DNA from: Ceratodon purpureus
Taxonomy: Eukaryota > Streptophyta > Bryopsida > Pseudoditrichales > Ditrichaceae
Assembly (NCBI GenBank): GCA_014871385.1
Contig: CM026427.1
Location: 2,414,068 to 2,478,067, forward strand
Reading direction: 5' to 3'
Length of the DNA: 64,000 nt
The translations under genes and the position numbers were made by a program. The notes beneath the pieces are model-generated. The model saw only the letters and a list, made by a program, of their open reading frames with translations. It was not told the DNA's origin and searched no databases. Positions 1-64,000 of this stretch are shown in pieces; position 1 is the stretch's first letter; every line of letters begins with the position of its first letter.

Positions 1-137
1 TTTTTCAACTACCGTAGTTAATGATAATCTTTGAATATAATAAAAAAATAAGGTAATGTTAAGCTCAAAGACCTCTAATTTTTAATCATAACAATTAATT
101 AAAATAATTTTTTTTTTCATACAATGGCTCATAGTTT
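1..137. repeat. Dispersed repeat Y, copy 1
   Basis: This AT-rich stretch recurs in the same orientation at 6097-6242 with scattered substitutions and one small indel; both copies run from a TTTTTCAACTACC start to an ATGGCTCATA end. The copy may begin before the window. No coding potential is visible. It is probably part of a larger repeat unit or transposon, because repeat X also recurs in direct orientation nearby. Confidence 0.75.
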
Positions 138-166
138 TTATTTTAAAAAATTGAAGATTGTTACTA

Positions 167-535
167 GAGAGTAACTCGGGCCGAAGGCCCACGTGAATGA
201 AGTGTTTGTTGGGGATAGTGATACTAAGTATGCCACCATGACCTACAGAGTGCATGCTACCCTTGCTGCCTCCTTTCGAAGGTAAACACTATAACTACCT
301 AGCCTAGAGCTAAGTACTATCATTAGGAAGAACGGACAAGTTCTCCACCCCTAGGACATTTTAAAGGGTACCCATACAACAAGGTCAAGAGACTCCCCAC
401 CAAGATTGGGTGGATCAATGGTGCTAAAGCCCCGGGCGGCATTGGGATTCGAATCCTGGTCATCCCAGAGGGATGCCAAGAGCCTACCTAACCATTGCCC
501 GAAGGCCCTATGGTAGTTTAAAATCATTCCGGACC
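167..535 (-). mobile_element. tRNA-derived SINE with LINE-like 3' tail (copy 1)
   Basis: Read on the minus strand, this 369-bp element has a tRNA-like head with a box A-like stretch (TGGTTAGGTAGG) and a perfect box B-like GGATTCGAATCCC, near 440-505. A body follows, then a 3' tail (about 171-215 on the plus strand) with a GGGCC-TTC-GGCCC hairpin and a pyrimidine end. A perfect 12-bp target duplication, AGATTGTTACTA, lies at 155-166 and 536-547, so the boundaries are secure. The tail aligns with the 3' end of the 13.9-kb LINE at 22615-22685 (AACARACACTTCAYTCACGT, then hairpin). Sequence near the middle (GGGTACCCATAC, GTAAACACT) is shared with the element at 35322-35650. Confidence 0.88.
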
Positions 536-547
536 AGATTGTTACTA

Positions 548-2467
548 CCATTATATGTCAAAGTATAAAATATGTTCACTTTTATGTTTTGAAATTGATA
601 AGATGTGATCAAACACTAATATGGATCTATCTATGTTATAAACAATTCATATCACATATGCAAAGATAATACTATTTCATTAGCGTTATTGCTCGGAAAA
701 GTTTATTGACAAACTAAGTGCTGGTTCACAAGCCTAAAATCGTTGTTAAAAACGATTTCAAATTTATGTAACTGTAAGATGCTAATTATCACACAAACAA
801 AAAAAAAGATTTTTATTCATTTGGAGTTTTATGCTGGTACATCGATCTGTCCAGCATCGCTTGGAGCGCATTTTCTACATCAAGAAAATAAATCACATAG
901 AAGTTAAAGAAACACATGTAGACAAAATTGCAAATTTGCAAGATAAGTCAAATGAGTAAGAAATTAATTCACTACTTACATTTCTTGCAAAGGACTTCCA
1001 AATCTTTCTTGATGTCTTTGAAGTGTGCCTCCATGTTGGTTTAAAGAGAGTTGATCCTCTCTTCAAGATTACTTATCTTTTCTTCAAGCTCTCCTAGCTT
1101 GCCTTGGACATCATCCTTCATTCCTCTAAGCTGAGTATCAGTCATGTATTGGCTAGCAGCTACTTTGGAGCAACACCCAGTGATCAATTTATGTATGAAT
1201 ATATTGTATTACTTTGTATTTTAGATTTTTAAAAGAAATCAAATTTTAGAGAATTAAAATTTTTTGATTGTAAATCTATATTACTTAAAAATATTTTTGT
1301 TGATAATACTTCCTAAGTTTTAATTTTCTATATTTTTGTTTAGAGAGTTCTACATCCAATACTTACAGTTCCATCAGGAGATGTTGCTTATACTATACGT
1401 TTTTGTTTCTCACAAAATTTCAAATATAGCTCTTGAAGCTTAAGGGCATATTCTCCACGAACAATTTTTTTGATAAAATCTTTATTTTTATATAATATCA
1501 TTCCTATTTGATGGCATAGATCATTGATGGACTTGGCCATGATTCAAATGTAAGATTTACACTTTGCCATGATATAGTATATATCATACATCACATATTT
1601 AGTTTTGTTTTGATTTAAAAACATACTTATACTAATTTTTTATTAAATGAAAATAAAATGACCATTTTTGCTTATAACATGTTTGCAATTTTTTTAATCA
1701 ATGCTTTTGTTATACTATAAAAAAATCAATATACAAAATTATGTAACACTTTTGCTTATATCATATCTTTTATCAGGAAGGGTGATGTTTATGTAAAAAG
1801 TCATGTTTTCCGATTTTTTTAAAAGTTCTATAAGTTAATCTAAATATAATTGTTTGATAACTTTGACAAAAGACTTTGGTGTATCGTAAAAAAAAGCTCC
1901 CGCTTGTACTGTTCCGGTTGTTCTAATGCGGTTCCAAATTCAGTGGACTTTAGCCTCTTGAAGAAGAACAAAAAAGAAGCCATGTTTTGCTCCATTTAGT
2001 GCTATTTGAAGATGTAACACCGTTTTTGAATGTTTCATTTAGAATAAATTTTTGATGTTGATATTTTTGTTTTTACTTTGTTTCTAATAAACTTAATTTA
2101 ATAGGTTTGTTTGGATTTAAAAATTCAATGGAATCTAAATGTCTTACGGATACAAAGTAGATCAAAATTTATAAAACGTGTGAAACCATATGAATTAAAA
2201 AAACTAATTAGATTAAAATGTGATTAAATAGAGGTAAATTATTAATTCAACTTTACATGTATGCTATTTAAATTTTGAACTCTTCATTTCTTCAATAATC
2301 TTAATATTTAATCTTTTTTAAAAATAAAAATAATATTAATAATCATAAAATCACAAAATTGTATTAATATTTTGATTCAAATAATAATTATTTAAACTTT
2401 TTTAAATCAATTTTTATGAAACTAATTCCTGAATCCTAATGAATGCACTTGTCACTTATTTTGAACC
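548..2467. other. AT-rich intergenic DNA
   Basis: I see no gene, RNA or clear transposon boundary here. The sequence is AT-rich with short A/T runs. A moderately GC-balanced patch near 960-1180 has no long reading frame. Confidence 0.5.
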
Positions 2468-3580
2468 AATCAAAATAATATACTTAATGATTATGAATTA
2501 CATAGATAATTTTCACATATTAAAAATTATACTTGTATTGTGATTAGTTTCATGATATTTGAAACCACCATTAAAAAATCAATCAAAGACACAATAAATT
2601 TTTATAAACATTTAAATAAAGTTTATGGCATATATGTATATAACAAACATTTAATTACTATATGCTTTATAAAATTACTATTTGGATACTCTATGGAAGG
2701 CTCTAATAAGTCTCTTTGGTCTACTACAAAAAACAATTGCATTTATAATAAGTTTTTTAAAGTTCAACAAAGATCATTATGAGTATTGCAACATTGATTC
2801 CTGCCAAAATTAGGCACTTAGAAATAACCATGTTGTAGTTGAGCCTTCACTGTTTTTCAGAAGAAAACTCCAAATGTGGATACGATATGAATTATTAAGG
2901 CCAAGGCTATGGTGCCTTTAGAGGTCACCATCTTATCAATGCAATTAATGGTACCTCAAAATAATAAAATTATAACTTAAAGATGGGACAAACTTGTGTA
3001 AAAATGATACATATACTAGACAAATATTTTTACTTTGAATCAAATATATACAATTTAAAAAAATAAAAATAAAAAATAATTCAACAAAATGTGAATATAA
3101 TAAGATCATAAAGTAAATAAAAATTTATAAAACATATAAATAATTAATGATTTAAAATGGTGATAATCAATTTTAGATATGAAATGGAGATAATCAATAT
3201 TATTTATAAAAAATTAGAATCGATGATAATAATTTTTTTTAAATATAAAATATAAAAATTCTATTAAACTTTGTGTAGACACTTTGTGTAGTTTTGTATA
3301 AAATGTAACTCTTTTAGTGTAAATCTTTAATTAAAATTTTAAAAATTTTAAAGATATTTTGGTCATGAAATCATAAAATTGGATTAACAATTTGAATTCA
3401 AATAAAACTACAAAAGTTTGTTGGAATCAAGTTTCATTGAATTACTTAAATTTAAATGCACTTGTCATTTGTTATGAGCAAATTCAAATAAAAAATTAAT
3501 AATTATAAATTACATGGACATTTTTGAGAGTACTATAGTTTTTAAAATTTGTTAATTACATAGTTGTATAATTTATATTA
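2468..3580. repeat. Dispersed repeat X, copy 1
   Basis: About 1.1 kb of AT-rich DNA that recurs in direct orientation at about 6702-7795, with many substitutions and some indels. Landmarks such as TTAGTTTCATGATATTTGAA and TTGATTCCTGCCAAAATTAG occur in both. Short open frames (for example 2540-2782) are AT-rich chance frames, and the matching frame in the other copy is not conserved. The origin is probably an old transposon. Confidence 0.75.
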
Positions 3581-4541
3581 GCAGCCCCGTGCTTTCTTGA
3601 AGTGGTTTCCGTGTGCTCTCGACTTTGGAAAGGTAAATTTTTCATGGCGGCCTCAAAGATTCTTTGGATTATGACATTCGATCTTCGGACGTCGTTGTGG
3701 TTGTTCTCGTTTCGTAGGGTATATTGTTGTCGTTTCTGTCTTTTTTCCTTCTCCAAAGGTCCCCTAATTTCTCTTTCGGAACCACTTGCTGCAGATTGTT
3801 GTGGTGCGCCGTCTGCAATTGTTGCGAGAAGTCGGGAGGCGATATGTTATTGTGCCTGTCGATATAGGTTTCGGATTCGGCTTGTCGAAACGCTTTAGCT
3901 TTTGTGTGTGCGGGTCTTTAACTCTTTCTGATGAAGCCGAAGCCGGACTGGCTTGCGAGATTCTCAAGGCTTCCTGGACTTACAGAAGTTGAAAGAGGCA
4001 CAATATATGCGGATCTTCTTTCTCACAGGAACCCAGAGCAGTTCTTCTTCGAAGAACTTGCGGACACTACGGTTGTCGCAGCCCTGAAGCGTGTATTCTT
4101 ACAAGCTCATGCCCCTGGTATTCGTGCCTGATATCCTCGTAGCTTGTATTCGACTGTCATGACATGTTTGAGGCTGACTTACAAGGGTTTAGGTTTTGTC
4201 TTTGTCTTTGTCATAGTTAGGGTTGAAACAGTGCACCTAGGTGAGCAAACTTCTTCTTCTTGGAAGCAAACGGTTTAGGGTTCTTCTTGGTCTGGTGCGG
4301 GTTTTTTTGCTGGGTTCCTTCAAGCTCTCGGGTTCTTGTGTTTCTTGGTTTCCCTTTACGTACTAGTATTCATGGCAGAAGTTTCTTCAGATAATGTTTG
4401 ATTATGAGATGATTCGGCTTGTGGAAACGCTTTAGCTTTTGTGTGTGCAGGTCTTTAAATGTTTCTGATGAAGCCGAAGCCGGACTGGCTTGCAAGATTC
4501 TCAAGGCTTCCTGGACTTACAGAAGATGAAAGAAGCACAAA
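3581..4541 (+). pseudogene. GC-richer gene-like fragment with internal direct repeat
   Basis: This patch is clearly richer in GC than its flanks. An open frame at 3931-4131 (66 codons) starts MKPKPDWLARFSRLPGLTE and looks codon-like, but I do not recognise the family. A stretch of about 130 bp at 3874-4003, including the start of that frame, is repeated at 4411-4541 with a few substitutions. In the second copy the frame runs into AT-rich DNA and stops. It may be a gene fragment picked up by a transposon, or a decayed exon. No splice sites or flanking exons could be assigned. Confidence 0.4.
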
Positions 4542-4637
4542 TATCCAAGCAAATGATAAAATTAAAACATAAAAAATGATAGTCAATAAAAAAATACTTT
4601 AGCACATTAGAATTTATTTATTTATTCATAACTATTA

Positions 4638-5312
4638 GATTATGCGGTGGTCTATAGGCCATCACAAATCATTGACGCTTACAATACCCAAGCAAATTCA
4701 TGTTAAAATGTGAATTTTTTGATAATACGCACACAATATTTAAAAAATCTATAATGTACCAAAATATCTTTGCACTGACTATCAGGAGTAGTATTTTGTT
4801 CAAATTTTATATTTCAAAAATAATTATAAACAACTTTATAATGTATATTGTATGAAGATATTCAAAGCATGTAATAATTAAAAGATGTTGCTAAAAGATA
4901 CATTTCATATGATTGAAGAATTTTAAATCACATACAAATAACCTTCAAACAATAAAAAAAAAATTGTCTATTCTAAAAGACACATAAATTAGATTTTGTA
5001 CAAGATTTTTGTGGAAATTGCTTTTGATCCACAATTTAATGGATAGGTAGACATTTTGTTTATGATATATTTTTTTTGATAAAATAAAATTCTTTTATAT
5101 TTTTATATTTATTAAATTAAAAATAAAGTATACATATAGTATAATCTAAATTACTTGAAAGCTATGATTACATTCTTAATGCAAAATTACTCTAAAGACT
5201 AGATGTATGAGTATATTTTTCAATCATAAAATTATAACGGTTTATAAAAATTCAATGTATTAGCATTGTAGGCCTCAATGATTTGCGGTGGCAGATAGTT
5301 TGCCGCATAATT
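4638..5312. mobile_element. MITE with long imperfect inverted arms
   Basis: The ends are inverted copies of about 47 bp. Both arms share, in order, ATTATGCGG, AAATCATTGA and TACAAT, separated by diverged bases at equal spacing. The 675-bp interior is AT-rich and non-coding. I could not define a target duplication, so the superfamily is open. Confidence 0.6.
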
Positions 5313-6096
5313 TAGTTTGTATTAAATATAATTAAAATTAGATAATATTAATCTAATGTGAAATATTGGTATTACACATTCATTTTTGTATTTATTTAAA
5401 GCTGAATTTATCAATAAATTTTGTATTTTTGTGATATATAAACAAAAAATTTACTCAATATAATGAAAAAACTATAAATAAAACAAGTAGCAAACTAATG
5501 AATCAATATTTTTCCTTTCTACAACAATATATACAAAGTGTGAATTAAGTTCTATTTAGTTGCTACTTCAAATTTACTTGAACAATTTTTCGACTTATCT
5601 AAATCCAATTTCATAAAAAAAAAATTAACTAAAATTTAATAATCATTTATTTTATATCAATCAAAATTATTATTCATAATGTAATAATAAAGACAATTAT
5701 TGATCACTTAAACATATGATTTCATATTTTATGAATTTTACAAAAACTATAACAAATTAATGATATTTCTTATCAACCCTAAAAATATATACTTTAAAGA
5801 AAATAATAAAATAATTTAATTTTACAAATCAATATTTTTGATAGTATTGATGTATTAAAGAGTTGTAGAATTACTTTATCCACCCAGAACAATAGATTCG
5901 GGGGACTAGTTACCGCCACGGATAGGTTTGTAGGTACATTACCCTCTCCCATCTAATTGAATTCCTATAATTACTGTTAGTTATTGTTGTAAAATCGAAG
6001 AAGTTAAAATATCTCTTTTGAGATATCAATTTTTGAATGTTTGTTATGTTTGTATCGATAACCGATTTGGTTAGATGAACATTAAAAAATATCCAC
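5313..6096. other. AT-rich intergenic DNA
   Basis: Nothing gene-like is visible. The only frame on either strand (5910-6104, minus, 64 codons) has biased AT-rich codons and no recognisable motif. Confidence 0.5.
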
Positions 6097-6242
6097 TTTT
6101 TCAACTACCATAGTTAATAATAATCTTTGAATATAATAAAAAAATAAGGTCATGTTAAGCTCAAAGACCTCAAATTTTCAATCATAACAATTGATTAATG
6201 ATTAAAATAACTTTTTTTTTTTTTCATATAATGGCTCATACT
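6097..6242. repeat. Dispersed repeat Y, copy 2
   Basis: Direct-orientation copy of 1-137. It carries a small duplication-like insertion (ATTGATTAATGATTAAAATAA region) relative to copy 1. Confidence 0.75.
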
Positions 6243-6334
6243 TTTAGGCTATGTAGGAAAGAAGGAAGCGGAAACTGTGTTTGGCCGTGAACTCTGTGAG
6301 TTCCTAAGTGGCCTCGGCGAAGTACAGCAACAAG

Positions 6335-6436
6335 TTTAGGGCCATAGTTTCATAGATTTAGGGCCATAGTTTCATAGATTTAGGGCCATAGTTTCATAGA
6401 TTTAGGGCCATAGTTTCATAGATTTAGGGCCATAGG
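6335..6436. repeat. 22-bp tandem repeat, 4.6 units
   Basis: Four identical units of TTTAGGGCCATAGTTTCATA plus GA at 6335-6422, then a partial fifth unit to 6436. The perfect identity suggests recent expansion. About 40 bp downstream (6478) lies TTAACCCCTAAAG, the same 13 bases that end the TTAA MITEs at 8018 and 48910, but no partner end was found. Confidence 0.9.
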
Positions 6437-6701
6437 TCTTTGTCTTTTGTGCCTTGGTATAGAAGTATAGTAAGGTAATTAACCCCTAAAGTGGACCAGC
6501 CTCAAAACTGCCAGAAAGTCTCAAAAGTAGGGGTGTTCAGAGCACATTTGAGGACCACTTGAAAGACCACTAGATATCATCGTCGGGACCACCATACAAA
6601 GAAGACCCCACATGAGGGCCCCAAACTCACTTGAATTTTAATGAGTTGGCAAGATGAGAGTGGACGCTAGAAATAAGTCATTAGAAACTCATCAAGGAGC
6701 T

Positions 6702-7795
6702 AATTAAAATAATATACTTAATTATTATGAATTACATAAATATTTTTTACATATTAAAAATTATACTTGTATTGTGATTAGTTTCATGATATTTGAAACC
6801 ACCATTAAAAAATCAATCAAAGTATATAATAAATTTTTATAAACATTTAAATAAATTTTATGGCATATATGTATACAAAAACGTTTAATTACTATACGAT
6901 TCATAAAATTACTATTTGGATACTCTATGGAAGGCTCTAATAAGTCTCTTTGGTTTACCACAAAAAAAAAATTGCATTTATAATAAGTTTTTCAAAGTTC
7001 AACGATGATCATGATGAGCATTGCAACATTGATTCCTGCCAAAATTAGGCACTTAGCAACAACCACGTTGTAGCTGAGCCTTCATTATTATTCAGAAGAA
7101 AACTCCAAATGTAGATGTGATATGACTTATTAACGCCAAGGCTATGGTGCTTTTGGAGGTCTCCATCTTATCAATGAAGTTTATGATACCTCAAAATAAA
7201 AAAATATAACTTAAAGATGGGACAAATTTGTGTAAAAATGACACATGTACTAGACATATATTTTTACTTTGAAACATATAAATAATTAATGATTTGAAAT
7301 GATGATAATCAATTTTATTTATAAAAAACGTGAATATAACAAGAACATAAAGTAAATAAAGTTTTACATAACACATAGATAATGAAAGATATGAAATGGA
7401 GATAATCAAACTTCTTTATAAAAAATTAGAATTGATGATAATTAATTTTTTAAAATATAAAATTTAAAAATTCTAGTAACCTTTGTAAAGATACTATCTA
7501 AGTTTTGAATACAATAAAACTCTTTTAGTTTAAATATTTAATTAAATTTTAAAAAATTAAAAAAATATTTTGGTCATGAAATCATAAAAATTAAGATGAA
7601 CAATTTGAATTCAAATAAAACTACAAAATCTTGTTAGAATCAAGTTTCATTAAATTAATTAAATTTAAATGCACTTGTCATTTGTTATGGGTGAATTCAA
7701 ATAAAAAATCAATAATTGTAAATTACATAGACATTTTTGGGTCTTCTATAGTTTTAAAAATTTGTTAATAACATATTTGTATAATTTAAATTACC
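6702..7795. repeat. Dispersed repeat X, copy 2
   Basis: Direct-orientation copy of 2468-3580, ending near the shared TTTGTTAAT-ACATA-TTGTATAATTTA block. Non-coding and AT-rich. Confidence 0.75.
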
Positions 7796-8785
7796 AACTA
7801 ATAAAAATGAGTCTAATTGATTGAATTTAAATCTATAAGTAAAAATTGCTATTACATGGTTAATGGAATTCTTTAAAAATATTATTTCGTTTTGATCTAA
7901 AATATATATGTATACTAATATATCAATTCATGGAAATTCAATATTTTTGTCTCACCTACTTAATTCTATTAAAAATTTGTCAAACATTTTGCTACTCAAG
8001 GGTTATTGAACCTCTTTTTAACCCCTAAAGTTCTGAGGGTATTTTTCATCAAAACTGCCTCAAAACAGCCCCTCTTCAAAGCAAGGTGGATTTTGCAAAC
8101 TTGGGGTCTTTTTTAGAACATCTAACCGTAAGACCTTGTAGCTAACTTCTATGTCTACATGTCCACCAAATCTCACACACTTATTCTTCACCGATTGCAA
8201 GATCATAACGTTCAAAGTTTAAAAACAAGTTTTTTTTCCCTGCAAAAAAAGGGGACAGCAAAGTTTTGAAGGCCCAAAAAACCATTTTTTGCATTATGGA
8301 TTTTGGTGGTTTTGATGCAAGTCAAAGAAGACTGAGTTAGCTAATTGTACTAAGAAAATTATATTCAGAAAAGTTGTGGAAAGTTGCCCAAAAAAATCAT
8401 TTTCCGCTAGGGGGTATACTGAAATTCTCAAACAAAGGTTGTTTTTGGACAATAAAAATAGCATATGAAAAAACTTTGGATTAAAAATCCGAACGGTGGG
8501 AACATGCTTTACTGCCTTCTCTATACATAGAAATTTTTATTTTTGAAAAATATCAAAATCTCAATTTTTGGTGGAATTTCAAAGTTTCGTCTTTGGGCAG
8601 ATTTGGGCAGTTTTGGGCAGTTTTGGGCAGAATTTGCTGCATTCACAGTGGCTTAGAAAAATTCAGCAGCTGCCCAACGAGCAGCGTTTGACACTTAAGC
8701 CTTCATAACTTTTGATTCCGATGTTGGAATTGAAAAATAAAAATACCCACACGAAGACATCCAAACGGCCCACCTTCAATAAAAA

Positions 8786-8797
8786 TTTCAGAAAATC
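8786..8797. repeat. LINE target-site duplication, left copy
   Basis: TTTCAGAAAATC, repeated exactly at 22686-22697. It is present once (49688-49699) in the empty sibling MITE. Confidence 0.92.
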
Positions 8798-10977
8798 GGT
8801 ATCATGTAAATGGAGCACTGGAGAATCCTCAGCACGCGAGTCTGGAGCTTTTGAGCTCCGACTAATCCGATTACATGGACTCTGGGACTTAGCCTAAATT
8901 CCTAGCTATGGCGTCTCCGCCTCCTCCCCGCTGCTCCCTCCCTGCAACCTGCACTCTCCATCTCGCTGTGCTCCTCTGCCTCGCAAGCCTCCTCTACTCC
9001 CCCCGTCATGCTTGCCCCTCCAGCCTTCTGGCCCTCCATCCGCCTGCTCCAACAGCTTCCTCCAGCCGCCATGCTGCGCCGCACGCTGCTACAGCCCTGC
9101 CCTTCTTCGACATTCCGTCTCGCCCCAAGGTGTCTCCTCCACGTCCCGCCGCGCCCCTTCGTTGCTCCACCACCCTGCTCTTCCCCGACGACCGCACCCC
9201 TGCGCCAGCACCACCTCCTCGGTGGCCTCCCCTCCGGCATCGTCCCTGGTCCCTCCCCCACGCTGCGGCCAAGCTAAGGACTGAGCACCGATGGCGCATT
9301 CTGCCCTTCAATCAGGCCTCCGACGCCATACCCCGGGCTCCTCCCCGCTTCCCCATCCCCCACGTTCCTGCCACCCCCTCCCCCCACTTACACCTCCATT
9401 GCTCCTTCTCTACACATTTCCTCTCTCTGCACCCCCCCTTACCCTCCCCCAAACTCCACACACCTTTCGCACTCACCTGTTCTACCTTGTCACCTCTTTC
9501 TCACCCCTCCCCTCCCTTCTCCTACCACCTTCCACTTCCCCACCCCACCCCCCCCCCCCCACACACAACCGTTCCCTGAACCAACCTCTCCTTCCCCCTT
9601 TGCCCCCCTCCAATCTCCTGCACTTTTACACGCACCCCTCGCATTTCCTCCTCTCCTTTCCTGCCCCGCTCCCCCCTGACTCAGCGCACTCCTACACATC
9701 ATTCCCCCATCCTTTCCCCCCACCTTCACACCTTCCACCTTGCCCCCCAGTCTCTTTCCTCTCCATCCCGATTTTGTCCCCCACCACCCCCACAATCTCC
9801 TCCCATGCATCCCACCAATCTTTCTTAAAATTCTCCAACTCTTTCCCTCACCTCCCCACCTTCCCCCTGGCCCCTCATCCCACTGTATCAACCGCATTTC
9901 ACACTTCTTCACATCATTCCTTTTCGCATTTTTTCCACAAATTTCCACACCATTTTGTTGTCTTACGAACTCACCTTGCCACCACTTTTAAAACTCTTAC
10001 CACCAATCCATTCATTTTTCATGAATCAACTCAACCCCCCCAACCATTTTTTAAAATTCGTACAACTTCTCACACACCTCCCCCTGTTCCACCATATCTC
10101 CCACCCCACTGTTTTCGCAATTTCTTGCCCTTCCTCCTACACATCACTTCCGCATCACTTCAGTATTCGCACATGCCATTTCGCTTTCTCGCATACACAA
10201 TTTTTCCCTGCTCCCCACCATTTCTCATGTCCGACACTGCCTCGCCACCCCGTACCCCTTTACTTCCCGACCAACTCCTTCCGCCCCCCGCCCCCCCCCC
10301 CCCCCCCCCCCCTCCCCAGATTTCTCATCCCCCGCTCTCCCACCCTCATCCCCCATCATCCCCCACCCCGCATCTCCCCCCTGTCCCCCTCACCCCCGGA
10401 TCCCTCTCTGCCCCATACCCCCTTCTCCCCCAAAACTCCCCCCCCCCTAATTTCCCGCTTCCACTCTCAGTCTCCCCCCAACCTTCACCCCTCCCACCGC
10501 CCAAATCCCGCACAATCCCACCTCACTCCCAGTCTGGTCCTCACCCCTCCCTGTCCATCTCCCCTTGGCCCCCCCCCCTCACCGTTGGCACACCAGTCCC
10601 CGCTCCTTCCTCCCCTCCTTCACTGCTCACCTCACCGCCCCCATCCCCACTCACCCCCAGCCCTCCACTCTTCCCCCCTCCCGCTCCTCCCGCACCCTCT
10701 CCCACCACCCCCACCCCCCCTTGCCTCCCCCCGCCACCGCAACTCCCAGTCCCCCTCCCCCCACCGCTCACCCCCCCTGCCCCTTGTACGTCCCCCCCCC
10801 CGCAACTTCCATCCCTCGCACCCCTGTAAATACCGCACCCCCCCCCTCACATTCCCTCTTTCACCAAGGTACATTCCTCATCACCCCCACCCCCCCTCTC
10901 TTCACCCCTCTCCCCCTTTATCTGCATTAACACTTACTTGCTCCTTGTTCACAGCTCGGCCCCCGCCTCACCATGAC
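8798..10977 (+). other. LINE 5' leader, strongly pyrimidine-rich
   Basis: After about 500 bp of mixed sequence, the plus strand becomes almost pure C and T from roughly 9310 to 10930, with a run of 22 C at 10291-10312. All three forward frames are open for long stretches because stop codons need A or G. The Pro/Ser/His/Leu-rich 512- and 223-codon frames here are therefore probably not genes. The leader may hold the internal promoter that an autonomous LINE needs, but no motif was recognised. Confidence 0.7.
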
Positions 10978-13047
10978 ATGGCGCGCGTAAAGTCAGTCGT
11001 TCGTCGCATTTCCGCCTCCCAGGACTCCCAGCTTCCCTCCCGCACTCACAAGCGATTTGCCAAGCGTTCGAGCAGCAAGGCTGCCAGCCTCGACCTCCCC
11101 GGCCCCTCTACATCCCCTATGGCAGGCCCATCTACCTTCCCCATGGACCCCGAACCCGGTGGCCCCATTGGCATCCGCGATTGGCCGGAAGGATGCAATC
11201 CTACCCCGGCCACCAACCCAGATACCCAATCTACTCCCACGACTCGCTCCCGCCGCCGCCGCCGTCTTCTTCAGGAAGATTCTGAGAGCGAAGGCTCGCA
11301 GGCTGCCCACACTTCCCAACACTCCATCTCCTACACCACCCCTCCCTCCCATCACTCCACCCCTCCCTCTCTCGCCCACTCCAATCCTCCCCCCCTCGCC
11401 CTGGCTCCTTCTCCTCATACTGCTCCAACCGTACCTGCTGCCCAACCACCTGCGCCAGATCCCACCCCCGCTCAGGCCCACACCCATACGGTAACACCTC
11501 CTAACTACTCCCATTTTGTCTCCCACCTCTGGCTGTCATTTTCTGTGCATGAACACCTCAACTCCCAAATGGGCGTACCTGAATTTGCAACCACCGAGGC
11601 CGCCGGTCTGAACCTCTCCCACATGCCTGATTCGGAAGTTCAAGAATTTTATTCTTGTCGACACGCCTTCCCTCACGTACCGCAGCAACTCTTCCCTGCA
11701 TCCAGACCCGATCAACTACCAGGTCAATTCTATCACCTAACTCAAATTCCTTTTGGTATCCAAATTGATCCCTCTACTGGCCTCTCACATACTCACCAGA
11801 TTGTTATACGTTTCGACCATGGCTATCATGAGATGAACAAGCAAGATGTCCAGGCTGCCGCCCTCGCCCGCTTCGAATCTATGGGAATCGCCCTCGCCAA
11901 CCGCTTCCGGGAGCCTGTCTCCGCCCTCATCCATCCCCAGACGAAACACTGGCTGGGCTTCCTCAAAGTCGACCTCCTGAATCCCACCATCGACGGCCTA
12001 GCTCTCTTACAGGGTACCCGACTCTTCACCCTTCAATTACAGGACCTTACTTACGTTGTTGGCAAAGTCGAAAAGGGATTCGACTTTCCCTCCACTGCAG
12101 CAAACCGACGCCTCCACCTCCAAAGCCCCATCCTCGCCCGATATTCTTCCCGACAGCTGCTTGGCGAACTCACCCGTCACGGCTACCTTGCTGGGGCGAA
12201 CCTCGAGTTCATTGGGGTTTCAAAGCGCACCAAGGAATTGGAAACGGCCGACATCACCGTAGCCTCTGAGGCTACCAAAACCTACCTCCTTTCAACTCCC
12301 ATCATCTTCGATGGACATCGCCTTCTCATCTCCTCCACTTCTACTGATCACACCGCCCACCCCAATGCTCCCGAAGCCCTGTCTACCTCCATCCTCGTAC
12401 GCGGCCTCCCCGTGGAGTACTCACAGCTCCAGATTACCACGGCCCTCCACAAGCTGCTTGCCCCGAAGAATGTCCTCTCTGTTACCTACAACAGAGCTGA
12501 AGGCGATGTTATGGGTCGACATGATGGAATTGCAACCATCCGCTGTCTCAACGCCGCAGTCTATACACATTGGTGTCACCGTAAGGGTGTTCCATGCCTA
12601 GGAAAATTAATAGACTTCCTCCCTCACACTAAGAGCCTCGCTGGTAGCCACCCCCCCGCTGCAGCACGCGCCCATGACCACAAACCTACCCGTGAAGTCA
12701 TTGAAGAAGCCCTTACCGCACTGAAGAACGAATCCCCGCCCATCCCCCAGCTCTCGCAGATTGAAGCTTCCATCCAAGCCGCGGAAGGCCGCATCCGCTC
12801 CCACCTCAGCACTCTCGGTGGCGACATCAACCTGCATACCACACAGCGCCTTGAATCAGCCACAGCCCAAACCCTTGCTCAACAGCAGACACACCACAAC
12901 GACCTACGCCACCAACTTCAGATGCTTACCTCGGCTTCACGGGCATATAGTGACAACATGAGCGGCATCTTCACGGCATTGAACTCTGGGCCAGCCGAGG
13001 GCCCCCTCTCAACCCCTTCCTTCTCCGCCATACCCCCCCCTCCATGA
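10978..13047 (+). CDS. LINE ORF1 protein (RRM-like, coiled coil)
   Basis: A 689-residue frame starting MARVKSVVRR. This ATG was chosen because composition changes from C/T-only to normal coding sequence just before it; the upstream in-frame extension is low-complexity. The N-terminal 200 residues are basic and Pro/Ser/Thr-rich, with an RSRRRRR patch near residue 90. A globular middle follows. Residues about 470-555 read as an RRM-like fold (SILVRGLP, then GIATIRCLN). Residues 575-670 are rich in Ala, Gln and Leu with heptad-like spacing, suggesting a coiled coil. By analogy with other LINE ORF1 proteins it should bind element RNA and act as a chaperone. The stop overlaps the next ATG (ATGA at 13044-13047). 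Confidence 0.8.
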   Translation: MARVKSVVRRISASQDSQLPSRTHKRFAKRSSSKAASLDLPGPSTSPMAGPSTFPMDPEPGGPIGIRDWPEGCNPTPATNPDTQSTPTTRSRRRRRLLQEDSESEGSQAAHTSQHSISYTTPPSHHSTPPSLAHSNPPPLALAPSPHTAPTVPAAQPPAPDPTPAQAHTHTVTPPNYSHFVSHLWLSFSVHEHLNSQMGVPEFATTEAAGLNLSHMPDSEVQEFYSCRHAFPHVPQQLFPASRPDQLPGQFYHLTQIPFGIQIDPSTGLSHTHQIVIRFDHGYHEMNKQDVQAAALARFESMGIALANRFREPVSALIHPQTKHWLGFLKVDLLNPTIDGLALLQGTRLFTLQLQDLTYVVGKVEKGFDFPSTAANRRLHLQSPILARYSSRQLLGELTRHGYLAGANLEFIGVSKRTKELETADITVASEATKTYLLSTPIIFDGHRLLISSTSTDHTAHPNAPEALSTSILVRGLPVEYSQLQITTALHKLLAPKNVLSVTYNRAEGDVMGRHDGIATIRCLNAAVYTHWCHRKGVPCLGKLIDFLPHTKSLAGSHPPAAARAHDHKPTREVIEEALTALKNESPPIPQLSQIEASIQAAEGRIRSHLSTLGGDINLHTTQRLESATAQTLAQQQTHHNDLRHQLQMLTSASRAYSDNMSGIFTALNSGPAEGPLSTPSFSAIPPPP

Positions 13048-14886
13048 TGAGTCTCCTTCGATATCTCTCCTTCCTGCTCCTTCTTCCCTTGCATCTCTTT
13101 CTGCACAATGTCACTCATGTTCCCGGCTTGAGTACGGTGTCTGTCACACACCCACTCCCTCTGTGCTCTCTATTATCTAATAAAACGACGTTTTTTGCTT
13201 CCTCCCACACTATGTCTCCATTTTCTCTCAACCCACCCCTCCCACTCTCTCTACCTCATCCCACAACACCTCCGCGTACACACAACCCCCCCCTACCGAG
13301 TCCCCCTCTCCCACTCCCTGCAACAAACCCTGGCCCCGCCCACGTACCTGCCCTCCTCCCTATCCCGCCGCAGCATCTCCTCCTTGCAGCCCCTTCCCCC
13401 TTGCCCTCGCGATTCACCTCTGTTCCTCCTCTCCCTGCTCCGTGCCCATCCCACCCGCCGCCCCCACCCTCCCACCCACAAATTTGCCATTACCTCCGAT
13501 CCCCCACTCTGAAACTCACATGTCCGCTCCTCTCTCCCTCCCCTCACCTCAACCCCCAACATCTTCAGCGCCCACTTCCCTTCCCCGCCCCCCACACCCA
13601 GCCTGACTACCCTCCCTCACCCAAGCCCCACCTTCTCCCCCCCTTCCCCCATATTTCCCCTCCCCCAAAACTCCAATTCCAACCTACTTGCCCCCTCTCC
13701 CCTCTCTCACATAATTCCCCGCCTACTCCCTACGCTCCCGACACCTCACCTCGCCTGAATACAACATTCCAGACAGCCCACCCCTTTCCCCCGCCCCCAC
13801 ACAATTCCCCCCCTACCCAATCCCACACTTCCCCACACCCACGCCCTCAATTCAAGCCGGATTGCCCCACCCCAAACAAACATCCGACACCCTCCTCTCC
13901 TCCCCTATCCCTCTTCGACTCAATAAACTTACCTCTTCCATGGCCACCGACATCAGCGATCACCTCCCAACTCTCTCCTTCCTCCCATCACTTTGCACTT
14001 TACTCCCGTCGACCCCATCCTTCACCAGCCCCGCTCCCCCTCCTCCTCGTCCTCCTGTCTCGGCCGCAATCTCCTCCTCCCCATCTGCCCGTTCCTCCCT
14101 CGACCCCTCTCTTCTCCCCCCGCTCCATCTCCATTCCGCCACTCTCCCCCCCATTTTCTCTCAACTTCCCCGCATCTCCACCTACATCCCCATTCTCCTC
14201 CGCCCCCCACAAATCCCCCCCCCTGCTAACGCTCCTCTACAACCACCACCCCAGCCTACATCTCTGTCCCCGCCACCCCCCGCTACCGACCTCGCCCAAA
14301 CCCCACTCCTCCCCGACACCACCACCTTCCTTCCCAGCCCCCCCTCGACACCCGCCCTCTAATACCCGGACTACCCCAAACCCCATATACCCCCATACCC
14401 ACACCTGCCTTCCACCCGGCCCCTGTCTTCCTACCCGCCCCCCGCCGACCCCCGGCCACGGCCGTTATACCCGGCCCCTCCTCTTCCACCCGATCATCAC
14501 CTCCTCCCCCCCTCACTCCCCCAGAACCCTCCCCCCACTCCTCCCCTCCATCTTTCTCTACTTCCTGTCCCCCACTCCCACCTCCCCCCACTCTTCTCCC
14601 CATCCCTCCCTCATCATCCTCCCCCCCACACCAACCCCCCCTCTCTCTCCCCTTGCCAACTCCCTCCCTCTCCTCCTCATCTTTTTCCCACCCTCTCCAC
14701 CCCCCTTGCCCCCCCTCTTGTCCCTCCTTTCAACATTTTCTCCCCCTCCCTACGGCCTCGGCCTACCGGCCTCGCCACAACTCTCTCCTTCTACCCCCTC
14801 CCCCTCCCTCACTCTCTCCTTTCCTCCCCCTCCCTCACTCTCTCCTTTCCTCCCCCTCTCATACTCCACTTCCACCCCAACCTTAA
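13048..14886 (+). other. LINE inter-ORF pyrimidine-rich spacer
   Basis: Almost only C and T on the plus strand. A 698-codon frame (13044-15140) begins at the ATGA overlap with ORF1, but it is Pro/Ser/Leu/His low-complexity, and rival frames of similar composition overlap it. I do not call it a gene. If translated, it is positioned to reach the RT frame by a +1 shift within 14887-15140. Confidence 0.6.
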
Positions 14887-17800
14887 CTAGTTCCTCCCTT
14901 CCCCTACCCTCCCTCCTCACCACCCCTCACCCTCCCCCATCTTCTCCACGGCCCTCCCCCCCTCCCCCAAGGTTCCTCTTCTCCCTTCCCACCCCTCCTC
15001 CATCCTTCTCACCCCTCCCTCTCTCCCTCCCTTCACCCCACCATCCGGCTTACCACAAAACACCGTGGACTCGGCCTCTCGGCCTCGTCCAAAACACACT
15101 ACTCCATCTCCCCACACCCCCCCCCTCTTCCTTTGACTGACTTCCCTCACCCCAATGCACCTCCCTCTCGTACCTGCTCCTACCTCCCCCCGCCCCCTCC
15201 TCCCCCTCCTCCTCCTCCTCCATCTTCCCGTTTCCGTGCTCTCCCCCCTCCCCAACCTCTTCTCTTCCCTCCCTTCTATTCCATCCACATCACTTTTTTC
15301 ACTTATTCTCATACACACAAACGCCGCCCAAAACTCCGCACCTTCCGCCTTTATATCACCCACTGCCCCTTACTCCTCCTCCTTAGTGGAGACATTGAAA
15401 CTAACCCCGGGCCAATGCCCAACATTCTTCGAACACACCCCCCTCTACACCGAAAACGCGCTCGAACTTACTTTATCCCCAGTACAATCAAGTTTCAACC
15501 AGAATATCAATACCTTGCTAGCTCCTTCTCCCCATTGTTTTCTCCTAACCATCCCCTCCACCTCCAAACCATCACCACATTTCCCCACCTCCATCAATAT
15601 ACTCAAACTCAACCACATTCTCCCCCCTCCCATCTCATCTATGCCTTTGTTGTCTCTATCAGTCCATCCATCCTCATTTGCAATGCCACCTTTGCCCAAC
15701 CCCTCACCCACCACTTCAACGACATCTGGACCACCACCATCCTCATCCGCCTTTCCGCCCTCCGCAACCCTCCCGAACGCCACATCCACACCGCCCACCC
15801 CTACACCAAGTTCCTTGTTGACCACCATGACCTTGTCCACCCCAAAAACACCATTCACACAGAACTTTATAACTACATACACCGCCACCCCACTCCCCCA
15901 ACACTCACCGACCTCCAGAGACAATTCCCTTTCCTACCTCCACACCTCCTCACCGAATCTCTCCGCTGCTTTGAACCCCTTCCTGAATACTCCCACCCCC
16001 CTCCCCTTCCGCCCATCCTTGCTCCACAACCACGCCCTCCTACCTCCATCACCCACGCCACAAACATCATCACTTGGAACGCCTCCTCACTAAATACGGC
16101 TCTCCCAAACCTCCATCGCCTCTTAGCCGACACCCCTCACAACACCGCCATCATCCACATTCAAGAAACCAAACTTACTGCCACCAAATCCACGAAATAC
16201 ATCCAAAACTTATTCCCTGACTACAAACTTATTTTCAATAACACCCATGCACTTACAAGATGCATCCAACAACGCATGCCCTATACCCCTGGACGAGGAG
16301 GACTCCTTACCCTAATTCACAACAAATACGCCTTTCCGGGCAATATCACTAAACTCCCCACCCCGGCTAACATTTCTCCTTACCTCCAGATTATCCGCAT
16401 CCACAACAGCCCCCTTCAACCCTGGCTCCTCATACACATGTATATGCCGACACACATCGAAGACGTTCGCCTCCTCCCTCACATCCAAACAGCCATTACC
16501 AACCACATCGCATCCCACCCCAATCACACCTACACCTTATGTGGTGACTTCAACCGTGACATAGCCTTACTTGGGCACCAAAACCACCACACCAACACCC
16601 CTCCCCAAGACGAGGACCACCTCTGGAAACGCTTTACTGACTCTCTCAATTTCCAATACATCCCCACTAACACCACCTTCTCCAGACAAGGGGGCTACAA
16701 CTACACCTCTACCAGTTTAATTGACGGCTTCTACATCAAATCACCCGACCACTCCCGTTACTCCTCCACCACCTCCACCCACCTCAATCTTAACTCAGAC
16801 CACTACCCTGTCACCCTCCACATTCCTCACAATACCCTCTTAGCCCGTCCTTCACCCCCCGCTACCACTCCTCAAATCCGTATTTTGAACCCCATTCCCC
16901 CAACAAACCTTGAAAGATTTAACATCGAATTCTTTGAAGGCAACTCCCTCCAAATCAATGCACTCATCCACCTTCTCGAAACCCACGACCACCTTACCCC
17001 CGCCCAATGGACAACTACTTGCGAATCCTTTGACCATCTTGTTGACAACATTTCTGCGACCATCGAAAACACCTGTCAAGCCCCTCCCCTCCCCAATCTC
17101 ACCACTCGAACCACACAACAAGGGGGTTTTCTCCCCCGCAAACTAGCCCGTGACTGGCACAAACACCTTGATACCTATCATCTCATTCGTAAAGCTATTT
17201 ATATTGCCAAAAATGACCCCAATTGGCACACCCACCCCATCATGACTGCCATCCATAACCACCGTCATGTACAAATCCCACCACCCCCGCTCACACACTC
17301 TATCCCCAACGCTTGGATTAATACCATTGCTCCTATTGCAAAACTAGCCAACAAAAACGCCCGCAAAATCACCACCAAATACACCACCGCCTGTATCCAC
17401 AAAGCCATCTCCAAATATCGCCAACTCTACGACAAAAGCCCCAAGAAAATTAATCGCAAAGTCTTCCAACACTCTGAACCCTCACCCCTCGATTCCATCC
17501 TTGACAGACAGAACCATATCCTCACTAGCCCTGAGGATATCGCACGTGAAATACACATCCAACAATCCCTCAGCAACCGCCCCGTTGTCCCCTCGTGCCA
17601 CAGCCCTGCCTCCCATCCACCCCTTTGCACATGCCTCGTTCGCCAATATCCCTGGCATGACCTCGAGGGCTTTACAATCGACTCGCGGGGTGATCCTCAC
17701 ACCCCCCTTCACACCTACTTTGATCAAGAAACATATGACCTTTGCCTTAAAAACCTGGGAAATAACAAAGCCCCCGGCCCCGATAGAATCCCCAACTCCA

Positions 17801-20547
17801 TTCTCAAAAACATGCCCCCTCGTTTTCACAAACTCCTCTTTTTACTCTTCAAACACTGCTACAAACAAAATCAAATCCCCACCTCTTGGAAAACTAGCCT
17901 CACAGTCTTACTCTACAAGAAAGGTAACCCATCACAACTCCCCAACCATCGACCCATCGCCCTAGCAAACACCATCTACAAACTTTTTACCAGTACCCTC
18001 ACCTCTCTTCTCTCAGCATATGGAGAAAGGAACCAAATTCTCCATGACAGCCAAGAAGGTTTCCAAGCAGAACGCGGCACCTCCCGCCAACTCCAACTCC
18101 TCATTGCTGCCCTCGAAGACGCCCGTTTTACAAACCAAGACATCTACATCCTCTATATCGACTTCAAAAATGCTTTCGGTTCCATCGATCACGCCCGACT
18201 CTTAGCAGTTATGAAGGACCTTGGATATCCGACCGATGCCATCCACCTTATTGGCAACATCTACTCTCAATCCACAACTATCTTCTCCGGCGAACACTTT
18301 GGGAAAACCGAACCTATCCCAATCCTCCGAGGCACAATCCAAGGAGACACCCTCAGCCCTTACCTCTTTATTGTCTTCCTTGAACCCCTCCTTCGATGGC
18401 TCCAACAAGGTGACAATGGTTATACCTTCGGCACATCCAAAGTCACAATTTCCTCCGCCGCATACGCTGATGACTTAGCTGCAATGGCCAACAAACTAGC
18501 ATCACTACAAACTCAACTCAACAAACTAGATAAATTTTGTGAATGGGCCGGCATGGACCTAGGAATTCCCAAATGTGCAGTCACCGGCTCCCCAAACAAA
18601 TCCAAACTAAATCCCCTCGCATTCAAAGCCCAACTACTGGCAACTAATATCAACTTCCGTAACCAATCAATCCCCGTCCTCGACCAACATGAGCCATACA
18701 CATACCTCGGCATCAACCTTGCCCCCTCACTAAAATGGAAAACTCAAATTAATACTACCACTGCCAAAGTCATCAAACAATGTCAGGCCCTGACTGCCTC
18801 CCCCGCCTCTCTGCGCCAAAAAATTAATATGTTAGACACGGTCATCCGTGCCGGCATTGCTTATAGTTTCTATGCCGTACCCTACTCTATCCCAGCTATC
18901 AAAAAACTGGACAAAAAACTCATCGCTCTCCATAAAACAATCTATGGCCTCCCCAAATGCACATCCAACATCTTCACTCAACTCCCCCACAACCTCTTCG
19001 GACTCGAAGCCTTCTCCCTTCAAAATGCTTACTTAAGATGTATTGGCGAACAACTACAAAACGCCCTCAATGACAAAGGTCGACTTGGTAAAATCTATTT
19101 TGGTCTCGTCCAGCATATCCTAGCCAAATTTGGTGGCTCTGAAGAAATTCCCCATATCAAAACTCACCATTGTATCCGCTCTCCCATTACCCGAACGCTT
19201 TACCTCCTCAAACATCACGCCGGTGTCCACCTCAAAAGTACACTGCACTCCTTCCTCCTACACTCCTCCCCCCTTGAAACTGCATGGCTAGCTGCAGCAC
19301 CAACCCTCCATCGACTTAATCCCGCCTTATCACACAAATTTCTCCATAAACTCCTTGCTCACAATATCACCACACTCGACCAACTCACCCTCCCCAACGG
19401 CACCACCCTTATGTCTCCCCAGGACTTTCAAAGATACCACTCCACTCCCTCCAAACTCATCGTTAGCGCCTTACACATTGCCCAACAACTATTTTGTCAC
19501 CCCCCTTGCCAGCCCACTTGCCCTCACCCTTGCCCCTACCATCACCTCCCCAACACTCTCAAAGACCCTTACATCCTCCCTGACCATCACATCTCACCCC
19601 CCCAACCCGCCCCCCCCATACACCCCCCACCACCCCGCATCCCACTCCAGCCCCCACCCCCTCCTAATTTCCTCCGTAACCTTCACACTTTCCCAATCCA
19701 TACCATCCTCGCTCATCACCATCGCAAATACACGGCATCCCATGGAATTACAAGACAAGACACAGCATATCTATGCCAATGGCTTGCCCCACCTCACACC
19801 ACTTACCACAAATGGCTTACACACCGCACTCTTTTCCCTTGGAACAATGCCACAATCTGCTCTCATAACACTGACATCCTTTCCCAATATTATACAAAAC
19901 AACAACACATCCATTTCTCTAATATCCTCAAAGCCTCTTTTTCCACCACCCAACCACGTGACACTCGCTTTGTTACACCCGCCACAACCCTCCCATTAGT
20001 CCATGTATCTATCAACGACTGCAATCCCGACAATGACATTGAAACCGACACCCCTACCATCCAAACACAATTTGATGTTGCACACCTATACGAAGACACC
20101 GGCCGCCACCTCATCACAATCCCCCTCCCCAGACTCCAATGGCTCTGGCACCAATATCACCTCGCCAAACACACCCCACACGGCCTTGAACCTCCTACCC
20201 AATCCTTCGAAACAGAACTTGTCTGGTTATACCAACGATACAAGTATCGTATCCCCAAAAATGACCCCCTTCAAGGTGCTCAATTCACAATACCACCCCC
20301 TATCCTCGACTCCCTCATCACAACATTTGACATCACTAAATCATACTTCTCCTCCCCCGTTACATGCCCTGTCCAACTCACTCAATTTTACTCCCCTTTC
20401 TCCAGAGATAAAATTTTTGGCTCCCTTGGCACAGCATTTGACCATAAATGGACCGGAATTGGATACGCACACCCTCACACCGCTACAGACCTCCAACAAA
20501 CCATCCACTGGCCCGACTTGCAGCCAAACTCGACTCCAATAACGTAA
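14887..20547 (+). CDS. LINE ORF2: 2A - AP endonuclease - reverse transcriptase
   Basis: The frame is open from 14887, with no ATG before 15415. A 2A motif ends directly before that ATG. Numbered from the ATG (1710 residues), the AP-type endonuclease spans about 217-470: ITWNASSL, QETKL, MYMP, CGDFNRD (377), LIDGFYI and SDHYPV (461). The reverse transcriptase spans about 780-1060: NKAPGPDRIP (783), NHRPIAL, GFQAERGTSRQ, YIDFKNAFGSID, GTIQGDTLSPYLF and the catalytic YADD (1017). All key acidic residues are present. A His/Cys-rich patch (CHPPCQPTCPHPCPYHH) lies near 1360. The product should nick target DNA and prime cDNA synthesis. The frame is intact over more than 1700 codons, consistent with recent activity. 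Confidence 0.92.
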   Translation, partial: LVPPFPYPPSSPPLTLPHLLHGPPPLPQGSSSPFPPLLHPSHPSLSPSLHPTIRLTTKHRGLGLSASSKTHYSISPHPPPLPLTDFPHPNAPPSRTCSYLPPPPPPPPPPPPSSRFRALPPPQPLLFPPFYSIHITFFTYSHTHKRRPKLRTFRLYITHCPLLLLLSGDIETNPGPMPNILRTHPPLHRKRARTYFIPSTIKFQPEYQYLASSFSPLFSPNHPLHLQTITTFPHLHQYTQTQPHSPPSHLIYAFVVSISPSILICNATFAQPLTHHFNDIWTTTILIRLSALRNPPERHIHTAHPYTKFLVDHHDLVHPKNTIHTELYNYIHRHPTPPTLTDLQRQFPFLPPHLLTESLRCFEPLPEYSHPPPLPPILAPQPRPPTSITHATNIITWNASSLNTALPNLHRLLADTPHNTAIIHIQETKLTATKSTKYIQNLFPDYKLIFNNTHALTRCIQQRMPYTPGRGGLLTLIHNKYAFPGNITKLPTPANISPYLQIIRIHNSPLQPWLLIHMYMPTHIEDVRLLPHIQTAITNHIASHPNHTYTLCGDFNRDIALLGHQNHHTNTPPQDEDHLWKRFTDSLNFQYIPTNTTFSRQGGYNYTSTSLIDGFYIKSPDHSRYSSTTSTHLNLNSDHYPVTLHIPHNTLLARPSPPATTPQIRILNPIPPTNLERFNIEFFEGNSLQINALIHLLETHDHLTPAQWTTTCESFDHLVDNISATIENTCQAPPLPNLTTRTTQQGGFLPRKLARDWHKHLDTYHLIRKAIYIAKNDPNWHTHPIMTAIHNHRHVQIPPPPLTHSIPNAWINTIAPIAKLANKNARKITTKYTTACIHKAISKYRQLYDKSPKKINRKVFQHSEPSPLDSILDRQNHILTSPEDIAREIHIQQSLSNRPVVPSCHSPASHPPLCTCLVRQYPWHDLEGFTIDSRGDPHTPLHTYFDQETYDLCLKNLGNNKAPGPDRIPNSILKNMPPRFHKLLFLLFKHCYKQNQIPTSWKTSLTVLLYKKGNPSQLPNHRPIALANTIYKLFTSTLTSLLSAYGERNQILHDSQEGFQAERGTSRQLQLLIAALEDARFTNQDIYILYIDFKNAFGSIDHARLLAVMKDLGYPTDAIHLIGNIYSQSTTIFSGEHFGKTEPIPILRGTIQGDTLSPYLFIVFLEPLLRWLQQGDNGYTFGTSKVTISSAAYADDLAAMANKLASLQTQLNKLDKFCEWAGMDLGIPKCAVTGSPNKSKLNPLAFKAQLLATNINFRNQSIPVLDQHEPYTYLGINLAPSLKWKTQINTTTAKVIKQCQALTASPASLRQKINMLDTVIRAGIAYSFYAVPYSIPAIKKLDKKLIALHKTIYGLPKCTSNIFTQLPHNLFGLEAFSLQNAYLRCIGEQLQNALNDKGRLGKIYFGLVQHILAKFGGSEEIPHIKTHHCIRSPITRTLYLLKHHAGVHLKSTLHSFLLHSSPLETAWLAAAPTLHRLNPALSHKFLHKLLAHNITTLDQLTLPNGTTLMSPQDFQRYHSTPSKLIVSALHIAQQLFCHPPCQPTCPHPCPYHHLPNTLKDPYILPDHHISPPQPAPPIHPPPPRIPLQPPPPPNFLRNLHTFPIHTILAHHHRKYTASHGITRQDTAYLCQWLAPPHTTYHKWLTHRTLFPWNNATICSHNTDILSQYYTKQQHIHFSNILKASFSTTQPRDTRFVTPATTLPLVHVSINDCNPDNDIETDTPTIQTQFDVAHLYEDTGRHLITIPLPRLQWLWHQYHLAKHTPHGLEPPTQSFETELVWLYQRYKYRIPKNDPLQGAQFTIPPPILDSLITTFDITKSYFSSPVTCPVQLTQFYSPFSRDKIFGSLGTAFDHKWTGIGYAHPHTATDLQQTIHWPDLQPNSTPIT
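15361..15414 (+). other. 2A ribosome-skipping motif
   Basis: The frame reads HCPLLLLLSGDIETNPGP and is followed by MPN. It matches the canonical DxExNPG|P core with a hydrophobic upstream stretch, as in class-1 2A sequences. Separation would fall between the Gly at 15409-15411 and the Pro at 15412-15414. 2A motifs are known near the N terminus of some non-LTR retrotransposons (for example trypanosome L1Tc and sea urchin elements). For 2A to act, translation must begin upstream of it, where this frame has no AUG. Confidence 0.88.
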
Positions 20548-22439
20548 CCATCATTGCCTCCCCCGACCCTAATTGGTACCAAAATTTCCAACCTTACACT
20601 GGCCCCTTCCCAGACACACACATTGTTGCCCTCTTTGCCGCCGACACCATTACTTATGACGAACCTACCATCCCTCCGGATCTGAAACTCGACCGCAAAG
20701 AACTCTCTACACTTCGCATCCTCTGCGTACATCACCAACTCTCCCCCCTCGGCTCAGCTGCCTCCCTGCTCCAACTAAACCACATAGCCACTACCCTCCG
20801 AATTCCACAACCCCACACCGCAATTGCCCCCTCTACCCCTCCTCATACCTCCGTCAATCCCAGCAAACGTTGGTCTAAACTGCAACTCCCACACATCCCT
20901 CCGTATCACCATTCCTTCCCCCCCCCGCTCCCCCCTTACTGCACAAACCTCCCCTTGAAATTCCACCCTCAATTTAGTTACTACACCGATGGCTCCTTTC
21001 TACCCCCTAAAGAACTTGGTAATGGTGAATGGCTTAGGGAATCCGCAGGATATGGCATTTACAGTCCTAAAGGCCTCCACATCTCTGAAAGACTACCTGG
21101 CCATCAAACTATACTTCGTGCCGAAATGCTGGCCGTCCACAAAACACTGCAAATTCTTAACACACAATTCCCCAACGAACCCGCTTACATATTTACGGAC
21201 TGTCTCAATGTCCTATACTTACTAAACACCCAAATCAAACACCCTACCTTACACAATAGCCACCCGGACCAAGTCACACTCGCCTCCATGGTCACACTTC
21301 TACAACAACGCACACAACCAATTACACTCTACAAAGTCCGTGCCCATGTTGACATTTCCGGCAACGAAGAAGCCGACAAATTAGCTAAACAAGGCACACT
21401 CCAAGAACATAAACATGCCGAACACGCCTATGAACATGCCCATGCCACCCCATACTATTTTCAAAAAGATTATTGGCCCTCCATGATCTCCGTCCCAGAC
21501 AAAGGCCCTGTCCGTGTCCTCGAAAAACAAATCACCAATTATGACAGAGAAAACAACTTAGAACTCCTCGCCATACAAACACCCAACATTTGCAAATGGA
21601 CAGGAAATGCAGACATTGACAATGAGCTCTCCAACGATTTTTGGAATAACCCTGCTATTACGGATAAACAAAAATCATGCCTCATCAAATTCCGCACCGG
21701 TACCTACATGGGCCAGGCCCGCAAACAACTCTTCTTTGGACGGGAACGATTTCCCTCCATCACATGCCCCATTTGCAACTCTCCTCATCCTGATACATGG
21801 CTACATGTTCTACTCACATGCAACCAACAACACCTCCACGCCCTTCGAGTCAAACGCCACAATAAAGCAGTCTGGGAACTCAGAAAACTCCTAGTTTCCT
21901 CTGAAAAATCCCGTAGCTTTATTCGCATGAATGCTGGCACCTTCAATGACTCCCCTCCGGAGAACACTGTTCCTAACTGGCTACTACCCTGCACATGTGG
22001 CACACAACGCTGCCACTGCAACTCCCGATTTCGTCCCGATATACTCTGCGTCAAAGGATTACCATACCAAAGCGACCCTCCTTCAGAAATTGACCCCAAT
22101 CTCACCATCCAATTCATCGAATTCACTTATTGCAACGACCGCTTCTCACCAGACACACTCGCCGCTAAAATCAACAAATACAATCAATTAATTGCCAGCA
22201 TTACTGCCCAAGGCTGGAAAGTCGACCCTCTTATAGTCATCACAGCTGGCGCCCGCGCTACCACACACATCCCCTCCATGAAACTCCTTGAAACTAGCTT
22301 TCAAATCCCCATGCCTACTATCCGAACTACTTTCAAAACCATTAACACCATTGCCACCCACTACGCCATGTCCATCCTCCTCCACAAACGCCGCCTTGAA
22401 AACCACCAACCCCTCCCTGAACACTTCGACCCTCCATAA
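20448..22439 (+). CDS. LINE RNase H - CCHC - candidate restriction-like endonuclease
   Basis: A 663-codon frame overlapping the end of the RT frame by 100 bp in the -1 phase. RNase H lies at about residues 177-315: YTDGS (D181), AEMLAV, FTDCLN and HVDISGNEEAD (H300), which supplies the usual D-E-D-D/H set. A CCHC knuckle follows, CPICNSPHPDTWLHVLLTC (from 440). Next come RPD at 529-531 and IEF with E558, then a conserved-looking KINKYNQLI helix. CCHC followed by (R/K)PD...(D/E) is the layout of the R2-type restriction-like endonuclease, although 26 residues between D and E is longer than in R2. Translation may use a -1 frameshift or reinitiation at 20448. Alternatively, one indel has split an originally continuous frame. 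Confidence 0.82.
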   Translation: MDRNWIRTPSHRYRPPTNHPLARLAAKLDSNNVTIIASPDPNWYQNFQPYTGPFPDTHIVALFAADTITYDEPTIPPDLKLDRKELSTLRILCVHHQLSPLGSAASLLQLNHIATTLRIPQPHTAIAPSTPPHTSVNPSKRWSKLQLPHIPPYHHSFPPPLPPYCTNLPLKFHPQFSYYTDGSFLPPKELGNGEWLRESAGYGIYSPKGLHISERLPGHQTILRAEMLAVHKTLQILNTQFPNEPAYIFTDCLNVLYLLNTQIKHPTLHNSHPDQVTLASMVTLLQQRTQPITLYKVRAHVDISGNEEADKLAKQGTLQEHKHAEHAYEHAHATPYYFQKDYWPSMISVPDKGPVRVLEKQITNYDRENNLELLAIQTPNICKWTGNADIDNELSNDFWNNPAITDKQKSCLIKFRTGTYMGQARKQLFFGRERFPSITCPICNSPHPDTWLHVLLTCNQQHLHALRVKRHNKAVWELRKLLVSSEKSRSFIRMNAGTFNDSPPENTVPNWLLPCTCGTQRCHCNSRFRPDILCVKGLPYQSDPPSEIDPNLTIQFIEFTYCNDRFSPDTLAAKINKYNQLIASITAQGWKVDPLIVITAGARATTHIPSMKLLETSFQIPMPTIRTTFKTINTIATHYAMSILLHKRRLENHQPLPEHFDPP

Positions 22440-22685
22440 CCCAAGCCCTTCCCTCCTCCTCCACCACACCTTCTCCCCTCTGCACCTCCTCCCCTTCAGT
22501 CACATTCCCCGCGCCATTCACCCTTGTTTATCGTTTCTGGTTACCGGTTACTAAAGTGTTTACTCTCGAAAGGGGGGAGTAGATCTTTACTTCCATACCT
22601 TTGTCCTGTGGGCATTGGATTGGGGGTGGATCGAACAGACACTTCACTCACGTCGGTCCCCTTCGGGGACCGATGTTTCTCTCTC
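22440..22685 (+). other. LINE 3' UTR with SINE-shared tail
   Basis: About 246 bp. From about 22615 to the end it aligns with the 3' tails of the SINEs at 35322-35650 and 167-535. It ends in a hairpin followed by GTTTCTCTC, with no poly(A). Confidence 0.85.
22651..22675 (+). promoter_or_regulatory. 3'-terminal hairpin, probable RT recognition element
   Basis: CGTCGGTCCCC, loop TTC, GGGGACCGATG: an 11-bp stem with one G-U pair, ending 10 nt before the LINE terminus. Stringent-type LINEs (such as UnaL2) use such a 3' stem-loop to recruit the reverse transcriptase. The same position in both SINE tails also folds, with different bases. Confidence 0.75.
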
Positions 22686-22697
22686 TTTCAGAAAATC
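22686..22697. repeat. LINE target-site duplication, right copy
   Basis: TTTCAGAAAATC, identical to 8786-8797. Confidence 0.92.
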
Positions 22698-22776
22698 CTG
22701 ATATAAATTGCATTCATATGTACATGACCAAATTCCAAAAAAGCCCAAATGTGGCAGATTGTCCATTAGGGGTTAA

Positions 22777-23399
22777 ACAAACAATTTTTCTAACTAAAAG
22801 ACATAATAATTTTTAAAGTACCATGAATAAAAATCTAAGGTGAAAAGAACACACAAATTTATTCTCATTTAAAAACTTTACTCCATCCAATCCACCAAAC
22901 CTCCTCAAATAACACTCCCTGTAAATCCCACCTCATGTCAAAAATGGCAAAAGAGTACAAGTGGGACTCTGTGGGAGCACTGCAAGCCGTTGGTAGAGAA
23001 CAAAAAGGCGCAGAAGGGAATGAACCCACACGACCACGAACAGAAATATCTGCCGAGTTCCCACTTCGACCAAATAACTCGACTCACAAAGCCTGCTCAA
23101 CCCAACCCAACGCAGTGAGTGGGGCACGAGCCAATGGGAACGGAACCAACCGGGATTAGGGTTCGCAGTGCAGGGTCGCTTTACCTTTGAGAACGAGGCT
23201 TTACAGGCCCCGCCGTTGCCACGGCTCAGGGCTCTCGCGCTACCACACCAAACCCTGGATCATCGCCTCTCTCGCTCGCACAAACCCCCCTCGCATGGTG
23301 TGCTTCGCCTCTGCGGACTCGCCTGTGGACCTCCACTTCCCCTGCTCTACGTGCTCGGGCCTTCATCGATTGCGCTCGCGGGCCATGGGCGCCGCCGAC
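22777..23399. other. Intergenic, upstream of helicase gene
   Basis: The AT-rich left half gives way to GC-richer sequence from about 23100, probably the promoter region of the helicase. No convincing TATA box or ORF was identified. Confidence 0.4.
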
Positions 23400-23528
23400 A
23401 CTTGCACAGGTTCCGTCTCTGCTTTTTCTTTTCCATTGCCCGACTCTAACCTTAACCCTGTCGGGGGATATTCCTCGCAGGCGCAGGCGCATTCGTCGTC
23501 CGTTTGAAACTTCCTGTCCTCGTTACAG

Positions 23529-23823
23529 GTCGTTTTTTACTTTATATTGTGACCGTGTGGCGTGGTCGGTGTGCGGGGTATGTCTATTTGTGCGCGGGAA
23601 GTATGCCGGAGAGTTAGGTTTAGGGGAAGGCTGCAGCAGGTGGTTGACGTCCTTGTTTCTCTAGTCTTTTTGATTTGTTTTCCAAGCGCGTCGAGAGCTA
23701 GTTTCGGCTTGTGGGATGGTAGGGTTCTTTGCGACCTATCGTGGCTGTTTTTGGTGATGTTGTGATGTGTAAGTCTGGTATGCTGACGGATGTGCGTTGT
23801 CGCGGTTATCGTTCGGTTGTGCA
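23529..23823 (+). other. Probable 5'-UTR intron of the helicase gene
   Basis: A donor-like TACAG|GTCGTT near 23529 and an acceptor TTGTGCAG near 23823 bracket T/G-rich sequence between GC-rich leader segments. Leader introns are common in plant DDX3-type genes. Splicing here is inferred only. Confidence 0.3.
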
Positions 23824-23973
23824 GAAGACGAGATCAGAGGTTAGGTTTGAGGAGGTTGGGAGACGTTGAAGAGGAATAGCGATTGTTTCGCGTGGTGCAA
23901 AGTAGGGTGTAGGGTGATACCAGGAGGGGCAGCCGTTGCGTGAGAAGAGTAAGAGCGGGTGTTTGATAGAGAT

Positions 23974-27272
<3,299 letters not shown>

Positions 27273-27423
27273 TGAGATGTTCAATGGCTTGTGTTATTCT
27301 GGGTGCATTATCTATTTGTTTGTTGGTCTGTATGTAGTAGGTTTAGATTTTGAATTTTCTGATCGATTTTTGTGCGGACTGGCCTGGGGGGCAGTCGTTT
27401 ATCTCTATGAGTGACATCCGTGC

Positions 27424-28303
27424 TTAACCCTTTAGTGCCTAGACCAGTTTTCTATGAAACCTAGACCAGTTTTCTATGAAATCCGGACCAGTTTTCCATG
27501 AAACTCACTTTTCAGGAGGTGTTTCCTGATGGTTGCCATTTTTGCACTAATGGATTTCTTAAAAGAAAACCAACCTACCAAAGTAAGCTTACTGCAATTT
27601 CACTTATTCTGGTAAATGCTTATGTAGATCCAATTTTTCATTTGCAAGATTATGATTTGTATTCAAAGTAATTCTTGCATTGCCATTGAATGTGTACACA
27701 AACCTCTCGGTTGAACTTCATTCCAAATATATTTATTTATTTATTCATTTATTTTAAAAACTTGGATGTGACTCCCAGCTTCAATACGTGTGCGGAACTA
27801 TTTTCCATACCACCTTTTGATGATTATTCAATTTTTGAAAGAATTTTAAAGTCCACACATGAGGTCTGCATACAGTTTCTATAATAAATTTATACGTCAA
27901 AATATGAAAAGAGTTGGTACATTGATGAAGTTCGGAATGTATACACTGATGGAACATGAACAAGAGAACACAATCCCGATAGGAAAAACAAGATTCAAAC
28001 TCCCAAACACAAAGAATATTGCATAGTACATATGTTGTATTTGTAAGTATTTGCTATATTTTGAGGTATTTGGAGTATTTTGGTGATTTGGACATAGATA
28101 TTTTGATAGCTTTACAATTCCAAATCAAAAAACTCTTTTTCCATTAGATGCACATTGCCGACGCCCACATAAGCCTACATAAGCCCACATTGATGAAGTT
28201 CGGAATGTATGCACTGATACCTTTTGGTGCTCACAGTCCCCGGAAATTTAGATTTGGATGCACCAGCTACTAGTTTCTGGTCGCTTGGGAACTAAAGGGA
28301 TAA
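27424..28303. mobile_element. Probable TTAA (piggyBac-like) MITE with subterminal repeats
   Basis: The left end is TTAACCCTTTAGTGCC. The right end, in reverse complement, is TTATCCCTTTAGTTCC, so the match is imperfect and the right TTAA is degraded. Three 22-bp units (CTAGACCAGTTTTCTATGAA type) follow the left end at 27438-27503. A roughly 33-bp phrase containing TTGATGAAGTTCGGAATGTA occurs twice inside (about 27919 and 28187). Total 880 bp, non-coding. Confidence 0.45.
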
Positions 28304-30009
28304 ACATGTGTGTGTGATATTGGAATGTTTTCTTGTGTGACAAATCATAATTGAAAACTCATTTTGATGTGTTGGGGAATGTATACATCATCATGTTCAT
28401 AAAAGCCGACCCCTTTTCGATCACCATGAAGTTCTTGAGGCATTCTAGTACCCATGTGACTGTTGGTCGTTGTGTAGCACCATGCAAAAACCTAGTTTGT
28501 AAATGATCGGTCGCCAGTGTTTTAATGAGTGATAAGTATTAATTTATCTGGCTCATGCTTAGATGTACCAAGGTAGATATGGAGATTACCGTGAAGGTTC
28601 TGACTCCTGTCCTACAAGATTTTACAAGAAGCTATCATGTTTTGATGCAGTCTTTGCGTTACATGTGCCTACTCATAACTACAGTGGGCTACGCTGCTGT
28701 ACTTGAAATTTTCATGAAATTTTCATAAATTCTTAAATAATAGAAATTATATCATATTTGTGATTTATGACCTAACTTATATTTGTATTAAAAATTTGAT
28801 AATTTTCTCAATTCCACATATACTAAATAGCTTAAATTCATGGAAATACTCTATCTTATGGCATTTGCACTTGATTTCGATTTCTTTCAAATGAACAAAC
28901 TCTTCAAATACTTCAATCTTTGGAAGGTTGCAGTTTTCTCTTTGACAAACCTTATGCCCTTCACTTCTTCAACCCCAAAATTGTGGTTTTATACCCCTTC
29001 TTACAATTTAGCTTAGTTTGTTATTTACATCAAAATTAACACATTTTGACCGTAGAATCTTATAATTAACTTGACCGTGTAGTAATTTACCAAAATATAA
29101 TTGTTGATTCATTGTCATTGCTAAGATTATACTGTTTGAAGTGGGCCGAAATTCTCTTTTTGGACCTTGCCTAGAAAACATGGTAATATTCTGTGCTCAA
29201 TAATCCTTGAGTTTTGAACTTTATTGACTTGAGGAAGTTGATAGTGTATCAAAGCACATGATAGGATGGCATATGTATCAAAGTTGAGCATGTGATAATG
29301 AGTGTAGCATGTCCTTAAGGGGGTCAAATAAAAGACATATACATTGTATTTTTTGCAAAAGTAACCCAATAAAAGAAGCCTAGTAAAAAATAGCAGTACC
29401 TTCTCAAAATGCGTGTATTTTGATGTGTAGGGCTTGGACATGGGTAAGCATACTAGGAGAAGGACAATGCTAATATGGGCCCTTGACATTGCAAGGCCAA
29501 CAAAAAGCCTACATAGTGCAGTGCAACGACTATGTGACGGGATGTCGTTGCGGTGATAACTTGGAGTCTCCAACAACTCTATGCTCCACTCACTCATCAA
29601 AAGCAACATAGACGGTTGTGGTAATACCTTCGTTGTACTGCTTAAGCCCTATTCTACTTGACCCCTCCTTCTCGTTGTCGTCTCTTGACATACCCCTCTT
29701 GCTATGACCTCCTGTGCTTTAAGTGTAATATTCATTCTACATTCCAACACTTGGTTGTTGAGTTGCACCTCCGCTTAATCACATGAAATGTGATGTTGCT
29801 GAGCTTCTTAAGATTATTCATATTAAAAAAATCCCACTACAAAAAAAAAAATGGAAATTAAATAGAAAGGAAATAAAAAAAACAAAAATTGAAGGCCTTT
29901 TAATGATGAGTATGGAAACCCTCAAAGCATCATTTGTAGAGGCACATAAATTTATCTTATAAAGTTGGCAAAAATAGTTGCATTGTTTTTCTAAACACAC
30001 AACACAAAT
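28304..30009. other. Intergenic; one unexplained minus-strand frame
   Basis: AT-rich. The longest frame is 29127-29609 (minus, 160 codons). It is hydrophobic and Tyr/Leu-rich, with no motif I recognise and no visible splice partners, and is probably a chance frame. Nothing else is supportable. Confidence 0.4.
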
Positions 30010-31118
30010 CCTTAGTAAATTTGTCTACTTTAGAACATGGATTTTAGGCACATTGAAGACCATATGACCACTTCTTTAAATCTCCTAGATTGCAAGTTAG
30101 TTGTAAGGGCATTAAAGAAATTACTTTTGAATTTGAAATGTATCTTGATGGCCTTTGAATTTGTTCTTGCCCTTTTACTTCCAAGTAGTAGAGATACAAA
30201 CTCGCAATTATTTAAATTAGAAGAAGAAAGAAAGTCCTTTGCAACCAATTTGAAAGCAATTTTGGCAAGAATATGAAGCCTTCAATTGATCCTCTACATC
30301 AATTCCTCTGTTGAATGTTGTATACTCTAAATGTGTAGGACAATATGGTACATTCTCTCTAATTGTACCATTTCTACGTCGCACAATGGTGATTGGCATA
30401 GAAGTAAAGTCTATGGTGGTAAAGCATGAGCTAAAGACGCACTATTGCCCTCTTGTCTTTCTTCATGATACTTTAGATGCCACAAGATTAATGCATTCTC
30501 CATGCGAAAGTACCTTGCTGCAATTTGTTAAAGTCCTTTGTGTCCTTGAATTGAAGAGGCAATCCAACCCATTTATACCAAACATTGGTCTCGGTTGCAT
30601 AATTGCCAAGTTTTTGCCAATTCTCCAAATAGGTCAATATTAGAGAAATAGTTGTCCATTAGGCAAAGGTTAGAATTATGCGCCAACATTAGTCATTATT
30701 AGAATTTTGACCTTAGCCCATCTTATCTCAACTTAATAATGTAGGACCATCAATACATAATGCTAAATTAGTAAAATGCAAACACTTATTGAAGATTTCA
30801 AATCTTATTCAAGTCATAAGATTATTAATAGTTGAACAATGGAAAAAAGACGGTTTCTCCATCCAATAACTTCTCACATTGGGTTGTTTTCTCATACTTA
30901 TATAAATGATGATTGTAAGGAAGGCCTGCAATGCACCATGCAGGCGCCTTTAGATGCTTCCAAGTGGACCCACCCCATAAATTTCCTTGCGCATCCACCT
31001 TACTAACATAACGGTTGGTTTTTACCATAATGTCCTTCATCATGGTTATGGGCCAAAACATTTCAAACAAAGTAAAAAAGATGGTACTCTCACTACAAAA
31101 AATTGCACTCCAAACCAA
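30010..31118 (-). pseudogene. piggyBac-type transposase, decayed
   Basis: Minus-strand fragments in order match DDE_Tnp_1_7/piggyBac transposases. The N-terminal part at 31118-30825 contains DIMVKTNRYVSKVD and GGSTWKHLK. DNYFSNIDLFGELAK (about 30656) corresponds to the block holding a catalytic Asp. NRGIDVEDQLKASYSCQN at 30399-30217 corresponds to the MGGVDxxDQ block. The C-terminal part runs to about 30030. Stops and frameshifts separate the fragments, so it is inactive. The ends of the parent element were not found. It is a plausible relic of the source that mobilised the TTAA MITEs in this window. Confidence 0.78.
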
Positions 31119-31436
31119 TACAAAATCAACTATTTTCTGCTAGTTTCAATTTTTTTGGAAAACAACAGCGAAATTAAGAGATTTGTTCTACTAAAATCAA
31201 CAGAGTGAACATTTGTGTATTGGTTTCAACAAAGGAAGATCATTTATCTATTGATTTCAACAAAAGAATTTTAATTACTGCAATTTTAATATAAATTAGT
31301 GTGATTAATATTATTTTAATCACAGTAATTAATTTACAAGAATTAATTATTGTAATTACTGTATTTAATAATTAAAAAATATTATAATTACACTAAATTA
31401 CAGTAACTAATTTTACACACTTATCATATATCACGT

Positions 31437-31672
31437 GAGGAGTGGTGGCTTAGTAGTTAAGACCTGTACTTGGAAGTCAAGGGGTTTAAGGATCGATTCC
31501 CTTCACCCTCGCTCTTAGCTTCAACTTAGGTTAGGTAGGTAGCTATGTCCTTCATTTTAAGCTAGGGTAGGTGTCCCCCCGCCCTTGATACTTTGGTGAC
31601 TAGGCATAGGTTTATAAAGATTTGTGTTAAAATCATTGAAACTCCGTTGGAACGGAACCGTTTTTTCTTATA
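31437..31672 (+). mobile_element. tRNA-related SINE-like element
   Basis: A box A-like TGGCTTAGTAGTTA and box B-like GGATCGATTCCC, spaced as in a tRNA head, lie at about 31444-31502. A body follows, ending in CCGTTGGAACGG and GTTTTTTCTT at about 31672. No clear target duplication was found, so the ends are approximate. The tail is a hairpin plus T/C run, similar in style to the other SINEs but not clearly homologous. Confidence 0.55.
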
Positions 31673-32171
31673 GTGAGAAGATCCCTCCGAATGCCACATC
31701 TTTTGAGGCCTTTGATCTTCTAGCTCATTACACCATAGACTGAACTAAGGAAGATCATCCACCTCATTGTTATGTGTTCATTATATTGCGTTATTGATAG
31801 ATAATGAAAGATTATTACTAGGTGAGAGTAACAATGATGATGGGGCCCATTGTGCAGTCGGTTGCTGCCACTTGAGTACTATCTAGTGATTGTTGAGAGG
31901 TAAGTTACTAGCCATGGACCGGAAGTCTTCCAATTTTAGAGTTGACTTGTTTAGTTACTAGTGACTTGGCACCTTTAACTTTTTAGATGCCACTTTCTAC
32001 CTTTTGTGGATCTAGACTTCTCTTACCTTCATTACTTGCCTTTGGAGTAATATTGAGCTTGTGCAAGTAGAGGGATAAGATGGAGTGAATCCACCTAAGT
32101 GTGCCTTTCGTTTTTTTTCTTTTCTTTTCTTATGCCTTGTCTTTCATTTCTTGTAGATGTGAGGTTTGTAT

Positions 32172-32315
32172 CAGTGTTGGACTGTTATGGCATCTTTCTA
32201 CAGTGAAACCTTGGACAATGGTTCATTCTAAATACCCGTTTGAGGTCCACCACTTCTCATAATGACTCTGATTGATTCATTTCACTGAGAGCGGTGATAT
32301 AACAGTCCAATACTG
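32172..32315. mobile_element. hAT-type MITE, 144 bp
   Basis: The ends are CAGTGTTGGACTGTTAT and, in reverse complement, CAGTATTGGACTGTTAT, flanked by a perfect 8-bp duplication GTTTGTAT at 32164-32171 and 32316-32323. CAG-type termini with 8-bp duplications are diagnostic of the hAT superfamily. Weaker inverted similarity extends inward to about 40 bp. Confidence 0.82.
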
Positions 32316-32550
32316 GTTTGTATGAGTGGAGAAGTGTAACATTTGTTGAAGTATACATAGTGTGTTTTGCTAAATTGTTCAAGTGTGAAGTCAAGTGGTT
32401 GAGTTAACATAGTGAAGTGAAGTCCCGGATAGCTGAAACTTCTATGTTGGTTGGACCGAGTAGAAGTTGGCCATCGGATGGGATCCGGGAAGCCCCTTGC
32501 TATTTATGATGGCATCCATTAAATGGGAAGTGTTTAGAGCAGTGGGAGAA

Positions 32551-32572
32551 GGGGGGGGGGGGGGGGGGGGGG
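32551..32572. repeat. Homopolymer run of 22 G
   Basis: An uninterrupted G tract. It explains the poly-Pro start of a short minus-strand frame, which is not a gene. Run length may be unreliable in any assembly. Confidence 0.85.
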
Positions 32573-33659
32573 TATTATTCCGTCTTTTGGTAGTTTGGAA
32601 GAGATTTCAGCTAAGTTGAGCTTTGGATTGTTCTGAGCTCTCCACCAAGTTACCATTAGTAAAGTTCCATGATATACCCAAGATGTGGTTACTTTGCTTG
32701 TGCGGGATGATAAGCCCATATTGAAATGATTCTTGTCATTTTTTGCTTAATTCCTTAGGTGAGGTTATGGTTGAGGAAACCAGTGATATATGACCTCTAT
32801 ATTAGGATTGTTTCTAGAATAAGTTCTTGGCAGAACGATAAAGTGTGAGTATCAGTGGAACTAACTACCTTCTTATCTTCTTGGATTAGAAGTAAGTCGT
32901 AGGAAAATTGTAGCCTCTGGACTTGGAGAACAGAGGGTAGTAACTTTCTGGGCACTATAAAAACTCACTAGAGAACTACTTTGATGTTCAAGAGATTCTA
33001 ATTAAACAATGTGGTTATTGACCAATATCCAAGAAGCTACCTTACCGGGTCGACCGAAGTATTGGATGTGTATATTGTTTGTAGATGTAGAAAGTTCAAC
33101 ACACAATAGAAATCCGTGGAGACATGTTGGTTAGGTTGAACTTGCTTAAGGTTAATTCTGGTTAACTTTGAGAAATGTTTACCACTTGCCTAGGACTTGA
33201 TTTTTGGCAAAGCAACTAGAGATTTCTACTAGTTGTGTTAAGTTCTTATCTTGATGTTTGATTGTTGTTTTATCTTCTTTGTTTTAATGCTTTTATAAAT
33301 TTTTGAGCACTAATGTTTGATGCAGTAAGGTTGTGTTTCATACATAATTGTTGGATTTGAGTAATCGAGACTTGACTGGGACCAGATAGAGATTGACAGA
33401 CCTTTGTATATACTTGTCCGAAATGGAAGGCTTATTGTTTGTGATGTCTCTTTTTATTTCTATTTACTAAGCTACAAGTGTGGGTAGTAAAATGTGGAAA
33501 AATTTAGAGTTGATCTAGGTACACTACATGAGAAAGGGATCAAGTCAAGAAATAAGGAGGTCTACATGGATTAGCATGCTGAGAGGTATGTCTAATTCCT
33601 ACTTGTTTCGTAAACCTTCTCCAAACAAACCAAGCTTAGAAGCGGATACTTTAACCTTG

Positions 33660-34300
33660 CCATGGTGTATCCTCTTCAGGTACTGACACCATGGCATGGC
33701 TTGGTTAAAATACAACAAATTTAGATGTGATGGTTGCGAAGATCCAGACAAATGGATCAAGGATTTCAAAGTTACCATTGAGGCAAACCTAGAAAATTGG
33801 GCCACCATGCTGAGGATCTTCTCGGGTCTACTAAAATGCAAAGCACTCATGTGGTTGATGATGTAGATGATGCGGTGAAGGCTAGTTGGCCAAATCTTTC
33901 TGCCTTATTCAAATGCACGTTCCAAGACTTCAGATGAGACAATGGTATCACCGGCAGATTGAAGAAACTTGTTTAAAAGGAAGGTGATTCCATTCGTTCA
34001 TATGGACATATGATGAAAACTCTTATGTCCAAACTCTTTTACAATGCACCTCATATCATTCAAGTAGAGTGGTTTTGACAGACTTAGAAGAAAACATGGC
34101 GCGTTATATCCAGAGAGTTGAAATAGCAAACCTCCAGGTAGCAATAACTTTGGCCCAAACTTGTGAAGAATCAGAGAAGGTTGTTAGGAACTCTAACAAG
34201 AACAAGTACCAAGGAGAGCACAAGTCCCGGAGGTCTAGCCAAAGACAAATAAGTAAGTCATCCCGGAGTGAATTGAATTCCGGTTTGAAGAGCTAATGTG
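33660..34300 (+). pseudogene. LTR-retrotransposon gag relic
   Basis: The plus-strand segment around 33700-33870 reads KFRCDGCEDPDKWIKDFKVT, then a GLLKCKALMW block, the pattern of the Retrotrans_gag domain (F-x-G ... W ... F ... L-x-G-x-A-x-x-W). The frame is then broken by stops. A further gag-like piece, VVLTDLEENMARYIQRVEIA, runs at 34069-34296 and ends in a basic SRRSSQRQ tail. No LTRs, primer-binding site or pol were found, so the class is uncertain (Ty3/gypsy or other). Confidence 0.5.
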
Positions 34301-35321
34301 ATTCCAGTGAGGCTAGTCTATTGCTTTGGAGGAGTTCTAGCTCTTGCAGCCACCGGAAGGATGGCAAGGAACCGAGAGTCCAAAAAAAAGTAGAAGCTCC
34401 GGCAAACAAATAATGAAGAATCTCACCAACGCTATGACCAAGCTTACCATTCAATTGGAAGCACTAGAGAAGGCCCGGAAAATCATACCAACTCAGTGGA
34501 AGAATGTGTAGTGTGCTTTTTTCATCCTCTTTAAAATTGTGCAAGTCTCTTTCTTCCTTCAAAATAGGACAAGATTTTAAAATTGAACACTATAGAGCAG
34601 ATTTAGCAAAAAAATACCAAATTCTACACAATATTTGTATGTGTCTTTCACCTCTCCATTCCTCTGAAACCATTCTCTCATAGAGCTTTTAGACAAATTG
34701 TTATGTAGACAAAATCGGTCATTTGGCTTTCTATAAGCTAACCTCAAGAAATTTCATGCTTCTCCAATGCTTCTATATTGTTTCATTGCATTCTAAATAA
34801 GAGGCCAAAGAGTTGCAGTAAATTGGTTTGTGTAAGAACAATTAACCTTCCTTAAATTCCCTAAATGCTACATCTTCTCACTTTTTAGCTTAAACAACAT
34901 TGTCTTTATTTTCCTTCATCTCTTCACTCGTTGTTTTGAAGGTATCTTTGATTGTCTCTAGGCTCTACTCCTACAACCGTTCAAAGTGGTAGCTCCTCAA
35001 TTTCCTTCTCCCTTTTCTTTTTTGTAATGGAAACAAAAGCAAAGTCCACTCTTTGATGTTTTGGGGCCATAGTTTACTCACTTTCTTTTACACTCTTATA
35101 AAGATACAAGAAGATGCAGATTTATACAAGTGGGCAAAGACATATAATCAATAACAACTTAAGTGAAAGTACTCAAGGAAGATCATTGTACAATTTTTAG
35201 ATTTAAATAAGAGCCGCCATGAATGGATGAAAATGGAAACGATATTGCAATTTTGGTACATCTACTTTTACTAAAACACAAATTGTTATTCTTCAAATAG
35301 TGTGAAGCCAAATTTTTTCTA
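34301..35321. other. Intergenic, no gene seen
   Basis: Continues from the gag relic into AT-rich DNA without long frames. It may include decayed retroelement sequence, but no motif supports a call. Confidence 0.4.
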
Positions 35322-35650
35322 GAAGAAGAACTCCGGCCTCGAAGGGGCCGACGTGAATATAGTGTTTGTTCATTCTATTCACTAATCCAATGGCCATTGC
35401 ACAAAAGATAATGAATCTAGAGCTACTCCTCCATTTTGAAGGTAAACACTTTTCTACACTAAGTGCCTTGAAGACAACCGACATATTACTCCATGATCTT
35501 TTTGGGTACCCATACAAGAAGGTCTCAAGACCCTCCACCATAGTTGGGTAGACTATGGTAGTTCGCACCATGTCGGCATGGAGATTTGAACTCACAATCA
35601 CCTCATTGGTGTGCCGTGACTCAAACCACTACACCTAAAGTGGGGTGCAT
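35322..35650 (-). mobile_element. tRNA-derived SINE with LINE-like 3' tail (copy 2)
   Basis: On the minus strand the head has box A-like TAGTGGTTTGAGTC and box B-like GAGTTCAAATCTCC. The tail contains ATTGGATT, GAACAAACACT, TCACGTCGG, CCCCTTCG and a GGCC hairpin, then GTTCTTCTTCT. It aligns block by block with the last 70 bases of the LINE. The flanks carry an imperfect duplication, CAAATTTTTTCTA (35309-35321) against CAAATGTTTTTCTA (35651-35664). Same family as 167-535, but more diverged. Confidence 0.82.
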
Positions 35651-35664
35651 CAAATGTTTTTCTA

Positions 35665-36572
35665 ATTTTTTTTTTGGATGGCAAACCTTGACTTTAAAAA
35701 AACAAAATATATGTTTGCGATGTTGCGAACGTCCTATGGTACCTCAATACATAGATTTTCAATACCATCGTCAAAGTTTAACCATTTTTGTAAAAGAATT
35801 GTAATTTAGATATAAAATGTTGATGAATGTATTTTGAAAATTTTGTGAAATCTTTTTATTTAATTCTCATGTCAAAAGTTGCAATTTTCACTATTTTTTT
35901 TTTAACTACTCTGAAATTGAAAATTTTGCAAATAATTTAATATAAATATTTTTTATTAATTACAGTAATTTCATCAAAATTTTACTAAAAAGTTGAACTT
36001 TTAAAAAAAACATTGTATCTTTCGAAAAAATTGAATATTTTCTGAAAGTGGAATGAGTGCTTGTGCTTCCTGCTCACAAGCTTGCTACACTAGGTTGCCC
36101 ATAGTCTGTGAAACCTGACAGTGCAATTTGATTGTTGAAACAATAAAAAATGAATAATGACACACCTCATTATTTACAATAGAATCCTATTTTTGGTAGT
36201 ACCCTTGCCATGTCCCATCTTAGCTGGTCACCAAAAAAATTATCCCATGAGTCCCCACCTACCCGAGTTGAGATTTTTGCACTGCTTAGGCCCATACTTT
36301 TGTTTTACTAATCACCACTTTGCAAAATTATATTACCATGTCCGTATTGCGAAGAGTACTTTGCACAAAAAATCTCAAGATTTTAGATGAGATCTGAGCC
36401 AGCAATCAGCTGCCCAAATAGGCTGCGACCACAGTACGGCCGCGAGGGCATTTAGGTCTTTCTGAAAAGCACGAGGTATGCCGTAGATGCGCAGCTGACT
36501 AATTTGAGCTGGATCTGCGTAATGCACTGGGAATTCTCTAGCCCATTGTGTATTGAAAGCTGCTCCATTTTA
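35665..36572. other. Intergenic, 3' flank of the transporter gene
   Basis: AT-rich to about 36.4 kb, then a more mixed sequence that is probably the 3' UTR of the minus-strand transporter. No independent gene is visible. Confidence 0.4.
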
Positions 36573-39508
36573 TCAACCCTTGCTCTGTGTAAGCGAAAAT
36601 GCGCTGCCAGCTATGAATAAGGCTCCTAGTAAACTTACCAGGGATGGAGTTTCACCCAAGAATGCCACCCCTAGCAAGTAAGTACATATTACCTGCAAAA
36701 ACAGCAATAGAAATTTAATAATGACATCGGAAAGGAAATACGCTTCGAAAGCTGGCTTGCATGAGAAAATCCATGCACATATTCTGCTAACAATTAAGTA
36801 TCATCTCAAAAAGTACCTTAAGATATTGGAGTGCTGAGGCTTTAGCTGCATTTTCCAGTTGCAAGCCTCGTGTCAGAAACACCTGCCACATGCTCAAATT
36901 TGAATCAGCTCATCTCAAGAAGTCTTCCAGTTTCTCATGACGGTCGAAGTGCTTCTATTGCGTTAGCTGTAACAGCCTTGTTCAACGGACGATAAGGAAT
37001 GAGAATACAAAAGTAGTAATCAACCCAATTGAAGTGACTTCCAGAAACATTATTTCTTCAAGGAGCTGGTGGGATATTAACAAAGTTTAGAGCCAAAACC
37101 TGTGCAGTAAATGCTGTCAATCCCACCATCAACAACCCAGCTGCCTCCAAAGGACTTGGAACTTTCAGTCCCTAGGGAGAGGAAAAAACAAGTTAAGAAT
37201 GACAAAAGAACACAGTTGCAGGAAATCAGAAGACCACCAAATAATGAATTTTCCAATTTAGAATGTAATAAAGCAATCTGTTTGTCTTTGGAGATCTACC
37301 TGGAAAAACATAGCCACTGCAGAAAACGGCACAGACATAGCAGCAAAGGCGAAGACACAAACACTGCACCGGAAACGCACAATGGACTGTTACTGTTACT
37401 GCGACTTAATACAAAAGAAACCAGTCTGTTTGTGCACCACTTCGCCAGTGAAAGAAAATGAAGGCAGTTAATGTCTCTTTGTAGCACCTAACTTCTCTTC
37501 AATAATACAAAACCGAAATATGCACCAAGCAGCTGAATTGAAAAAGTCTACAGATGATCCAAAAGCTAAGAATCACGAATTATATCTTACAGTGGTGGTT
37601 CACCCAGACGACCAACTGCTCGCACAATGATGTATGAAAGGGCTCCTAAAGAGGATCCTAATATGGCCGCTACGATGCCCACGTAGGTAGTGTTTGTAGA
37701 GTTGATCGTTTCACCTCCTGTACTAATCAGACGTCGGAAACAAATGGTTAGATGTCAATAAATACTCTGGCCGATGGAGGTACACTCTCCTTTCAACTGA
37801 AAACCTGAAAGTATTGGTACACGCTCTTATTGTTTTTTAGGTTCCTTAAAGCTTGTAGAAACACTGTCGAGGTACACATCTGCTACGCTGCATAGACAAT
37901 ACTTTTCAAGCCGTCCAGACGATTCCTTCTACAAGATGCTGCACAAGGCATAAATAAATACGCCCGACAATTCAACTACTGCATATCTTCTGATGTATAC
38001 TTGTAATCGTCATATACAACGAGAGTGATGTGCTCTCCATTTGCCCCATCACTTAAAAAGATTTCAATACTATTAATTCGATGATGTAGTATACACTTTT
38101 TCTTAGCTCAGAGTAAACAGGTTTCCTTGGGAGGTTGCTAGCCGTCATAGTTCTATGAACCACGCGTCTTTGTTTTTCGGTCAAATCTGATTGCATGATG
38201 AAAATTGTTACAATAACAAAAGCACTGCAGGGGTGAGCAAACCTGGGAAGATAAAGTGTGGTTGAGAGACGAGGACAACACCCAAAAAGCCAAAGAAAGT
38301 CCCTGCAATTCCGAGAATTGGAACAGTAATAGACGAAGTAGTTTAGTCATTGATCTTATCTGTTACAATAACTAAAGCATGTTTGTGTAAGGATTTTATG
38401 CATTTGACTAACACATCGAGTAAACATCTGGAACGTCGTATCTGTCACCCATCACGTCATCAAACACATATCCTTGAGTAGCTGAGTGGAATTACCTACA
38501 GCTTCAGGCAGGCCCCATCTTTCATTAAGTAAAAGAGCTGCCAAAATCGCTGTGAAGATAGGCATTGTAAAATTGAGCACAGTTGCATCCCGCAAAGGTA
38601 ACAATTGAATGCTGCACAATTTTCAACCAATTCATAGACTCACTCCCTACCTCAAGGAATTCATAATCACAAAAACGACCAATTTTAAAGACTACCAAAA
38701 CAGTTAATTGTTAGAACTCTCAGCGTAACAGATTTCACCAAAGTCCTGGTGTGACCTTGGGATTTAAAATAGGATAAGGATTCAGACAGACCACAATACT
38801 GCAAAATGTCCAGACAACCTAGTAGACAGAAGAAGCAATAATTTATGTGGATTAAATCGGTTTTGTTGTAGTAAATTCATGGGTTCAGAACCTTCACCTA
38901 TAGAAATATGTGGAGAGGGCGAAGTAACCCACGATAGCACGAGCTAAGACTAGTCGCCTCACTTTCGGGCTGCCTAGTAATGGATGTCTCATCTTCTTCA
39001 AACCTGCTCCAGCCAATATTGCTACGACAGCACATCGGCACAACACCGTTTCTGACGATGGGACTCCGCTCACTGGAGTTGAACAACACATATCCAAGAC
39101 ACAAACATATATTGATTAAACTGGCAAACGACACTATCATTTCAATATATGCAGATTAAGTGAGCAAGTTTTGATAATTGTTAGCATAACATTTGAAAGG
39201 AAGTTTATGGGCTGTACAGTGTGTAGCATGCTTCTACCTGATAGAAGCTTGACGAAGAGACCCATAAAACTGTAGGCAACCGATGAGATTACCATGCAAA
39301 GAACGCCAGAATATTTTGAGCCACCCCATATCCACCAGGTATTCTTGCCAGCTGCAAAGGAGACATCGTTCGAAGTAAGATCGAGTCTATCGCTGGAAAA
39401 ACTAGATTGCCGGCCAAATAGCCTTTCTTTTGTGCTTTCGTTCCTTCTGACAGGAGAATGGATTTGAATATTAAGCTCCGCCTTCGATGAATCATTACTT
39501 GTGGACAT
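36573..39508 (-). CDS. EamA/DMT-family membrane transporter (SLC35G1-like)
   Basis: Nine exons were assembled from GT-AG sites with consistent phases: 39238-39508, 38898-39072, 38496-38611, 38243-38302, 37591-37717, 37300-37363, 37100-37171, 36817-36882, 36573-36692; 356 residues. About 65 hydrophilic N-terminal residues (MSTSNDSSKAE) precede two EamA repeats. Recognisable blocks are YSGVLCMVISSVAYSFMGLF, SETVLCRC, the LPLRDATVLNFTMPIFTAIL block, LNERWGLPEA, GLLMVGLTAFTAQ, RGLQLENAAKASALQYLK and LLGVAFLGETPSL. About ten membrane segments are expected. The family exports or exchanges small metabolites; the substrate is unknown and the membrane cannot be told from the sequence. No stop or frameshift breaks the model. 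Confidence 0.9.
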
Positions 39509-39534
39509 GATGGATGTCGAGCTCAGGCCCTATC

Positions 39535-40504
39535 CTATGAAAACATACGAATTCAATTGTTTTCAGGAAAAGCAGTTTCACAGCAAGGGCAAACACATCA
39601 TAATATCACATAACTAGGGTTTAGGAAAGCTGTGCTCAGCTGTCGACAAAAACTTCATCTTTTCTAATGCTATAGTTAAGTGTAATTTTGTCTCCAAAAT
39701 TAACGCCTTTCAGCTTTTTCATGATAAGATCTTTAAAAGGGGTCAAAGACAAAAAAGTATTCAGTATTAAGAATCACCTATGTAGTTTTAGAACGTAGGA
39801 CAGCCGTTTTTTCACATACTCCACTTGTGCAATCCATCTCCGGCATAAATTCAATCCACAGAATCATAGTCGATCGGAGTAACACCCTGTCCAACACCAG
39901 ACCCTAGTTCAATACTCGGACACCCACTGCGATCTTCCAGACATCACCGGCAATGCAAGGTTTTCATTAACAGATACTTCACTGACGCCTCTAAACCCCA
40001 GAACACCCATCCGATCATCTCAAAACGACATCACCAAATATTAAAAAAGCAAACCTAGAGTATCATCCAGCTGCAAGAACCTGGTTTCGGTTCATCATGA
40101 GCCTCACCATACAATCACACGCAAAAACAACACCCACAGACCCATGTACCACCAATCCAATAAAAACCCCAGAATTAGGGTTAGATGACACCAACCATCC
40201 CACAACTCTCTGATCAATAACCACTAATGCAGAGCTCATGCAACACCACCCCATCCCTCTTGGAATCAACTTCCCATGTGCACAACCTCCGAGCACATCA
40301 ACCCATTAACCCACATTCATTCCTCCCTTCCTCCCTAAGCCTATTAATCTCTTCACTACACCAGAACTAATAAGAAAGTAAAGAAACACTGAAAGCATGC
40401 AAATGACCACCATTCTACCTCCTCAGGGACATAATATTAAACCCCCTGTGGACACATTAGTAATTTTAATGAAGTGAAAATGAAGGACAACGGGTAGTTC
40501 GTAC
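39535..40504 (-). other. Probable 5'-UTR intron of the transporter gene
   Basis: On the minus strand, CCGTTCAG|GTACG near 40504 and TTTTCATAG|GATAGG near 39535 are good splice sites. Upstream of the donor is a CT-rich leader (TCTCTCTCTCTC at about 40545), typical of plant transcription starts. Inferred, not proven. Confidence 0.4.
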
Positions 40505-40689
40505 CTGAACGGGTGGGCGATTAACAAACACAATGACTCAACCTCGAGAGAGAGAGAGAACGACTGCGCAGTCGATCTCCGTCGCGCATCGAAACCTGAC
40601 GCCGTCCAACTAGCCCAAGTAAGAGGAGAGAGAAGGTAAGTAGTGATGAGCATCAGTGGTAGAATAGTCGGCAGTGCACTGCTGATCAT

Positions 40690-41640
40690 GCCGATCTAAT
40701 TATACATCACTTACTGTAATCTGAGCGTGTGTGTCATGCTGTCAGCATGTCCAACTTCCTCGGAAGATGAGCAAGGACCCATGTGTCAGCCTTTGTGTGA
40801 AGAGTAAGTATTTTCAAGGGCCCATGAGGTAGGTACGTACGTACGTACCCGATGTAATGACGTTGGAAAAGGCACTAACTTGTTACGCGTATCATGTATA
40901 TAATATATGCGATGATAGATTGAGTACGAAGGATAGTAATAGGGCCTAGGCATGAGGCTTGGACATGAGTCAGAAGATGGGCACATTGGGCAGTGGAATA
41001 CTTGTGCACCACAAGGATCGGATAACTTGGGAGAGTGAGTGAGTGTGTGTGAGTGTCCACCACCAGTGCACCAGTGCACCAGTGCACCAGTGCTGCCTGA
41101 CAAGGAAATATCTCCGGAGCTGTCCGGAGTTGTGAGCCATGGGGAAGGGGGCAGATATTTGTGTGCGCAGAGCAGCATCGAATCGGAAGTGGCACCAGCC
41201 TGGCCTTTGGGGAGTTCCGGCCTCGTGAACGCCGCACATACATCTGCGCTTTGTCCCTTTCTCCCGTTTGGACTCTTCGCCCATTCACGCTCACTTCGGA
41301 TTGTACCCACCTGCATGCATGCGAGTTGTTTGTCCCCTTAAGGCCAATCCACTTTCAGTTTCCTTTGTTTTCCTTTTTTAGGCAATCTTTGATGAGATCT
41401 TTAGCATGTATTTCTTCTCTACTGTGTTTTTTTTATGATTTCTTGAATTTTCTTGGTCCTAAGGTTGGAATTTGGTAATAAAACTTGATTCTTTGAATGC
41501 AATTTTCATTCTTCAAAGATTGAAAATTTGTTTATAATTATTTGGAATTTAAACCTGTTAGCAACAATAAATCAACAAAAGATGTAGATCGCTTGTAATG
41601 GAAGTTATATATAGAGATTTGTCAAATCTTTAGTGCCACT
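40690..41640. other. Intergenic with short repeats
   Basis: Upstream of the transporter. It contains GTACGTACGTAC near 40838 and the 8-bp tandem repeat at 41061-41092. Three overlapping minus-strand frames between 40786 and 41316 are in different phases and show no motif, so none is called. Confidence 0.45.
41061..41092. repeat. 8-bp tandem repeat, four units
   Basis: CACCAGTG repeated four times exactly, within a G/T-rich to C/A-rich transition. Confidence 0.85.
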
Positions 41641-44600
41641 AGTTTCAGTTACCGAGGTAAGGCAGATCCCAACATGCATTGCTCCAAGTAAAACAAGGCC
41701 AACCGCTTGGGTCACGAGGCACTTTAAAAGCCAGGTACAACACTTAGCTTGCAAAGTGCCATGCAATTTGAGCAGCGGGACATGAGAAGAACAAATGAAA
41801 CACTATCTCATCAAGCGCGGCTGGACAAACTTTGGACATCGCAGAGGTTTGGAGGAAATGAAGGACTGGCACGAGTTCAGAGCGATGGCGCAGTGGTAAA
41901 CACTCAAGATAAAAAGCAACTTCTTTTTGAGGGTAGGTCTTTGTCCAGAGTTCCTTCCACTTTAGTCAAAAAGTTTTTGGGAGTAGCCTATGCCAATTGG
42001 TAGGGATGGACTTCGTGATGACAATTCAAGGATAGAAGAGCTTGCCGCCTTTTCGGGCAATGTGCAAGAGAAGGGGTCCCTAGGAGCCCCAACACCAACA
42101 AACTTTGTTGAAAATGAGCCGGGATATGATATTGACAAAAAGACTCGGTCTAATTCCAGGACTAACTACTCTGATCCGTTGCATGAAGCCACCAAGGAGC
42201 TCCGCTATGGGGCCCGATTCTATTAGCCAACGTGGAAAAACATCAAGTTACCACCTACTGTATAGCTAGGGCAGGCTACAAGGAATTCAAGGAACATGTC
42301 GCCTGATTGGAGTTGAGGCTTGAAATTGCGCGAGGTTTTAAAAATGAGGTCAAGGAGGTTGTTGTGAGGAGTAAGAAACATTCCAAGGAACTCATTATGC
42401 CACATGGTTTGGCGGACGTAGGTGAGCATGATCCACCAATGTTGCAGAAATTAATTGTGCATGGTCAAATAGTCGGTGCTTTCATAGCGTAAGAACGCGT
42501 ATTGTTGGAGAATGACCTCCCAACTGAAGGACAACAACGTGACCGGGTCCGAGTTGTCTCTCAAGTGAAGCAAACTGGCCCGCAAGAGTGTTGTTGCTCT
42601 CTCCAGTGCGAATTCAAAATTTCTCCCAATAAAATGGGTGGACTACTAAAGTCTTATTGATAACACTTCATCGTCATTTTTTGGTGAAGTGCAGTCAATA
42701 GCATCAGAGATCTTCCACCATGCTTTGATAATCTGATCATACACCCTAGAGCCGCAAGTTGCACGGAAACGGTGCAGTAGGATCCATTGTGCATCTGGAG
42801 ACCAATTGTCTTTTTCCTACGGTTTAAATTGGAGATGTCAAAAGCAAAGGACAAGCACTAGTTGTGAGGTGCTCGGGGTGAGGGCCTTGAGCACCCACTA
42901 CATTGCCAGGGCGTGTAGGGCCTCTTCAGGATCGACAAGGTTCAAGCCGTCAAATCAACTTGAGGGCGCACACATCCACCTATTAAACTTGCGAGGGACT
43001 TGTGTGCATTGTCCTAGACCAAAGAAAAATGTGTAGCAAGGCTCGAATACAACGAAGGCAATTGATAGAACCATCTTAGATTCCAATGAGATACCAAAGC
43101 GTTGATAGCAAAATTGCGTTGTCAATGGTCCCTTTGCCAGCCAACGATAAGTAGATAGATGACCAATAGCGGAACTTGTGGGCAATTTTCTCCTCTGTGA
43201 AGGTATCTACTTCAGGCACCGCAAGATTGATGCCAAACGGTGTTTACAACACCTTAGCGAGTCGACGTTCAATTACAAGTTGGCAACCTAACTGATCCAT
43301 CCGCTACAATTATTAGAGGGGGATAAATTAGAAAGCTACGATTTTAGTCCAATTCATGTAGAGACCTGAAGGCTCACCAAAGGATTCCAACAACGCCTTA
43401 ATACAAGTCATATTTGAATAAGTGATTTGGAGGGCAAAGTCAGTGTTGTTAGCAAACTAGAACATAAGAAGTTCCCCCGTGTTGGCGGGCAGCTGCATTC
43501 CTTCAAGCTGACGTGCTTGCATGCTGCTTTGGCAGCAATGTCAAGCATTTTACCGACAAAGAAGAACAAATACAGTGCAAGCAGGCATCCTTGACGGAGA
43601 ACGCACTGCACCTCAAAGGCTTTGGATTCACCGCTATTTACATTGACAGTGGTTGCTGCTTTGCAAAGAGCACCTGCACCATCGTCATGAATTCTTCTGG
43701 CACTCCAAAAGCTTGCATGGTACGAAACAAAAAGAACAAAGACACAATGTCGTAAGTCTTTTTGAAGTCAAGCTTTAATAGAAGTAAGTCGTGCGTAGAT
43801 TTGGTGGCCCACGTCACCAACTCATGTTGGAGAAGGATGTTATTGAGGATGTAACGGGTAGATAAAATGGGGTCTGATCACTGCTAGAATGACATTAGAC
43901 AAGATTGGTTGAAGCCGTTGTAGAATTTCTTTCGCCATAATCTTATATGAAGTGTTTAACAAGAAGATTGGGCGCCAGTTGGAAAGGTCTTTTTGGTCTC
44001 TTGTTTTGAAGAGAAGGACGATGAGGCTACAATTCAAACCTTTGAGAACCGCCCCATGTTGTAAAGAAGACTAAATCATCCTTGAAAACTCGCCTCCTGT
44101 CAGCGGCCATAATTTAATATAGAATTTGACGTCAATGCCATTAGGTTTTGGGCTTTTCTCCGTAGCCATGGACTTAGCGGCGGCAAAGAGTTTGGATTTG
44201 ATGAGGGGCCAAGCCAGAGCTGTGACTCCGTTGGTTGAGAACTGTCAATGCAGAAGAGTGAAGAAGGTCGTTATGGTGCTATCAAATAGAGCCTTGCTGT
44301 GATTGCTTGTCAGCGTGAAGAGGATTGTAAAAGAGAGTGTGAGAGGTAGCTTCAATTGCCGCGTTGAGAGAGAGTACTTCCTACTTGAAGATGTGGACTT
44401 TTGTTTTACAAGACATTCGATAGAATTGTGTCACCTCTTTTATCTTGGAGAAAAATGGCTTATCATGGCGCTTGTTCTTCCAAATGCATTCAATGTATGC
44501 CCGGACTTTCTCTAGCTAGGAGGGGTTCATTTTCCACTTGCTCTTTCTCATGGTATCCGCTTCGAGTTGAATGGATAACTCGTCTGCGCAATGGTCGCTC

Positions 44601-45067
44601 CAAGCACTGTTCCCCTTGATAAAGTATGAGAGGATGGTGTGAACGGTGTCACCATGAGCACTTTGAAAGATATAGAACCTATCTAGTTGCGCCAGGATTT
44701 AGGCGTTATCTCCTTGGGAGTTGTCTCATGAGAACTTTAGGCTATTGGAAGATATTGGATTGTCAAAGACGCAGAAATGATGCTTCAAACCCTTGAAGAT
44801 GAGGCGTTCACCAGCCGGAACAATTTGGCTTCATCGATTGATTTTATTCTGGCGAGGTTCGACCATATTGAAGTCACCCGCCAGAATCTAGCAGCAGGTT
44901 GTGGGCATTTCCGCGATCATGAGCTCCCAGAGTATGCATCATTCGTTGAATTGTTTTGGTGCATAAATGTTTGCGACGCATAGATCTCCTCCATGCAGCC
45001 CGCTCAAGGCTATCCACTGCACGCGATTGCTCATCACTACTCCAGTTTGTGCAACAAATTGGATGTA

Positions 45068-45511
45068 CATTAGGGGAAAAATCAGGTCTCCTATGGGCCT
45101 TGTAAGACAGCCCGGATTAGGTGAGCTTCCTGCCCGCTGACACTTCTCTTCGAAATCTCATTGGTCGATATCCTGCCCGCTGACAACAAAATTCGCCTCG
45201 CTGACAACAGGATTCGCTGACAATAGGATCCGCTGACAACAGGATCCGGTACTGTCCAATGGGGTGACAGCAGTGGGCACACGGTCGATGACAGTGTCAT
45301 TACTGCTTGTATTGTCCAATGGGGGGGGGGGGGGTGGGGTGGGGTGGGGAAGGGAAGCGATTGGCTGGACCCCCCAAATGCCAACTGCTGGCAGCATTTG
45401 GCGACCTGCTGGCACAGTTGGTGCCAACAAGTAAAGTGTACGGGCATGGCAAAAAATTTAGGCACAGATTCCGACCAAAGGCCCATAGGAGACCCCAATC
45501 TTCCCCTAATG
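45068..45511. mobile_element. MITE inside the L1 relic
   Basis: The ends are inverted: CATTAGGGG...GGTCTCCTATGGGCCTT at the left and its complement at 45477-45511, with a few mismatches in about 35 bp. The interior has four tandem-like GCTGACAA(C/T)A-GGATCC units (about 45178-45250) and a 14-G run at 45321. No clear target duplication. Confidence 0.68.
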
Positions 45512-46782
45512 CTCCACGGCGACTAGAATGAAGATGCCGTCGTCGCATCTAGCACTATCAATCTAGCTAGCGTGATTATAGCCTAGACTTGCATCTTGAG
45601 TCCAAATCCCTGCTTGTGATCAAAGTTGTTTTCCAAACGATCTCGCTACTTCCTTGAAGAGCTTGTGCTCCTGGAGCAACACAATCTTGGAGCTTGTGCT
45701 CCAAGACTTGCATTGCTCGGATGAAATGTTGGAGCAGCGGCTAGAGGGGCTTTATTGTTCATGTCTCAAATGTTAAAAGTAAGAATTTATTTGCATTGTA
45801 AAATACCGAGTGTCGAGGGTTTAAAAGGGCCCTCAACACTCGAGGATGCTAGTCGTCGGCGGATGCCCCATGCGTCGTATCTAGGCGAGGCAGAGGCTAT
45901 CAATTGTGCAGAAGAGGGAGTACCATGGTTGTGTGCTGAGGCTTTTAAATTTTGCTGCACGTAGAGAGGTGATGTCGAGGGAAGAGTCTGCAGGTGGTGA
46001 AGGGTTGGCTAGCTCTTCAGTCATTAATTGCAAATGACAATTAGTGCCCTCATTGTCGTAGTCCTCAACAACGTGGACAAGTGCTGAAGGAGGAGGAACT
46101 GGACGTCAAGAGAGGGCTTGGGGGCGAAACGGAGCCAAGGTCAGGAGTAGATCCACTACGTACTTGCGTGACTGAGAGTCAAGTCGCTTTCGCATTTTGA
46201 AAAGTGTCTTCGGATTTGGCATTGTCTTCGACCTCATTGTCCGAGGCAGGATTAAAGAAGATCCACTCCTAAATAGGCATCGATAGCCCGAGCAATGCTA
46301 GAATGCATTTGACCGGTTCGAAGGTGATTATAGGTCTAGGTAAGGGAGGAGTCGGATGGGGTAACAACTCCGTATGATTGGCTTGTTGATTAGGGCTTAA
46401 TGGTACCACGGTTGCAAGCGATGCCTTACCTTGCATAGCCGAGCATAAGGTTGGCTAGCTGGGGATTGCAATGGGCCATTTGGTTGGCACGTCCACTGTA
46501 AGGTATAGGGGCTGTTGTTGGTCGCTTTGCGCTATTGGTAGCAGCGTTCTCAACTTGATGGAGAGGATGATGGATTGTTTGCGATTCTAGATAGACATCT
46601 AAGTCCATTCCAATCATAATTGCCAAGACTTCTTCATCTTCCGTGTCAAGGTGGTTGATCGGGATAGGTGTGGCTTGTGAAGGTGGCGATGGCATCGGGG
46701 GAGGTGTGGGAAGGCGGCTTGAAATGTCCAGCAGAACAAAACCTATGTAGTAGGATATAGGTGGTGGGGGCAACAATTCTAT

Positions 46783-46924
46783 CACTAGTAGAAATATGGT
46801 CCTTAGGGACTCGTCCGTAATGACTTAAATGGTTCAAAATGACTCAAATTTAGTGAAAATGAGTCATTTTTGACCATTTAAGTCATTACGGACGAGTCCT
46901 TTAAGGACCGTATTTCTACTAGTG
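46783..46924. mobile_element. CACTA-type foldback MITE, 142 bp
   Basis: Nearly the whole element is a hairpin: the arms of about 65 bp start CACTAGTAGAAATA and differ at only a few bases. It is flanked by a 3-bp duplication TAT (46780-46782 and 46925-46927). CACTA termini with a 3-bp duplication indicate the CACTA/En-Spm superfamily. Confidence 0.9.
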
Positions 46925-48050
46925 TATAGACGTCATTGGTGGAGGTGGAGGGCTAGTTGGGCCAAATGTTCTCCTTCAAAGTGAGGAGCTAGATTACAAG
47001 GCTTTGAGAAATGGCATGTCAAAGCCATCTCCACTTCCATATCATCAAAATCCATCGTAGAGTCCCTACATGCGCGTTGTTTACGGTTCTTCAATTCACT
47101 ACGGTGAGTACGGCATCTTGAAGGCCGTACCGTCTTGTTCTCTGTTTTCGGTTTCAAACTAAAGTGAAGCCATCTTGGTCAGAGTCTAAATCAGGTAAAT
47201 GGCGGCTTGTTGGATACAAAGGTGCAGGTGCAAGTGTAGGGGTAGGAAGTACGCCGCGTTCAAGAAGAGGCGGTTTTCAAACCCGAACTTGTCTGTGAAG
47301 TTGAGCATGTCGCTTTGGGCAATCATGTTCCAATTGTGTGATGGTTAAGCATATCTTGCATCAAACTTCATGGTTTTCGTACATTACCAGCACTTCCACA
47401 AGGGGGCAATGGCTGCTCGGCAGTTGCAAGGTTGACATCAATCTGCCCTTTGACTAGATCAATTGTGACGTAGAATCGAGGGTCCTTGTTGGAGCGCTTA
47501 CTATAGTTTGTGTCTAGGATCTCGCCTACATAGCTAACCATATTGCGTGCCATGTCCATGTACTCCAGAGGAACTAATTCTAAACAAATCCAAGTGACGA
47601 TCACCAAACATGAAGGGCGTCGGGGATTGAAAGTAGGGAGCCAATGTTGAAACGTGACCGTACCAATTGAGAGTTTACAAGTGGTCATATTGAGGACACG
47701 TTGTGTGACATCAACAAATCAAACTTTTGACATAATAAAAATCTAGACCAGTTGGGCAGAAAAGCTCCACGCGCGTTCAACTCTTGCTTTTCAGTTTTGA
47801 AATCCATTGTTACTTCCTATGTTCTACTACGACCGATTCCAGGAAGGTAATTGTTACCACTTGCTTTGTTTAATATGCGACCTCGGTTTGAAGGGAGGCA
47901 ATGTCGAGCGCAAACTCTAGGATAAGTTGGCTCTTGTGAATAAGGAGAATATTTGGGTGCCATACGAGGTCCGGCGCACTGGTGGCAACGTCCGTGTTTT
48001 AGGGCCGGGGTGGGTGGGGTTAGAAGGGGGGAGGGGGGGGGTAGATTAGA

Positions 48051-48909
48051 CACGGCACGCCGCTACAGCACTTGCCTTGTTATGCGTGGGATTTTGGCGG
48101 TCTCTCTTCCTCGCATTATTCTATGAAGACCAAGATGTCTGATTTTGGCTTTTCTATTTTTATATTAGAAAATAGAAACTCAAATGTTGACTTGTCTTGA
48201 AGAAGCTGTGATATAAGTTTGTAAAGGTTCAAATGCTTATATGTAATGAAAATTAATCATCTTATAATGCTAGTAGGTAACTTCATATTTATGGCAGATT
48301 GATCTTATATATATTGTTTTTTTCATGTAATTGTTATATTTCTTGTTTTGTTTCATTTGAAATATTATGCTTTAATTTTTTGCATTTAAAAAAAATTACA
48401 ATATTTGCAATAATATTGTAAAAACTATTTACAATCATAGTAAGGTTTGATGATTCTAAGATTGGAAACTCATACAATATTGCAAGAGTCACAATCAAAT
48501 TTTATGAATTTTGATGAGAATTTCTTAAAGAAATTGAATGATTATAATATTGGTTTCAATTTCATTTAATTTCTTTAGTGAACAAGCTATACAACAATGT
48601 TCAACAATGAAGCCCTTATAAGGGTTTTATTTTAAAAGCTCTTGGATTCACTCTTTTGAGATGAACTTCAAGCAGCAGGAATTGAAGGCATCAATCTAAG
48701 AATAGTGAAATGAAATAAAAATAAAATCTGCACTAAATTTTTAAATTTATGCATGCATTGTATGGTGTATGCTTCTAGCATAATGTGAAAACCATCAAAC
48801 TCCATTTCTTTCGATCACTCTAAATTATCTATGTTTAGACTCGTTACTTTTGTATAAACAACACTTGACAAGTATATAGTAAACTTGAAGTGATATCTTT
48901 ATTTCAAAT
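48051..48909. other. AT-rich intergenic DNA
   Basis: No frames or motifs of note. It lies between the L1 relic and the intact TTAA MITE. Confidence 0.5.
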
Positions 48910-49778
48910 TTAACCCCTAAAGTTCTGAGGGTATTTTTCATCAAAACTGCCTCAAAACAGCCCCTCTTCAAAGCAAGGTGGATTTTGCAAACTTGGGGTC
49001 TTTTTTAGAACATCTAACCGTAAGATCTTGTAGCTAACTTCTATGTCTACATGTCCACCAAATCTCACACACTCATTCTTCACCAATTGCAAGATCATAA
49101 CGTTCAAAGTAGAAAAACAAGTTTTTTTCCCCTGCAAAAAAAGGGGACAGCAGAGTTTTGAAGGCCCAAAAAACCATTTTTTTGCATTATGGATTTTGGT
49201 GGTTTTGATACACGTCAAAGAAGACTGAGTTATCTAATTGTCCTAAGAAAATAATATTCAAAAAAGTTGTGGAAAGTTGCCAAAAAAATCATTTTCCGCT
49301 AGGGGGTATACTGAAATTCACAAACAAAGGCCGTTTTGGGACAATAAAAATAGCATATGAAAAAAAATTGGATTAAAAATCCGAACGGTGGGAACATGCT
49401 CTACTGCCTTCTCTATACATAGAAATTTTTATTTTTGAAATTTATCAAAATCTCAATTTTTGGTGGAATTTCAAAGTTTAGTCTTTGGGCAGATTTTGGC
49501 AGTTTTGGGCAGTTTTGGGCAGTTTTGGGCAAAATTTGCTGCATTCATAGTGGCTTAGAACAATTCAGCAGCTGCCCAACGAGCAGCGTTTGACACTTAA
49601 ACCTTCATAACTTTTGATCCCGATGTCGGAATTGAAAAATAAGAATACCCACACAAAGATCTCCGAACGGCCCACCTTCAATAAAAATTTCAGAAAATCC
49701 TGATATAAATTGCATTCATAGGTACCTGCCCAAATTCCAAAAAAGCCCAAATGTGGCAGATTGTCCTTTAGGGGTTAA
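48910..49778. mobile_element. piggyBac-like TTAA MITE, uninterrupted copy
   Basis: TTAACCCCTAAAG at the left end and CTTTAGGGGTTAA at the right form a perfect 13-bp inverted repeat including the TTAA target. The 869-bp interior is non-coding and closely matches the split copy at 8018-22776. It holds TTTCAGAAAATC once (49688-49699), the site where the LINE inserted in the other copy. Confidence 0.9.
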
Positions 49779-51862
49779 GATATCATTTTGAATGAATGTT
49801 TTGAGAGGGGAATATTTTGAAGGGCCAAACCGTGTTCTGGAGCACTGCAATACGCCTACACCTGTTGCATGTGAACATGTACTTTTTGCATGTTGCAGAC
49901 TTGCAGTCAAGTTCAAAGCATTCTGGGCCTCCAACAATGGATGGCTCTTAAGCTCAGTTGCCAAGGCAATATTGATATGATATTGAATTATTTGGTTTGG
50001 GAAGCTCTTGGCTGTGAATAATCAACATGGGGTTCTCTCTGACACTTTGCATTGCTGTCACAGTTCCAGCTCCTACCTCATTCTACGCTCGTCCCTTTTC
50101 ACCAGTCTTTGCCCAAGTTTGCTTGGTCAGGAAGCATGGCAGGAGTTTGTGGCCATGGATTTTTGCAATTTCCAAGTTCATGAATGAACTGCAGATCAAT
50201 TAAAATAGTCTTGGCCTTCTCATCAAGTTACCTCTCGGTTGAAAAGCCTTGACCATTGAACACGGTAAAGAGCGTCTTTTCCATGTGACCACCTGATCCG
50301 AAATGGAAATAAACAAGCTCATGACAAAATTGATATCACCTCCATACCTCCATACGTGAGGAATGTGACTGTAACTAGATAAGTTTTTGAGTTGGATAGA
50401 TTTTGTATTTTAATAAAAACAGACACACTTCATTAATAATAAAAATAAAAACAAAATAACTTCTTTGACTATTCATTCAGATCAACAACTTGGCATTGGA
50501 GTCCAAGAGCTTGTTACTGTCTCTCCCAACAATGTCAATTGGCAAGTTTTAACCAAAAATAAATTTGGGTTGGAGCCCAGTGAAATGGACAATTTTCATT
50601 GGTGCATAGCCTCCATATCTAGTTTTTGGATTTGCAATAAGAAAAAATTGGCTTGTTGTCCATGTTCTCATTGAAGTTACTTATTCTCGGGGTAGATTTT
50701 CACTAAAATGGATAAAAGAAAATAATCAAAATACAAACCTTGCTTGAAGATACACAATGAAACATAACACCATTATCATCATCAAAGGAGCAACAAGAGC
50801 TCCAAATGAGAAGATAAATAACCATTCAAACAAATATTTACAAAATTCATTCAAGCTACTATTGAAGTTGCAAGTATTTCAAAAAAATACCAGTTAGGCT
50901 ACACATGCAAAGGCAATTAAACATATCATGGCTACATACAAAATCTTTAAAAAAAGATAAATTAGAAATAAACATCCAAATCAACAAAATTGCTATAAAC
51001 TCAAGACATTTGCAAAACAAATAAGATCTAAAAAAGATTTGAACACGGATTATTAAATTACTTATTAATGGCTATTTTAAAATTTCATAGAATGTATATC
51101 TTAGAGATGGTATGAAAAGTAGCATGTCCTATTTACTAACATTACCTTCAACTAACTTGTAATGAAGACATGTCACATTAGAATTATCTTCAAATTACAT
51201 TGGATTTGGTTGTATTTTATATATTAGATATTCATTCAATTTAACATCTACAAGACTATTCCTGCTAGCTATAGATGCATAAACTTTAACGTGACAAGAT
51301 AAATGTAGCATTAGTGTTGTTCCCTATGAATTTGAAGACAATTTAGGCGAAACTTCCGGTTCTCATCATCTACCTTATATCCTTTACATTTACATGTAAC
51401 TTCTTTGCTTGACATGTAACTCTATTGATTGAGTTACTCCTTCTTTATAGTGTTTATGTTCACTGTCCCTGATCCAACAGCTCAAGCGATCTTGAGAAGA
51501 TCAGGCACATAAAAATGTGTCTCAATGGCATAAAATTATCGTATAAACAGCATCAGTCTGACAGTCTAGACTGCGTAGTGACTCGCCAGCATTGATCCGT
51601 CGTAGCATCATGTGCTCGAAATGAAACAGTAATAACTTACTTTAATTACATGAAATGATCAGCATGGGGCATGGACGGTGGTGTAACTATTCTGCACTCG
51701 GGTTAACTTAGAGTCGCTTGTTGGGCAGAAATAATGCATGCGATATCATTTGACACTGAGCATGTCCTTCGGCTACCGAGGCATTGAGGCATATCTCAAC
51801 TTGTTTCAAGGAACACACTTAAGGGACGTTGCGAAGTACCTTGCCTTCAAGTGAAGAGTCGG
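49779..51862. other. Intergenic, no gene seen
   Basis: AT-rich with a few short frames that lack motifs. Nothing else can be supported. Confidence 0.45.
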
Positions 51863-52144
51863 CTAGCTTCTGGAGGTGCCCATATTTGCTGGAGGATGGC
51901 TATTCTCTGATCTGTCAAGGGAGGTCAGGAGGACGGTGCCAATGGCGCCACTTCGTGGTGGGGCTGGGCTTGTTGCAGGAATGACGGCTCGCATATAAAC
52001 CTGAGTTGGCGCCTCTGGTCATCTCCCTTGCTTGAGCCGGGGCTCGAGGTCAGCTGCGGCCTCAAGCTCTTGGAAGTCGTCACTGTCGCTGTATCTCATC
52101 CTGTTGTCTGTGGAGTTGGGCGCGGGAAGGCAAGCTGGCGACAT
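51863..52144 (-). pseudogene. Unidentified coding-like fragment with one in-frame stop
   Basis: In a GC-richer island, the minus strand from an ATG at 52144 reads MSPACLPAPNSTDNRMRYSD, then an acidic FQELEAAADLEPRLKQ stretch, then a TGA. The same frame continues for 50 more codons (PEAPTQVYMRAVIPATS...) to a TAG at 51863. Codon use looks coding, but I recognise no family and found no splice sites that skip the stop. It may be a decayed exon. Confidence 0.35.
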
Positions 52145-52636
52145 CTCGGAGCCAGGGTGCTACATAATTAGGTGTTACACAAGGTGCTACATATAGCCTC
52201 AAGCTCAACTCAGCTTAAATTACATAGAGATCGATGAGCGTTACGTGCGAGAGTACCAGCTAAGATCGATTCGGTACTGCCACATAACTATCTGCTGTTG
52301 ATGAAATTATCAAGGTTAGTAGCGTACCAGATATGGCTCTGCTAATGTGGTCGACGTTGTGCAAACTTGCTTTTTGGGTTGAACTGATCACTGTATCTCG
52401 ATGTTGAACGATTGTAGTTTCAATGTAGGTCTTGGCGTTCCTCGTTTCAGTGTTTTTTCAATAAACATTTGAATATGAGTATCTAAAAACTTCGACGGAT
52501 CAGGTCTTTGTTAGCAATCAACAATCTGCAGTCAGTGAGAGTGTTTCTTTTCTTCTTCCTCTTCTCCTTATTTTTCCTTTTTTTATTTGGTAAATTGATT
52601 TTGGTTTTGTTTGATGCATAGCGGGAAAGACGAGTG

Positions 52637-52666
52637 GAGTAAAATTGAGTAAAATTGAGTAAAATT
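52637..52666. repeat. 10-bp tandem repeat, three units
   Basis: GAGTAAAATT three times exactly, followed by GAGA. Confidence 0.85.
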
Positions 52667-52999
52667 GAGACTCTAAGTGTTTTCCTAATTATAACTTCTC
52701 TGTAGAACTAGAAGGAGTCTGCAGTAAAGCAAATGGGGAGATCATAGACCAAGACCAAAAACTGTTCATATTTTATCCATTATCAAGATTGGCCCAATAA
52801 CAGTGATGGCAAAATTTGAGCATGTGTCACACAAGGGTGGTCGAGTGATTTTGTTTTGGTAGAGATCTTACTTATAAAAGTTGAGTTATGAATAACTTCG
52901 TCAAATATTTTCGAATATTGTATAAGTAGGATATAACACTCTTGTTGTTTCGTGTATTGTGACAGCTTTTTGACAGATCTCAAGAACATGCGAGAAACA

Positions 53000-53103
53000 T
53001 TAACCCTTAAACGTCCACGATGATGAATTTACGACAACCAATTTGGTCATAGTTAGGCCAAATTTCTGTGTATTTTGAAACTTAGTGGACATTTAAGGGT
53101 TAA
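53000..53103. mobile_element. Very small TTAA MITE, 104 bp
   Basis: The ends are TTAACCCTTAAACGTCCAC and, in reverse complement, TTAACCCTTAAATGTCCAC: 19 bp with one mismatch, including a TTAA at each edge. Terminus and target fit the piggyBac pattern, but the sequence differs from the 869-bp family. Confidence 0.8.
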
Positions 53104-53152
53104 TTATCTGTACATGTACTACTTCAAAGGCTCACTAGGAAGTGAAGAGTAT

Positions 53153-53314
53153 CTACCCTTGGCCTTGCTCTTAGATCTACAATGCCACGAACATCACTTG
53201 TGAGGTTAAAAGAATGGAATTCAATTCATTTAATGAGAAGTTTTCACTTCTCGCAAAGAATCTTATAAGGTCTTGTACACGGCATTGTAGGTCTAAGAGC
53301 GAGACCAAGTGTAG
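53153..53314. mobile_element. MITE with 34-bp inverted ends (copy 1)
   Basis: The left end reads CTACCCTTGG, then CTCTTAGATCTACAATGCC. The right end is its complement at 53281-53314, with about five mismatches. The interior, about 95 bp, is AT-rich. A related element is at 58441-58614. No target duplication was resolved. Confidence 0.7.
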
Positions 53315-53662
53315 AAAGCAGACTGATGGCAATTCCTGGATTCGAAGATCTGCAACACATGGAGATCATCAGGCAGTTTATATTCTGTGGTAGTAAATAG
53401 TGTGCCCACTGCTGATGAATTCTAGTTAACGATCATATTTGAGATTCATAAATATAGAAGAAACTGATTACTGCACTTACTCCCAAATTTTGTTATACTT
53501 CCAAACGAGTGTCGGGGTATGCTTGATAAGCTTGAAGTGGGTTAGCTTCTAATCAAGTTTTCCTTTGTTCATCACAGGTACAGTTTTTCTGCAGTGTTAC
53601 TGCACAGAAGACGTTATCCTTTGGCGAAGTATGGATGTTATTTCTAGAAGCTTATCCCAGAT

Positions 53663-53864
53663 CTGGTCTTGATTTCTTGAGCAATTCTGCCTGTCTGCAA
53701 GAAAGATGATCCTTTTTGTGATCAAGTACTACTGTAGATGTGCAGAGCCTTCGATGGAACGACCTGGTCTTGATTTCTTGAGCAATTCTGCCTGTCTGCA
53801 AGAAAGATGATCCTTTTTGTGATCAAGTACTACTGTAGATGTGCAGAGCCTTCGATGGAACGAC
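53663..53864. repeat. 101-bp tandem duplication
   Basis: 53663-53763 is repeated directly and apparently exactly at 53764-53864, starting CTGGTCTTGATTTCTTGAGC. It is too recent to have diverged. Confidence 0.92.
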
Positions 53865-55352
53865 CTGCTCTGTGATCTTTTATAAGTCAGTTTGAAGCTA
53901 TCTTTTATCCTTGATCTGTTGTGTGAAGAAGTGAGGTAGCTTCTAGTACTTAAATGCCATATACTAGTTGCAGAACATATTCTTTGTGTAGAATTTTACT
54001 GTGGTATGGAACATGCGTGCTATGCATCATTACTACTGTCGTACCTTCATCAGGTCACATAGTCAGGTCACAGGCATGCATGTGTGATCTCATCAATCTC
54101 CTTTCAGGATGATTGCAGAGAAGTCCGAAGGATTGTTCTGAGTACAACTTCAGACTACTTCGAAAAATAATTTGCACTTGTAAACATATCCCGTCTCTGA
54201 TTCTGTGACCTTCCTCATGAAGTAGCGCCCTAAAACATGCGCCGGCTTATCTCCAGGCCTATTGGTTATTTATCTTAGACAGAAGCAAAATGCTGAAGTT
54301 CCATTGGAAAATTACTTTCTGTTCACAGAAGTAGAAACGATCGAAGCGTGTGCTTGCATCAGTTTTAGCTTAAGGAGCGAGTGCAGAAGCAATCGTTCGC
54401 AAAAGCCGGGTCCGACTTGTCGTACTTCCTGTACGTCATCATTTCTGGTTTTACAGCTTCTGAAGAGCTATCTGTAATTTTTACCAGAATGCTTCAACCA
54501 GAATGACAGTTTTCACAATTAATGCTGATAGTCTGCTAGATTATATACAAGTCAGCACTGTAATAAAATCAGGGCGTTAAGTATCATTGCATGCCAAAAT
54601 TAAAAAACGTCTCTATGGTCGAGCATGTGAAACTGAGCTGACTGGTCAGGTCTAGGGTTTTAGGAGCGCTCGCTCTATTAACCACGTCAAGTACATTCTC
54701 ATCATCTCTGTTAAATACACATTATTTACTTAGTGCAAATAATTTCTACGCATACACGCCTGGAAGGAAACCTGGTATCGTAAGTGCAAAAAGCAGGACT
54801 CATTGAATGGAGACTGATCACATGGGCACACTCCCACCACTCACTTGTTTTCTCTTTTTTTTAAGTCCCGGTCCCGTGGATACGCCCTAGGCGACCGTAT
54901 TTTCGGTTCTCAGCAGCGGCGTCCGGGCTCTGGAGTGAAGTTCAGCCAACCCAACCATTTTGTCTGTGTGCGCCCTTTGGACCTTCATGTTTACACTTAG
55001 GTTTGCAGTCGCGCACGTTGAGCCGTCGTTCAGTGCAGACTGGAACATGTCGATCCTGAACTTTCAGAAGATTCAAGTTTGTGGGCAGTGCGCGTGATGC
55101 GTTTCTGTAAAGGAGGTAGTAGGTCGTCTTCGATGGTCTGTGTGACGAAGTCAGTGGTGTAGTGTATTGGGGTCGACGCAGATATTGTGGCTGTGGCGTT
55201 TCGCATCACGGTATGAGGTGAGAAGGTTTGGAAACTCATATTTGTAAGTGGTGTGGTTTTGTATTGCAGGTTAGTCGCTGGCGGTACAACGGTTCATCAT
55301 ACGTCTAGGGCCTAACGTTTTTGCCGAAGCTGTTGATCCTTCCAGGTAGCGG

Positions 55353-56439
55353 AATGGATTGTGACAACCGAATAGTTGAGGCTTTCGAGGGTGCTACAAA
55401 TGAAACTTCGAGGCGTCTCTGGAAACATTTGACGACGGCGAGGTTGTTCAGCACTTCCTAACTAGTGGATCAGCTGATTTCTCTGCGTCGATGCTCGTGC
55501 AATGAACATACTGTTTTCTTCAACGGCTCATACATGAAAGCTGTTCAACCGCCGCCTACCTGGAGTAACAAGAATTCCTCAGCTCACTTTCTTTTCTACG
55601 CCAAGTGCCGAAGAGACTGTGGCGCCTCTTGTCGACTTAGCCTCGATGATCAGCCTGTCTTTGATCGCTATGGAAGGCACGAACGTAGCCTGGGACAGAC
55701 TAATTGAAACAAAAGCCTACAGCTTCTAGTTAGAAGCATAAGTTGAAAGAGTGACCCGTTTCCTTCCAAGGCTCTTTTCTGATACCGAGAGCTTTCGCGA
55801 GCAGTTGGAAAGAGCGTGAACTGTAATCCGATGGCGACGATTTAGAGCATCACGAACCCAGTGCTACTGACCACTGTTCCGAACTGAGTTCAATCTCTGT
55901 ATGTTTGGTTAAAATACCAACGCCTGCGCAATTCTGAGAAATAGGTTAAATGCTCTGTGTTGAAAGCAATAATTTGTACTTGCTATGAAAGTTTCTCGAT
56001 TTTTATTCTTGAATTGTCGTAAAAGTAACACGGAATTCATGTACTGCGCCTGGGCTGAATTTACAGCAAGTGTGATCATTCGTCGTTAGGTCAACTTGAC
56101 GTATTGAGCAATCGTCATAACTCTCTTGCCTACTCGGCCTATTTACGTTCTTAGATATATGTTTCTGATGAACTGTTGATTGCTTTCTCTTTTGCAGCAG
56201 TTCAACTGGTGCTACAAATGAGAGGAGGTCATTATTTGAGCCTAATTACTGAGGTCCTGAGGTACTTCTCAAGAGTTGGGTGTGAGTCATGTGGGAAATT
56301 TGTCAGACCATTTTCAGTTTCTCTGAATCGTGGTGCTGTCGTTGTGCTGTATACAGAAGTGCGACATGATTTGAAATGGAATTTTAGCGGAAAGGAACGT
56401 CTCTGTGCAGAGTGCTTCAAGTGTACTATTCAACATTAG
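55353..56439 (+). pseudogene. Decayed spliced gene; C-terminal CxxC piece perhaps MED27-like
   Basis: Several coding-like pieces follow a GC-rich, promoter-like start (54.85-55.3 kb). MDCDNRIVEAFEGATNETSR starts at 55353. A second frame holds RLPGVTRIPQLTFFSTPSAE and LVDLASMISLSLIAMEGTN (about 55550-55720), continuing past stops into VERVTRFLPRLFSDTESFRE (about 55745-55820). After an acceptor (CTTTTGCAG) near 56198, a last piece reads ITEVLRYFSRVGCESCGKFV and ends with LCAECFKC before a stop at 56439. The CESCGKF block recalls the C-terminal zinc motif of Mediator subunit MED27, from memory only. Frame changes and in-frame stops suggest a pseudogene, though undetected introns could explain some of them. 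Confidence 0.35.
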
Positions 56440-58440
56440 CATTGCAAATGTGCACCAGGACCCCCTGGATGAAGAGACAGTGAAGTGTGATCATACAAAA
56501 GAACGAAATCTCTTGCTGAAGACTTTTGTGTGTGTTTAGTCCGGCTTAAGGTAATATTTTCTTCTGTATACTATCATAAGTTTCAACGTAAATTACAGTA
56601 TGTCACTTATTTTCTATGACGTCTAAGTTTCATTTATTGTCATTAGTTGACACCATGCAGTATGGCTGACCCCCTGTGAACTCGCGGCCAACTCATAATT
56701 TGCACACGAAGCTGATTCTCTGTGTATCTGCAGAATTAGCGTGATCGACGTTCACTCTTTCAAGACACTAATACGTCATACCTGAAGAGCCCACAGAAAT
56801 ACCACCTTAATTGTGAGTCATTTACAACCCAGTGGCAAACATTATCATCATCTTTAGTTTGCTGCTCGCCTTATAACAGGTCTTGATTCAGATCTAGATT
56901 GTCACATTTGTAAGGTATTTATGACCTCACTGGATACTGATTGACGAGGTTGACACTGCCAGGCATGCAGGAGGAGATGCCCGTTTAAAGCGCCATGTGT
57001 CCACCTATCAACTTCCGAACTCAGGGATACGGCGGCCCTTTTTAAATGACCAAAGCTTGAAAGGTCAGAGTTCAGACTTAGTCAGAGACTCATCGAATCT
57101 CTGCCGGTCAATTATCAGCTTGTACTAACAACCATCTAGTTGAATGCTTAGCACAAGTAGTGGACTCTATGGAATATATATATAAACCGAGTAGCCCAGT
57201 GGTAGGATGTTGCATTTCATGTTATGACTTTGGACAACAGCCTGCGAAGTTAAATCGTTACTTGACCGTGTGGCAGTCATTGGAAGTGTGGCGACCATGC
57301 AGACAACTCGCATCATAACGAGACTAGTTTACCCCTGGTATCCTGTTGCAGCCTATCCAATCGCAATTATGTTTCGAACACCAAAAAGACTCCCTCTTCC
57401 TGTGCGAGTACGGGCTTGCAAAAGGGTCCCACAATTCGGTTATGCGCCGAATGTGATCCGGATCTCCTCAAAATGTCTCCATTTCTCACTTCCATTGGGT
57501 TTTGTAGGTTGCGCAGAAAGAAAGGGGCTGACGTACACAACTAGGAACGCCGTAGGTGCTTTCGGATGATGATAAGCTTTACGCTCCAAGGCCTCTTTGA
57601 TAATGATTTTCAGGTACATATATGGTTATAATACCACTTTGGACAAACCTTTATGTTGTGAATGCAACTCCACACTGTAAGCATCCGTTCCCCCGGTCCC
57701 ATTCATGACGGTGGGTTGTGATCGCTTTTGCATTGATAAATGTTGTCAAAAGTTTCAAGGACGCTGTTCCGCTGGTAGTCTCTCCGTTACCTACCCTTTC
57801 GCCGACGTTCCTGAACTGTTGAATACTGGGTTTGAGCCGGCGATCCCCCATGACAGACACTGTCCCACACCATGCCTCTGGTCGACAAGGGCGTCAGAAT
57901 CGAGTTTATCGTCTGGCCTGATCGATTTGTTAACATCGCAGTGTGGATCGACAGTCGTGCATGCCCATCAAGGAGGCTAGGTCTACATCGATGGTCATGC
58001 CCTGTGATGGAGGTATGTCATTTGCCTTTATATATATATAGTTCCATAACACGTCGGCTATAGGGCAAATCGTTCAAGACCTGCTTCTGCATCAGTCTCG
58101 AATGGAATGGGGTTGCAGTTAGTTAAGGGCATGTTCATTCTAGACTGCAAGGCTTTACAAGTTAGTTTGTGCAGCAAAATATATGAATCTGTGTCCACAC
58201 TTGATATCTTTCGTTCTTTTTTGTGACTTGAGATATATATTCTGAATGTTAAGTTAGAAAGCATCACATGCAGTATCTGCAAGCTGCAATGGTAGTCACA
58301 TTGATCTGTGTGTGGTTTGCTTTAAACCAGCTGCAGATCATCAAGAACTTTGTGAACCAGGACTCGAAACAGACATCGATCGCAGCTTACGAGCAATTGG
58401 TTCAACACATACTCACGGGTAACGAGAGTGTCCTGAAAAT
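56440..58440. other. Intergenic, no firm feature
   Basis: Mixed base composition. A tRNA-like phrase AGCCCAGTGGTAGGATG at about 57190 and a box B-like GGCTCAAACCC (minus) near 57840 hint at further SINE remains, but neither has a complete promoter pair or target duplication. Confidence 0.35.
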
Positions 58441-58614
58441 CCTTGCTTGGACTAGATCTTAGATCTACAATGCCCCCTACAACTGCTGTACTGAAATGAT
58501 CAGAGTCATGCCTTTCATACTGCTCTTCTTGCAATCATCGCAAGGGCATGTATGTCTACTCAGTTTATCTCCTGAACGGCGGCATTGTGGATCTAAGACC
58601 TTGGCCAAGCGTGG
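58441..58614. mobile_element. MITE with 34-bp inverted ends (copy 2)
   Basis: The ends share GCTTGG, TCTTAGATC and ACAATGCC in inverted order (right arm 58581-58614) and match the termini of 53153-53314. The interiors differ, so these are two members of a family rather than one duplicated copy. Confidence 0.65.
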
Positions 58615-60816
58615 AATGAGACAATAGTACATGTGTTACATACCGTACGTGACCCAAGAAGTCAACCATCGTCCGATACTTCACTGCTTGTGTACAAATA
58701 CAGCCCTCTATTTGTAAGTGTTTCAAAACCTTCTTCAGTGATGTTCTCTAAAATGCTATCGTAGTGTAGGATATATGTTTGTACCTTTGCATAAAATATA
58801 ATCTGACAGACGACGGTAGTATTTACTGCATTCTTCACCTAGTTGGAATATTTTCACAAGTGCACTTTTCTCAAACGTAAAGTCTACCATAAGGAAACGT
58901 CTCCTGTGAAACATGAACATTTACGGACAGCTTTCTTATTGTGCAAGTTCCTATCATGATTTTTTTTCTTTATGTGCATATTTATATTTCTTTTTTACTT
59001 TTCATTTTATTTTTCAGTTCAAGGAGTCAAATCTCTGGCATGATTACCATCAGCCGCCACAGGCTGTAGCTGAGTTGTTGATCAGGACTTACTGCTTATA
59101 ATCGTACCTCCTATGCAAACTGCTGATAATTAAATTTCATTCATCCCTGGGTAGTATCCCACTAGCACAAACTTGATAATTTTAATGATAGAAAACGTTT
59201 TGAGTTCATGCGGTATTTGAAGCTACGAACAGCGTTAATAAAACCTACAGTACCTGCAATTATTCTCACATAAGTAATGGCTTTGAACACTATGTTGCTA
59301 ACTTGCTACTCGGAATAGTTCATTTGTTATCAGTACTTGTTTGATTTTGTGTCTCTGTAGTGAGAATCAACTTTACTATTAGAAAGGCAGAAGGATAAAA
59401 GGTATGATCATGATTTTTTGATATATGAAAAATGGATAGTTGACCACTATTAAATATCCAAATAATGTGGATACAGAAGAAACAAATACAAAATGAGGTA
59501 ACCATAAAAATTACTTATATCACAATCTATGGATTTTCTACTGAATTAGAAAATGAGGTCTTCACTCTTCTAGATCATTTCCATAATTGACCCTAAATTT
59601 TTTTTAGTATTAATTCAAAAATTAAGGATCAGTAAGCGAGTATCATCTATGAAAGATTAGGGCTAAATGGGACTTAGAGTTGGCCAACCATTTGACATTA
59701 TGCTCATTCGAAATGAATGTAGAATTAATCACGAACCACCAGTTACCCAGCAAGGAAGTTCAACAAGAATATTTTTCCTACATGACACATGTATATGCTA
59801 GATCCTGGCCGGGTACACGGGCGTAGACGTGCACAGTTGCGCGTCAGGGTTACGCTCTGCTGGGATGAGTGAGTGACGTCTTCTGAACAAAATTTGTATG
59901 TTGAGCATCCACGACGCAGTGAAGGAGTGCTATGATCATGGATTCATATTAGCGGTGCCGGTGTGTACTCTGGAAGTATCGGAGGCGACAGCATTCAGCA
60001 CTTACCTTGATTCTTGTTTCGTCTAGCAGTCTATCTGGGCATTTGCAAAATCTATGCGATCAAATTAAGTGGCGGAAGCAATTAGCAGACGCTAATTACG
60101 AGCAGTGAGTTTTAGTACCATGTGCTTTCCTTTGGCAAGAAGGAAGCATGATATTGAAATTTCGAAATGCCATCAACTTGAGTGCTGCCCCAGCTTGTCC
60201 TGGATCAGTTCACAGTACCATTGTTCAAGTTTTCTTCTGCTCCATAGTCAATTAGAAAGCCAAGCTTTGCACCTTTCCAGTCCGAGTTTATCCCCCTAGG
60301 ATACGATTCTGATGGTATCGAGAGAACGATGTTGTGATCATCGGTTCCTAGTTAGTCAAAATGTATTGATGAGAATATAGTTCCTCGCAAAAGCACCTGC
60401 GGGTGGAGAATTTGGCACCTGAACCCGGGAAAAAAAAAAATCTCAATATTTGAAATAAGTGAAATTGTAGTTTTCAACTGAAGCCTCAACTCAGTCGCAA
60501 CTGGAGATCTCAACTTCATCGAATAACTGAGTGACACTATTCCCGAATAGCCGATCTTGAACAAATGCTCACATCGGCAAAATTTTCCGAGATAATCTTC
60601 GATTGCACGAACAAACATTGCCATTCACAAAATCAGGAAGTCACACCAACGAATAGGGGGCTTCCAAGGGATAGTCTCTCGAAGCAGACCCTCAATATCG
60701 ATGTTAAACCAGACTTCCGAGGTCGAGAGGGTAAAATAGCCAACGTCTATTGCAAGAGCGCCGCTTCAAGTCATAATAAAAATCGCCACGACAAAGCTCG
60801 TGATACATCCATGATT
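58615..60816. other. Intergenic, no gene seen
   Basis: Short frames only (for example 60565-60819, plus, 84 codons), without recognisable motifs. It ends at the sharp boundary of the inverted duplication. Confidence 0.45.

Positions 60817-64000
<3,184 letters not shown>

Follow-up and report, generated by a model that had tools for sequence, protein, structure and literature searches.

How do ribosomes reach a coding frame that seems to have no start codon? This question is raised by a retrotransposon in Ceratodon purpureus. The stretch of 64,000 nucleotides analysed here (the window) contains an almost full-length LINE of the APE type. It has two cistrons, ORF1 and ORF2, and the endonuclease and reverse transcriptase (EN-RT) part of ORF2 is headed by LLLLLSGDIETNPGP at 15370-15414 of the forward strand, directly followed by ATG 15415 as the first in-frame Met. 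In a preliminary description of the locus this peptide had been recognized as a 2A (StopGo) ribosome-skipping motif, which agrees with our analysis, and given a true 2A in front of EN-RT its claim that ribosomes must enter upstream of the motif would hold as well. The 2A/RT frame itself opens after the stop at 14884-14886, continues to 20547 and has no ATG before 15415; it had been taken as AUG-less, and near-cognate initiation, a +1 shift from the overlapping frame or internal entry had been proposed as ways into it. Both 2A peptides in LINEs and the stop/start coupling of LINE cistrons are already known, each on its own, from the accessible parts of PMC5972666 and PMC11512398. Here we describe how the 2A frame is reached in the window and in the relatives of the element.

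Results and Discussion

The element, all features of which lie on the forward strand, would extend from about 8798 to 22685 as bracketed by the 12-nt candidate target-site duplication TTTCAGAAAATC (8786..8797 and 22686..22697), which is the longest exact match between the flanks, the next independent best having 9 nt. ORF1 (10971..13047, stop TGA at 13045-13047) is assigned as ORF1-type by position and homology only; 23 homologues with an identity of up to 75% were found and no Pfam domain was matched in it. Its stop overlaps the ORF2 start in the sequence ATGATGA (13044..13050), where the ATGs at 13044 and 13047 lie over TGA 13045, and the AUG frame beginning there encodes an ORF2 leader of 698 codons (13044..15140) that is hydrophobic at residues 2-20 and closes at the TGA 15138-15140. 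The part of ORF2 after the predicted skip (15412..20547) starts with the N-terminal block PMPNIL... and contains in frame the endonuclease (16426-16812, PF14529), the RT (17926-18720, PF00078) and the start of a PCIF1-like domain (ORF2 residues 1768-1856, 20188-20454, PF12237), while the rest of ORF2 lies in another frame (20448..22439) and includes an RNase H (20976-21395, PF00075). An APE-like endonuclease and an RT are thus present in one protein, as in an APE-type LINE, and the RT matches the solved structures of R2 and of LINE-1 ORF2. At 20448-20547, inside the PCIF1-like stretch, the window copy has a second frameshift, in a region where the relatives P0007 and P0010 are in one frame.

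Several further observations concern the element and its surroundings. The PCIF1-like domain sits between RT and RNase H, and when nine relatives were combined into a profile, this matched the solved structure of PCIF1 with an E value of 1.6e-9. PCIF1 is a cap m6A methyltransferase with the catalytic motif NPPF, which is not kept in the domain of the window. Close to the 3' end of the element a UUCG hairpin (22650..22676) is part of a very stable structure at 22560-22690 (z -5.03), which may correspond to the 3' end recognised by the RT of the element. The exon at 23953-24837 adjoining the element presumably belongs to a DDX3-like RNA helicase, probably one of plant type. A search of 8500-23500 against Rfam at E up to 1 gave no match, no relatives were confirmed by tblastn in IMG/VR and GTDB contigs, and the exact motif did not occur in IMG/VR.

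The core DIETNPGP (15391-15414) agrees with the 2A consensus (D/G/C/N)(V/I)ExNPGP, and the preceding LLLLSG gives the L-rich context with G at p11 when p12 is D; the predicted skip lies between Gly 15409-15411 and Pro 15412-15414. In all six frames of the 64 kb this is the sole occurrence of D-x-E-x-NPGP, and under a dinucleotide model D[VI]ExNPGP is expected only 1e-5 times in the element and 9e-5 times in the window. A second, bare NPGP is found at 13326 in the AUG frame of the leader and is possibly the relic of an upstream 2A.

In order to follow the motif through the family, relatives were pooled from a search with ORF2 (30 proteins) and a search with an alignment of seven 2A-bearing ones (29, partly the same). 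The two lists comprise 52 distinct proteins, and 29 extend as far as the block downstream of the 2A (M[PL][ND]); in five cases the sequence starts only with the Met of this block and therefore misses the upstream part, and the other 24 read through the 2A. NPGP is kept in 23 of these 24, the exception being P0068 with NPDP, and a variant with H at p14 (GDIHPNPGP) is present among the relatives. In subgroup B (the window and four others) the mean pairwise identity is 0.08 at -80 to -16, 0.39 at -15..-6 and 1.0 in GDIETNPGP, and subgroup C (n=3) behaves likewise with 0.08 to 0.15, then 0.57, then 1.0. The corresponding values of subgroup A (n=16) are 0.42, 0.55 and 0.76, with 0.86 in GDIxx. The 2A is thus conserved as a unit, with identity dropping sharply upstream of it in B and C and less so in A, where it stands out less sharply because the upstream part is also conserved. 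In a midpoint-rooted tree of 27 rows, from which three short ones were excluded, the window does not fall within subgroup A, which has 20 rows, and the branches of B and of P0009/P0011 lie deeper, so that the 2A is present in each subgroup.

The preliminary description had suggested a search of the genome copies for the motif, and it was not lost there: the host genome (362 Mb) contains 69 sites coding for exact DIETNPGP, dispersed over 13 contigs as expected for a LINE, against 0 for the reversed pattern, a count that covers this exact spelling only. Fetched loci gave 35 readings, or 29 distinct sites after subtraction of six second readings. G precedes D in 25 of the distinct sites, and the 2A proline is followed by Met in 28; among the relatives Met follows in 23 of 23 main sites. 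Judged from these sequences the 2A is a constant feature of the LINE family, and DIETNPGP is a true, conserved 2A for which skipping activity is predicted.

Tandem 2As were also seen, as P0009, P0011 and P0074 each have a second NPGP site upstream. These three extra upstream 2As are without a following Met. The block after the 2A looks duplicated along with it in the tandem cases, and decayed upstream 2As were noticed by eye in P0072 and in the sibling L028.

In the window the frame from ATGATG 13044 has 0 stops in 695 codons (13050-15137), compared to 6 and 7 in the other frames; when this region was shuffled, the AUG frame was open in 0 of 1000 cases and any frame in 2 of 1000. No other 19-mer of the spacer, whichever frame is read, is as hydrophobic as residues 2-20 right after the AUG, although their hydropathy was reached in 70 of 1000 residue shuffles, and over the window leader as a whole no codon-position bias was found (210 of 1000 shuffles reach the observed value). 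Four relatives, each a single predicted protein up to the 2A, have the mutually similar starts MISK, MNSK, MISK and MVSG, and in P0009, P0011, P0067 and P0075 one frame runs from a start of the stop-overlap type or a similar Met to the 2A. With a profile of the N-termini of the four relatives, 13044 was absent from the best eight of 961 ATG peptides.

We then compared siblings from the same genome, namely twenty 9-kb stretches plus the window, with ORF1 being found in 16 and not in five. The 16 include four A-rich copies (L015, L017, L023, L025), one fused copy (L026) and two (L012, L018) whose ORF1 reading frame breaks before its end and which are outside the overlap count. In all nine assessable copies of the window's type (the window, L009, L010, L013, L014, L016, L022, L027 and L028) there is an AUG at -1, -5 or -8 that overlaps the ORF1 stop, for example at -5 in L010, where the stop is TAG at 5305. 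The ORF2 AUG over the ORF1 stop is the arrangement of a stop/start coupled LINE, which is not seen in most A-rich copies. As the nine copies are homologous, these overlaps are not nine independent events.

The clearest case is L022, in which MISKLVAE starts at -8 and an uninterrupted stretch of 853 codons leads to the 2A. The two other frames contain 31 and 21 stops there compared to 0 in this one, which is open in 0 of 500 shuffles; a stop follows 539 codons after the 2A. L022 is the only window-type copy uninterrupted from the stop-overlapping AUG to the 2A. The AUG frame is also the 2A frame in L027 (1 stop against 29 and 20), L009 (3 against 6 and 5) and L010 (3 against 9 and 4), and it differs from the 2A frame in L013, L014, L016, L028 and the window. 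Altogether the AUG frame has the fewest stops in six of the nine copies, with a tie in L016 and not so in L014 and L028. By eye from the residues after the 2A, L022, L027 and L028 belong to another subgroup than the window, and among the 11 C-rich copies nearer to the window none is uninterrupted from AUG to 2A, stops or shifts being present. The claim that no AUG lies upstream is therefore correct for the window frame at 14887-15414, but with AUGAUG at 13044, L022 and the four relatives with a single frame up to the 2A it does not describe a design of this element type.

The 11 C-rich siblings were further used to examine where the AUG and 2A frames of the window separate. Four of them (L009, L010, L013, L016) can be aligned to the window across 15101-15133 and L014 only to 15124. 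Up to 15101-15116 (over 50 to 114 columns) the AUG frame of the window matches the 2A frame of the sibling in all four alignments, and after the switch the 2A frame of the window matches it, again in all four and short indels aside, the phase being settled from 15133 (L009, L013), 15150 (L016) or 15166 (L010). Further upstream only L009 and L013 can be aligned, and the phase there varies between indels. The four siblings bear stops or shifts of their own, so the result concerns the switch and not an intact neighbour. A programmed frameshift would have its shift site conserved among copies and the switch is shared by 0 of the 4 alignable siblings; it is best explained as a copy-specific frameshift mutation at 15101-15133. 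As this switch separates the AUG frame from the 2A frame, the latter only looks AUG-less, an appearance that is best read as the decay of one copy.

The A-rich sister subfamily shows another picture at the ORF1 stop. Ten A-rich 2A sites were examined, not counting L015 and L024, which are A-rich as well. In L029 an AUG lies 19 nt before the ORF1 UAG and 496 codons lead to the 2A with 0 stops, compared to 35 and 24, the frame being open in 0 of 500 shuffles. In L025 the 2A frame contains neither stops (0, compared to 36 and 50 in the other frames) nor an AUG ahead of the 2A, the ORF1 end of this copy being shifted itself. In L031 and L033 the -1 frame opens 22 and 13 nt ahead of the ORF1 UAG, respectively, and the first AUG comes at +26 and +653; the remaining copies among the ten are more decayed. 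No classical slippery heptamer was seen by eye in the A-rich copies examined. The data from L025, L031 and L033 are the strongest result against a single AUG-based entry rule. The expectation of an AUG-less upstream frame in genome copies is contradicted by L022, which runs from an AUG, and finds some agreement in L025 and L033, whose 2A frames are clean and have no AUG nearby. Entry into the 2A/ORF2 frame without AUG in this subfamily, via recoding or non-AUG reinitiation at the ORF1 stop, is a tentative reading that we consider rather unlikely. If true, the family would keep the 2A constant and vary the access of the ribosome, by AUG overlap, AUG-less entry or fusion to ORF1 as in L026.

In this last copy (L026, G000:C3:7153543-7162543) a single reading frame without interruption covers ORF1, the leader, the 2A and ORF2. 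It is at least 1954 codons long, with 1287 codons before the 2A and at least 667 from the 2A on. In L026 the 2A would separate ORF1 from ORF2; the fusion is known from one copy, and its ORF1 end is unlike that of the others.

How do other explanations of the window compare with reinitiation at the ORF1 stop followed by a copy-specific break? A 2A frame that is truly AUG-less, with ribosomes arriving at near-cognate start codons or through an IRES within the pyrimidine-rich spacer, would fit the missing ATG at 14887-15414 as well as L025 and L033. The composition of 14887-15360 (54% C, 6% G) makes the open frame at 14887-15414 weak evidence, though: at 14887-15390 it is open in 224 of 1000 dinucleotide shuffles and thus not above chance. 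A search for nine near-cognate codons in 14887-15360 found only five ATC and one TTG, with no conservation to test, and in L022 and L029 no stop lies between an AUG at the end of ORF1 and the 2A. We regard this explanation as improbable. As a break at this position is not common to the four siblings, neither near-cognate starts nor internal entry nor a programmed +1 shift is needed. Near-cognate starts in 14887-15360 were rejected. For the shift, the preliminary description had named the right overlapping frame, and the tract C9 at 15117-15125 lies inside the switch interval with the stop of the AUG frame just downstream. Ribosomal or transcriptional slippage on this tract could join both frames, but the four siblings do without a switch there, L022 and database relatives are in one frame, and the same copy carries the further frameshift in the PCIF1-like stretch. 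Programmed slippage on C9 was therefore rejected as siblings have no shift there, and its probability is very low.

Leaky scanning or a downstream promoter could also allow EN-RT to start at Met 15415, in which case the 2A would be a relic. The almost regular Met after the 2A proline would agree with this and may serve as a second start. Against it, NPGP is invariant in subgroups B and C while the sequence further upstream varies, which is sensible only if the 2A is translated, and the extra upstream 2As do without such a Met; this explanation, too, we judge to be highly improbable. A chance resemblance without function has a practically negligible probability given the low expected number in the element and the presence of the 2A in each subgroup of the tree, and it is refuted by the conservation.

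Upstream of the 2A we found a hairpin motif, CTCGGCCTACCGGCCTCG or a variant (up to two changes, loop bases free), in 30 copies from 19 of 27 loci, a count given without a shuffled control. It occurs in A-rich and C-rich leaders alike. Both copies of the window fold, namely copy 1 at 14754..14776 with the core CTCGGCCTACCGGCCTCG (z -2.46) and copy 2 at 15066..15091, TGGAC-TC-GGCC-TCTC-GGCC-TC-GTCCA (z -3.30). Covariation of the hairpin is weak (27 distinct of 30 copies). In the relatives its translation resembles SAYRPRHK in 21 copies (in 15) and RPTGLATT in 6 copies (in 3), and a third-frame reading was not found among them; the latter was seen by eye in L022 and L028, which read it as GLGLPASSK. 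Compatibility with SAYRPRHK in a shifted frame was found for 3 of 4236 8-mers from eight leaders, all of them motif copies of P0012, and a residue-by-residue comparison in this two-frame test showed no compatibility for the motif copies of P0064 and P0072. Since different copies read the motif in all three frames, selection seems to act on the nucleotide sequence, and the near-invariant hairpin is likely a cis-acting RNA element.

The mechanism that we propose, with reinitiation at the ORF1 stop, a long leader, release of EN-RT by the 2A and a copy-specific break in the window, is in our view quite probable. Ribosomes would translate ORF1, terminate at its stop codon and restart at the overlapping AUG (ATGATGA, 13044), where ORF2 starts. 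The first product of ORF2 would be a long leader of low complexity, which has signal-like hydrophobic segments in some members; the ribosome would then skip the Gly-Pro bond at the 2A and free the leader, and from the Pro onward an EN-RT-(PCIF1-like)-RNase H protein without leader would be made. Directly supporting this are the conservation of the 2A, the stop/start overlap and the stop-free frame between AUG and 2A in L022, from which we infer reinitiation and skipping. A 19-mer with a mean hydropathy of at least 1.5 is present in six of the 13 leaders examined and absent from the other seven; in five of the six the maximum is uncommon among residue shuffles (no more than 35 of 1000), and that of P0074 is ordinary (484 of 1000). 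By analogy with the sea-urchin 2A signal sequences (PMC4981915), the purpose of the 2A may be to keep the enzyme off a membrane-bound leader. A processing protease had been suspected by eye in distant relatives and was discarded, having no Pfam support in three proteins.

L1Tc of Trypanosoma cruzi and other 2A-bearing non-LTR retrotransposons, ascribed to Heras 2006 and Odon 2013, reportedly have a 2A in frame with APE-type LINE proteins. Going by the titles of this work, the element described here resembles them in this respect, but differs in that its 2A follows a leader of several hundred residues opened at the ORF1 stop and occurs in tandem copies in some relatives. In the part of PMC12846837 available, LLLLSG-like hexapeptides are one motif group among viral StopGo sequences, a related motif 6 is active in vitro and the variant with H at p14 has more than 95% activity. 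LLLLSG with DIExNPGP and the p14 = H variant are thus shared, here by a retrotransposon and not by a virus. SART1 and other LINEs have stop/start coupled ORF1 and ORF2 according to the sections of PMC5972666 at hand, and the ORF2 start lies over the ORF1 stop in both systems; compared to UAAUG in SART1 there is AUGA/AUGAUGA or an AUG at -5/-8 here, together with a downstream 2A, and the coupling is putative. In sea-urchin NLR proteins, as far as the accessible text of PMC4981915 goes, the 2A itself is a short N-terminal signal sequence. A 2A beside a signal-like hydrophobic sequence would in both cases split the products between membrane and cytosol, but here the hydrophobic segments are located within the long leader.

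Conclusion

In summary, the single parts of this system are of known kinds, and their combination, the tandem 2As and the near-invariant upstream hairpin appear to be new to us. Searches of the open literature on 2A with non-LTR elements, partly from green algae or streptophytes, gave no account of the combination, most subscription papers being outside the scope of this search. The family would be an example of StopGo being used naturally, and in many copies, by a plant lineage, compared to plant viruses, in which the survey of PMC12846837 found almost no StopGo. Its members are also natural variants in the way ribosomes get into ORF2, from an AUG over the stop, possibly without an AUG, or by fusion, with the 2A kept constant, and the hairpin ahead of the 2A, being near-invariant, suggests a cis-acting RNA element that has gone unrecognised. 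The family also allows a test of the reason for which a LINE would release its EN-RT from a leader that has membrane-like segments in some members.
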